Source: a virus
Reading direction: 5' to 3' (one strand)
Length of the DNA stretch: 39,104 nucleotides
IMG/VR virus record: IMGVR_UViG_3300002835_005806
Span: 1 to 39,104 of that record
Shown here: in pieces, positions 1 through 39,104 of the stretch
Layout of the letters: each line of letters opens with the position of its first letter
Numbering within the stretch: position 1 is the first letter of the stretch
Translations under genes and position numbers: made by a program
Notes under the pieces: model-generated
What the model was told of the DNA's origin: nothing
Databases searched by the model: none
What the model saw: the letters and a program-made list of their open reading frames with translations, nothing else

Positions 1-309
1 GTTGCTCTAGCAGTATATCAGTTAGTAGCTGAAGGTCGTGCAGCAACATCATGGGCATGTATGTCTGAAATTGGTGCTTACGATGAAGTCGTTGCAGACA
101 AATACAAGAAGATTGCGGCTGACGAAAAGTTCCACTCAAACATTGGAGCACTTCGTTTAGAGAAACTAGCTGACGCTGACCCATCAGTTGCACCAAAAGC
201 AATCGAGATGGCTAAGCATATGCGTAAAGAGTTATATGATATTATCGTAGGAAATACATGTGACTCTCCTGGTGCAAGAGAACTAGCAGCTACAGCATAC
301 GGTTGGTAA
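1..309 (+). CDS. Ferritin-like diiron-type protein, C-terminal part
   Basis: The frame is open from base 1, so the gene starts before the window; 102 codons and a TAA stop are visible. The fragment is helical and contains DEKFHSNIGALRLEKLA at visible residues 41-57. The EKFH there fits the EXXH iron-ligand motif of ferritin-like four-helix diiron proteins. The stop is followed after one base by the GTG start of the amidotransferase, so it is probably the first visible member of the 1-2152 operon. The family call rests on one motif and helix character; the upstream half, where the other EXXH would lie, is missing. An oxidase, hydroxylase or storage role cannot be told apart. Confidence 0.5.
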   Translation, partial: VALAVYQLVAEGRAATSWACMSEIGAYDEVVADKYKKIAADEKFHSNIGALRLEKLADADPSVAPKAIEMAKHMRKELYDIIVGNTCDSPGARELAATAYGW

Positions 310-310
310 T

Positions 311-868
311 GTGATTGTAGGACTTTCGCAAAGAGTCTTACATTTTAAAGATAGGGCGCATGATAGTATAGAACATAATTGGTATAATTATCTAAAAGAT
401 CATGCACTCTATCTAATTCCAAATCGTACTGAACAAAATTTTGATGCACTTGCAGACAAGTTAGACATACTGATATTGACTGGTGGAGATGATTCTCCGA
501 TCAGAATGGTGACTGAAATTAAGATTGCTACGGCAATGTTAAGAAGAAAAAAGCCAATACTCGGTATCTGTCATGGTGCATTTGTTCTAACGCATCTGCT
601 AGGTGGAAAAGTATTAGCCTGTGAAAATCATTATGATATAACTCACAATATAAATTATGATGGAAAAATTATACCAGTAAATTCTTTTCACTCAAATTGC
701 ATATCCGAAATACCTAGTACAGCAAAATGTTTAGCTACCGATGAGGATGGTCTATGTGAGGCTTGGATAGATAACAACATAGGAGCCATAGTCTGGCATC
801 CAGAGAGAATGGAGCACCCATTCATTCCTTTTGAATTCTTAAAATATTTTGGTGAGCAATATGATTGA
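311..868 (+). CDS. Class I glutamine amidotransferase (peptidase C26-like)
   Basis: This 185-residue protein carries the full class I amidotransferase triad: nucleophile Cys87 in PILGICHGAF, and His163 and Glu165 in WHPER. LTGGDD near residue 57 is the usual strand-loop before the nucleophile elbow. No synthetase domain is fused, so it is a stand-alone glutamine or gamma-glutamyl hydrolase. The GLSQRV start and VNSFHSN segment recall gamma-glutamyl-CDP-amidate hydrolases of capsule phosphoramidate synthesis (Campylobacter Cj1417 type); that is a recollection, not a search result. The GTG start at 311 follows the preceding stop by one base; the nearby ATG at 309 is closed at once by TGA. The gene overlaps the cupin by 8 nt. 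Confidence 0.8.
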   Translation: MIVGLSQRVLHFKDRAHDSIEHNWYNYLKDHALYLIPNRTEQNFDALADKLDILILTGGDDSPIRMVTEIKIATAMLRRKKPILGICHGAFVLTHLLGGKVLACENHYDITHNINYDGKIIPVNSFHSNCISEIPSTAKCLATDEDGLCEAWIDNNIGAIVWHPERMEHPFIPFEFLKYFGEQYD

Positions 869-1523
869 TGTCAAAAATACCTACGAAACTAAAGACCGTT
901 GGCCATTAAAAATTACAAAATTAGAATCTGGAGAAAGTCGAGCATTTGATGCTACTTCTGGAACATATTACTTGATGCTTCACAATGCCAGTTATTATGC
1001 TGATGATGTGAAGTTCGAAAACGTTAATGGTTCCTTTTGCGTAAATGATCATTTCACTTTAAAATGTCTAGGTGATTCTAGTGCTGTGGTTATTGAATAT
1101 CTTGGTCTCAGATTGCTGGAAAATAGATACTTCATACAAAAAGAACTAGACATGGGTAACTTGAGTTACATTGACGGTGGTACAAATACCACAGCAGTTA
1201 ATCCTGGTCGCTTAGGTGATCCTGTAGTCAACTATGTACACTTCCCAGCAAACATGCATCAAACGCTACATACGCATCCAAGCCATAGGGTAGGATTGGT
1301 GTTAAGTGGTAAAGGAAAGACTGAGCTAGATGATGAGGTAATGTTTGAAATAAACAAAGGAGATTGCTTCTTCATGCGTAGAAACGAGCTTCATAATTTT
1401 ATTACAGAAGATGAACCAGTGTTTCTATTTGTCTTTGCTCCAGATTCTGGAACAGGACCAACAGACGATGTTAACCCACTAAAAATCAGAACATATATTG
1501 GACAACAAAGATCATTAAAATGA
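861..1523 (+). CDS. Cupin-fold protein
   Basis: About 220 residues. The C-terminal half is a cupin barrel: motif 1 is HTHPSHRVGLVLSGKG from residue 137 and motif 2 is GDCFFMRRNELHNF ending near His178. His137, His139 and His178 are candidate metal ligands; the usual motif 1 glutamate is not obvious. The N-terminal 100 residues are beta-rich and may be a second, degenerate cupin domain. I take ATG 861, inside an ATGATTGA overlap with the amidotransferase stop, rather than TTG 849. Cupins of this shape act on small sugars or amino acids or simply bind them; the substrate is not visible. Coupling to the amidotransferase suggests a shared small-molecule pathway. Confidence 0.75.
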   Translation: MIDVKNTYETKDRWPLKITKLESGESRAFDATSGTYYLMLHNASYYADDVKFENVNGSFCVNDHFTLKCLGDSSAVVIEYLGLRLLENRYFIQKELDMGNLSYIDGGTNTTAVNPGRLGDPVVNYVHFPANMHQTLHTHPSHRVGLVLSGKGKTELDDEVMFEINKGDCFFMRRNELHNFITEDEPVFLFVFAPDSGTGPTDDVNPLKIRTYIGQQRSLK

Positions 1524-2152
1524 AGAAGCTATTGTTGCTTACTGGTCCACAAGGATCAGGAAATCATATTTTCAGTAGAATATTCAGTCGGCACTCAAAA
1601 GTAAAAGGCTGGGATGCTATCTTAGATAACTATTGGGTACCAACTGATGAAGATTTCTTTGCGAAATACTTTGTTCATCCTGAAAATTTAACATCAAGTG
1701 TCTTTGAGGATAACGATCTTTTCGTAACAGATATTAGTTGTCCTTTTGTATATGACGGTAACATTACCGTACCAAAGATACAACAATTTGTAGATATGGT
1801 AGAAAACTTTGGAGTTAAAGTAATAGTCTGCGTAATTGTTCGTGATGAGAATATCAACACGGAGCAGCAAAAACGACTCAGAGGACAAAGAACTTTAGAT
1901 ATAGCACTATCAGAATATTCTAAATTGAACTGCGAGATAAACTATCTTAGTCTGGAAAGCTTGTTCTTACACAAAGAAAAGTATTTAAAATGGATATCCA
2001 AAGTCATAGATTTCCCTATTGACCTAGAAAATCCTGAATTATTCAAGTTTTTAGAAAAATCACCAAACGAAAAATACATAAAATACGTTGATAACTACTG
2101 GCTAGATGATATTGTGAAACTAGGTCTTAGACCTTTTGATGAAAGAAAATAG
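1520..2152 (+). CDS. P-loop protein with atypical Walker A (GPQGSGNH)
   Basis: A 210-residue protein beginning MKKLLLLTGPQGSGNHIF. A hydrophobic strand followed by GPQGSGNH (residues 9-16) is a P-loop in which the usual GKS/T is replaced by GNH, so the invariant lysine is missing. A second strand (VKVIVCVIVRD, about 95-105) resembles the kinase or sulfotransferase core. The ATG overlaps the cupin stop by 4 nt, so it is cotranslated with it. It could be a sugar or nucleotide kinase relative, a sulfotransferase-like enzyme, or a non-catalytic nucleotide binder. The fold is likely, the reaction unknown. It is the last gene before the late structural module. Confidence 0.55.
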   Translation: MKKLLLLTGPQGSGNHIFSRIFSRHSKVKGWDAILDNYWVPTDEDFFAKYFVHPENLTSSVFEDNDLFVTDISCPFVYDGNITVPKIQQFVDMVENFGVKVIVCVIVRDENINTEQQKRLRGQRTLDIALSEYSKLNCEINYLSLESLFLHKEKYLKWISKVIDFPIDLENPELFKFLEKSPNEKYIKYVDNYWLDDIVKLGLRPFDERK

Positions 2153-2155
2153 TGA

Positions 2156-2163
2156 CATAAATA
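2156..2163 (+). promoter_or_regulatory. Candidate late promoter before gp13 (CATAAATA)
   Basis: CATAAATA matches the T4 late box TATAAATA at seven of eight bases and the relaxed NATAAATA form. It lies in the only gap between the accessory operon and gp13, 28 bp before the gp13 ATG. Expected recognition is by gp55 with the gp45 clamp. Confidence 0.6.
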
Positions 2164-2191
2164 GTAAAATCAACACAATTAAACGTCAAAA

Positions 2192-2971
2192 ATGTCAAAT
2201 ATCACTAACAGACAACAATTTAAAGACTACTGCCTTCGTCGTTTAGGATTTCCTGTCATTGATATTAATATTGACGATGAGCAGGTGGAAGACAGAATTG
2301 ATGATGCTTTGCAATATTGGCAAGACTATCATTTTGACGGCCTCCAAAAAGTATACTATATCAAAGCAGTAACTCAGCAGGACATCGATCAACGTTACAT
2401 TGATATGAGTCCATCTGTTACTAAAGACGCCGCAAACAATTCGCTAAACATTGTTGGCGTAACCCGCATATTTCCTATTCAAGATTCTCAAGCGACTATT
2501 AACATGTTTGACTTGAGATATCAGTTGCGTCTGAATGAACTCTATGACTTCACTTCAGCATCCTATATTAACTATACAATGACAATGCAACACCTACGTT
2601 CTCTAGAGCTTTTGTTTACTGGTGAAGTACCTATTCGTTTTCAAAGACACATGCATAAACTTTTTATTGATTGGGCATGGGGACCTAAACAAGCAGGTAT
2701 TGGAACAATAGTTGTTGCTGAGTGTTATGCTCTAATTAATCCAGATGTATACAATGCTGTATGGGATGACCGTTGGCTGAAACGATATGCTACAGCACTC
2801 ATCAAACGTAATTGGGGAGACAATCTTAAAAAGTTTCAAGGTGTTCAATTGCTCGGCGGTGTTACATTAAATGGTGATAAGATTTATGAAGATGCTATGA
2901 CCGAGATAGATCAACTAGAAAAAGAAATGGAATCCAATTATGGTGCTCCATTAGAATTCTATCTAAACTAA
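2192..2971 (+). CDS. 13: Neck protein gp13
   Basis: A 259-residue T4 gp13-type neck protein (T4: 309). The N-terminus NRQQFKDYCLRRLGFPVIDI followed by an acidic stretch and DALQYWQDYHFDG is typical of gp13 in marine T4-like phages. In T4, gp13 and gp14 form the neck that closes the filled head and receives the tail. Position supports the call: gp14, gp15, gp16 and gp17 follow in canonical order, with one base to gp14. It is the first gene of the late virion module and sits behind a candidate late box. No catalytic motif is expected. Confidence 0.88.
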   Translation: MSNITNRQQFKDYCLRRLGFPVIDINIDDEQVEDRIDDALQYWQDYHFDGLQKVYYIKAVTQQDIDQRYIDMSPSVTKDAANNSLNIVGVTRIFPIQDSQATINMFDLRYQLRLNELYDFTSASYINYTMTMQHLRSLELLFTGEVPIRFQRHMHKLFIDWAWGPKQAGIGTIVVAECYALINPDVYNAVWDDRWLKRYATALIKRNWGDNLKKFQGVQLLGGVTLNGDKIYEDAMTEIDQLEKEMESNYGAPLEFYLN

Positions 2972-2972
2972 A

Positions 2973-3860
2973 ATGCCTGTCAGCCACTATTTTAATAACT
3001 ACAATGCTAAGTACACCGAACAACGTTTGGTGGAAGATTTAATTGTTGAATCCATAAAAATAATGGGTGTAGGATGTTATTACATTCCGAATAATAATGA
3101 TGCGGCTAGAGATTTGTTATTCGGTGAAGATCCTCTAAAGAAATTTACAACAGCATATCCTATTGAATTATATCCAAGTAATGTGATGGATTATAAAGGA
3201 GATAAAGACTTCTTTAGTAAGTTTGGTCTTGAAATCAAAAACCACATGACTGTAGTGATATCAAAAAGGAGTTTTCTACAAAGAGTTCCTGTCGATCCCA
3301 AATACGATAGACCAAAAGACGGAGACTTAATTTATATTCCTCCGCTCAATGGTGTAGGTGAATTATATGAAATCAAGTTTGTCAACCAAGATATGGACAT
3401 GGCAATGCTTGGTCGTAGAGTACCATATTTCTATGAATTAGAATTAGAGAAATTCAAGTACTCACATGAAACCATTGAAACTGGAATACCAGACATCGAT
3501 ATCGTACAACAACAAGATGCATATGCACAGAGATTCCAATTGTCATCAGTTAATAGAACTTTTGTTATTGGAGAAACTATTTTTATCAGTCCAGATATTA
3601 CTTTAGCAAATGCAAGATCAACAGGTATCATAGCAGATTATAACTCTGTAACTGCAAATGTAGACATCAATACGATTGTAGGTACATTCGGTATTGGCAA
3701 TTTGATCAGAGGAGCAACGTCAAATGCTACAGCAATTCTATTGTCAACAAACACATATGAACATGCAGAGCAGTATGCAGACTATGATAATAACATAATC
3801 AATACTGAAGGAAATTCAATTATTGATTTTTCAGAAACTAACCCATTTGGTAGTATATAA
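2973..3860 (+). CDS. 14: Neck protein gp14
   Basis: A 295-residue gp14-type neck protein (T4: 256). The first 180 residues carry the conserved core (SHYFNNYNAKYTEQRLVEDL; GVGCYYIPNN; DGDLIYIPP). The C-terminal third is an extra beta-rich segment with GETIFIS, then TGIIADYNS, then a GIGNLIRGATSNATA stretch. The same pattern recurs at the end of the neighbouring gp15. It works with gp13 at the head-tail connector. The gene starts one base after the gp13 stop and shares one base with the gp15 ATG. The identification rests on both sequence and gene order. Confidence 0.88.
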   Translation: MPVSHYFNNYNAKYTEQRLVEDLIVESIKIMGVGCYYIPNNNDAARDLLFGEDPLKKFTTAYPIELYPSNVMDYKGDKDFFSKFGLEIKNHMTVVISKRSFLQRVPVDPKYDRPKDGDLIYIPPLNGVGELYEIKFVNQDMDMAMLGRRVPYFYELELEKFKYSHETIETGIPDIDIVQQQDAYAQRFQLSSVNRTFVIGETIFISPDITLANARSTGIIADYNSVTANVDINTIVGTFGIGNLIRGATSNATAILLSTNTYEHAEQYADYDNNIINTEGNSIIDFSETNPFGSI

Positions 3861-4864
3861 TGTCAGCAACATACCACAGAATTATTCGAAAGCTTGTAGT
3901 TGGTTTTGGTAGTTTGTTTGACAATATTACCTTAACACGATATAAAGCAGATGGCACCGAAGATAGAAGAATCAAGGTGCCTATTATCTATTCTCCGAAA
4001 GAAAAATATGTTGCTCGTCTAGTAGGTGATCCAGATTTGAATAAGAAAGTTCAAATTACGCTTCCTAGAATGTCTTTTGATTTATTGAGTATGACATATG
4101 ATTCATCAAGAAAACAAATAACAAATCAAAAAATTGCTGCTGATTCTGGCGCATCGAATAGAAGAACTACCTTATATAATCCCGTTCCTTATAACTTTGA
4201 ATTTTCACTGTACATCTATGTGAGAAACATTGAAGATGGAACTCAAATCATCGAACATATTCTTCCATTCTTTACTCCAGAGTATACAATTAAATTAAAT
4301 TTGGTACCTACTATGGGAATAGTCAAAGAGGTACCAATGACATTAAATTCAGTAGACTATAATATTGAATATGAAGGCTTACAAGATTCAGATGCCAGAG
4401 TTGTTATCTGGACTTTAAATTTTACAGCAAAAGCTTTTGTATACGGATCGACATCTGAAGGCAAGATCGTTAAAAGTGCAAATACTAATATACTCAATCT
4501 AGATTACTTTGTTAAAGACGGTAAAGCAATATTTAACATTAATCCAGTAGGATTTGGAAAATATAAAATTGGAGAAATCGTATATCAAGGATACTCTTTC
4601 GATACAGCAAAAGCAACCGCAACAGTATTATCATATAGTAACACCACAAATAGAATGGTAGTTACTGACATAAATGGAGTATTCAGAACTAATACAGAAA
4701 TTATTGGAATGGATTCTTTTGCTGAATATACTCTGAAATCATTTGACAGTGCGAATGCAAATAGCATGATGGTAAATATCAACTCTTATGTTAACCCTGC
4801 CAATGCTACTTCAAATTCAGCTTACACTATAGAAACAATAATAACGGAGTATCACAGTGACTAA
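3860..4864 (+). CDS. 15: Tail sheath terminator / stabilizer gp15
   Basis: A 334-residue gp15-type protein (T4: 272). The core has KLVVGFGSLFDNITLTRY, VPIIYSPKEKYVARLVGDP and LPRMSFDL, hallmarks of this family. In T4 it forms the hexameric ring that caps tube and sheath and meets the neck. The extra length is at the C-terminus (about residue 225 onward), where YKIGEIVYQG, TATVLSYSN and an IIGMDSFAEYTL stretch mirror the C-terminal segment of gp14. The start codon overlaps the gp14 stop, and the end overlaps the gp16 start by 8 nt, so the three are translationally coupled. Confidence 0.9.
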   Translation: MSATYHRIIRKLVVGFGSLFDNITLTRYKADGTEDRRIKVPIIYSPKEKYVARLVGDPDLNKKVQITLPRMSFDLLSMTYDSSRKQITNQKIAADSGASNRRTTLYNPVPYNFEFSLYIYVRNIEDGTQIIEHILPFFTPEYTIKLNLVPTMGIVKEVPMTLNSVDYNIEYEGLQDSDARVVIWTLNFTAKAFVYGSTSEGKIVKSANTNILNLDYFVKDGKAIFNINPVGFGKYKIGEIVYQGYSFDTAKATATVLSYSNTTNRMVVTDINGVFRTNTEIIGMDSFAEYTLKSFDSANANSMMVNINSYVNPANATSNSAYTIETIITEYHSD

Positions 4865-5282
4865 ATTTGAAAAAAATATGAGTGAAATATTTGAGGTTGA
4901 ATCAAAGCAAATTGCTAGTACAGATATTGCAGTTAAAGAAGAAAGACCTGTTGTTGAAGTTGAGTCTAAACTAGACAATGACCTGGAAAAAGACTATAAG
5001 AAGGTTCGTCAGAATTACGAAGAAATTATAGAAAAAGGTGTTGATGCTATTGATTCTATTCTTGAGATTGCCAGAGAATCTGAGCATCCAAGAGCATTTG
5101 AAGTTGCAGCTACTATGATTAAGAATGTTGCTGATGCTAATGAGAAGCTTATATTGCTTCAAAAGCAAATGCGTGAAATGAACAAAGCAGCAGGAAAAGA
5201 ACCACAAAGCACCAAAATAGATAAAGCAATCTTTGTTGGTAGTACAGCAGATTTAAACAAAATGTTAAAAGGAAAAGAATGA
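4857..5282 (+). CDS. 16: Small terminase subunit gp16
   Basis: A 141-residue gp16-type protein (T4: 164). The central part, DLEKDYKKVRQNYEEIIEK then AIDSILEIARESEHPRAFEV, is a helical hairpin typical of T4-like small terminases. These assemble as a ring that binds phage DNA and stimulates the gp17 motor. The GTG at 4857 is chosen because GGAG lies 7 nt upstream and it overlaps gp15; ATG at 4878 is the alternative. Two genes separate it from gp17, whereas in T4 gp16 and gp17 are adjacent. It overlaps the next ORF by 4 nt. Confidence 0.82.
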   Translation: MTKFEKNMSEIFEVESKQIASTDIAVKEERPVVEVESKLDNDLEKDYKKVRQNYEEIIEKGVDAIDSILEIARESEHPRAFEVAATMIKNVADANEKLILLQKQMREMNKAAGKEPQSTKIDKAIFVGSTADLNKMLKGKE

Positions 5283-5920
5283 TCCACTTTAAACATTTAA
5301 GAGAAGAAATTCAAGAAAGACGAGATCCAAAATCTAAGACACTTCATGCATTTGATATGGATGAAGTGTTGTTTCATCACGATCATTCAAAGCTAAAAGT
5401 GCATGTTAAAGACCAACATGGTAAAAGAGTAGAATCATTAACAAATCAAGAGTACAATGATCACAAATTAAAACCAAACCACAATTATGATTATAGTGAA
5501 TTTAGATCACATAAAGTATTCAAGAAGTCTGCTCATCCCATTCACAAGATGATTAATAAACTGAGAGCGATTCATAGAAACAACAAGAATGTTGAGATTG
5601 TGACTGCCCGCTCTGATATGGACAATAAGCGTGGATTCATGAAAACTTTAAAGCATCATGGTATAGATGCTAGGCATATTCATGTTCGTAGAGCAGGCAA
5701 TGTTGGTGCTGCTTCACCAGCAGAAGCAAAGCATAAAGTCATTGGTGATTTAATTAGAAAACATGGTTATAAAAAAGTACATTTATATGATGATTCTCCT
5801 GCTAACTTAGAACACTTTAAAAGATTAAAAAAAGATCATCCTGATGTTGAATTTCATGCACACCATGTTGAACATGATCCAGAAACAGGACATGTGAAGA
5901 TAACTACTACTAAAGCATAA
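5279..5920 (+). CDS. HAD-like phosphatase domain protein, His/Lys-rich; possible internal head protein
   Basis: A 213-residue protein with HAD-superfamily motifs in order: FDMDEVLFH (motif I, residues 23-31), TARSD (motif II, near 102) and LYDDSPANL (motif IV, near 172). It is unusually rich in His and Lys and so basic. The N-terminus MIHFKHLREEIQE resembles the T4 capsid-targeting sequence, with LRE as a possible gp21 cleavage site. Inserted between gp16 and gp17, it would be made late with head proteins. The sequence shows a HAD fold; packaging in the head and delivery with DNA is inference. A cytoplasmic nucleotidase or polynucleotide phosphatase role is the alternative. Confidence 0.7.
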   Translation: MIHFKHLREEIQERRDPKSKTLHAFDMDEVLFHHDHSKLKVHVKDQHGKRVESLTNQEYNDHKLKPNHNYDYSEFRSHKVFKKSAHPIHKMINKLRAIHRNNKNVEIVTARSDMDNKRGFMKTLKHHGIDARHIHVRRAGNVGAASPAEAKHKVIGDLIRKHGYKKVHLYDDSPANLEHFKRLKKDHPDVEFHAHHVEHDPETGHVKITTTKA

Positions 5921-5921
5921 A

Positions 5922-6320
5922 ATGAGATTCAAAGAATTCATTAAAGAATCAGCAGAAGAACACACATCAGAGTGGATGTCTAGTCAGGAGTTGGCCAAAC
6001 ACATACCTAAGACAGCACATAAACAAATTCATAAAAGCAAAGAACATGGTATATTAATGAATCATGATCTTGCACATGGTGGCTCTGGACACTTGAAATA
6101 TAGAATCAAAACAAAAACATATGATAAAACACATGAAATGAAGGATATTCAAGTAGCGTCTGCAAAAAAAGATAAAGATGGATTTACACATCATGCGTCT
6201 TTTGCTTTGTATTCAAGAAGTGCTAAAGCATTTCGACACGATAAAACTAACATGGAAAAGAAATTGACTGTGCCATGGCACACCCCTTCTGATGAAATTA
6301 AAGCAAGATATAACAAATAA
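5922..6320 (+). CDS. Small basic protein with capsid-targeting-like N-terminus
   Basis: A 132-residue protein of unknown family. The first residues, MRFKEFIKESAEE, closely follow the T4 internal-protein leader pattern (compare MKTYQEFIAEA of T4 internal proteins), with IKE-S as a fitting prohead protease site. The rest is Lys/His-rich, with HIPKTAHKQIHKSKEHG near residue 28. Its start is one base after the HAD gene stop and its stop overlaps the gp17 start, so it belongs to the packaging operon. Plausibly an injected internal protein, perhaps acting on host defence or DNA; no enzymatic motif is visible. Confidence 0.6.
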   Translation: MRFKEFIKESAEEHTSEWMSSQELAKHIPKTAHKQIHKSKEHGILMNHDLAHGGSGHLKYRIKTKTYDKTHEMKDIQVASAKKDKDGFTHHASFALYSRSAKAFRHDKTNMEKKLTVPWHTPSDEIKARYNK

Positions 6321-8011
6321 TGTCTATCAATAAAGATTCGTATCGTGACAATCCTCTGCTCAAAAGAGCCGGGGTAAAAATGGAGTACACACAAGAGCAG
6401 ATAGAGGAATATATCAAATGCTCTAAAGATCCTATATACTTTGCTGAAAAGTATATTCAAATCGTTAACGTTGATGAAGGTCTAATGCCATTTAGAATGT
6501 GGGATTTTCAACGTGAGATGATCAAAACATATCATGAGAATCGTTTCTCTATCACAAAGTGTCCTCGTCAGGTTGGTAAAACTACCACTACAGTTGCATA
6601 CATACTTTGGCTATCCATTTTTCAAGACACACAAAACATTGCTGTTCTTGCCAACAAAGGACAGTTAGCTAGAGACATTCTTTCAAAATATCAACTAGCT
6701 TATGAAAATCTTCCTATGTGGTTGCAGCAAGGTGTCATCACATGGAACAAAGGTTCAGTAGAACTCGAAAACGGTTCTAAAGTTATCGCTGCTGCTACTT
6801 CATCATCAGCAGTTCGTGGAGGATCATTCAATGTAGTATTCTTAGATGAGTTTGCATTCGTTCCTTCTAACATTGCTCACGAATTCTTTAACTCAGTTTA
6901 TCCTGTTATCTCATCAGGTAAGTCAACAAAGATTATTATTGTATCTACTCCAAATGGCATGAACTTGTTCTACAAGCTATGGATGGATGCAAAAGAAAAG
7001 AGAAACAACTACAAAACATTTGAAATTCACTGGTCGATGGTGCCAGGTAGAGACAATGCATGGCGTGAAGAAACTATTCGAAACACATCAGAGCGACAGT
7101 TCCAACAAGAATTTGAAACTGAGTTCTTAGGTTCTACTAACACTTTGATTTCCGGATCAAAACTACAAGAGTTGGCTTATGCTGAGCCAGTAGAAAAGAG
7201 AAGAATAGCCAAAGAAGAAATTTTGGATGTCTATGAGCAACCTGTCGTTGGTGATGGTGAAATTACCAAAGACCATGTGTATGCAATCTGCGTAGACGTT
7301 GCTGAGGGTAAGAATATGGACATGTCTGCTCTGTCAGTCATAGATATATCAGAAACCCCCTACAGACAGGTTGCAAGGTATTCTAGTGCATTTATATCAC
7401 CTGTTCTCTTTCCCACTATTATATACAATGTAGCCAAATACTACAACAATGCCTATGTACTGATAGAGGTAAATAACACTCCACAGATTGCCGAGATTCT
7501 TCATGGTGAAATGGAGTATGAGAATGTGCTTAAAGTACAAACTGGTAATAAAAAGGCTCAACAGATTTCAGCAGGATTTGGTAGAGGTGTTCAGCTAGGA
7601 TTGAAAATGAGCAGCCAAGTTAAACGAATTGGTTGTACGAACCTAAAGACACTCATAGAAACAGACAAACTCATAGTAAAAGACTTTGAGACTATTTCAG
7701 AACTCACATCATTTGTTTCCGACGGTACCACATGGAAAGCAGAAGAAGGAAAAACAGACGATGTAGTAATGACTTTGGTTATGTTTGCTTGGATGACCAC
7801 TCAGAAATATTTTAAAGATGTTGTCAATCATGACTTGAGAAAACAGCTTCAGCTAGAAAAACTTAGTCAGATGGATGAAGAAACTATCCCGGGTCCTATA
7901 GTGGATAACGGATTAGATGTTCCGTTCTTGGTAGAAGATGGTGATGTATGGGTTACAGGAAATCAAGGTGAGGTTTATGCTGACTATTTCAGAGAAATAA
8001 TGAGAAACTGA
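6320..8011 (+). CDS. 17: Large terminase subunit gp17 (packaging ATPase-nuclease)
   Basis: A 563-residue gp17-type terminase (T4: 610). The N-terminal ATPase has Walker A CPRQVGKTT (81-89) and Walker B VVFLDE (172-177), with an STPNG coupling motif near 211. The C-terminal RNase H-like nuclease begins with AICVDVAEG, placing a catalytic Asp at 326, and EVNN near residue 388 and DDVVM near 479 supply further acidic residues. It pumps DNA into the prohead and cuts the concatemer. It starts on the last base of the preceding stop. No intron or endonuclease interrupts it. Confidence 0.97.
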   Translation: MSINKDSYRDNPLLKRAGVKMEYTQEQIEEYIKCSKDPIYFAEKYIQIVNVDEGLMPFRMWDFQREMIKTYHENRFSITKCPRQVGKTTTTVAYILWLSIFQDTQNIAVLANKGQLARDILSKYQLAYENLPMWLQQGVITWNKGSVELENGSKVIAAATSSSAVRGGSFNVVFLDEFAFVPSNIAHEFFNSVYPVISSGKSTKIIIVSTPNGMNLFYKLWMDAKEKRNNYKTFEIHWSMVPGRDNAWREETIRNTSERQFQQEFETEFLGSTNTLISGSKLQELAYAEPVEKRRIAKEEILDVYEQPVVGDGEITKDHVYAICVDVAEGKNMDMSALSVIDISETPYRQVARYSSAFISPVLFPTIIYNVAKYYNNAYVLIEVNNTPQIAEILHGEMEYENVLKVQTGNKKAQQISAGFGRGVQLGLKMSSQVKRIGCTNLKTLIETDKLIVKDFETISELTSFVSDGTTWKAEEGKTDDVVMTLVMFAWMTTQKYFKDVVNHDLRKQLQLEKLSQMDEETIPGPIVDNGLDVPFLVEDGDVWVTGNQGEVYADYFREIMRN

Positions 8012-8076
8012 TATATTCTAAATATAATATACAGATTTTTACACCTGCCAATTTATAATAAAATAAGGAGAAAAAA

Positions 8077-9786
8077 ATGGCAATTCAGTTATCTCCAGGA
8101 GTAAACGTATCGGAAATTGATCAGACTACGGTTGTTCCTTCAGTCCCTACCACCGCTGGTGCGTTTGTTGGTACCTTCTCATGGGGCCCAGTAATGACAC
8201 CAGTTCTGGTTAATAGTGGTGTTACACTAAGAGAGATTTTTAGCACACCAGATTCTAACTCAGCAGTCTCTTTCTTTTCGGCATCAAACTTCTTATCTTA
8301 CGGAAACAACCTATCTGTTGTTAGAGCCGTTGGAGCAAACTCAGTAAATGCTACAGCAAACAATGCAGGACTTCTAATTCAAAACGAAGATGCGTATCTT
8401 AACACATATCTAAATGCTGATTCTGGAAATGCTTACGGTTCTTTTGCTTCTAGATATCCTGGAGTTATGGGAAATTCTTTAAAAGTTTCTGTATGTGCAA
8501 ACACAAGTCTATTCAGCACATGGGAGTATAAAGGATTCTTCTCATCTGCACCAGGCACTTCAGATTTTGCAACATCTAAAGGTGCAACAAACGATGAAAT
8601 GCACATTGTAGTCATAGATGCTAACGGAATGTTTGGACAAGCAAACACTGTTCTAGAGACATATGCATTTGTATCTAAAGCAGGAAATGCAATTAAAGCT
8701 AACGACGGATCACCAAACTACTACAAAGAAGTTCTGTTTGATAATTCTTCATATGTGTATGCTATGGATCCTCCACAGTATGCAACTACAAATGCTACCT
8801 GGGGAGATAATGCTGCAAATGGAGTAGTTTATGCCACTCTAACTAGCAACTTTACAACAACTTTGGGTGCTGGTAGAGATGAAGTACCTTTAGCTGGAGA
8901 CATCACAACTGGTTGGGATTTATTTGCTAATAAAGAAGAAGTTGACGTATCGCTTCTGATTACTGGAGATGCTGGAGGAGAATCTTCAGCAGTTGCAGTT
9001 CAAAACCATGTAATTAGCCTAGCAGAGTCTCGTCGTGACTGTATCGCTTTTGTTTCTCCACTACGTTCAGATGTTGTTAATGCGGGTAGCGTTTCTACAA
9101 TTACCACGAACGTTACTGGTTGGGTAAATTCTCTATCTGGATTTTCAAGCTACGCTGTAGCTGATTCTGGATGGAAATATCAGTTAGATCAGTACAATAA
9201 CGTATATCGTTGGATTCCTCTAAATGCTGATATTGCTGGAACATGTGCATTTACTGATTCAGTAAGAGATCCATGGTACTCACCAGCTGGCTTCAACAGA
9301 GGTTTAATTAGAAATGCTATTAAGTTAGCATGGAATCCATCTCAAACGTATAGAGATACTTTATATTCTACTGGTGTTAATCCTGTTGTTTCTTTCCAAG
9401 GGCAAGGTATCATTCTGTTTGGAGATAAGACACTACAAGCAAAACCTTCAGCATTCGATAGAATCAATGTTCGCAGATTGTTTATCACACTAGAGAAGTC
9501 AATTTCTAGAGCAGCAAGATTCTCTTTATTTGAAATCAATGATGCGTTTACTCGTTCACAATTTATTTCGATTGTAGAACCATTTTTAAGAGATGTTCAA
9601 GGACGTGGTGGTATTACAGATTTCTTAGTAGTCTGCGATTCCACAAACAACACTCCTCAAGTAATCGATTCAAATCAATTTGTTGGCGACATTTATATTA
9701 AACCAGCACGTTCAATCAACTTCATTCAATTGAACTTTGTTGCTGTTGGTACTGGAACACAATTTACAACCATCACTGGTGGCTAA
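8077..9786 (+). CDS. 18: Contractile tail sheath protein gp18
   Basis: A 569-residue sheath protein (T4: 659). The start MAIQLSPGVNVSEIDQTTVV is the conserved sheath N-terminus that forms the inter-subunit handshake. VGTFSWGPV follows, and the C-terminal domain has GVNPVVSFQGQGIILFGDKT, FDRINVRRLFITLEK and the terminal IQLNFVAVGTG strand. An AAGGAG ribosome site precedes the ATG. The 65 bp gap before it holds AT-rich repeats and a poor late-box match (TCTAAATA), so it may be read from upstream. It polymerises around the gp19 tube and contracts at infection. Confidence 0.96.
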   Translation: MAIQLSPGVNVSEIDQTTVVPSVPTTAGAFVGTFSWGPVMTPVLVNSGVTLREIFSTPDSNSAVSFFSASNFLSYGNNLSVVRAVGANSVNATANNAGLLIQNEDAYLNTYLNADSGNAYGSFASRYPGVMGNSLKVSVCANTSLFSTWEYKGFFSSAPGTSDFATSKGATNDEMHIVVIDANGMFGQANTVLETYAFVSKAGNAIKANDGSPNYYKEVLFDNSSYVYAMDPPQYATTNATWGDNAANGVVYATLTSNFTTTLGAGRDEVPLAGDITTGWDLFANKEEVDVSLLITGDAGGESSAVAVQNHVISLAESRRDCIAFVSPLRSDVVNAGSVSTITTNVTGWVNSLSGFSSYAVADSGWKYQLDQYNNVYRWIPLNADIAGTCAFTDSVRDPWYSPAGFNRGLIRNAIKLAWNPSQTYRDTLYSTGVNPVVSFQGQGIILFGDKTLQAKPSAFDRINVRRLFITLEKSISRAARFSLFEINDAFTRSQFISIVEPFLRDVQGRGGITDFLVVCDSTNNTPQVIDSNQFVGDIYIKPARSINFIQLNFVAVGTGTQFTTITGG

Positions 9787-9792
9787 TAAATA
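9785..9792 (+). promoter_or_regulatory. Candidate late promoter before gp19 (AATAAATA)
   Basis: AATAAATA differs from the T4 late box at the first base only and overlaps the gp18 stop codon. It lies 33 bp before the gp19 ATG, like the other late boxes here. Confidence 0.5.
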
Positions 9793-9825
9793 AACCAACA
9801 AATAAAATAAACAAGGAGAACTTAA

Positions 9826-10458
9826 ATGTCGTTTAACATTTCTAGATTCAGAACAAATATGATTAATGACGGAGCCCGTCCTAATCTATTTGAAGTTGAA
9901 CTTACACTTCCAGGTCAAGGACCTAGTGCTGGAGGAACTGCGGCAGGATCTTCGACTATTCCAGAATTAGCTGGAACAGGAGCAACATCTACCGCAAGAT
10001 TTTTAATAAAGGCTGCTCAACTTCCAGGATCCACAGTAGGCACTGTAACTGTTCCATATTTTGGGCGTGAAGTTAAATTTGCAGGAAACAGAACTTTCCC
10101 AGATTGGACTGTAACTGTAATCAATGATGAAGATTTCAAACTCAGAAATACATTCGAAAGATGGTTAAATTATATCAATGGGCATGATAGAAATTTAAGA
10201 GGAACTGGCGGGGTACCTACATTAAATTATTTTTCTGATTTGTCAGTAAGACAATATAGCAAAGGTGGAGATATAATTAAAGGTTATAAATTCATACAGG
10301 CTTTCCCAGTAGACGTTTCACCTATCGATGTAAATTGGGGTGACAATGATGCTATTGAAGAATTTACTGTTACCTTTGCATATCAATATTGGCTATCTGA
10401 TACTACAGATTTAAAAATTAGATTTGATCCATTAGGTGATCAGTCTAGTGCCCGATAA
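9826..10458 (+). CDS. 19: Tail tube protein gp19
   Basis: A 210-residue tube protein (T4: 163). MSFNISRFRTNM, RPNLFEVELTLPG, LIKAAQLPGSTVGTVTVPYFGREVKFAG and FPDWTVTVINDEDF are standard gp19 blocks. The extra length is largely a Gly/Ala/Ser/Thr-rich insertion around residues 30-55, between the first strand and the LIKAAQLPG block. That insertion is absent from T4 gp19 as I recall it and may face the sheath or lumen. The protein stacks in hexamers to form the rigid tube. An AAGGAG site precedes the ATG. Confidence 0.95.
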   Translation: MSFNISRFRTNMINDGARPNLFEVELTLPGQGPSAGGTAAGSSTIPELAGTGATSTARFLIKAAQLPGSTVGTVTVPYFGREVKFAGNRTFPDWTVTVINDEDFKLRNTFERWLNYINGHDRNLRGTGGVPTLNYFSDLSVRQYSKGGDIIKGYKFIQAFPVDVSPIDVNWGDNDAIEEFTVTFAYQYWLSDTTDLKIRFDPLGDQSSAR

Positions 10459-10507
10459 TAACGCCAATAAGTTGAATTCTATTATATCGTGATGCAAGGA
10501 GAGTATT

Positions 10508-12241
10508 TTGGCAATTAATTTATTTGGTTTTACCATATCAAGACAGAGGGCTGAAGAAGAATCGTTAGCCCAGCAATCGTTCGCTCCACCGAGTAGTGAC
10601 GATGGCGCATTGACGATTACTTCTGCGGCCTATTATGGTACATATGTTGACCTTGATGGCACTGCAAAAAATGAAGTAGAATTAATTTCTCGTTATAGAG
10701 AAATGGCTATGCAACCAGAAATCGAATCGGCCATTGATGATATTATCAACGAAGCTATCGTACAAGATGACGATGGTAGAAATGTTAAGCTCATCATGGA
10801 CGATTTGAAACAGCCAGATAAAATCAAAAAAGCAATCGCCGATGAGTTTCAAACAGTTCTGAGACTGTTGAACTATAATAACATGGCGCAGGACATTTTT
10901 AGACGATATTATATTGATGGTAGATTATTCTATCATATCATTATTGATAGAGAAAATCCTGTTGCTGGTATGAAAGAACTTCGTTATGTTGATCCTAGAA
11001 AGATACGCAAGGTTCGTGAACTAAGAAAGAAAAAAGACGAAAGAACTGGCGTAGAAATTATGGCTGTAATCAATGAGTATTACATCTATAATGATAAAGC
11101 AATTACTGGTACACAATCAAATTATGGTCCAGTAGGAACAAGAATTACCAAAGATTCCATCATCAATATTAATTCTGGTCTTATGGATTCTCGTCGTGCT
11201 ATTGTGTTGTCTTATCTACACAAAGCAATTAAGCCTCTCAATCAATTACGCATGATTGAAGATGCAACAGTTATCTATCGTATTTCAAGAGCACCTGAAC
11301 GTAGAATTTTCTATATTGATGTAGGTAACTTACCAAAACTCAAAGCAGAACAATACCTGCGTGATATCATGATCAAGTATAAGAACAAACTTGTTTATGA
11401 TGCAAACACAGGTGAAGTTCGTGATGATCGTAAGTTCTTATCGATGATGGAAGATTTCTGGTTGCCTCGTAGAGAAGGTGGTAAAGGAACTGAAATTACT
11501 ACACTACCAGGTGGACAAAACTTAGGTGAACTTGAAGATGTAAAATATTTTGAGAAAAAATTATATAAATCATTAAACGTACCTATCTCAAGGCTAGAAT
11601 CATCTTCAGGTTTCACCATTGGTCGTTCGTCTGAGATTACCAGAGATGAATTAAAGTTTGCTAAATTTATTGACAGACTGCGTAATAAGTTTGCTGAATT
11701 ATTTGATCAAGCATTAAGAATACAATGCGTTCTTAAAGGTATCTGTACTGATGCTGAGTTCACAGAATTCAAAGAGCATATGTACTATGACTTTATCAAA
11801 GATAATAATTTTGCAGAACTAAAAGAAGCAGAATTAATGGCAGGCAGATTATCTCTGTTACAGCAAGTTGATCCATATACTGGCACATATTACTCGATGG
11901 GTTGGATTCGTAGAAATGTTCTACGCATGGATGACGATGAAATCAAACTCATTGATAAAGAAATCGATGAGGAGAAGAAAGCTGGTTTTGAAGTTCCGAC
12001 TGAAGTGCAAAATGCAGTCACACAACAAAAAATGATGACTGATATTCAGATGGATGCACAACAGCAACAAATGCAGCAACAGCAAGATGCTCAACAAAAT
12101 GTTGCGCCTGAGCAACCACAAAATGCTGTACAAAGCACACAGAATGTACCACAAAAGAAAAGTAAACCAAGTTCTACAAACTCTGCCGATTTGAGTTTAT
12201 CAGAAAACTCTATGGCAAGAAGATTAACTAGAATATTATAA
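10508..12241 (+). CDS. 20: Portal vertex protein gp20
   Basis: A 577-residue portal (T4: 524). Recognised blocks include RYREMAMQPEIESAIDDIIN, FRRYYIDGRLFYHIIID, VDPRKIRKV, ISRAPERRIFYIDVGNLPK and RLESSSGFTIGRSSEITRDE. The C-terminal tail is Gln-rich (about residues 510-545), where T4 gp20 is shorter. It forms the dodecameric DNA gate and nucleates head assembly. The start is TTG at 10508, supported by AAGGAG six bases upstream and by the conserved MAINLFGF N-terminus; no upstream in-frame ATG is needed. The stop overlaps a perfect late box for the following genes. Confidence 0.96.
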   Translation: MAINLFGFTISRQRAEEESLAQQSFAPPSSDDGALTITSAAYYGTYVDLDGTAKNEVELISRYREMAMQPEIESAIDDIINEAIVQDDDGRNVKLIMDDLKQPDKIKKAIADEFQTVLRLLNYNNMAQDIFRRYYIDGRLFYHIIIDRENPVAGMKELRYVDPRKIRKVRELRKKKDERTGVEIMAVINEYYIYNDKAITGTQSNYGPVGTRITKDSIININSGLMDSRRAIVLSYLHKAIKPLNQLRMIEDATVIYRISRAPERRIFYIDVGNLPKLKAEQYLRDIMIKYKNKLVYDANTGEVRDDRKFLSMMEDFWLPRREGGKGTEITTLPGGQNLGELEDVKYFEKKLYKSLNVPISRLESSSGFTIGRSSEITRDELKFAKFIDRLRNKFAELFDQALRIQCVLKGICTDAEFTEFKEHMYYDFIKDNNFAELKEAELMAGRLSLLQQVDPYTGTYYSMGWIRRNVLRMDDDEIKLIDKEIDEEKKAGFEVPTEVQNAVTQQKMMTDIQMDAQQQQMQQQQDAQQNVAPEQPQNAVQSTQNVPQKKSKPSSTNSADLSLSENSMARRLTRIL

Positions 12242-12244
12242 ATA
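12237..12244 (+). promoter_or_regulatory. Late promoter (TATAAATA) before gp67-like gene
   Basis: A perfect match to the T4 late box TATAAATA. It overlaps the gp20 stop and lies 27 bp before the next ATG, so it likely drives the prohead core genes up to gp21. Confidence 0.75.
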
Positions 12245-12271
12245 TAATTTGTTTTTAATTAAAGGAAAATT

Positions 12272-12475
12272 ATGAACACTAGAGCAATTATAGATTATGC
12301 AATTCAAGACGATGCAGCGGCCATGCGTGATGCTCTTTATGCTGAAATTCAAGATAGAGTCCATTCACACATTGAAGCGAAGAAGCAAGAAATTGCACAC
12401 GGATTAATTAATCAAGAAGAAGATTACGAAGATTCGAATGAAGTTGAGTATGAAGAAGGAACTGAAGAAGAATGA
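12272..12475 (+). CDS. 67: Prohead core protein, gp67-like
   Basis: A 67-residue acidic helical protein: a predicted helix (RAIIDYAIQDDAAAMRDALY) followed by EIQDRVHSHIEAKKQEIA and a tail made mostly of Glu and Asp. In T4 the small acidic core protein gp67 (80 residues) lies directly after gp20, and it is cleaved by gp21. Position, size and charge fit; sequence similarity alone would be weak. The ribosome site is AAAGGAAA. It overlaps the next gene by 4 nt. Confidence 0.65.
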   Translation: MNTRAIIDYAIQDDAAAMRDALYAEIQDRVHSHIEAKKQEIAHGLINQEEDYEDSNEVEYEEGTEEE

Positions 12476-12978
12476 AATCTTTAAAAGATTTTATTTCTGA
12501 AAAAAATATTGAGGAGGATGTTGACGGCATGCCTGGTGTGTTTACATCAAAGCCAGCAGATCCTCCTCCAGTTTTGATTATGCGTAGAAAATCCATTCGT
12601 GAGTTTCCAAATGGACAACGTGTTGCCTTGTATCAAGTAGACAAGTTAAATAAGTATATTACTATACCATACTATGTTAAGAATTGGGCAGCAGAAGAAA
12701 CAGAATTATCTATAGTAGAAGCAGAGCCATTAGAAGAAAATGTTGTGCATCATTTACAGAATATTGTAAATAATCATGCTGCCAAATCAGTTAAATTTAA
12801 AGATGGTTCTTCAATGAAAGTTGATGCACAGACAGCAAATGCAATATTAAAAGTTCATGGTGCTGTTAACGATGAAAACAAGAAAAAGATTTCAGATATG
12901 GCTCATAAGAGCAAAACACATTTTAAAAAAGTAGCAGACTTTGCTTGGAAACATGTAACTTATAAAGCTAAGGATTAA
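12472..12978 (+). CDS. Unknown prohead-module protein with capsid-targeting-like N-terminus
   Basis: A 168-residue protein I do not recognise. MKSLKDFISEKNIEED at the N-terminus follows the same pattern as the T4 internal-protein leader (M-K-x-x-x-D/E-F-I-x-E), with ISE as a possible gp21 cleavage site. A short PADPPP segment follows. The C-terminal half is basic and helical (NKKKISDMAHKSKTHFKK near 137-154). It lies between core proteins and the gp21 protease gene, which argues for a head-internal or scaffold role. No catalytic motif is visible. Confidence 0.6.
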   Translation: MKSLKDFISEKNIEEDVDGMPGVFTSKPADPPPVLIMRRKSIREFPNGQRVALYQVDKLNKYITIPYYVKNWAAEETELSIVEAEPLEENVVHHLQNIVNNHAAKSVKFKDGSSMKVDAQTANAILKVHGAVNDENKKKISDMAHKSKTHFKKVADFAWKHVTYKAKD

Positions 12979-12981
12979 GAA

Positions 12982-13530
12982 ATGCCTAATTCATTTTCAT
13001 ATCAAGTATTAAAAGATGATACTCAAATGTCAGTTATTAAGTTAACTGGATTGTTTGATGGTTCAGGACAAGAAGAAAATATTGCTAGAATTCAAGCAAA
13101 CACATTGTATGGTGCTTTAGATGCCAATAATGTTCCATTAAGAAGTGGATTAAGTTTGAGCAATACGGCTAAACCATATTATGGGCTAACAATAAATCGT
13201 TGCTGGTATGATACCGACACTGGATCAGGATCAGTAGAATTATACTGGAGAGCAAATAATAGTCCGCAAGCAGAACCAGATTCTGGTATACCAATTCTAT
13301 TCATGCAAGGTAACGGAGAATACGATGGTGCAGGTAACTGGATTACAATTAAGAATCCAAGTGTAAATGCAAATACAAATGGTGATATCAGTATTCACAC
13401 CAGAGGCCAAGTTGCTAATGCAAGCTATACAATCATTCTAGAACTGCGTAAAGATAATGCATACTATCAGCGTGGTCAGTTTAATGATCCAGCAGCATTT
13501 AACTATCCACCATATAGTATCACACCATAA
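12982..13530 (+). CDS. Putative virion protein, beta-rich, unknown
   Basis: A 182-residue protein predicted to be mostly beta strands, with many Asn, Gly, Ser and Thr residues and a C-terminus rich in Tyr and Pro (FNYPPYSITP). No signal peptide or enzyme motif is seen. It lies between two head-core genes, three bases after the preceding stop, in the late operon. A head decoration or other structural protein is the natural guess because marine T4-like phages carry extra virion proteins in this interval, but no family is recognised. Confidence 0.55.
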   Translation: MPNSFSYQVLKDDTQMSVIKLTGLFDGSGQEENIARIQANTLYGALDANNVPLRSGLSLSNTAKPYYGLTINRCWYDTDTGSGSVELYWRANNSPQAEPDSGIPILFMQGNGEYDGAGNWITIKNPSVNANTNGDISIHTRGQVANASYTIILELRKDNAYYQRGQFNDPAAFNYPPYSITP

Positions 13531-13534
13531 TTAA

Positions 13535-13969
13535 ATGAAAGATATTGTTAGTTTAATTTTTGATAATAACTTCACTGAAGCAAAAGAGAAGTTAGAAGCT
13601 ATTATTAATCAAAAAATTGAAGAAAAGATTTTTGAAAAAAGAGTTGAACTTGTTTCAGAAATGTTTGACGAGTTAGATTGTGATTTAAATATAGAAGAAT
13701 TAGATGAAGCTAAAAATGTGCAACGCTCTGGTAGAACTAAAGTAGTAAGAGTTCGTGTTCGTGGTGGCAAAGTACAAACTAGAAAGAAGTTTTCTGCCGT
13801 ACAAGGATACACTCTACGTGGTGGTAAATTAGTACGCATGTCATCGCAAGAACAACAAAAAAGAAAATTAGGTGCCCGTAAAGCTAAATTTAAACGCAGA
13901 GCAAAATTACAACAAGCATTAAGAAAAAGACAAAGGTCTTTAAGTAAAAGAAAGGCAATGGGAATATGA
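13535..13969 (+). CDS. 68: Prohead core protein, gp68-like
   Basis: A 144-residue protein close to T4 gp68 in size (141) and directly ahead of gp21, as in T4. It has a helical acidic N-terminal half (FTEAKEKLEAIINQKIEEK) and a strongly basic C-terminus with VRVRVRGGKVQTRKKF, a GYTLRGGKLVRMSSQEQ block and an Arg/Lys-rich tail. Such polarity suits a scaffold component that meets nucleic acid or gp22. There is no Shine-Dalgarno match close to the ATG, so coupling to the previous gene may help. It overlaps gp21 by 4 nt. Confidence 0.75.
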   Translation: MKDIVSLIFDNNFTEAKEKLEAIINQKIEEKIFEKRVELVSEMFDELDCDLNIEELDEAKNVQRSGRTKVVRVRVRGGKVQTRKKFSAVQGYTLRGGKLVRMSSQEQQKRKLGARKAKFKRRAKLQQALRKRQRSLSKRKAMGI

Positions 13970-14610
13970 AACTCATTAAAGAAGTTTTTGACACAGTTAA
14001 TTATCTCACAGAAGATAAAGACGGACAAAAACAAATGTACATTGAAGGACCATTTCTTGTAGCAGAAAAGAAAAACAAGAATGGTCGTTTGTATGAATAT
14101 AATACGATGAAAAAAGAAGTTCATCGTTATACTGAAGATTATATTAACAAAAATCGTGCTTTTGGAGAACTAGGACATCCAGACACTCCTACAATCAACT
14201 TGGACCGTGTTGCCATTCTAATTACAGGACTGCGTGAAGATGGTACTCAGTGGATTGGTAAAGCAAAGGTGTTAGACACACCTATGGGCAACATTGCTAA
14301 AAAAATCATTGAAGGTGGTGGCCAAGTAGGGGTATCATCTAGAGGATTAGGTTCTCTTAAAAATGTGAACGGTGTCAATGTTGTACAACCAGACTTTTAT
14401 CTTGCCACAGCGGCTGATATTGTAGCAGATCCTTCCGCACCCGGAGCTTTTGTCGAGGGCATTATGGAAGGTAAAGAATGGATGTTAGTAGATGGCGTTT
14501 GGACAGACAAAGATCAAACTCAAGCTATTCGTCAAATTAAACAAGCGAGTAGAAAAGAGATTGAAGCAGTAAGTCTACGCATATTTGAAAACTTCATAAA
14601 AAAACTTTAA
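13966..14610 (+). CDS. 21: Prohead maturation protease gp21
   Basis: A 214-residue serine protease of the gp21 family (T4: 212). YIEGPFLVAEKKNKNGRLY matches the family start. The catalytic His is in GELGHPD (His71) and the Ser in VGVSSRGLGS (Ser124/125), a herpesvirus-assemblin-like arrangement. It cleaves scaffold, core proteins and the gp23 N-terminus at I/L-x-E sites. Its own N-terminus, MKLIKEVFDTVNYLTED, has a possible LTE self-cleavage site. It overlaps the gp68-like gene by 4 nt. Confidence 0.95.
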   Translation: MKLIKEVFDTVNYLTEDKDGQKQMYIEGPFLVAEKKNKNGRLYEYNTMKKEVHRYTEDYINKNRAFGELGHPDTPTINLDRVAILITGLREDGTQWIGKAKVLDTPMGNIAKKIIEGGGQVGVSSRGLGSLKNVNGVNVVQPDFYLATAADIVADPSAPGAFVEGIMEGKEWMLVDGVWTDKDQTQAIRQIKQASRKEIEAVSLRIFENFIKKL

Positions 14611-14611
14611 T

Positions 14612-14619
14612 TATAAATA
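14612..14619 (+). promoter_or_regulatory. Late promoter (TATAAATA) before gp22
   Basis: A perfect TATAAATA box just after the gp21 stop, 31 bp before the gp22 ATG and ahead of an AAGGAG ribosome site. Confidence 0.8.
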
Positions 14620-14650
14620 TCCAATATAGAAAAACAAGGAGATTTCTAAA

Positions 14651-15799
14651 ATGCCTAAATTCAATCTTTCTGAAGCCGCTAAAGAAATTTTAGACGCATC
14701 TGTTGCATCTAAAAGAAGTGGTCAAGATTCACCATCAAAACTACCATCAAGTGTAGCTTACGGCACTCAAGAGGTAGGTTCGATCGGTACCGATCCCGAA
14801 AAAACAGATGAGGAACTACCTGATTACACAAAAGGTGTTCCTACAGCAACTCCACCAGGAGCAACACCTCCTGTAGGTTCAGAGCCAATGAAGAAGCTTT
14901 CTGGTCAACCACAAGAAACAATGGGTCGTGGTGATCTGAGAACTATTCAACAATCTGACGCTACAGATATGGCTGCTATTCGTGACCGTATTGCTGGTAA
15001 GCTAGCCCCACAAACAATGCCTATGAATCCTGGTGCTACATTCCAGTCATATCACGAAGGAATCGATATGTCTGATGACGTTGCAGCATTACTAGAAGGC
15101 GAAAACCTATCTGATGATTTCAGAAATAAAGCAACAACTATTTTTGAAGCGGCTGTTCTGTCAAGAGTCGAGACAATTGTTGAATCAATCGAATCAAATC
15201 TAACAGAAGAATTCCAAGTTGCTATCGAGCAAGTTAAGGAAGACTTAGCTGAAAAACTGGATGATTATCTGACATACATGGTTGAAGAATGGATGCAGCA
15301 AAATGAACTAGCAGTCGAAAGAGGCCTACGTGCCGAAATCGTTGAAGAATTCATTGGCAAACTACGCAATCTATTCGTAGAATCATATATCGATATCCCA
15401 GAAGAAAAAGTTGATGCAGTAGAAGAATTAGTTGGTCGTGTTGAAGAACTAGAAGATGCTCTGAATGAAGAAATTCAAAAGAATGTCGAGTTCACAAAAG
15501 CGATTAACGAACACAGAAAAATCGAGGCTATACACGCAGCATGTGAAGGCCTTACACAGACTCAAGTAGAAAAAGTAAAAGCACTCGCAGAGGGTCTAGA
15601 ATTTACTACTGAAGAAGATTTCGGAGAGAAGCTAGAGACAATCAAGGAATCATATTTTCCAAGTCAAGTAAAAGCTGCCGAAACGTCTGATCTGAACGAA
15701 GAAATTCAAATTGAAGATGAAGATAAAAAAGCAGTTCAATCTTCAGATCCAATGATGAGTGCTTACGCTCAGGCAATCACTAAAACTTTGGCAAAATAA
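14651..15799 (+). CDS. 22: Prohead scaffold core protein gp22
   Basis: A 382-residue scaffold (T4: 269). An N-terminal low-complexity part rich in Pro, Ser and Thr (residues 20-115) precedes a long acidic helical, coiled-coil region (about 130-300) with ILTRVETIVES-like heptads such as AVLSRVETIVESIESNLTEE. In T4 it is the main core protein, digested by gp21 to small peptides after assembly. The Pro/Ser/Thr-rich front accounts for most of the extra length. An AAGGAG site and a perfect late box precede it, and gp23 follows. Confidence 0.92.
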   Translation: MPKFNLSEAAKEILDASVASKRSGQDSPSKLPSSVAYGTQEVGSIGTDPEKTDEELPDYTKGVPTATPPGATPPVGSEPMKKLSGQPQETMGRGDLRTIQQSDATDMAAIRDRIAGKLAPQTMPMNPGATFQSYHEGIDMSDDVAALLEGENLSDDFRNKATTIFEAAVLSRVETIVESIESNLTEEFQVAIEQVKEDLAEKLDDYLTYMVEEWMQQNELAVERGLRAEIVEEFIGKLRNLFVESYIDIPEEKVDAVEELVGRVEELEDALNEEIQKNVEFTKAINEHRKIEAIHAACEGLTQTQVEKVKALAEGLEFTTEEDFGEKLETIKESYFPSQVKAAETSDLNEEIQIEDEDKKAVQSSDPMMSAYAQAITKTLAK

Positions 15800-15802
15800 A
15801 TA
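15795..15802 (+). promoter_or_regulatory. Candidate late promoter before gp23 (AATAAATA)
   Basis: AATAAATA, one mismatch from the T4 late box, overlaps the gp22 stop region 29 bp before the gp23 ATG. An AAAAAGGAG ribosome site follows, as expected for the most abundant late protein. Confidence 0.55.
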
Positions 15803-15831
15803 AAAAACCAATAATAAAAAAGGAGATTTAG

Positions 15832-17157
15832 ATGTATCTATCTGAACAACTACAATCAAAATGGAAGCCAGTTCTGGAGCATCCAGAGCTAGAAGCCATT
15901 AAAGACCCTTATAAGAAAGCGGTCACAGCAATGGTTCTTGAGAACCAGCAACAAGCTATGCAACAAGACGCTGGCCTACTGAATGAAACAACATCAGCAG
16001 GTCCTACTAACATCACAGGCGGTGTTCAAAACTTTGACCCAATTCTGATTTCGTTAGTTCGTCGTGCATTACCTAACCTTATTGCTTATGATGTTGCTGG
16101 CGTTCAGCCAATGACAGGTCCTACAGGACTGATCTTTGCAATGAGAGCAAGATATGCTAGCCAAGGCGGTGGTGAAGCTTTCTATAACGAAGCTAACACT
16201 ATCTTCTCTGGTACTAGCTCACAAAGCAACCCATACGGTTTTGCAGGTACTCCAGCAACCGACGTTGGTACAAACCCAGTCGCCAGCTTAACAGCTAATG
16301 CTTACACAACTGGTATTGGCCTACCAACTGCAACTGCTGAATTCTTGGGTTCAGAGTCTAATGCAGCATTCCAGCAAATGGCATTCAGCATTGAGAAAGT
16401 TTCCGTAACTGCTCAAAGCCGTGCATTGAAAGCTGAATACTCACTAGAACTAGCACAAGACCTGAAAGCAATCCATGGTCTAGATGCTGAGACAGAACTA
16501 AGCAACATTCTGTCAACAGAAATTCTAGCTGAAATCAACCGTGAAGTTATTCGTACAATCTACACCACTGCTGTTGCTGGTGCTCAGTATGGTACAACAA
16601 CTGCTGGTTATTTCGACCTAGATACAGATTCAAATGGCCGTTGGTCAGTTGAGCGTTTCAAAGGTCTGATTTTCCAAATCGAGCGTGATGCTAACGTAAT
16701 TGCAAAGCAGACTCGTAGAGGAAAAGGTAACGTTCTGATCGTTTCTTCAGACGTTGCTTCAGCTATGGCTATGGCTGGTGTTCTACAATATACACCTGCT
16801 CTACAAGCTGACCTACAAGTAGATGACACAGGCAATACATTTGCTGGTCTACTACATGGTCGTATCAAGGTTTACATCGATCCATACTTCGGTGGTTACA
16901 CAAGCAACCAAGAACTAGTAACAGTTGGATATAAGGGTGCATCTCCTTATGACGCTGGTCTGTTCTACTGCCCATATGTTCCACTACAAATGGTTCGTGC
17001 TGTTGACCAGTATACATTCCAACCAAAAATTGGATTCAAGACTCGTTACGGTATGGTAGCTAACCCATTTGCACAAGGTCTAGCACAAGGCAATGGTGCT
17101 CTATCTGCTCGTAGCAATGTGTACTATCGTATTTTCGGGGTAAAAAACCTGATGTAA
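15832..17157 (+). CDS. 23: Major capsid protein gp23
   Basis: A 441-residue major capsid protein (T4 precursor: 521). Blocks typical of gp23 are seen: NFDPILISLVRRALPNLIAY, DVAGVQPMTGPTGLIFAMRA, VTAQSRALKAEYSLELAQDL and KTRYGMVANPFAQG. Near residue 50 a short AGLLNE segment precedes the body, consistent with a gp21 cleavage that removes an N-terminal scaffold-binding peptide. GC content is visibly higher than in neighbours, as expected for high expression. A strong intrinsic terminator follows. No gp24 vertex gene lies next to it. Confidence 0.97.
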   Translation: MYLSEQLQSKWKPVLEHPELEAIKDPYKKAVTAMVLENQQQAMQQDAGLLNETTSAGPTNITGGVQNFDPILISLVRRALPNLIAYDVAGVQPMTGPTGLIFAMRARYASQGGGEAFYNEANTIFSGTSSQSNPYGFAGTPATDVGTNPVASLTANAYTTGIGLPTATAEFLGSESNAAFQQMAFSIEKVSVTAQSRALKAEYSLELAQDLKAIHGLDAETELSNILSTEILAEINREVIRTIYTTAVAGAQYGTTTAGYFDLDTDSNGRWSVERFKGLIFQIERDANVIAKQTRRGKGNVLIVSSDVASAMAMAGVLQYTPALQADLQVDDTGNTFAGLLHGRIKVYIDPYFGGYTSNQELVTVGYKGASPYDAGLFYCPYVPLQMVRAVDQYTFQPKIGFKTRYGMVANPFAQGLAQGNGALSARSNVYYRIFGVKNLM

Positions 17158-17187
17158 TTGATGAAGTCACCATTAAGAGTGACGATT

Positions 17188-17217
17188 AAGAGACTCCTTC
17201 GGGAGTCTCTTTTTTTT
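17188..17217 (+). terminator. Intrinsic terminator after gp23
   Basis: A perfect 10-bp stem (AAGAGACTCC with GGAGTCTCTT) closed by a TTCG tetraloop runs straight into an uninterrupted T tract. It ends the head operon. The next late box starts immediately after, so the two units are insulated. Confidence 0.95.
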
Positions 17218-17218
17218 A

Positions 17219-17226
17219 TATAAATA
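17219..17226 (+). promoter_or_regulatory. Late promoter (TATAAATA) before gp3
   Basis: A perfect TATAAATA box immediately after the gp23 terminator T tract and 18 bp before the gp3 ATG; ATAAGGAG lies between. Confidence 0.8.
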
Positions 17227-17243
17227 CTCCATAAGGAGATAAC

Positions 17244-17774
17244 ATGGCTCAACTAATTCGTCCACCACAGAATACTAATTTTTTACAATCTACAAAGTTT
17301 GTATTGACTTTTCCTAGAATAAGCAATACACAATATTTTTGTCAAGAATTTAATTTACCTGGTGTATCAACATCTGAAATAACTTATCCTACTCCTTTTG
17401 TCGATCTGTATATTCCTGGCGATAAACTAGTTTATGAACCATTGAACGTTACATTTATTGTTGATGAAGAAATGGTTTCGTGGACAGAAATTCATGATTG
17501 GTTAAGGGCTATGACATTTCCTACCAATTTTGAAGAATACAAAAATCTAAAAAATTTATCTTCAGTATCATATAATTCACCAAAACCACAATACTCAGAT
17601 GGTGTTTTAAATGTATTGAGTGCATTAAACAATCTAAAACTTTCTGTAAAATTTACAGATATCTTTCCAACGTCACTATCTGCCATTCAGTTTAATTCTA
17701 CAGATACAGACACACCAACAATGACTGCCACGGCAACATTCAGATATTCTTGGTACGATATAAAAAGAACTTGA
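17244..17774 (+). CDS. 3: Tail completion protein gp3-like (tube-fold)
   Basis: A 176-residue protein, the same length as T4 gp3. The strands FVLTFPRISNTQYFCQEFNL, PGVSTSEITYPTPFVDLYIPG and LNVTFIVDEEMVSWTEIHDW are of the tail-tube superfamily type. In T4-like cyanophages gp3 lies between gp23 and uvsY, as here. In T4, gp3 caps the tail tube and stabilises the sheath end with gp15. It has its own late box. The alternative is a tube-like baseplate protein (gp19/gp48/gp54 class). Its TGA stop lies inside the uvsY promoter -35 box. Confidence 0.65.
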   Translation: MAQLIRPPQNTNFLQSTKFVLTFPRISNTQYFCQEFNLPGVSTSEITYPTPFVDLYIPGDKLVYEPLNVTFIVDEEMVSWTEIHDWLRAMTFPTNFEEYKNLKNLSSVSYNSPKPQYSDGVLNVLSALNNLKLSVKFTDIFPTSLSAIQFNSTDTDTPTMTATATFRYSWYDIKRT

Positions 17775-17800
17775 CAATAATTAATTGGCTATGATATAAT
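17771..17800 (+). promoter_or_regulatory. Sigma70-type promoter before uvsY
   Basis: TTGACA (17771-17776), an 18-bp spacer and TATAAT (17795-17800) with an upstream TGA giving an extended -10. Both hexamers are perfect, and the -35 contains the gp3 stop codon. Expected start near 17807, about 26 nt before the uvsY ATG. Confidence 0.88.
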
Positions 17801-17832
17801 CAAGATTGGTTAACTTTTATAGTTTTTTTATT

Positions 17833-18270
17833 ATGGAAACTTTAGAACAAGTATTGAAATATTGGGAAACTGATTCTGTCGTTGATGAAACGGAACCGTC
17901 AAGAGAAATCATTCGTATCCCAAATCTGCATAGTAAATATCTGAACATTATGACAAAGCATAAGATCGCTGTCAAGAAAGCTACCTTTGATTACCATCGA
18001 ATGAAGAAAATCAAGTGGGAATACTATACAGGTAAAATGGATGAAGATGAATTGAAACAATACGGATGGGAACCGTTTCGTTTTACCCTCAAATCCGATG
18101 TGTCTACATACTTAGAGAGTGATGGTGATTTAATTAAACTTCTAGAGAAAAAGGTATATCATGAAGAAGTCGTTGAGGTCTGTACTGCTGTTCTTAAAGA
18201 ACTAGCAAACAGAACATGGCAACTTCGTGAACATATGACACATGAGCGATTCATCCAAGGAGCAAGATAA
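17833..18270 (+). CDS. uvsY: Recombination mediator UvsY
   Basis: A 145-residue UvsY (T4: 137) starting METLEQVLKYWETDS. Family blocks include PNLHSKYLNIMTKHKIAVKK, a KKIKWEYYTGKMDEDEL segment and the C-terminal LANRTWQLREHMTHERFIQG helix. UvsY loads the UvsX recombinase on gp32-coated single strands. ATG 17833 is preferred to 17806 because the upstream promoter would start transcripts near 17807 and the family begins at this position. The 3' end overlaps uvsW by 29 nt. UvsX and gp32 are not in this window. Confidence 0.93.
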   Translation: METLEQVLKYWETDSVVDETEPSREIIRIPNLHSKYLNIMTKHKIAVKKATFDYHRMKKIKWEYYTGKMDEDELKQYGWEPFRFTLKSDVSTYLESDGDLIKLLEKKVYHEEVVEVCTAVLKELANRTWQLREHMTHERFIQGAR

Positions 18271-19771
18271 CTTAGTTATCACAAAAAAGAATGAAGTATA
18301 TGCACACATTGAATGTGAAAAGCATTTAGCCAAAGAGCTATCTGAATATTTCACTTTCTTTGTTCCTGGGTATCAATTCACACCAGCATTTCGCAATAGA
18401 CTTTGGGATGGAAAGATAAGGTTATTTGACCAAAGAAGCAATACCATCTATCTAGGTCTTTTACCATACATAGAACAATTCGCTAGTGAACGACAGTATG
18501 ATATTGGATATGGTGATCCAAGACCAGACTTAACAGACGATTTCTCAGTATACCTTGCTAATAAATTTGTAGAAGAACTAAGTTTACATTCTCAAAGAAA
18601 ATCAATACAAGTTCGTGACTATCAGCTAGAAGCTTTTGTTCATGGTATGCGTCACAGGAGAGCATTGTTATTGTCTCCTACAGCATCAGGTAAGTCTCTC
18701 ATCATATACCTTTTTATACGTCAATTCCTTGAATACAAGGGCTACAGAGGGTTAATTATAGTCCCGACTACATCACTAGTAGAACAATTATATACTGACT
18801 TTATAGACTATTCTACAGAGAATGGTTTTGATGTAGAAGCTAATGTACATAGAGTATATCAAGGCAAAGATAAAGTGTCAGAAAAGAATCTGATTATCTC
18901 TACATGGCAGTCCTTATACAAACTACCGAAAGAATACTTTGAACAGTTCGATTATATAATTGGTGATGAAGCTCATTTGTTCAAAGCTCAATCATTGACT
19001 ACTATAATGACTTCTTGCATTAACACAAAATATCGTATCGGTTTGACTGGCACATTAGATGGTACAAAGACACACAAACTGGTGCTAGAAGGTCTATTTG
19101 GACCTGTAGAGAAAGTTACCACAACAAAGAAACTAATTGAAAATGAACAATTAGCAGAGTTCAATATCAAGTGTCTGATATTGAAGCATTCTGAAGAAAC
19201 GGCAAAAGAATTAAAGAAAAAAGAATATAAAGATGAAATAGAATATTTAATTGGATGTGAAGCTAGAAACAAGTTTATCAAGAATCTAGCATTATCACTC
19301 GGTAATAATACATTAATTTTGTATCAATATGTTGACAAGCACGGCCAATTGTTATATGATTGGATTGCCAATGCCAAGAATATAGGCAACAGAAAAGTGT
19401 TCTTTATTCACGGTGGTGTTGATGCAGAGGAACGAGAACAAGTCAGACGAATTATGGAGGAAGAAAAAGATGCAATTATTGTGGCTTCTTTTGGTACTTT
19501 TAGTACCGGCATTAATATACGCAATTTACATAACATTATCTTTGCGTCTCCCTCCAAATCTAGAATCAGAAACTTGCAATCAATCGGTAGAGGACTCAGA
19601 AAAGGAGCAGGAAAAGAAAAAGCAGTCCTCTTTGATATTGCCGATGACCTTCGAGTCGGCAAACACATGAACTTTACTTTGAGGCATTTCGTGGAAAGAA
19701 CAAAGATATATAATGATGAGGGGTTTCCTTATAAACTCTACAAAATAGGACTCAAGAATGGAACAAATTAA
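18242..19771 (+). CDS. uvsW: RNA-DNA and branched-DNA helicase UvsW
   Basis: A 509-residue superfamily 2 helicase (T4: 503). Motif I is SPTASGKS (145-152), motif II is DEAH (242-245), motif III is LTGT near 262, and QSIGRGLRKG near 445 is motif VI. The N-terminal HLAKELSEYFTFFVPGYQF and RNRLWDGKIRLF block is the UvsW DNA-binding domain. It unwinds R-loops and branch-migrates junctions, shifting phage replication from origin to recombination mode. The ATG lies inside uvsY with no clear ribosome site, so translation is likely coupled. It overlaps the next ORF by 14 nt. Confidence 0.96.
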   Translation: MSDSSKEQDNLVITKKNEVYAHIECEKHLAKELSEYFTFFVPGYQFTPAFRNRLWDGKIRLFDQRSNTIYLGLLPYIEQFASERQYDIGYGDPRPDLTDDFSVYLANKFVEELSLHSQRKSIQVRDYQLEAFVHGMRHRRALLLSPTASGKSLIIYLFIRQFLEYKGYRGLIIVPTTSLVEQLYTDFIDYSTENGFDVEANVHRVYQGKDKVSEKNLIISTWQSLYKLPKEYFEQFDYIIGDEAHLFKAQSLTTIMTSCINTKYRIGLTGTLDGTKTHKLVLEGLFGPVEKVTTTKKLIENEQLAEFNIKCLILKHSEETAKELKKKEYKDEIEYLIGCEARNKFIKNLALSLGNNTLILYQYVDKHGQLLYDWIANAKNIGNRKVFFIHGGVDAEEREQVRRIMEEEKDAIIVASFGTFSTGINIRNLHNIIFASPSKSRIRNLQSIGRGLRKGAGKEKAVLFDIADDLRVGKHMNFTLRHFVERTKIYNDEGFPYKLYKIGLKNGTN

Positions 19772-20135
19772 AATAGTCCGTCTCAAAACTGGAGTTGACA
19801 TTATTGGTACTATAATTGAACAAAACTATTCAACATACATCAAAGATGGTATGATAATAGAGATTCATGATGATCATCGTAATCAAAAACAAATCTTAAC
19901 CCTTGCTAACTGGGCACCTTCTTCAATCATAAAAACAAACGAATGCGTTATTGGAGAAAATGATATTTTAACCAAGTTCGAACCTACAGATACTTTTGTG
20001 GAACATTATCTTGGTACTTTGAGAACTTTATCTTCTTTGGCTAAAGCAAAGAAAGAAGTAGATGAACTTAATGATGATGAAATAACTAATTTGATTGAAG
20101 CAATGGAAGAAAAAGAATATCACACCTTACAGTAA
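19758..20135 (+). CDS. Unknown small protein between uvsW and gp55
   Basis: A 125-residue protein of unknown function. The N-terminal 75 residues are beta-rich (IKIVRLKTGVDIIGTIIEQN, DGMIIEIHDDH, QILTLANWAP) and look like a small Sm-like or SH3-like barrel. The C-terminal 40 residues are an acidic helix (KKEVDELNDDEITNLIEAME). The ATG overlaps the end of uvsW, so it is cotranscribed with the recombination genes. The barrel reading is by eye only; no family is claimed. Confidence 0.6.
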   Translation: MEQIKIVRLKTGVDIIGTIIEQNYSTYIKDGMIIEIHDDHRNQKQILTLANWAPSSIIKTNECVIGENDILTKFEPTDTFVEHYLGTLRTLSSLAKAKKEVDELNDDEITNLIEAMEEKEYHTLQ

Positions 20136-20219
20136 TTAATCCTTTTATTAGCATCATTCTGGACATACTCAGTATATCGAGTTGTCAAGACCTTGTCAAC
20201 ACTTTTTTATGGTAAACTT

Positions 20220-20750
20220 ATGAAACAGAAACACTATGTAAATAACGAAGATTTTCTCAAAGCTCTGGTACAATACAAAAAAGATTGTAAACAAGCAATC
20301 AAACACAAAGAACCTAAACCAAGAGTACCTGAATATATTGGTGAATGTTTCATGAAGATTGCTGAAGGACTATCTCATAAACCAAACTTCATCAATTATC
20401 CACATCGTGATGAGATGATTGGTGATGGTATTGAAAACTGTTTGATGTATTTTGAAAACTTCAATCCAGAAAAATCTAAGAATCCATTTGCGTATTTTAC
20501 ACAGATCATTTATTATGCTTTCCTTCGTCGTATCCAGAAAGAAAAGAAGCAGTTGTACGTCAAATACAAAGCCACACAGCAAGTTGGCATTTTAGATGAG
20601 TATGAGATGTTGGAGTTTGAAGATGGCACTACCAGACAATTTGAACTCTACGATAATATTTCCGAATTCATTGAAAATTTCGAAGAAGGCAAACGAAAGA
20701 AAAAAGAGGCAAACAAGCCTAAAGGTATTGAAAACTTCCTAGGAGAGTGA
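20220..20750 (+). CDS. 55: Late transcription sigma factor gp55
   Basis: A 176-residue gp55 (T4: 185) starting MKQKHYVNNEDFLKAL. IGECFMKIAEGLSHKPNF, REMIGDGIEN-like DEMIGDGIENCLMYFENFN and NPFAYFTQIIYYAFLRRIQK are sigma region 2 blocks that bind core RNA polymerase and the late box. The C-terminal KGIENFLGE resembles the hydrophobic tail that contacts the gp45 clamp. It would read the TATAAATA boxes in this window. ATG 20220 is preferred to TTG 20193, whose extra residues do not fit the family. The 84-bp leader has a tandem TTGTCAA repeat but no convincing -10. Confidence 0.94.
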   Translation: MKQKHYVNNEDFLKALVQYKKDCKQAIKHKEPKPRVPEYIGECFMKIAEGLSHKPNFINYPHRDEMIGDGIENCLMYFENFNPEKSKNPFAYFTQIIYYAFLRRIQKEKKQLYVKYKATQQVGILDEYEMLEFEDGTTRQFELYDNISEFIENFEEGKRKKKEANKPKGIENFLGE

Positions 20751-20756
20751 TATAAT
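20728..20756 (+). promoter_or_regulatory. Sigma70-type promoter before gp47
   Basis: TTGAAA (20728-20733), a 17-bp spacer and TATAAT (20751-20756) with TGA just before it. The gp55 stop codon forms the extended -10 element. Expected start about 20763, 23 nt before the gp47 ATG. Confidence 0.82.
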
Positions 20757-20785
20757 CGGAGCTGGATTATTATAGGATACAATAA

Positions 20786-21859
20786 ATGTCAAAGGTAGCA
20801 ATTATTACTGATCAGCATTTTGGTGCTAGGAATGATGCTTTAGTCTTTTTAGACTTCTATGAGAAGTTCTATAAAGAAACTTTTTTTCCAACTCTGAGAA
20901 AAAAAGGTATTAAGCAAGTATTAATTCTTGGTGACACTTTTGATAGAAGAAAATATGTCAACTTCTATACTCTCAAAAGAACCAAAGAGATGTTCTTTGA
21001 TATTCTTCAAGATGAAGGTTTCGAAGTATACATGTTGGCAGGTAATCATGATACTTACTTCAAGAACACGAATGAAGTAAACTCTGTAGATTTATTGCTG
21101 CAAGAGTATGGAAATATTCATGTGATTGATTCACCAGAACACATTTACATTGGTCCTCATCAAATTTGTATGGTACCATGGATCTGTGCAGACAACTATG
21201 ATGAATGCATAAACTTCATCAAAGAAACGAAATCGGATATCTGCATGGGTCACTTTGAGATTGCAGGATTCGCAATGTACAAAGGAATGCCATCAGATGA
21301 AGGACTTGATAGAAATATTTTCAGAAAATTCGAATTTACTTTCAGTGGGCATTATCACCATAAATCTTCTGCTGATGGGATTTACTATCTTGGTAACCCG
21401 TATGAGCTTACCTGGCAAGATTACAACGACCCTCGTGGTTTTCACATTTTTGATCTTGATACTAGACAGCTTGATTTTGTTCAGAACCCTAACATAATGT
21501 TTCATAAAGTTGTCTATGATGACAAGAATAAAGAGATCAAGGAAATATCTAATCATGATATGACACCTTATACAAGTAAGTACGTTAAGGTTGTTGTCTT
21601 GAATAAAACCAATCCATATCTGTTTGACGTATTCATCAACAATCTTTATCAAGCAAATCCTGCCGATATTACCATCGTTGAAGATTTTACAGACTTGACA
21701 GAAGGTGTAAGTGATGATATAATCGATCAGGCTGAAGATACTCTTACCATCCTAAATAACTATGTGGATGCTATCCAAGAAGATAATTTGGATAACAGTA
21801 AATTGAAATCTATTCTCAAAGAACTTTACTTAGAAGCCATAAACACAGAAAAAGTATGA
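20786..21859 (+). CDS. 47: Recombination nuclease subunit gp47 (Mre11/SbcD-like)
   Basis: A 357-residue metallophosphoesterase (T4: 339). Metal-binding motifs occur in order: TDQHFG (Asp9, His11), LGDTFDRR (Asp50), AGNHDT (Asn87, His88) and FSGHYHHK near 191. With gp46 it makes the Mre11-Rad50-type complex that resects double-strand ends for recombination-dependent replication and host DNA breakdown. Its stop overlaps the gp46 ATG by 4 nt. It is transcribed from the promoter across the gp55 stop. Confidence 0.96.
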   Translation: MSKVAIITDQHFGARNDALVFLDFYEKFYKETFFPTLRKKGIKQVLILGDTFDRRKYVNFYTLKRTKEMFFDILQDEGFEVYMLAGNHDTYFKNTNEVNSVDLLLQEYGNIHVIDSPEHIYIGPHQICMVPWICADNYDECINFIKETKSDICMGHFEIAGFAMYKGMPSDEGLDRNIFRKFEFTFSGHYHHKSSADGIYYLGNPYELTWQDYNDPRGFHIFDLDTRQLDFVQNPNIMFHKVVYDDKNKEIKEISNHDMTPYTSKYVKVVVLNKTNPYLFDVFINNLYQANPADITIVEDFTDLTEGVSDDIIDQAEDTLTILNNYVDAIQEDNLDNSKLKSILKELYLEAINTEKV

Positions 21860-23571
21860 TTATATTTGAAAAGGTTAGATGGAAAAACTTTCTGTCTACT
21901 GGAAACTGGTTTACTGAAATTGACCTAAAACGTTCACCAAACACATTAATTATTGGTTCAAATGGATCAGGAAAGTCAACTATTCTTGATGCATTGACTT
22001 TTGGTTTGTTTGGTAAGCCTTTTCGTAAAATCAACAAACCTCAATTACCAAACTCTATCAACGAAAAGGAATGTCTAGTAGAAATAGAGTTTACCATAGG
22101 TAAAAAAGCATACAAGATTATTCGTGGTATCAAGCCTAATGTATTTGAAATCTACATTGATGGCAAACTATTGAATCAGGATGCAGCAGCTAAAGATTAT
22201 CAAGAAGTGTTAGAAAAGAACATTCTCAAATTAAACTTCAAGTCTTTTACACAGATTGTTATTCTTGGCTCTGCATCCTTTACTCCATTCATGCAACTAT
22301 CAGCAGCAGATCGTAGAGGTATCATTGAGGACTTACTTGATATTCAAATCTTTTCTTCCATGAACTCTTTGGTAAAAGAAAAGATGGGTGAGATCAAAGA
22401 TAAAAGTGTTCAACTAAAATATGACTTGGATCTAACAGCAGAGAAAATAGAACTACAGAAACAAAACATTGAAGAAAACAAAAAACATAACGATGCTGAG
22501 ATAGAAAAAAAGAAAGAAGAAATTACAAAATCAGAAGAACAAATAAAAAGCCTAAATAAGGACATAGTTCTAATTCAGAAACATATTGATGTTCTAACTT
22601 CAAAAATCCTAAATAAAGATAGCTTAGAAACAAAAAGAACTAAACTTTCCAATTTAGAAAATCAACTATCGAATAATTTAAAAAAGCTGGATAAAGAAGT
22701 TAAATTTTATGAAGATAATCATGATTGTCCTACATGCAAACAGACAATTACACAAGATTGGAAAGAAAAACAAATATTAGAAAAACAAGTTAAAAAAGGC
22801 GACATATCTTTAGCACTAGACGATATTGAAAAGAAGATTGCGGAAACAAATGAAAAGGTAAACGAAATACTGAAAATTACCAAACATATCAATGAACATA
22901 ATTCGGAGGTGATAAAACACAATGCGTCAATTACAGCAATCAACAGATACGTGGCTAAACTTAATGCAGAAATTACGGAACTCTCAACCAAAAAAGACAA
23001 CCTTGAGGACGAGAACACAAAGCTTAAAGAGTTACGAGAAGAACTTGCCGGCCTTATTAAAAAGCAAAAAGAACTAGCAGATGAAAAGCAGTATTATGAA
23101 TTTGCTGGAACGTTATTGAGAGACACTGGTATCAAAACGAAGATTATCAAACAGTATCTTCCAATAATGAACAAGTTGATTAACAAGTATTTGACTGCAA
23201 TGGATTCATTCATCAACTTTAATCTGAATGAAAACTTTGAAGAAACTATCAAGTCAAGGCATCGTGATGACTTCAGTTACCATAATTTCTCTGAAGGTGA
23301 AAAAATGCGTATCGACTTAGCTATTTTATTCACATGGAGACAAATAGCTAAATTGAAGAACAGTGTTAATACTAATCTTCTCATATTAGATGAAGTGTTT
23401 GATTCGAGCCTAGATACTGTAGGCACTGATGAATTTTTGAAGTTGATGTATGATGTTGGACAAGATACAAATGTATTTGTTATTTCACATAAAGGTGACC
23501 AGTTGTTTGACAAGTTTAGGTCAGTGATTCGATTTGAAAAGAAAAACAATTTCTCAAGGATAGCAAAATGA
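21856..23571 (+). CDS. 46: Recombination nuclease subunit gp46 (Rad50/SbcC-like)
   Basis: A 571-residue SMC-type ATPase (T4: 560). Walker A is GSNGSGKST (34-42). A long Lys/Glu-rich coiled coil (about 190-420) is folded at a zinc hook, CPTC (Cys291, Cys294). The signature FSEGEKMRIDLA lies near 477 and Walker B LLILDE at 508-513. It powers the gp47 nuclease. The ATG overlaps the gp47 stop and the stop overlaps the deformylase start, so the three are coupled. Confidence 0.96.
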   Translation: MIIFEKVRWKNFLSTGNWFTEIDLKRSPNTLIIGSNGSGKSTILDALTFGLFGKPFRKINKPQLPNSINEKECLVEIEFTIGKKAYKIIRGIKPNVFEIYIDGKLLNQDAAAKDYQEVLEKNILKLNFKSFTQIVILGSASFTPFMQLSAADRRGIIEDLLDIQIFSSMNSLVKEKMGEIKDKSVQLKYDLDLTAEKIELQKQNIEENKKHNDAEIEKKKEEITKSEEQIKSLNKDIVLIQKHIDVLTSKILNKDSLETKRTKLSNLENQLSNNLKKLDKEVKFYEDNHDCPTCKQTITQDWKEKQILEKQVKKGDISLALDDIEKKIAETNEKVNEILKITKHINEHNSEVIKHNASITAINRYVAKLNAEITELSTKKDNLEDENTKLKELREELAGLIKKQKELADEKQYYEFAGTLLRDTGIKTKIIKQYLPIMNKLINKYLTAMDSFINFNLNENFEETIKSRHRDDFSYHNFSEGEKMRIDLAILFTWRQIAKLKNSVNTNLLILDEVFDSSLDTVGTDEFLKLMYDVGQDTNVFVISHKGDQLFDKFRSVIRFEKKNNFSRIAK

Positions 23572-24182
23572 GTGATATTATTAGAATTAGTACAGATGAT
23601 CCAGAAGGCACAAAACTACAGCAAGTAAAAGTATTGCCGCTTGTAGCAGAAACAGATCCTATACTAGATGCAATAATGCCAGTGTTTGATTTCAGTAACC
23701 CACCTACTGATCCTGTGTTTCTTGCATCTCAGTTGGTAGAGACATGTATCTACCATAAAGGACTTGGACTATCTGCTAATCAATGTGGATTGAGATATAG
23801 AGTATTTGTAATGGGTGCAGGTAATGATTACGTTGCACACTTTAATCCAAAAATTGTCAGTGTGTCTGAAGAAAAAGTGCATATGGAAGAAGGATGCTTA
23901 TCTTATCCTTTGCTATTCATTCATATCACTAGACCAGAAAGCATTACAGTAGAATATCAAGACTTCAATGGTGAAACAAAGAAAGCAATTTATTCTGGTA
24001 TTACTGCTCGTTGTTTTCAACATGAACTTGATCATATGAATGGTGTTCGTTATACTAGCAAAGCAAAACCGTTAGCACTACAAACAGCCAAGAAGAAAAA
24101 AGACAAACTAATTCACCGCTATAGGAAAGCAAATGAAAGATTGGCAGCACGGGTACGAACTGGATTACCTCAAGTCGGTTGA
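23568..24182 (+). CDS. def: Peptide deformylase
   Basis: A 204-residue deformylase with all three motifs: GLGLSANQCG (65-74), EGCLS (108-112, metal ligand Cys110) and QHELDH (151-156, His152, His156 and catalytic Glu153). It removes formyl groups from nascent proteins; marine phages often carry a version that competes during the burst. A basic C-terminal extension (KAKPLALQTAKKKKDKLIHR) follows the catalytic domain. The ATG overlaps the gp46 stop by 4 nt, and the 3' end overlaps the next gene by 50 nt. Confidence 0.95.
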   Translation: MSDIIRISTDDPEGTKLQQVKVLPLVAETDPILDAIMPVFDFSNPPTDPVFLASQLVETCIYHKGLGLSANQCGLRYRVFVMGAGNDYVAHFNPKIVSVSEEKVHMEEGCLSYPLLFIHITRPESITVEYQDFNGETKKAIYSGITARCFQHELDHMNGVRYTSKAKPLALQTAKKKKDKLIHRYRKANERLAARVRTGLPQVG

Positions 24183-25236
24183 ATCACTTTATGCAGACCA
24201 TAACAAGTTTGCAGATTCGCCTTTTGCTGAATACAAGAAAAACAACATTGCAGAAGATTTACACAAAGGCCTTTTGCAATTAAGTGATTCTGGTTCTCAT
24301 GTCTTATCTAAGGTAAGCAAGTCATCACCCATCACAATGTATCAAGGTATTAGTATTGGAACTAAAGTACCTGGTGATTATGTGATTACCAAACTTCGTG
24401 GCACTGATGATTATATTGAAGATGTTTGTAAGAATGCAGAAGGTAACACTTGGCTATATGGTTGGGCAGAAGATAAAAATACCAGACATATTGTACAACA
24501 ACATTTAGAATACATTGGTGCCAAGATCACCACATTTGGTGAAATCTACAGTGTCTACTTTAAAGAAGGTGTAATACCAAGGTCTTTTCCAAAGGTCGAT
24601 CCTGTCGAAAAGATTGCCATAAAACAGTTGAATATTCCTGTCGATTCTGATATCATAGAACAAATTGCAGCTAAACTAGAAAACCTAAATATTAAATTCC
24701 AGAATCATTACAGCAACTACAACAAGAAAAAATCTTGGTCAGCAATATCTCTGCGTGGTTATACACCAGATATTATGCGTATTGAAAAACCTGTAGAGAT
24801 GAGTAAGAAATGGAAAGAGGAACATAAAGATGAAGAATTTTATCTTCAAGATACTTACCTTCGTAAAGAGTTTCCAGAAATTGAAAGATTACTTGAGTTT
24901 CTGGGTGATGCAGAACTCCATCGTATTAGGTTCATGCGTCTTGTTCCTGGCGGTGGTGAGCTTACCCGTCATACAGACCAAGTGGATCCAGATTCTGGTC
25001 TTAACATTGATTGTTTATCTAGGTTGCACTTTCCTATTCGAACTAATCAAAAAGTCAGGTTTGGTGTTTGGGAACCAACAGGAGACAAAAAAGAAGTAAA
25101 CATGAAAGTTGGTGAGTGTTGGGTTCTCGATACAAGAAAGCCACATACAGTTATTAATGAAGGCAATGAAGATAGAATACACCTAGTTGTTGATGTGAAA
25201 ACTACAACCAAATTGAAAGAGTTGATATTACAATGA
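24133..25236 (+). CDS. 2OG-Fe(II) oxygenase, aspartyl/asparaginyl hydroxylase-like, with extra N-terminal domain
   Basis: A 367-residue protein. The C-terminal domain (from about 170) is a double-stranded beta-helix oxygenase: RFMRLVPGGGELTRHTDQVD gives His280 and Asp282 as iron ligands, and DTRKPHTVINEG gives His338, followed by RIHLVVDV. This resembles the Asp/Asn beta-hydroxylase family. The N-terminal 150 residues do not belong to that domain and contain a GWAEDKNTRHIVQQHLEYIG segment reminiscent of an acetyltransferase; unproven. It lies between the deformylase and the methyltransferase, with overlaps on both sides. The substrate is unknown; protein or nucleotide hydroxylation are both possible. 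Confidence 0.8.
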   Translation: MKDWQHGYELDYLKSVESLYADHNKFADSPFAEYKKNNIAEDLHKGLLQLSDSGSHVLSKVSKSSPITMYQGISIGTKVPGDYVITKLRGTDDYIEDVCKNAEGNTWLYGWAEDKNTRHIVQQHLEYIGAKITTFGEIYSVYFKEGVIPRSFPKVDPVEKIAIKQLNIPVDSDIIEQIAAKLENLNIKFQNHYSNYNKKKSWSAISLRGYTPDIMRIEKPVEMSKKWKEEHKDEEFYLQDTYLRKEFPEIERLLEFLGDAELHRIRFMRLVPGGGELTRHTDQVDPDSGLNIDCLSRLHFPIRTNQKVRFGVWEPTGDKKEVNMKVGECWVLDTRKPHTVINEGNEDRIHLVVDVKTTTKLKELILQ

Positions 25237-26804
25237 AATGGTTTTATGAAAAGAATAGAGAACTCATAGATTCTCCTGTCAATAAATACTTTGAAGAAGT
25301 TCTTTGGATGTCCAAAGATGAATTTCGTCAATGGGTAATTGACCTTCGCAAGACTGTTGTAGATTTATGGGATAATCATAATCTTCCACCAAGAGTTGGC
25401 TATGATGAGCAAGAAATCATAGAACAATTCAATCAAATGCATTCTTTCCCTGTACATAAGTTTGAAGTGATAGATGAATTAACGGGCGAAAAAGATGTAA
25501 TTAGAAATACAAGTGTAGTAGGTAATGCTGTCAATCAATGGTTTCCTACCATGATGAAAACTCGTATTAACTATACGAAAAAAGATGACGGTAAATCTAT
25601 ATACGATTATTTTGCAAAGGGCGAATTACTTGACACATTTATCACATATGCTACCCGTCATTTTAAACGGGATTCTTTTTACCATTATTCTTTTGTTGCT
25701 AAATCGAACGAGATTGAGCGTTATGGATATCTTCCTGTATCCGATGATGCTATTGGATGGATTAATGAATTTGAGAAAGAGTATAGGAAGCAAGAAAAGT
25801 GGGACTACTGGCTCCAACCAAAAGACATAGATAAAGAATACACTGGCTATAATGAAGAATTAAAAAATCAAAAATATCTAATTATACATAAAGATGATAT
25901 AGAGAAATTAGATATACCAGAAAAATGCAAGACTAATGTTGATTATGCTAAATCTGAGTATTATCAAATTCGCCCATATGAGTTTAAACAAAAATTATTT
26001 CCTGTTGGATTGAAAGCGTTTCGTGTTTCGTTCTGTCAATATGCTGTTAACTTTCCACCACTAACTGCAAAGTACTTGTATGAAAAATTTACTGAGCACC
26101 TTGTTGGACAATCTCTTATCCGCATTTATGATCCTTCTTCTGGTTGGTCTGGGCGCCTGCTTGGTGCTATGTCTATTAGTGATAACAGGAATATTTTATA
26201 CGTTGGGACTGATCCTAATACCGATCATAATACTAGCCCAGGTCGTACAAAATATCATGAAGTTGCCGACTTCTATAGAAAAAATGTAAGAAAAGGTGGT
26301 CTCTGGGAAGATGAACATAGTCACACACAAACAGAAATTTATCAGTTAGGTTCTGAAGTAATACGAAATGATCCAAACTTTCAAAAGCACAAAGGCAAAC
26401 TTGATCTTGTCTTTACATCACCACCTTACTTTGCTAAAGAAGCGTATTCAGAAGATCCAACACAATCATATAAAAAGTTTGGACAGTATGAGGAATGGAG
26501 AGAAGGCTTCTTACGACCCACACTTGAAACTGCTGTTGAATGGTTACGGTCTGATCGTTATCTGTTGTGGAATATTGCCGATGCTGTATTTGGAGGTGAT
26601 ATGTTACCACTTGAAGAAGATAGCAGAAAAATTTTAGAAGAACTTGGTATGCAATACAAAGGTAAACTAAAAATGTCTTTGGCTCAGATGCCTGGTGGTA
26701 ATCGTGTAGATTCTGAGACTGGTTTACCAAAAGCAAAAAACTTCTGTAAAGTTAATGGTATGTGGTTGAAATATGAACCGGTATTTGTTTTCTACAAACC
26801 ATAA
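25233..26804 (+). CDS. DNA methyltransferase (SPPY-type)
   Basis: A 523-residue protein with amino-methyltransferase motifs: YDPSSGWSGRLLGA (from Asp300) as SAM-binding motif I and FTSPPYF (SPPY 396-399) as catalytic motif IV. SPPY is typical of N4-cytosine or some N6-adenine enzymes. The N-terminal 280 residues have no recognised motif and may hold target recognition or another activity. No cognate restriction gene is seen, so it likely protects phage DNA or acts as an orphan regulator. It overlaps the oxygenase gene by 4 nt and ends before a promoter. Base specificity cannot be read. Confidence 0.85.
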   Translation: MKWFYEKNRELIDSPVNKYFEEVLWMSKDEFRQWVIDLRKTVVDLWDNHNLPPRVGYDEQEIIEQFNQMHSFPVHKFEVIDELTGEKDVIRNTSVVGNAVNQWFPTMMKTRINYTKKDDGKSIYDYFAKGELLDTFITYATRHFKRDSFYHYSFVAKSNEIERYGYLPVSDDAIGWINEFEKEYRKQEKWDYWLQPKDIDKEYTGYNEELKNQKYLIIHKDDIEKLDIPEKCKTNVDYAKSEYYQIRPYEFKQKLFPVGLKAFRVSFCQYAVNFPPLTAKYLYEKFTEHLVGQSLIRIYDPSSGWSGRLLGAMSISDNRNILYVGTDPNTDHNTSPGRTKYHEVADFYRKNVRKGGLWEDEHSHTQTEIYQLGSEVIRNDPNFQKHKGKLDLVFTSPPYFAKEAYSEDPTQSYKKFGQYEEWREGFLRPTLETAVEWLRSDRYLLWNIADAVFGGDMLPLEEDSRKILEELGMQYKGKLKMSLAQMPGGNRVDSETGLPKAKNFCKVNGMWLKYEPVFVFYKP

Positions 26805-26821
26805 GTTTACCACTAAAAAGC

Positions 26822-26850
26822 TTGACACACACACTACATAATGATATGAT
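26822..26850 (+). promoter_or_regulatory. Sigma70-type promoter before winged-helix gene
   Basis: TTGACA (26822-26827), a 17-bp spacer and TATGAT (26845-26850) with a TGA extension. The start is expected near 26857, where a small hairpin (CTTGC and GCAAG, 26859-26874) opens the leader. Confidence 0.85.
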
Positions 26851-26910
26851 TTGAAAACTTGCTAACAAGCAAGGCACTTTAATTTGTTATTTTTTACTAG
26901 GAGATTGATT

Positions 26911-27183
26911 ATGGCAACTAAGCTATCTGCAAAACAACGCATGTTGAATGCTCTCAAGCAAACTGAAGGCTACAACACTTTCACAGTAGCACAAGCACAA
27001 CGCCGTTTTGGTGTTCAAAATGTTTCTCAGCGTATTGAAGAACTACGCAAGGAAGGCTACTGCATCTACACTAACACAAAAACACTTGATGATGGCAGCA
27101 GAGTAAAGTACTACAAAATGGGTACGCCTACTCGCAAGCTTGTTCAAGCAGCACTCAAAGGTGGATTTAGTTTTGCTAACTAA
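26911..27183 (+). CDS. Small winged-helix DNA-binding protein
   Basis: A 90-residue basic protein. A helix-turn-helix (FTVAQAQRRFGVQNVSQRIE, about 23-42) is followed by LRKEGYCIYTNTK and a beta wing ending KYYKMG. This is the pattern of small winged-helix proteins frequent in marine T4-like phages. ATG 26911 is chosen because AGGAG lies 7 nt upstream; ATG-like starts near 26884 fall in the leader. It has its own sigma70-type promoter and intrinsic terminator, so it forms a separate early unit. It may regulate phage or host transcription; the target is unknown. Confidence 0.8.
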   Translation: MATKLSAKQRMLNALKQTEGYNTFTVAQAQRRFGVQNVSQRIEELRKEGYCIYTNTKTLDDGSRVKYYKMGTPTRKLVQAALKGGFSFAN

Positions 27184-27199
27184 TCCATAACAAACGAAG

Positions 27200-27232
27200 A
27201 AGGAGACCTACCTTTGGTAGTCTCCTTTTTTT
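27200..27232 (+). terminator. Intrinsic terminator after winged-helix gene
   Basis: AAGGAGAC, a bulged C and TACC pair with GGTAGTCTCCTT around a TTT loop, followed by a seven-T run. This 12-bp stem closes the unit that begins at 26822. Confidence 0.93.
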
Positions 27233-27248
27233 ACATCTAGAGGTCAAA

Positions 27249-28145
27249 ATGGAAATAAGTATTAAAACAGAAGAACTAAGAAAAAAAAGCATATTCATAG
27301 CAACACCTATGTATGGTGGTATGAATCATGGCCTTTACATGAAAGCTTGCCTTGATCTACAAGGTATGTGTATGCAATACGGTGTTGCTACTAAGTTTTC
27401 ATTCCTATTCAACGAATCCTTAATCACAAGAGCAAGAAACTATCTTGTTGACGAATTTCTAAGTCGTTCTGACTGCACACATCTGTTATTTTTAGATTCA
27501 GATATCAGTTTTGATCCTAGAGATGTTATTGCACTATTGGCTTTGGACAAAGATGTTATTGGTGGTCCATATCCCAAAAAAGCAATCAAATGGAAAAATA
27601 TTAAGACTGGGATGCAAAAACATCCTCAGTTGGAAGCACAACAGTTAGAAAAACTTGCTGGTGATTTTGTTTTTAATCCAGTTAAAGGTACCGCACAGTT
27701 CAGTGTCACAGAACCACTTGAAGTTATGGAAATTGGTACTGGTTTCATGATGGTGAAGCGTGAAGTATTTGCAAAATTTGCAGAAGCATATCCTCACCTT
27801 AACTATAAACCAGATCATGTGGGCCAAGCACATTTCGATGGCAGCAGACACATTCATGCCTATTTCGATACAGTCATCGACAAAGGTTATACTTTTGAAG
27901 ATGCACATCAATTGCTTCAGAAGGCAGCAAAAGGAGAAGATGTAGAATCTGAAGCAAAGAAACTTCTCGATAAAGAGAAAGAAGCATCACATCGTTATCT
28001 GTCTGAAGATTACATGTTTTGTCAATGGTGGAGAAACATTGGTGGAAAGATTTATCTGTGCCCATGGATGAAAACTGCCCACATTGGAACTTATCATTTC
28101 AATGGTGATATGCCTGCTATTGCAAACTTTGTCGGAGAAATGTAA
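27249..28145 (+). CDS. GT-A family glycosyltransferase
   Basis: A 298-residue protein with a GT-A fold start (FIATPMYGGMNHGLYM, about 17-32), RARNYLVDEFL and the DXD metal-binding motif in LLFLDSDISFDP (near residue 87). MEIGTGFMMVKREVF and a C-terminal SEDYMFCQWWRNIGG block match phage glycosyltransferases of this type. It probably adds a sugar from a nucleotide donor to DNA, a virion protein or a host glycan; the acceptor is not visible. The gene follows a terminator by 16 bp with only a weak ribosome site (AGAGG), so expression depends on read-through or an unseen promoter. Confidence 0.8.
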   Translation: MEISIKTEELRKKSIFIATPMYGGMNHGLYMKACLDLQGMCMQYGVATKFSFLFNESLITRARNYLVDEFLSRSDCTHLLFLDSDISFDPRDVIALLALDKDVIGGPYPKKAIKWKNIKTGMQKHPQLEAQQLEKLAGDFVFNPVKGTAQFSVTEPLEVMEIGTGFMMVKREVFAKFAEAYPHLNYKPDHVGQAHFDGSRHIHAYFDTVIDKGYTFEDAHQLLQKAAKGEDVESEAKKLLDKEKEASHRYLSEDYMFCQWWRNIGGKIYLCPWMKTAHIGTYHFNGDMPAIANFVGEM

Positions 28146-28459
28146 TGGGAGAAGGTCGTAAATATGATGGAGGTAAACTAGAATATGGTTTACTTCCACC
28201 ATTAGCACTAGAAGAAACTGTCAAGGTTCTCACTTTTGGTGCTCAAAAATACGAACGAGATAATTGGAAAAAAGTACCTGATTCTAAACGTAGATATTTT
28301 GATGCAATGGAAAGACATATCTGGGCATGGAAAAAAGGCGAACAACTTGATCCCGAATCTGGAATACATCACTTGGCACATGCTATGTGCTGCTTGATGT
28401 TTCTGTATGAACATGATATACTATACTCACTTGAACTAGATAATGAGGAAACAAAATGA
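28145..28459 (+). CDS. DUF5664-like protein (dATP/dGTP diphosphohydrolase N-terminal type)
   Basis: A 104-residue all-helical protein: RKYDGGKLEYGLLPPLALEE then VKVLTFGAQKYERDNWKKV and IHHLAHAMCCLMFLYEHD. This is the pattern of the phage family annotated as dATP/dGTP diphosphohydrolase N-terminal domain (DUF5664), MazG-like in helical layout. It may adjust nucleotide pools. The ATG shares one base with the preceding stop; the 3' end overlaps gp45 by 4 nt and contains the gp45 promoter. Activity in a single-domain form is uncertain. Confidence 0.75.
   Translation: MGEGRKYDGGKLEYGLLPPLALEETVKVLTFGAQKYERDNWKKVPDSKRRYFDAMERHIWAWKKGEQLDPESGIHHLAHAMCCLMFLYEHDILYSLELDNEETK
28394..28422 (+). promoter_or_regulatory. 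Probable sigma70-type promoter before gp45
   Basis: TTGATG (28394-28399), a 17-bp spacer and TATACT (28417-28422) with TGA before it. It lies inside the preceding coding region, 34 bp before the gp45 ATG. The -35 is weak (4 of 6); the extended -10 makes it plausible. Confidence 0.55.
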
Positions 28460-29133
28460 AACTTTCAAATGAAACACTAACAATTTTAAAGAATTTTTCT
28501 AGCATCAATGCTGGAATTCTATTTAAGCAAGGTAAGACTTTATCCACAGTGTCATCAACTAAAACTGTTCTGGCACAATGTACACTACAAGAAGAATTTC
28601 CACAAGAGTTTGCAATTCACGATTTGACTAATTTTCTTTCTGTTCTATCACTCAGCAAAGATACACCAGAACTTGACTTCGATGATCAGCATATTATCAT
28701 CAAAGCTCTTGGTGGAAGAAGTAAGATTAAGTATCGTTTTGCCGATAAGAAAATGATCATAACCCCACCAGACAAAGCAGTTGTTATGCCGTCTGAAGAT
28801 GTATCATTTACTTTGAACGAGAGTGATTATGATTGGATTACAAGAACAGCAAATGTCTTGAACTCTCCTCACGTTGCTATTGAAGGTAAGAATGGTAAGC
28901 TAAGAATATCTTCCTTTGATGCGAAAGATGATGCTGCAAATATCAACTCTGTTGATATTGACGATACAGATAAAGCATTTAAGTCTGTATTTAAAACAGA
29001 AAATTTGAAAATGATTCCTGGTAGCTATGATGTAACTGTTTCATCAAAAGGAATCGCACATTTCAAAAATAAAAATGTGGCGATTGAATATTGGATCGCT
29101 ATCGAAAAAGACGCATCTAACTTTGAAGGATAA
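28456..29133 (+). CDS. 45: DNA polymerase sliding clamp gp45
   Basis: A 225-residue clamp (T4: 228). MKLSNETLTILKNFSSINAG is the family N-terminus; LTNFLSVLSLSKDTPELDF and the C-terminal IAHFKNKNVAIEYWIAIEKD strands match. It is a trimeric ring that tethers the polymerase and also activates gp55-dependent late transcription, so it links this module to the late boxes upstream. It overlaps the preceding gene by 4 nt. The clamp loader genes follow, separated by one small ORF. Confidence 0.95.
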   Translation: MKLSNETLTILKNFSSINAGILFKQGKTLSTVSSTKTVLAQCTLQEEFPQEFAIHDLTNFLSVLSLSKDTPELDFDDQHIIIKALGGRSKIKYRFADKKMIITPPDKAVVMPSEDVSFTLNESDYDWITRTANVLNSPHVAIEGKNGKLRISSFDAKDDAANINSVDIDDTDKAFKSVFKTENLKMIPGSYDVTVSSKGIAHFKNKNVAIEYWIAIEKDASNFEG

Positions 29134-29135
29134 TT

Positions 29136-29345
29136 ATGTTACTTACATTTACAGAAGCAGAAACTAAAAACGCTATTGCAATTAATCCAAAAAATGTCGC
29201 ATCAGTTTTTACTTTGGTGAAAGCGTCATCTCCAGAAATGGAACCATATCTTGGAAAAACTGTTATGATATTGATTAATGGTAATGTTATTGTTGAAGAA
29301 GAATATTTGGAAGTTGTTGGTAGAGTAAACGCTGAATTGCAGTAA
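29136..29345 (+). CDS. Small unknown protein between gp45 and gp44
   Basis: A 69-residue protein. AIAINPKNVASVFTLVKAS then GKTVMILINGNVIVEEEYLE is a small beta-rich pattern similar to FlbD-type mini-domains (strand, NG turn, then a V-x-E-x-Y-x-E-V helix). Two bases separate it from the gp45 stop. Being located between clamp and clamp loader suggests a replication accessory role, but only position supports that. Confidence 0.6.
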   Translation: MLLTFTEAETKNAIAINPKNVASVFTLVKASSPEMEPYLGKTVMILINGNVIVEEEYLEVVGRVNAELQ

Positions 29346-29377
29346 CGTGTTTTATATTTTTATTATGGAGATTGTGA

Positions 29378-30313
29378 ATGGACGACCAAATTCTTTGGGT
29401 AGAGAAGTATCGCCCTCGTAAAGTAGAAGATTGTATTCTTCCCGATAACATCAAAACAACATTTCAGGAGTATGTAGGCAGAAAAGAGATTCCAAATCTT
29501 CTTCTGTCTGGTTCTCCTGGTGTTGGAAAAACTACGATAGCAAAAGCACTTTGTAATGAAGTGGGTTGCGATCATATCGTTATCAATGGTTCTGACGAAT
29601 CGGGTATCGATGTTCTACGAAACAAAATCAAAAATTATGCATCAACAGTAAGCTTGACTGGTGGTAGAAAAGTCATTATTATTGATGAAGCTGATTATCT
29701 AAATCCAAATTCAACTCAACCTGCTCTACGTGGAGCGATTGAAGAATTTGCATCAAACTGTTCTTTCATTTTTACTTGTAACTTCAAGAATAGAATTATT
29801 GCACCTATTCATTCTCGTTGCACAGTCATTGATTTCAAGATCAACGGTAACAAAGCAAAACTTGCTGCACAATTTTTAAAGAGAATTGAATGGATTCTTT
29901 CTGAAGAAAACATCAAATACTCTAAAGATGTTGTTGCTGCTGTCATTATGAAGCACTTTCCAGATAATCGTAGAATTTTGAATGAACTTCAAAGATATGG
30001 TGTATCTGGAACTATTGATGAAGGCATTCTTGCTTCTGTTTCGGACATTCAAACTAAAGAACTGATCACAGCACTAAAAGAAAAAGATTTCGGTTCTGCT
30101 CGTAAATGGGTTACAAATAATCTAGATAATGATCCTACACTTGTTTATCGTAAGCTCTATGATAGCATGTATGATTATTTGAAGCCTAGTTCTATTCCTC
30201 AAACTGTCTTGATTCTGGCGAAATATCAGTATCAATCTGCTTTTGTTTCAGACCAAGAAATCAATCTTGTTGCCTGTCTGATTGAACTGATGGCAGATTG
30301 TGAGTTTGTATAA
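29378..30313 (+). CDS. 44: Clamp loader large subunit gp44
   Basis: A 311-residue AAA+ ATPase (T4: 319). WVEKYRPRKVEDCILP is the RFC-type N-terminus; Walker A is SGSPGVGKT (44-52), Walker B IIIDEAD near 104, and SRC (arginine finger) near 150. Four copies with one gp62 load the gp45 clamp. A GGAG ribosome site precedes the ATG. Its stop overlaps the gp62 ATG by one base. Confidence 0.96.
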   Translation: MDDQILWVEKYRPRKVEDCILPDNIKTTFQEYVGRKEIPNLLLSGSPGVGKTTIAKALCNEVGCDHIVINGSDESGIDVLRNKIKNYASTVSLTGGRKVIIIDEADYLNPNSTQPALRGAIEEFASNCSFIFTCNFKNRIIAPIHSRCTVIDFKINGNKAKLAAQFLKRIEWILSEENIKYSKDVVAAVIMKHFPDNRRILNELQRYGVSGTIDEGILASVSDIQTKELITALKEKDFGSARKWVTNNLDNDPTLVYRKLYDSMYDYLKPSSIPQTVLILAKYQYQSAFVSDQEINLVACLIELMADCEFV

Positions 30314-30702
30314 TGCCTGATCTATTCAAAGATATCGTACCATCGATTCTTCAGACCAAGCAGAATGTCTTGGTAGAAGAACATGATGAAAAAGACTATA
30401 ATTCGTATATCGTCAATCGGGCACTATCCTATCATTTAGACTGTGTTCCGTATGCGAATCAGATAAACCAGGTTCATTTTGTCGATAAAAAACTACAGTA
30501 TCACTATCTTCTAAATAGTATTAGGCAGATGAAACGAAAGTTTCAACCGTGGCAGAAGTCTGAGGAAGATAAGAATCTTGCTTGTGTGAAAGAGTATTTT
30601 GGGTATTCTGATAGCAAAGCCAAAGAGGCTCTCCGGATCTTATCTGATGAACAAATCGCTTATATAAAAACAAAAACAGATAAAGGCGGAGTGAGGAAAT
30701 AA
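30313..30702 (+). CDS. 62: Clamp loader small subunit gp62
   Basis: A 129-residue gp62-type protein, clearly shorter than the 187 of T4. MPDLFKDIVPSILQTKQNVL, YIVNRALSYHLDCVPYANQI and KFQPWQKSEED blocks identify it. It holds the gp44 subunits together. The C-terminus has CVKEYFGYSDSKAKEALRIL, a predicted helical pair. Start and end overlap gp44 and regA by one base each, as in T4. Confidence 0.9.
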   Translation: MPDLFKDIVPSILQTKQNVLVEEHDEKDYNSYIVNRALSYHLDCVPYANQINQVHFVDKKLQYHYLLNSIRQMKRKFQPWQKSEEDKNLACVKEYFGYSDSKAKEALRILSDEQIAYIKTKTDKGGVRK

Positions 30703-31106
30703 TGATTCGTATAGAAGATATGGTTGAAGTGACGCTAAATGAGAAAGATGATTTTCTGAAGATTCGTGAAACATTGACTCGTATTGGTGTTGCATCCAAA
30801 AAAGAAAAGTTGCTCTATCAATCTTGCCACATCTTACACAAGCAAGGAAAGTACTATATCGTACATTTCAAAGAATTGTTTGCGTTAGATGGCAAACCTA
30901 CGGATATTACGGAGAATGATCTGGCACGTAGGAATACGATTGCTTTGCTACTAGAAGATTGGGGACTCTTAAAACTTGTAAATGCAAAAAAAGCAGAGGA
31001 TCTACAAGTCAGCTTATCGCAAATCAAGATTATTGGTTTCCGTGAGAAAGACGAATGGCAACTAGTACCAAAATACAATATTGGTAAAAAAGCAAAAAAA
31101 GATTGA
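30702..31106 (+). CDS. regA: Translational repressor RegA
   Basis: A 134-residue RegA (T4: 122). LKIRETLTRIGVASKKEKLL, YQSCHILHKQGKYYIVHFKE and WQLVPKYNIG match T4 RegA almost motif for motif. It binds start regions of early mRNAs such as clamp and clamp loader and blocks ribosomes. Relative to T4 it has about six extra residues before MVEVTL, so ATG 30720 is an alternative start; ATG 30702 is coupled to the gp62 stop. The TGA stop lies inside the hsp20 promoter -35. Confidence 0.96.
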   Translation: MIRIEDMVEVTLNEKDDFLKIRETLTRIGVASKKEKLLYQSCHILHKQGKYYIVHFKELFALDGKPTDITENDLARRNTIALLLEDWGLLKLVNAKKAEDLQVSLSQIKIIGFREKDEWQLVPKYNIGKKAKKD

Positions 31107-31133
31107 CAAAAAATCCTTAGTGTGATATAAATA
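31103..31133 (+). promoter_or_regulatory. Dual early/late promoter before hsp20
   Basis: TTGACA (31103-31108), a 17-bp spacer and TATAAA (31126-31131) form a sigma70-type promoter. The same -10 extends into a perfect late box TATAAATA (31126-31133). One site could therefore serve host sigma70 and phage gp55. Confidence 0.82.
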
Positions 31134-31136
31134 TGA

Positions 31137-31161
31137 GTGTAGATGCCTTTCGGGTCTACAC
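31137..31161 (+). promoter_or_regulatory. 5'-terminal hairpin of hsp20 mRNA
   Basis: GTGTAGA (31137-31143) pairs with TCTACAC (31155-31161), with an inner CC/GG pair around TTTC. It lies where transcription from the promoter just upstream should begin, so the mRNA would start with this stem. A four-T run follows, so weak termination is an alternative reading. Confidence 0.7.
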
Positions 31162-31193
31162 TTTTATTAACTCGCTTAACTAAGGAGACTTTC

Positions 31194-31649
31194 ATGACTC
31201 TTGCTAATCTATTCCCTTCCCGTTCAGCTTATGAGCCATTTACTGTTGGTTTCGACAAGCTATTTGATCAGCTTCAAGATACCGCAAACAACATTGCAAA
31301 AAATGCTCCGAACTGGCCACCATATAATATCAAGAAAGTAAAAGACAACAAGTATGTCATTGAAATGGCAGTTGCTGGCTTTGCTAAATCTGATATTGAA
31401 GTTACCGTAGAAGGAAACAAGCTTGTTATCAAGGGTGCTTCTCAAGATAACGAAGCAGAAGATTACCTATTCAAAGGAATCGCTAATCGTGCGTTTCAAC
31501 GCACCTTCACTATTGCTGACAAAGTAGAAATCAAAGATGCAGAAATTGTTAACGGAATGTTAAGAGTTTGGCTAGAAAATCTTTACCAAACTCAAGAATC
31601 TGTTAAGAAAATTGCAATTAAAGACGCTACAGATACCAAATCTGAGTAA
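31194..31649 (+). CDS. hsp20: Small heat shock protein Hsp20 (IbpA-like)
   Basis: A 151-residue alpha-crystallin-type chaperone. The N-terminal arm has FPSRSAYEPFTVGFDKLFDQ, as in IbpA; the crystallin domain runs from PPYNIKK to about 135, with VIEMAVAGFAKSDIEV, GNKLVIKG and RAFQRTFTI; the usual A-G-L motif near the end of the domain appears as NGMLRVWLEN. Hsp20 is a hallmark of marine T4-like phages. ATG 31194 follows AAGGAG by 8 nt; an upstream in-frame ATG at 31143 falls in the leader hairpin. It has a dual promoter. Confidence 0.93.
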   Translation: MTLANLFPSRSAYEPFTVGFDKLFDQLQDTANNIAKNAPNWPPYNIKKVKDNKYVIEMAVAGFAKSDIEVTVEGNKLVIKGASQDNEAEDYLFKGIANRAFQRTFTIADKVEIKDAEIVNGMLRVWLENLYQTQESVKKIAIKDATDTKSE

Positions 31650-31659
31650 TGGCAATAAT

Positions 31660-31680
31660 GGTGGGGTGCAATGCCCCACC
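31660..31680 (+). terminator. GC-rich hairpin after hsp20 (terminator-like, no T tract)
   Basis: GGTGGGG (31660-31666) and CCCCACC (31674-31680) form a strong 7-bp stem 11 bp after the hsp20 stop. The following bases are TCTTGACA, so the T tract is lacking and the stem abuts the next -35. It may block 3' exonucleases or terminate weakly. Confidence 0.6.
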
Positions 31681-31682
31681 TC

Positions 31683-31711
31683 TTGACAATTGAGATTTGC
31701 TTTGATATACT
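31683..31711 (+). promoter_or_regulatory. Sigma70-type promoter, near-leaderless
   Basis: TTGACA (31683-31688), a 17-bp spacer and TATACT (31706-31711) with a TGA extension. The next ATG is at 31721, nine bases after the -10, so transcripts would begin within about three bases of the start codon. Confidence 0.85.
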
Positions 31712-31720
31712 ACATACATC

Positions 31721-31921
31721 ATGAAGAAAACTGTTCAAAAACCCAAAGAAATTCTACAAAAGGTCCGTAATCGACTTCACATTGATGAGGTCTATTATAC
31801 CTACTCTCATTGGCCCACAAAGGACATTGATGGTGTTACATTTCTTCCTATCATTAGAGAAATAAGTGAACATCCCAAAGTTTTTTATATGCGTAAAGAC
31901 AACTTGGAGTATATCAAATGA
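31721..31921 (+). CDS. Unknown small protein
   Basis: A 66-residue basic protein of no recognised family (KEILQKVRNRLHIDEVYYTY; TFLPIIREISEHPKVFYM). No signal peptide or membrane segment. It starts nine bases after a perfect-spacing promoter and so lacks a ribosome site. Its stop overlaps the next ATG by 4 nt, making a three-gene cascade with the two following ORFs. Early expression is likely; function unknown. Confidence 0.65.
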   Translation: MKKTVQKPKEILQKVRNRLHIDEVYYTYSHWPTKDIDGVTFLPIIREISEHPKVFYMRKDNLEYIK

Positions 31922-32136
31922 TTTTGAATAAATTATCACAGGCAATGTATAGCCGAAGAATTTTTAATCCTAAGAATAAAAAAGACTTAGATGCATATGG
32001 TTATTTTATTCGCAATAGCAAGTGGGAGAATGGTTGTCCATTCTGGCTTGAGTGGCCATATCAAAGTGTGCCTGCTATGATCAAAGATAAAATTGTTCGT
32101 GACATGTTTAATGTAGATAAGGAACAATTAGTATGA
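31918..32136 (+). CDS. Unknown small protein
   Basis: A 72-residue basic protein rich in aromatic residues (YFIRNSKWENGCPFWLEWPY, about 28-47) with KDKIVRDMFNV after it. It is not recognised. ATGA overlaps join it to both neighbours, so all three small proteins are probably made together from the promoter at 31683. A host-takeover role is a guess from size, position and promoter class. Confidence 0.65.
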   Translation: MILNKLSQAMYSRRIFNPKNKKDLDAYGYFIRNSKWENGCPFWLEWPYQSVPAMIKDKIVRDMFNVDKEQLV

Positions 32137-32408
32137 AAAGATACATGGTTGAAACTGTGAGTATTTTTCGACACCGTTATGTTGTTGAAGCCAAAGAATC
32201 AGATCATGCATGTGATGAAGTTATTTGCAATGATGGTAAACTGAAAGAGTTTTCTCAGTATCATGTAGATGAAAATATCTGGTCTGTTGCTGAACTTAAT
32301 GATGATCAAGAATACCTTGAGATGTTTGATATGGACAATGAATATCTCAAAGAATGGGATAACGAAAAGAAATTTTCATTCGTTAATAAGATAAACTACG
32401 AAGAATAA
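32133..32408 (+). CDS. Unknown small acidic protein
   Basis: A 91-residue protein: two beta strands at the start (YMVETVSIFRHRYVVEAKES) followed by an acidic helical part (SVAELNDDQEYLEMFDMDNE). The strand-helix layout with DHACDEVICNDG resembles small phage proteins of unknown role. It overlaps the preceding gene by 4 nt and its TAA is one base before tRNA-Arg. Function unknown. Confidence 0.65.
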   Translation: MKRYMVETVSIFRHRYVVEAKESDHACDEVICNDGKLKEFSQYHVDENIWSVAELNDDQEYLEMFDMDNEYLKEWDNEKKFSFVNKINYEE

Positions 32409-32409
32409 C

Positions 32410-32484
32410 TGGCGTTAGTACAAGGGATAGTACAGTGGCCTTCTAAGCCTCTGATCCAGGTTCGAGTCCTGGACGCCGGACCAA
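32410..32484 (+). tRNA. tRNA-Arg (TCT)
   Basis: Acceptor CTGGCGT pairs with ACGCCGG (one T-G pair); loop CTTCTAA gives anticodon TCT; T-loop TTCGAGT; CCA encoded. The anticodon stem has one mismatch. It reads AGA, a common codon in this genome. Confidence 0.93.
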
Positions 32485-32488
32485 GTAG

Positions 32489-32564
32489 GGCCGGAAGCTT
32501 AACTGGTATAAGCGTCCGACTCATAATCGGGGGACAGAGAGTTCGAGTCTCTCCCGGCCCACCA
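32489..32564 (+). tRNA. tRNA with CAT anticodon (Met, or Ile2)
   Basis: Acceptor GGGCCGG/CCGGCCC; loop CTCATAA gives CAT; T-loop TTCGAGT; CCA encoded. A second CAT tRNA lies at 37939, so one may be elongator Met and the other lysidine-modified Ile reading ATA; sequence alone does not settle it. The first pair is G-C, not the mismatched 1-72 of initiators. Confidence 0.93.
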
Positions 32565-32570
32565 ACAAAT

Positions 32571-33017
32571 ATGAAACAAAAATATATTAGAGCATACATG
32601 GATGTAGCAAAACGATTTGCTGAATTATCACCAGCAAAGCGGCTACATGTCGGCGCCATCATTGTCAAAGATGATAGGATTATCTCTATTGGCTATAATG
32701 GTATGCCACCAGGTTGGTCAAATATATGCGAAGATGTTACGGAAGAAGGAACACTAAAAACTAAGCCAGAAGTGATTCATGCTGAAGCTAACGCCATAGC
32801 TAAACTAGCAAAAAGCACAGAATCTGGCAAAGATGCTACCATGTTTCTTACTCATGCACCATGTATTGATTGTGCCAAGCAGATTTTTACTGCTGGTATT
32901 AATACTGTTTACTATGCTCAGGAATACCGTTCTACTGATGGATTACAGTTTCTAAGAAGATGTGGTGTGAACATTATATACACACCAGAGCCGTCAGAAG
33001 GGTCGGAGAGAGGTTAG
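32571..33017 (+). CDS. cd: Deoxycytidylate (dCMP) deaminase
   Basis: A 148-residue zinc deaminase (T4 Cd: 193). Zinc and catalytic residues are in HAEANA (His70, Glu72) and PCIDC (Cys98, Cys101). YNGMPPGWSNICED near residue 43 is the substrate loop. It converts dCMP to dUMP for thymidylate synthesis. The ATG is only 6 nt after the tRNA CCA end with no visible ribosome site, so initiation must depend on processing or coupling. It is shorter than T4 Cd, closer to the ComE-type core. Confidence 0.93.
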   Translation: MKQKYIRAYMDVAKRFAELSPAKRLHVGAIIVKDDRIISIGYNGMPPGWSNICEDVTEEGTLKTKPEVIHAEANAIAKLAKSTESGKDATMFLTHAPCIDCAKQIFTAGINTVYYAQEYRSTDGLQFLRRCGVNIIYTPEPSEGSERG

Positions 33018-33019
33018 AA

Positions 33020-33027
33020 TATAAATA
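33020..33027 (+). promoter_or_regulatory. Late promoter (TATAAATA) before metallopeptidase
   Basis: A perfect late box just after the deaminase stop and 30 bp before ATG 33058. The expected start near 33033 lies after ATG 33031, which argues against that upstream start. Confidence 0.8.
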
Positions 33028-33057
33028 CTGATGCTTAGGGTAACTAAAGGAAAACCC

Positions 33058-33567
33058 ATGCAATTCAGAATCAAAAAATGTCCAGATAAAGACTTCAGAC
33101 CATATGTTCTCGAAGCAGCCTCTTTTTTTGCAAAAGAATTAGTTCCTAGTGCAAGAATCCGTAATAACTGTAAAGTTACCATCAAGTTTAATCCTAAAAT
33201 AAACGAATATGGATATGCAAGTATCCAGAAGTTTAACAGCAGAAAACAGCCTAGACAATTTCTAATAGAAATACATTCTGGAATAGGAGCAAGAAATATA
33301 TTAGAAACCTTGGCTCATGAGATGATACATGTCAAACAATATATCATGAATGAAACTGACGATGGATTGACTAGATGGAAGAATAAGAAGATTAATTCTG
33401 AAAAAGTTGACTATTGGGATCACCCATGGGAAATAGATGCATATGGTAGAGAACAAGGATTGCTGTATAGGTTTACTGTGATGCATGAATTGTGGAATGT
33501 ATTTACGGAGTTCAAGAATCCTGCTGAACCAATAGTTTCAATTCCGATAAGATGGAAAATTAGTTAA
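33058..33567 (+). CDS. Zinc metallopeptidase (HExxH, SprT-like)
   Basis: A 169-residue protein with HEMIH (87-91) in LAHEMIHVKQY, the zincin motif; the Glu in HPWEIDAYGREQ near 125 is a likely third ligand. The overall layout resembles SprT or WLM-type peptidases. It has a late box, so it is made with virion proteins; it could be packaged, process a virion protein or attack cell wall peptides. No signal peptide. ATG 33058 follows AAAGGAAA and suits the late start point. A sigma70-type promoter follows the stop. Confidence 0.8.
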   Translation: MQFRIKKCPDKDFRPYVLEAASFFAKELVPSARIRNNCKVTIKFNPKINEYGYASIQKFNSRKQPRQFLIEIHSGIGARNILETLAHEMIHVKQYIMNETDDGLTRWKNKKINSEKVDYWDHPWEIDAYGREQGLLYRFTVMHELWNVFTEFKNPAEPIVSIPIRWKIS

Positions 33568-33585
33568 AAAACAACAAAAAAACCC

Positions 33586-33614
33586 TTGACAAATCAAAAA
33601 GTTTACTATATACT
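33586..33614 (+). promoter_or_regulatory. Sigma70-type promoter ahead of leader ORF and tRNA array
   Basis: TTGACA (33586-33591), a 17-bp spacer and TATACT (33609-33614). It is expected to start near 33621 and to transcribe the 31-codon ORF, the terminator and, on read-through, tRNA-Gln onward. Confidence 0.85.
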
Positions 33615-33647
33615 CTTAGAATATTAAATTTACTTAGAAAGCACGAA

Positions 33648-33743
33648 ATGTTGTCCATACATAAACCCATAACAAGTCAACCAGAGTATCGCACAATTAA
33701 TTGCGGCGATGCGTCATGGTTTACCCTCGGGGTCCGTGTATAG
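33648..33743 (+). CDS. 31-residue putative leader peptide
   Basis: ATG to TAG gives 31 residues, MLSIHKPITSQP... ending CGDASWFTLGVRV. It sits about 27 nt after the predicted start point with a poor ribosome site (AGAAAG). Its last codons (33723-33743) are GC-rich and contain GGGGTC, which is complementary to the 5' arm of the downstream terminator. That arrangement, with tRNA genes next, resembles an attenuation leader. It could also be a functional micropeptide. The attenuation reading is inference. Confidence 0.55.
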   Translation: MLSIHKPITSQPEYRTINCGDASWFTLGVRV

Positions 33744-33775
33744 ACTAGAAAGCTAAACTCTAAACACAAGACCCC
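33729..33775 (+). promoter_or_regulatory. Possible antiterminator pairing
   Basis: GGGGTC (33729-33734) can pair with GACCCC (33770-33775). The latter includes most of the terminator 5' arm, so the two structures exclude each other. A small ACCC-GGGT hairpin (33723-33733) could in turn free the terminator. Confidence 0.45.
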
Positions 33776-33798
33776 TAGCCAAAAGTTAGGGGTTTTTT
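33771..33798 (+). terminator. Intrinsic terminator before the tRNA array
   Basis: ACCCCTAGC (33771-33779) pairs with GTTAGGGGT (33785-33793), nine pairs with one G-T, followed by five more T residues. It lies 10 bp before tRNA-Gln. Confidence 0.88.
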
Positions 33799-33807
33799 GT
33801 TTACTGT

Positions 33808-33881
33808 TGGGATATAGTGTAACGGCAGCACCGCAGACTTTGACTCTGTTAGTCTAGGTTCAAATCCTAGTATCCCTGCCA
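33808..33881 (+). tRNA. tRNA-Gln (TTG)
   Basis: Starts TGGGATA as bacterial tRNA-Gln does; loop CTTTGAC gives TTG; T-loop TTCAAAT; CCA encoded. The 1-72 pair is T-T, consistent with the weak first pair preferred by GlnRS. Confidence 0.94.
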
Positions 33882-33889
33882 AGTTTTAA

Positions 33890-33977
33890 GGAAGTGTGGA
33901 TGAGTGGTTTAAATCAGCAGTCTTGAAAACTGCCGACTGTAAAAGGTCCGTGAGTTCGAATCTCACCGCTTCCGCCA
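33890..33977 (+). tRNA. tRNA-Ser (TGA)
   Basis: 88 nt, class II with a long variable arm. Acceptor GGAAGTG/CGCTTCC; anticodon loop CTTGAAA gives TGA; discriminator G and CCA encoded. Confidence 0.94.
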
Positions 33978-33990
33978 AATAGGAGAAGAA

Positions 33991-34116
33991 ATGAATACAG
34001 CAATCATACTATTAACAATACTGGGCTATTGGATAGCAATGGGTTTTACTATGGCTGCTGTGATGTTTATTTTTTATATGTTCGCTGTTATTATTGGAAA
34101 AATAATAAAGTCATGA
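33991..34116 (+). CDS. 41-residue single-span membrane protein
   Basis: ATG 33991 is preceded by AGGAGAAGAA. The 41 residues are almost wholly hydrophobic: TAIILLTILGYWIAMG, then AAVMFIFYMFAVIIG, ending KIIKS. This could be one long or two short membrane segments with a basic cytoplasmic tail. The TGA overlaps the next ATG by 4 nt (ATGA), so it is coupled to the glycosyltransferase. Such partners are seen with membrane-associated sugar transfer or holin-like functions; which one applies is unknown. Confidence 0.65.
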   Translation: MNTAIILLTILGYWIAMGFTMAAVMFIFYMFAVIIGKIIKS

Positions 34117-34733
34117 TAAGATTCAATGATTATGTTCATTATTTTTGGATAGGTAATGATAAAATACCCGATGAATATATCAAAAATTTTGAAGAAGCCA
34201 AATCATTGAATCCAACATATAATTTTATTATATGGAAAGAAGAAGATATAAAAGAACATATACCAGAATATATTGAACAATTTGAAAAAGGAACATTATT
34301 TCAAAAACTTCAATTAGGAAGTTATGGAATAGCAAATAAATTTGGAGGAATTGTAAGTCACTTTGATATAAAGTGGAAAAAAGATTTTGATTATGTATAT
34401 GATTGGTTTTGTTATCCAGTAGATATGATTTTTCCTTACAGAGAATCTGTTTATTTTTACAATAGAGGATTAGTTACAACTTTAGTTGATGATTTTGTTT
34501 TTATTACACGACCAAATTTGACTGGAGAATATATTAATTTTTGTCACTCACTAACAGATGATGATCCGGATGTTATTTCTACACATAACTCACATCCTTA
34601 TATGGTAAATTATTTGACAAAATGGTTAATGACAAAAAAGAATATAAAGTATTTTTCACACAAACAGATTGACAGAAGTGAAGATAGCATAATTGCAGTT
34701 CATGCTAATCATGGAACATGGAGAGTTGCCTGA
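34113..34733 (+). CDS. Putative glycosyltransferase, DXD/sugar-binding type
   Basis: A 206-residue protein. YVHYFWIGNDKIPDEYIKNF then NPTYNFIIWKEEDI is the start of the family that includes Och1-like and capsule glycosyltransferases. LGSYGIANKFGGIVSHFDIK follows where the family has G-G-x-Y-x-D-x-D; here the first Asp is replaced (HFD), so activity is uncertain. ATG 34113 overlaps the membrane ORF; the longer frame from 34029 lies inside that ORF. The last five codons and the TGA run into tRNA-Ser. It is AT-richer than its neighbours, suggesting recent gain. Confidence 0.7.
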   Translation: MIRFNDYVHYFWIGNDKIPDEYIKNFEEAKSLNPTYNFIIWKEEDIKEHIPEYIEQFEKGTLFQKLQLGSYGIANKFGGIVSHFDIKWKKDFDYVYDWFCYPVDMIFPYRESVYFYNRGLVTTLVDDFVFITRPNLTGEYINFCHSLTDDDPDVISTHNSHPYMVNYLTKWLMTKKNIKYFSHKQIDRSEDSIIAVHANHGTWRVA

Positions 34734-34807
34734 GTGGTTAAAGGAGCGGTTTGCTAAACCGTCGTTGCGAAAGTGACGCATAGGTTCGAATCCTATACTC
34801 TCCGCCA
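34720..34807 (+). tRNA. tRNA-Ser (GCT)
   Basis: 88 nt, class II. Acceptor GGAGAGT/ACTCTCC; loop TTGCTAA gives GCT; long variable arm; T-loop TTCGAAT; CCA encoded. Its first 14 bases are shared with the end of the glycosyltransferase gene. Confidence 0.94.
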
Positions 34808-34830
34808 GATTAAGAAAGGAGTACATATGA

Positions 34831-34899
34831 ATGGCTGCGATAGTAATCGTTATCATTTATTTACTCCTGTATTGGGTGTTTAAAAACGACCTTCGGTAG
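34831..34899 (+). CDS. 22-residue hydrophobic micropeptide
   Basis: AAAGGAG (34815-34821) is followed by ATG 34827 and ATG 34831. The second opens a 22-codon frame that is a single membrane span (AAIVIVIIYLLLYWVF) with KNDLR at the end. Its TAG stop is at positions 8-10 of the next tRNA. ATG 34827 would give 18 unremarkable residues. The clean hydrophobic pattern favours the second frame. Confidence 0.45.
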   Translation: MAAIVIVIIYLLLYWVFKNDLR

Positions 34900-34979
34900 C
34901 TCACGGTAGAGCAGGATGCCTTATAAGCATTTGTCCAGATAAGACCCAGGATGTGGTTCGACTCCACACCGAAGGACCA
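34890..34979 (+). tRNA. tRNA with TAT anticodon and long variable region (Ile-like, atypical)
   Basis: 90 nt. Acceptor CCTTCGG/CCGAAGG, D-arm GCTC/GAGC, anticodon stem GATGC/GCATT with loop CTTATAA giving TAT (Ile ATA codon), T-arm TGTGG/CCACA with TTCGACT, CCA encoded. About 20 nt separate the anticodon and T arms, including GTC-CAGATAA-GAC. That is a class II-size variable arm, unexpected for Ile. Identity is therefore uncertain. Confidence 0.75.
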
Positions 34980-34986
34980 GAACAAA

Positions 34987-35064
34987 GGTAAGGTGGCTGA
35001 GTGGCCCAAAGCAGCAGTCTGCAAAACTGTAAAACCGTCGGTTCAAATCCGACCCTTACCTCCA
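34987..35064 (+). tRNA. tRNA-Cys (GCA)
   Basis: Acceptor GGTAAGG/CCTTACC; loop CTGCAAA gives GCA; discriminator T, typical of Cys; T-loop TTCAAAT; CCA encoded. Confidence 0.94.
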
Positions 35065-35103
35065 GTTGCAAAAGTAGTAACATGTTGTATTTGTACAACA
35101 CGC

Positions 35104-35132
35104 TTGACAAAACGATTGAGCCAATGTACAAT
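35104..35132 (+). promoter_or_regulatory. Internal promoter in the tRNA array
   Basis: TTGACA (35104-35109), a 17-bp spacer and TACAAT (35127-35132) preceded by TG. It would transcribe tRNA-Glu, the structured block and tRNA-Lys onward. Confidence 0.75.
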
Positions 35133-35175
35133 GATGTTTCTGTAGTTGAGTTTCTTTAACAATTTGAGTTTCAGT

Positions 35176-35250
35176 GGACCGTTCGTCTATCGGTTAGGAC
35201 ATTGCCCTTTCACGGCAGTAAGAGGAGTTCGATTCTCCTACGGTCTACCA
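35176..35250 (+). tRNA. tRNA-Glu (TTC)
   Basis: Acceptor GGACCGT/ACGGTCT; D-arm starts TCGTCTA as in bacterial tRNA-Glu; loop CTTTCAC gives TTC; CCA encoded and continuing into the CCATATA hairpin. Confidence 0.94.
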
Positions 35251-35344
35251 TATAAAAACACTCTAAACTGGACGCAGGTTCTGTGAAGCAAGACCTCGGG
35301 GTCATGACCGAGAAGATGTGGAGAATAAGAGTGTTTCTATATGG
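35248..35344 (+). other. Long hairpin starting at tRNA-Glu CCA
   Basis: CCATATA (35248-35254) pairs with TATATGG (35338-35344); after an A-C mismatch, AAACACTCT (35256-35264) pairs with AGAGTGTTT (35328-35336). Inside is a second stem, CTCGG with CCGAG. The same outer design recurs after tRNA-Lys. Confidence 0.8.
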
Positions 35345-35591
35345 TTTCCGGTTACTACTTTCCATAAAGTAGCGTGTGGCGACGATAACTGACCCGGTGG
35401 CAGCAAACCGTTAGCGAGGCAACCCCTCAGGCACTGCTAGGCAGTATCTCTCTGCACACAGACACAGAATAAAAGAGATGGACAGGGTAACAACTCAGCA
35501 TAGGGGCTTGCCTGGAAAACAAGTGGCCTAAGCACTAATTATTTTTTTAAAGGAGACCTGTCATGGATAGTGACAAGAGTGGTAAGATAAT
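35345..35591 (+). ncRNA. Structured noncoding block A
   Basis: No long ORF. Visible helices: CTACTTT/AAAGTAG around CCAT, GAGG/CCTC, and CTGC-TAG-GCAG. A 22-nt core (35477-35498, starting GATGGACAGGG) is identical to one in block B. It runs into a hairpin (35498-35533): GC, A-A mismatch, TAGG, a GG/TGG internal loop, then CTTG/CAAG. The hairpin of block B has the same layout with different paired bases. A well-placed AAAGGAG and 12-codon ORF lie at its end. I infer a structured RNA of unknown class. Confidence 0.65.
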
Positions 35592-35601
35592 GGGTGCGTA
35601 A
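35563..35601 (+). CDS. 12-residue mini-ORF ending in tRNA-Lys
   Basis: AAAGGAG (35549-35555), a 7-nt gap and ATG open MDSDKSGKIMGA, closed by TAA at positions 8-10 of tRNA-Lys. Ribosome-site quality is as good as for real genes here. It may be a translated leader or chance; too short to judge by composition. Confidence 0.35.
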   Translation: MDSDKSGKIMGA

Positions 35602-35666
35602 CTCAGAGGCAGAGTAACCGGCTTTTAACCGGTAAGTCGAGATTTCGAAATTCTCCGCACCTACCA
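35592..35666 (+). tRNA. tRNA-Lys (TTT)
   Basis: Acceptor GGGTGCG/CGCACCT; loop CTTTTAA gives TTT; T-loop TTCGAAA; CCA encoded and part of the following hairpin. Confidence 0.94.
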
Positions 35667-35702
35667 TATAAAAGTATTTTGTATCAGAATATTTCTATAT
35701 GG
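35664..35702 (+). other. Hairpin linking tRNA-Lys 3' end to tRNA-Asp 5' end
   Basis: CCATATA (35664-35670) pairs with TATATGG (35696-35702); after an A-C mismatch, AAGTATT pairs with AATATTT. It takes in the tRNA-Lys CCA and the first two bases of tRNA-Asp, and repeats the outer design of the hairpin at 35248. Confidence 0.78.
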
Positions 35703-35777
35703 CACTTTAGTTCAGTTGGTTAGAACGCTGCCCTGTCACGGCAGAGGTCAGGGATTCGAGTTCCCTAAGTGTCGCCA
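35701..35777 (+). tRNA. tRNA-Asp (GTC)
   Basis: Acceptor GGCACTT/AAGTGTC; loop CTGTCAC gives GTC; discriminator G; T-loop TTCGAGT; CCA encoded. Confidence 0.95.
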
Positions 35778-35790
35778 AAAAGGAGACAAA

Positions 35791-36312
35791 ATGAAAATAT
35801 GTCCGAAATGTAATAAAGAACATGATAAATCTGGAAAGTTTTGCAACAGAAGTTGTGCTAATAGTAGAACTTGGACAGTTGAAGATAGACTGAAAAAATC
35901 AGATTCTATGAAAAAATATTTATTGAACAATGAACATCCATCAAAAGGTGCACCAGGATGGAAACACTCTAAAGAAATGAAAGAATTGAAGCGAATAAAA
36001 AGTTTAGAGTTTTGGGATAAAAAAGGAAGACTTCCAGAAGAACATGTAAAATTAAAAAATAAATTAGGTGTGAGTGCATATAGAGCAAGAAAATATAATG
36101 CAACACCAGAAAATGTAGATAAAAACTTAATTAAAGAAATATACAAAAAATGTCCTACAGGATATGAAGTAGATCATATAATTGCAATTGCTGATGGTGG
36201 TAAACATCATCCAGATAATTTGCAATATCTACCATGTTTAGAAAATAGAAAGAAAAATAAGTATCAGAATTATGATACTTCTCTTGTCGTAAAATGGCAA
36301 GATGTAATATAG
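35791..36312 (+). CDS. HNH endonuclease with zinc-finger start
   Basis: A 173-residue protein. A four-cysteine zinc ribbon (Cys4, Cys7, Cys18, Cys22: CPKCNKEHDKSGKFCNRSC) opens it; HNH is in YEVDHIIAIADGGKHHPDN (Asp128, His129) with LENRKKNKY behind it. A helical NUMOD-like middle part (AYRARKYNATPENVDKNLI) may bind DNA. AAGGAG lies 7 nt before ATG 35791; the frame upstream of it is within tRNA-Asp. Very AT-rich. It looks like a free-standing homing endonuclease inserted between tRNA genes; all tRNAs around it are intact. Confidence 0.88.
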   Translation: MKICPKCNKEHDKSGKFCNRSCANSRTWTVEDRLKKSDSMKKYLLNNEHPSKGAPGWKHSKEMKELKRIKSLEFWDKKGRLPEEHVKLKNKLGVSAYRARKYNATPENVDKNLIKEIYKKCPTGYEVDHIIAIADGGKHHPDNLQYLPCLENRKKNKYQNYDTSLVVKWQDVI

Positions 36313-36317
36313 TTTAT

Positions 36318-36395
36318 TGTGGGCTACCGTTCTAGGTGAGGCGGGTCTGACTGTTAATCAGAAATAGATTGGTTCGAATCCAATGCCCACAGCCA
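36318..36395 (+). tRNA. tRNA-Asn (GTT)
   Basis: Acceptor TGTGGGC/GCCCACA; loop CTGTTAA gives GTT; discriminator G; T-loop TTCGAAT; CCA encoded. Confidence 0.93.
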
Positions 36396-36402
36396 AGTTT
36401 TA

Positions 36403-36489
36403 GGGTGTTTAGTCCCGTAACGGTATCGGGGGATGACTGTAAATCATTTGTCTTAGACCTTCTCTGTTCGAATCGGAGAGCACCCACCA
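36403..36489 (+). tRNA. tRNA-Tyr (GTA)
   Basis: 87 nt class II. Acceptor GGGTGTT/AGCACCC; loop CTGTAAA gives GTA; variable arm with GTC-TTA-GAC; CCA encoded. Confidence 0.94.
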
Positions 36490-36509
36490 GAGTAGCGTGT
36501 GAGGCGGTC

Positions 36510-36584
36510 GGGGGATTGGCGTAATTGGAAACGCAGTAGCTTTGCAAGCTTCAGTCAGGAGTTCGAATCTCCTATCCTCCACCA
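36510..36584 (+). tRNA. tRNA-Ala (TGC)
   Basis: Acceptor GGGGGAT/ATCCTCC has the G3-T70 pair that marks alanine tRNAs; loop TTTGCAA gives TGC; CCA encoded and overlapped by a late box. Confidence 0.95.
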
Positions 36585-36590
36585 TAAATA
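36583..36590 (+). promoter_or_regulatory. Candidate late promoter overlapping tRNA-Ala CCA
   Basis: CATAAATA, one mismatch from the late box, shares its first bases with the tRNA-Ala CCA end. It is 28 bp before the peptidase ATG at 36619, the spacing seen at other late genes here. Confidence 0.6.
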
Positions 36591-36618
36591 TTTCTTTACA
36601 CATTACACAGAGAATTAA

Positions 36619-37362
36619 ATGAAACAATTATTTTTAACTTTATTTTTATTATTCTCATTAAATGTAAACGCTGCAACAACTTATGTTTATAATGTAACAA
36701 AGGATGAAGTGATTGAAGAATATGCATCAGATAAAATTAGACCGATTGCAAGTGTCACAAAATTAATGACTGCAATTGTTGTAATAGAAAGTGGTGCATC
36801 ATTAAATGAAAAAATACCTTATAGAGGTTTTGCAGGTAGAAAAGAAATGACTAGAGAGCAATTATTAAAATTGCTTTTAGTAAAAAGTGACAATAATGCA
36901 GCCGAAGCTTTAGCAAGAGGTTACCCAGGTGGTAGAATCTCATTCATTGCAAATATGAATCATAAAGCAAATGTATTAGGTATGACAAATACATCATATG
37001 AAGATCCTTCTGGTTTAGGAAGAAATAATTTAAGTAATGCAAAGGATTTGTCAATTCTATTGACATATGCGTACAACTATAGTACCATGAGAGAGTTGGC
37101 TGCATTAGAAAGTTTTAGTATTGAGAGTATTAGTAGAAAGAAAAGAAAACCTAGAGTGATAACGGTAAACAATACAAATTTTAATTTGTTAAAAGAATAT
37201 AAAGAAATTGTAATTTCAAAAACAGGATTCACTAATGCTGCTGGTAAATGTCTAGTAATGTACTTGACAAAACATGGCGAAAAATATACAATAGTGATTC
37301 TTGGTGAAAGAAATACAAAGACTATACAACAAGCAGGTAGAAAGATTATTGAAAGATTATAG
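36619..37362 (+). CDS. Secreted penicillin-binding-protein-like peptidase (S11, DacA/PbpG-type)
   Basis: A 247-residue protein with a signal peptide (MKQLFLTLFLLFSLNVNA, likely cut after Ala18) and all three active-site motifs: SVTK (45-48, nucleophile Ser45), SDN (90-92) and KTG (201-203). It resembles D-Ala-D-Ala carboxypeptidases or endopeptidases of the PbpG size class, lacking the PBP5 C-terminal domain and anchor. It should act in the periplasm on peptidoglycan stem peptides. The candidate late box suggests a role in lysis or wall weakening. The TAG stop shares its G with tRNA-Thr. Phage carriage is unusual. Confidence 0.9.
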   Translation: MKQLFLTLFLLFSLNVNAATTYVYNVTKDEVIEEYASDKIRPIASVTKLMTAIVVIESGASLNEKIPYRGFAGRKEMTREQLLKLLLVKSDNNAAEALARGYPGGRISFIANMNHKANVLGMTNTSYEDPSGLGRNNLSNAKDLSILLTYAYNYSTMRELAALESFSIESISRKKRKPRVITVNNTNFNLLKEYKEIVISKTGFTNAAGKCLVMYLTKHGEKYTIVILGERNTKTIQQAGRKIIERL

Positions 37363-37435
37363 CCGGTTTAGTTAAATGGTATAACAGTTGCCTTGTAAGC
37401 ATCAATCGTTGGTTCGATTCCATCAATCGGCACCA
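37362..37435 (+). tRNA. tRNA-Thr (TGT)
   Basis: Acceptor GCCGGTT/AATCGGC; loop CTTGTAA gives TGT; T-loop TTCGATT; CCA encoded. Its first base is the last base of the peptidase stop codon. Confidence 0.94.
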
Positions 37436-37776
37436 GAACCCCGCAGTCCCATCTGCGTTAATTAATGGGGGTAAATTGGCTTCACCACAACGCCAGGGTG
37501 CATACGATCAACGACCTCAAAGCCCGCTTGACATGGGTGATAGAAAAATCGTAAGTGGGTATCACACCTTGCTATAATAAATGTGATGGACAGGGTAACA
37601 ACTCAGTCTAGGGCTAATGGGGATTAGTAGCTAGACACCTTAGTTGTGTTATTTGTAAGCCCAGAAGGATAGGCGCCTAAATTTCAATCCGTTATGTAGG
37701 CCATTCAATAACTAGTTAGACCTAGGCAATCACTAGTGAGATGGTTAGATAGTACAGATAACACAACTAAGGTAAT
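37436..37776 (+). ncRNA. Structured noncoding block B
   Basis: No ORF of note. Helices: CGCAG/CTGCG nested in ACCCC/GGGGT, GGTGATA/TATCAC, then the 22-nt core (37585-37606) identical to block A. The core runs into GTCTAG, a GG/TAG internal loop and CTAAT-GGGG-ATTAG (37606-37636). A 21-pair helix with one G-T (37637-37657 with 37753-37773) closes a 95-nt domain and ends three bases before tRNA-Gly. A TGC-extended TATAAT at 37573-37578 could be a promoter or chance. Strong structure points to an RNA function, class unknown. Confidence 0.7.
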
Positions 37777-37850
37777 GCGGGATTAGTTTAATGGTAAAAC
37801 GAGAGCCTTCCAAGCTTGAGTCATCAGTTCGATTCTGATATCCCGCTCCA
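37777..37850 (+). tRNA. tRNA-Gly (TCC)
   Basis: Acceptor GCGGGAT/ATCCCGC; loop CTTCCAA gives TCC; discriminator T; T-loop TTCGATT; CCA encoded. Confidence 0.95.
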
Positions 37851-37856
37851 GTTTTC

Positions 37857-37933
37857 CTGAGTGTAGTTCAGCCTGGTAGAATGCCTGCTTTGGGAGCAGG
37901 AGGTCGGGAGTTCGATCCTCTCCACTCAGACCA
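37857..37933 (+). tRNA. tRNA-Pro (TGG)
   Basis: Acceptor CTGAGTG/CACTCAG; anticodon stem CCTGC/GCAGG with loop TTTGGGA gives TGG; CCA encoded. C1-G72 is usual for bacterial Pro. Confidence 0.95.
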
Positions 37934-37938
37934 ATATA

Positions 37939-38013
37939 GGTAATGTAGCACAATGGTAGTGCAGCACCTTCATACGGTGTGTGTTGGGAGTTCGAGTCTC
38001 TCCATTACCACCA
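37939..38013 (+). tRNA. tRNA-Met (CAT)
   Basis: Acceptor GGTAATG/CATTACC; loop TTCATAC gives CAT; T-loop TTCGAGT; CCA encoded. It differs clearly from the CAT tRNA at 32489, so the two may have different identities. Confidence 0.93.
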
Positions 38014-38015
38014 AA

Positions 38016-38091
38016 CGGTCCTTAGTAAAATGGATAATTACGGTAGGCTACGGACCTACAGGCGGGAGTTCGATTCTCTCAGGACCGGCCA
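38016..38091 (+). tRNA. tRNA-Arg (ACG)
   Basis: Acceptor CGGTCCT/AGGACCG; anticodon stem GTAGG/CCTAC with loop CTACGGA gives ACG (A34 normally edited to inosine by host TadA); CCA encoded. Confidence 0.94.
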
Positions 38092-38093
38092 AT

Positions 38094-38167
38094 TGTCCTG
38101 TAGTTAAATGGTATAACTGTCGATTGATAATCGACCATTACAAGTTCAATTCTTGTCGGGACAACCA
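38094..38167 (+). tRNA. tRNA-Ile (GAT)
   Basis: Acceptor TGTCCTG/CGGGACA; loop TTGATAA gives GAT; T-loop TTCAATT; discriminator A and CCA encoded. Confidence 0.93.
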
Positions 38168-38184
38168 ATATATTAGGAGTGAAC

Positions 38185-38406
38185 ATGTCAGATGGTGGTA
38201 AAGGAAGCAATCCTAGACCTTTTAGTGTAGATCAAAAAACATATGATGATAATTGGGATAAAATTTTTAAGAAAAACAATTATCAAGATGTTTTAAGTAC
38301 AGAAGATTGTGTGCTTGATGCATTGAAAGAAATGAATAGAGTTAGTGATGAATGTGGTGATTATATTACTAATGAAATAGACATTCCTAAAAATAACCCG
38401 GAGTAG
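38185..38406 (+). CDS. Small conserved-type phage protein (MSDGGKGS start)
   Basis: A 73-residue protein starting MSDGGKGSNPRPFSVDQKTY, with DDNWDKIFKK after it. This opening is familiar from small uncharacterised proteins of many tailed phages. The rest is acidic. AGGAG is 5 nt before ATG 38185 (GTG 38179 is inside the ribosome site). The last residues NNPE and the TAG stop are encoded by the start of tRNA-Trp. Function unknown. Confidence 0.75.
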   Translation: MSDGGKGSNPRPFSVDQKTYDDNWDKIFKKNNYQDVLSTEDCVLDALKEMNRVSDECGDYITNEIDIPKNNPE

Positions 38407-38470
38407 TATAATGGCAGTGCGGCGGTCTCCAAAACCGTTAGTGGGAGTTCGATTCTCTCCTCCGGGGCCA
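38397..38470 (+). tRNA. tRNA-Trp (CCA anticodon)
   Basis: Acceptor CCCGGAG/CTCCGGG; loop CTCCAAA gives CCA; discriminator G; 3' CCA encoded. Ten bases overlap the preceding ORF, whose TAG is tRNA positions 8-10. Confidence 0.95.
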
Positions 38471-38489
38471 ACAACTAAAAGGAGAAAAA

Positions 38490-38960
38490 ATGAAAAAATT
38501 AAATCTTGAGGAAGTAAAAAACTACATCCTAGCACAATCACCTGAAACTAAAATTTATCTTGGTGCTGACTCCGAAAGATTTAATATGAATGGTGTTTGG
38601 TATGCAGATTATACAACAGCGATTGTTGTACACATAGATGGTCGCCATGGATGTAAAATCTTTGGTGAAGTCACAAGAGAAAAAGATTACGATCAACGCA
38701 AGGATCGTCCATCGATGCGATTGATGAATGAAGTATATAAAGTATCAGAGCTATTTCAAAATCTTGCTGAAGTTTTAGAAGATCGTTATGTTGAAGTACA
38801 CTTAGACATTAACCCAAATGAAATGCATGGATCATCTTGTGTAATTCAACAAGCAGTTGGTTATATTCGTGGTACATGTAATGTGATACCTATGGTTAAA
38901 CCAAGAGCATTTGCGGCTTCTTATGCAGCAGATAGATTAAAGCAAGTTTTAGCAGCATAG
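38490..38960 (+). CDS. RNase H-like protein, DUF458/YkuK-type
   Basis: A 156-residue protein. IYLGADSERFNMNG (acidic residue after a first strand), YTTAIVVHIDGRHGCKIFGE, VEVHLDINPNEMHGSS and a final AASYAADRLKQ helix fit the YkuK/DUF458 predicted RNase H-like fold. Candidate active-site acids are in GADSE and HLDIN. An AAAAGGAG site precedes the ATG. Proximity to tRNA genes suggests RNA processing or repair, but that is inference; the family has no firm function known to me. Confidence 0.75.
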   Translation: MKKLNLEEVKNYILAQSPETKIYLGADSERFNMNGVWYADYTTAIVVHIDGRHGCKIFGEVTREKDYDQRKDRPSMRLMNEVYKVSELFQNLAEVLEDRYVEVHLDINPNEMHGSSCVIQQAVGYIRGTCNVIPMVKPRAFAASYAADRLKQVLAA

Positions 38961-38967
38961 TTTCAAT

Positions 38968-39043
38968 GGTAACCTTAGTGTAGTGGTCTGCACTTCTCGC
39001 TGTGACCGAGAAAGTATGAGTTCGATCCTCATAGGTTACCCCA
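38968..39043 (+). tRNA. tRNA-His (GTG) with encoded G-1
   Basis: The gene encodes the extra 5' G (38968) that pairs with C73, the histidine identity pair; the acceptor is otherwise GTAACCT/AGGTTAC. Anticodon stem TCTCG/CGAGA, loop CTGTGAC gives GTG; CCA encoded. Confidence 0.94.
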
Positions 39044-39049
39044 AGCAAT

Positions 39050-39104
39050 GCATCGTTAGTTCAGTGGTAGAATCCCTGCCTTACAAGCAGGTTGTCGGTG
39101 GTTC
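39050..39104 (+). tRNA. tRNA-Val (TAC), cut by window end
   Basis: Acceptor 5' strand GCATCGT, D-arm, anticodon stem CCTGC/GCAGG with loop CTTACAA giving TAC, and the start of the T-arm are visible. The rest lies outside the window, so the array continues. Confidence 0.88.

Follow-up and report, generated by a model that had tools for sequence, protein, structure and literature searches.

Expression of the tRNA array in the IMG/VR record IMGVR_UViG_3300002835_005806 is, in all likelihood, governed by a ribosome-mediated attenuator of the trp type that ties the array to the supply of every charged tRNA. The anatomy of this leader region, its conservation, the coevolution of its pairing segments, the amino acid coverage of the encoded peptide and the correspondence between this coverage and the tRNA array are shown below. 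It is inferred, without expression data, that the region acts as a switch, in which direction it acts and that it serves to counter tRNA depletion, caused for example by host-defence anticodon nucleases or by host shut-off.

Anatomy of the leader region and its array

The window (the whole stretch of DNA that was analyzed, 39,104 nucleotides) contains T4-type genes, and its clamp loader shares 61-63% identity with the counterparts in Stenotrophomonas phage DLP_6 and Methylophilales phages Melnitz. The window carries at least 20 tRNA genes. The leader region directly follows a gene for a SprT-like metallopeptidase, in the order promoter P1, leader ORF, terminator and tRNA-Gln, and comprises the following elements together with the array:

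33586..33614, + strand: P1, a sigma70-type promoter (TTGACA, 17 nt, TATACT); consensus, kept before the leader in relatives
33648..33743, + strand: leader peptide ORF of 31 codons, MLSIHKPITSQPEYRTINCGDASWFTLGVRV, with all 20 amino acids; forms a family in relatives and shows an excess of third-position substitutions
33651..33719, + strand: predicted sensing zone, codons 2-24 (through Trp24); from stall folding, inferred from a ribosome 3' edge at A-site nucleotide +12
33653..33743, + strand: extended hairpin (segments 1:2) in which segment 2 is buried when the leader is not translated; folding prediction only
33729..33744, + strand: segment 2, the 5' strand of the antiterminator, consisting of the last four codons plus stop, GGGGTCCGTGTATAGA; from pairing and stall folding
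33759..33775, + strand: segment 3, UCUAAACACAAGACCCC, the partner of segment 2; its 3' portion doubles as the terminator's 5' arm; from pairing and stall folding
33768..33796, + strand: intrinsic terminator stem-loop (segments 3:4), followed by TTG; 12 pairs, -16.3 kcal/mol
33808..33881, + strand: tRNA-Gln(ttg), the first gene of the controlled array; from tRNA gene detection
33890..39043, + strand: remaining tRNA array with interleaved small ORFs; isotypes in order Ser, Ser, Ile, Cys, Glu, Lys, Asp, Asn, Ala, Thr, Gly, Pro, Met, Arg, Ile, Trp, His; one more tRNA beyond it is truncated by the window end

The original prediction, made from sequence alone, had proposed a leader-peptide attenuator composed of a consensus promoter at 33586-33614, a 31-codon ORF at 33648-33743, a terminator at 33771-33798 followed by tRNA-Gln, and a complementarity of GGGGTC (33729-33734) to GACCCC (33770-33775). 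Promoter, ORF, tRNA-Gln and complementarity were all confirmed as predicted, and the terminator held within three bases of its slightly longer stem. P1 matches 11 of 12 consensus bases and is among the four best such sites in 9 kb, with promoter-like consensus sites overall showing no excess (36 found versus 32.7 expected by chance). No other terminator-like stem on either strand of 30000-39104 is as long as that of the terminator. GGGGTC and GACCCC form the base of a 19-bp antiterminator hairpin (33726-33777). For the 57-nt antiterminator stretch the folding energy is -19.6 kcal/mol (z -3.8), matched by 1 of 200 shuffles, and the complete leader (33620-33806) folds at -55.7 kcal/mol (z -5.6), which none of 200 shuffles equalled.

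Attenuators of the trp/his type are recognized by a short leader ORF between promoter and operon, an intrinsic terminator ahead of the first gene, a mutually exclusive antiterminator and leader codons that match the operon product. The ORF is in place, its translation being inferred and not measured. The terminator precedes the first gene in the window as well as in relatives, and the antiterminator, whose 5' strand includes the last codons of the ORF, is conserved with compensating changes. Matching codons were found for near-complete and for small arrays alike. Runs of codons for a single amino acid, which are typical of this class although not universal, are absent from the leaders, and the system is therefore a variant rather than a typical member of it.

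Several further features were observed in and around the array. A T4-type late promoter motif (TATAAATA, 33020-33027) adjoins the SprT-like gene on its upstream side. Between tRNA-Glu and tRNA-Lys, about 250 bases (35340-35590) without a clear ORF resemble a structured RNA, but have no Rfam match. Inverted repeats (CCATATAAAAACACTCT...AGAGTGTTTCTATATGG) occur between tRNA genes at 35248-35345 and 35664-35705 and also in L019, L026, and L045; they might be processing hairpins of the tRNA precursor.

Leader peptides of related phages

As the leader peptide is too short to serve as a query, loci of relatives were retrieved with the neighboring SprT-like gene as anchor, and eight scans of viral contigs yielded ~480 loci. 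A detector blind to composition, which requires a terminator, a segment upstream that is complementary to it and an ORF that ends at this segment, was applied to the first 299 sequences. It reported 84 distinct ORFs, 25 of them with 20 and 15 with 19 amino acids, the others being spread over 11-18. Later, tRNA-anchored versions found ~77 distinct leader peptides upstream of tRNA arrays of uncultivated T4-like phages. Frame-shifted or gene-end ORFs reported by the detector (e.g., MYWEPLV..., MKLDYLPS...) were excluded by inspection. The leader was present in 81 of 87 loci with at least 15 tRNAs versus 26 of 149 with fewer, near-duplicate loci being counted. One of the six large-array loci scored as leaderless, L336, has a GTG-started leader missed by the detector, which we read by eye as holding 20 amino acids. 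Large arrays without a leader occur in at least two lineages (L300/L014/L015 and L329/L481). The leaders share descent, so that these counts are not independent, and start codons are ambiguous in some of them. Missing conservation of the ORF or of the pairing in relatives would have refuted the original prediction; ORF, pairing and terminator are all conserved. With its elements recurring in diverged phages, pairing specific to the own partner and an ORF under coding constraint, the predicted attenuator ahead of the tRNA array is strongly supported.

Searches of cultured phages by tblastn with four leaders gave no matches or only chance matches inside coding regions of unrelated phages, and neither five cultured phages that carry tRNA clusters nor three further annotated phages have such a terminator near a tRNA. 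A scan of genome contigs retrieved 10 SprT relatives, none with such an array, and no SprT relative was found on plasmids.

The P1-type promoter is kept in front of the leader in relatives. In many relatives, among them L017/L204, L247, L267, L305, and L314, a distance of 6-7 nt separates the -10 box from the leader start codon, and the leader mRNA is therefore predicted to be leaderless. In L371/L372, the terminator and the ACACGAACCC segment are kept after the SprT gene and the leader is gone, possibly a stage in the decay of the attenuator. Directly after the SprT gene of L047, L050, L316, L317, L319, and L324, a conserved tRNA-like element (ATGCGGTCGGGGTATAGAACC...CACCGCTCCA) with its own promoter was noted. 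It is not called by ARAGORN and could be a degenerate tRNA or another small RNA.

The window peptide accommodates every amino acid within 31 codons with minimal redundancy. Random 31-residue stretches of the long ORFs of these phages contain all 20 amino acids at a frequency of 6e-5. Among distinct ORFs of 28-44 codons in the loci, complete sets occur in 18 of 48 leaders versus 13 of 6,621 others, and three of these 13 are actually leaders. This leader set had been pre-filtered for at least 15 distinct amino acids or a typical ending; the unbiased count is that of the composition-blind detector. Coverage of 19 or 20 amino acids is found in strongly differing sequences, such as EYRTPFIGSDNQSWAHG in one group, NQPMYHTESICADTLW in another, and MLPSLIHADYTKQSTLCGWINTRPVFLENRAGVL in L485, where the leader precedes a 24-tRNA array located elsewhere in the genome, ~5 kb away from the SprT gene. 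Substitutions in the leader ORFs fall on codon positions 1, 2, and 3 in the proportion 49/55/96, and this third-position excess shows coding constraint on the ORF. Across 26 independent pairs of related leaders, a residue present as the sole copy of its amino acid was changed in 38 of 576 cases versus 160 of 854 for redundant residues (odds ratio 0.44 within amino acid, z -3.7). For 25 of the 38 changed sole copies, the partner leader carries the same amino acid elsewhere.

The composition of the leader also follows the content of the array. Phages with a leader mostly possess 23-29 downstream tRNAs covering 18-20 amino acids, and relatives with only 4-13 tRNAs have shorter leaders enriched for the amino acids of their own tRNAs. 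In 13 hand-listed small-array phages, cognate amino acids are present in 74 of 86 cases and non-cognate ones in 68 of 161. Permutation of the arrays among nine representatives gave p about 5e-5 for counts and 3.5e-4 for presence; these values are only indicative, given the relatedness of the phages and the manual placement of the sensor limits at the conserved Trp. L381, for instance, combines the leader MKNLHITTSNYYNTSGTWCSGVRL with tRNA-Trp, Tyr, Thr, Gly, Asn, and Met. The near-twins L291 and L293 show that a Trp codon in the leader accompanies the gain of tRNA-Trp in a relative: L291 (MKFNFTNLPLLNLPVQRGVLL; Leu, Pro, Thr, and Met) has neither, and L293 (MKFNLTNLPTLNLPVWQRGFLL; Leu, Trp, Pro, Thr, Asn, and Met) has both. 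The match is imperfect, as several small-array leaders lack cognate Glu, Gly, or Arg and L393 has a 19-amino-acid leader despite an array of eight isotypes.

Segment pairing and the proposed switch

Segments 2 and 3 pair preferentially with their own partners. Self pairing averages -17.2 kcal/mol compared to -12.8 kcal/mol with partners from other phages, and after shortening of segment 3 to the 12 bases that precede the terminator stem the values are -6.8 (self) and -5.3 kcal/mol (cross). With either version of segment 3, none of 5000 permutations reached the observed mean.

When only the RNA left free by a stalled ribosome was folded, the antiterminator was predicted in the window for all A-site codons through Trp24 and for none from codon 25 onward. 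The predicted boundary between on and off thus lies at the conserved Trp just before segment 2, and at a similar place in most relatives. Val, which the window peptide contains only within segment 2, and Phe25, located at the boundary, may escape sensing. Without translation, segment 2 is predicted to be buried and termination to follow. At equilibrium, once the terminator has been transcribed, the terminator fold is more stable even with segment 2 free. The choice must therefore be kinetic and be made while segment 3 emerges. Such a kinetic choice during the emergence of segment 3 is the accepted logic of trp attenuation.

In the proposed mechanism, transcription would begin at P1 and a ribosome would read the 31-codon leader. 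With all tRNAs available, it would arrive at the stop codon and cover segment 2, so that segments 3 and 4 would pair and transcription would terminate before tRNA-Gln. If any one tRNA is short, as predicted for codons 2 to about 24, the ribosome would stall and leave segment 2 free to capture the emerging segment 3; no terminator would form and RNA polymerase would enter the array. That starvation relieves termination is an inferred step, and the earlier claim that translation decides between antiterminator and terminator likewise remains an inference, as there are no RNA or reporter data. According to this model, the leader is an amino acid "pangram" because it controls an array with a nearly complete set of tRNAs. 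In small-array phages, the leader would be trimmed toward the amino acids of their own tRNAs, and the product would remove its own inducing signal. The original prediction had missed the 20-amino-acid peptide, the long hairpin and the tracking of array content by leader composition; these three features identify the likely signal.

In many relatives, a second promoter and a boxA-like motif are located between terminator and tRNAs, and the attenuator is therefore not the sole route of expression; P1 probably represents one of two inputs to the array. A second promoter together with a boxA-like motif (GTTCTTTAAAA), which resembles the boxA of rRNA operons and mostly lies 26-32 nt before a tRNA gene, was observed at 35104-35175 in the window and in L300, L301, L302, L303, L305, L307, L308, L311, L312, and L314, upstream of tRNA-Gln, Ser, or Glu. 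It is conceivable that phage tRNA arrays use rRNA-type antitermination.

Alternative explanations, known systems, and meaning

The strongest competing explanation is an ordinary attenuator that responds to a single amino acid or to a few, such as Trp, or to a general slowing of ribosomes by inhibitors, with the 20-amino-acid content as a by-product. In its favor, Trp stands directly ahead of segment 2 in most families and is near-universal at this place, the leaders are enriched 2.6-fold for Trp and 3.2-fold for Cys over genes, and the generic version of the original prediction requires no amino acid specificity. Nevertheless we consider it unlikely, because repeated-codon runs are absent, widely differing leaders, that of L485 at another genome place included, reach 19-20 amino acids, sole copies are protected from change, and small arrays come with matching small sets, Trp being absent from both leader and array in L291. 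A functional small protein, with the terminator as a mere gene end and an incidental complementarity, would account for the coding constraint and for an own promoter and terminator. However, the peptide families have no overall shared sequence and yet keep their coverage, stop position and pairing to the terminator arm, and this pairing is specific to the own partner, which makes this reading very improbable.

We regard as likewise very improbable a structured non-coding RNA or a ligand-binding riboswitch with the ORF as a chance frame. The strong fold of the free leader (z -5.6) would agree with it, but no Rfam family, T-box included, scored above threshold, and third-position bias and amino acid coverage require translation. 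Finally, a chance arrangement without function could draw on the frequency of promoter-like sites (36 found, 32.7 expected), but is refuted by conservation: the same arrangement occupies the same place in dozens of diverged phages and its pairing coevolves, so that this possibility is all but ruled out.

The attenuator favored here resembles the trpL, hisL, pheL, thrL, leuL, and ilv leaders in its short ORF, segments 1:2, 2:3, and 3:4, intrinsic terminator, predicted exposure of segment 2 by a stall and kinetic choice. In contrast to these leaders, which respond to one amino acid and control biosynthetic enzymes, the phage leader would in principle sense all amino acids, or those of its own array, lacks single-codon runs and controls tRNA genes, the product being the sensed tRNA itself. 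T-box riboswitches also respond to tRNA charging and control a terminator, but bind uncharged tRNA directly and have no ORF. A T-box was rejected, as the T-box covariance model gave no match at gathering score in the window and none up to E 5 in 33560-33890. In erm, vmlR, bmr, and whiB7-type attenuators, translation of a uORF likewise sets downstream expression, but their main signals are drugs or a single amino acid, and their targets are resistance genes. Leaders of the ermC type respond to global translation slowdown (PMC2965389); to our knowledge, no leader of the erm, vmlR, bmr, or whiB7 type is selected for amino acid coverage.

Large phage tRNA sets have been proposed, or have been shown, to substitute for host tRNAs that come under attack in the course of infection, as in mycobacteriophages of the C1 cluster (PMC10264068) and in retron evasion by phage tRNA (PMC11555353). 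For the C1 cluster arrays, no regulated expression was described, and attenuation, leaders and promoters were not mentioned (PMC10264068). The open-access literature searched contained neither a leader peptide controlling phage tRNAs nor a leader selected for all amino acids.

A bolder reading, which we hold to be probable, is that these leaders form a whole class of phage attenuators, selected to include at least one codon for every amino acid, or for those served by the phage's own tRNAs. They would act as a general alarm for tRNA depletion that releases a near-complete replacement set, presumably as insurance against tRNA-cleaving host defences or tRNA decay during infection. Leader composition and operon content are linked closely enough to predict one from the other. 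If true, attenuation would be extended from one amino acid to all twenty, and the leader would offer a ready-made reporter for a shortage of any charged tRNA. It has long been an open question for what reason phages carry tRNAs and at which time they use them; the attenuator, if confirmed, would explain the timing and render the idea of "tRNA insurance" testable. A sensor for all amino acids would then imply that these phages expect any tRNA to become limiting and answer with the full set.
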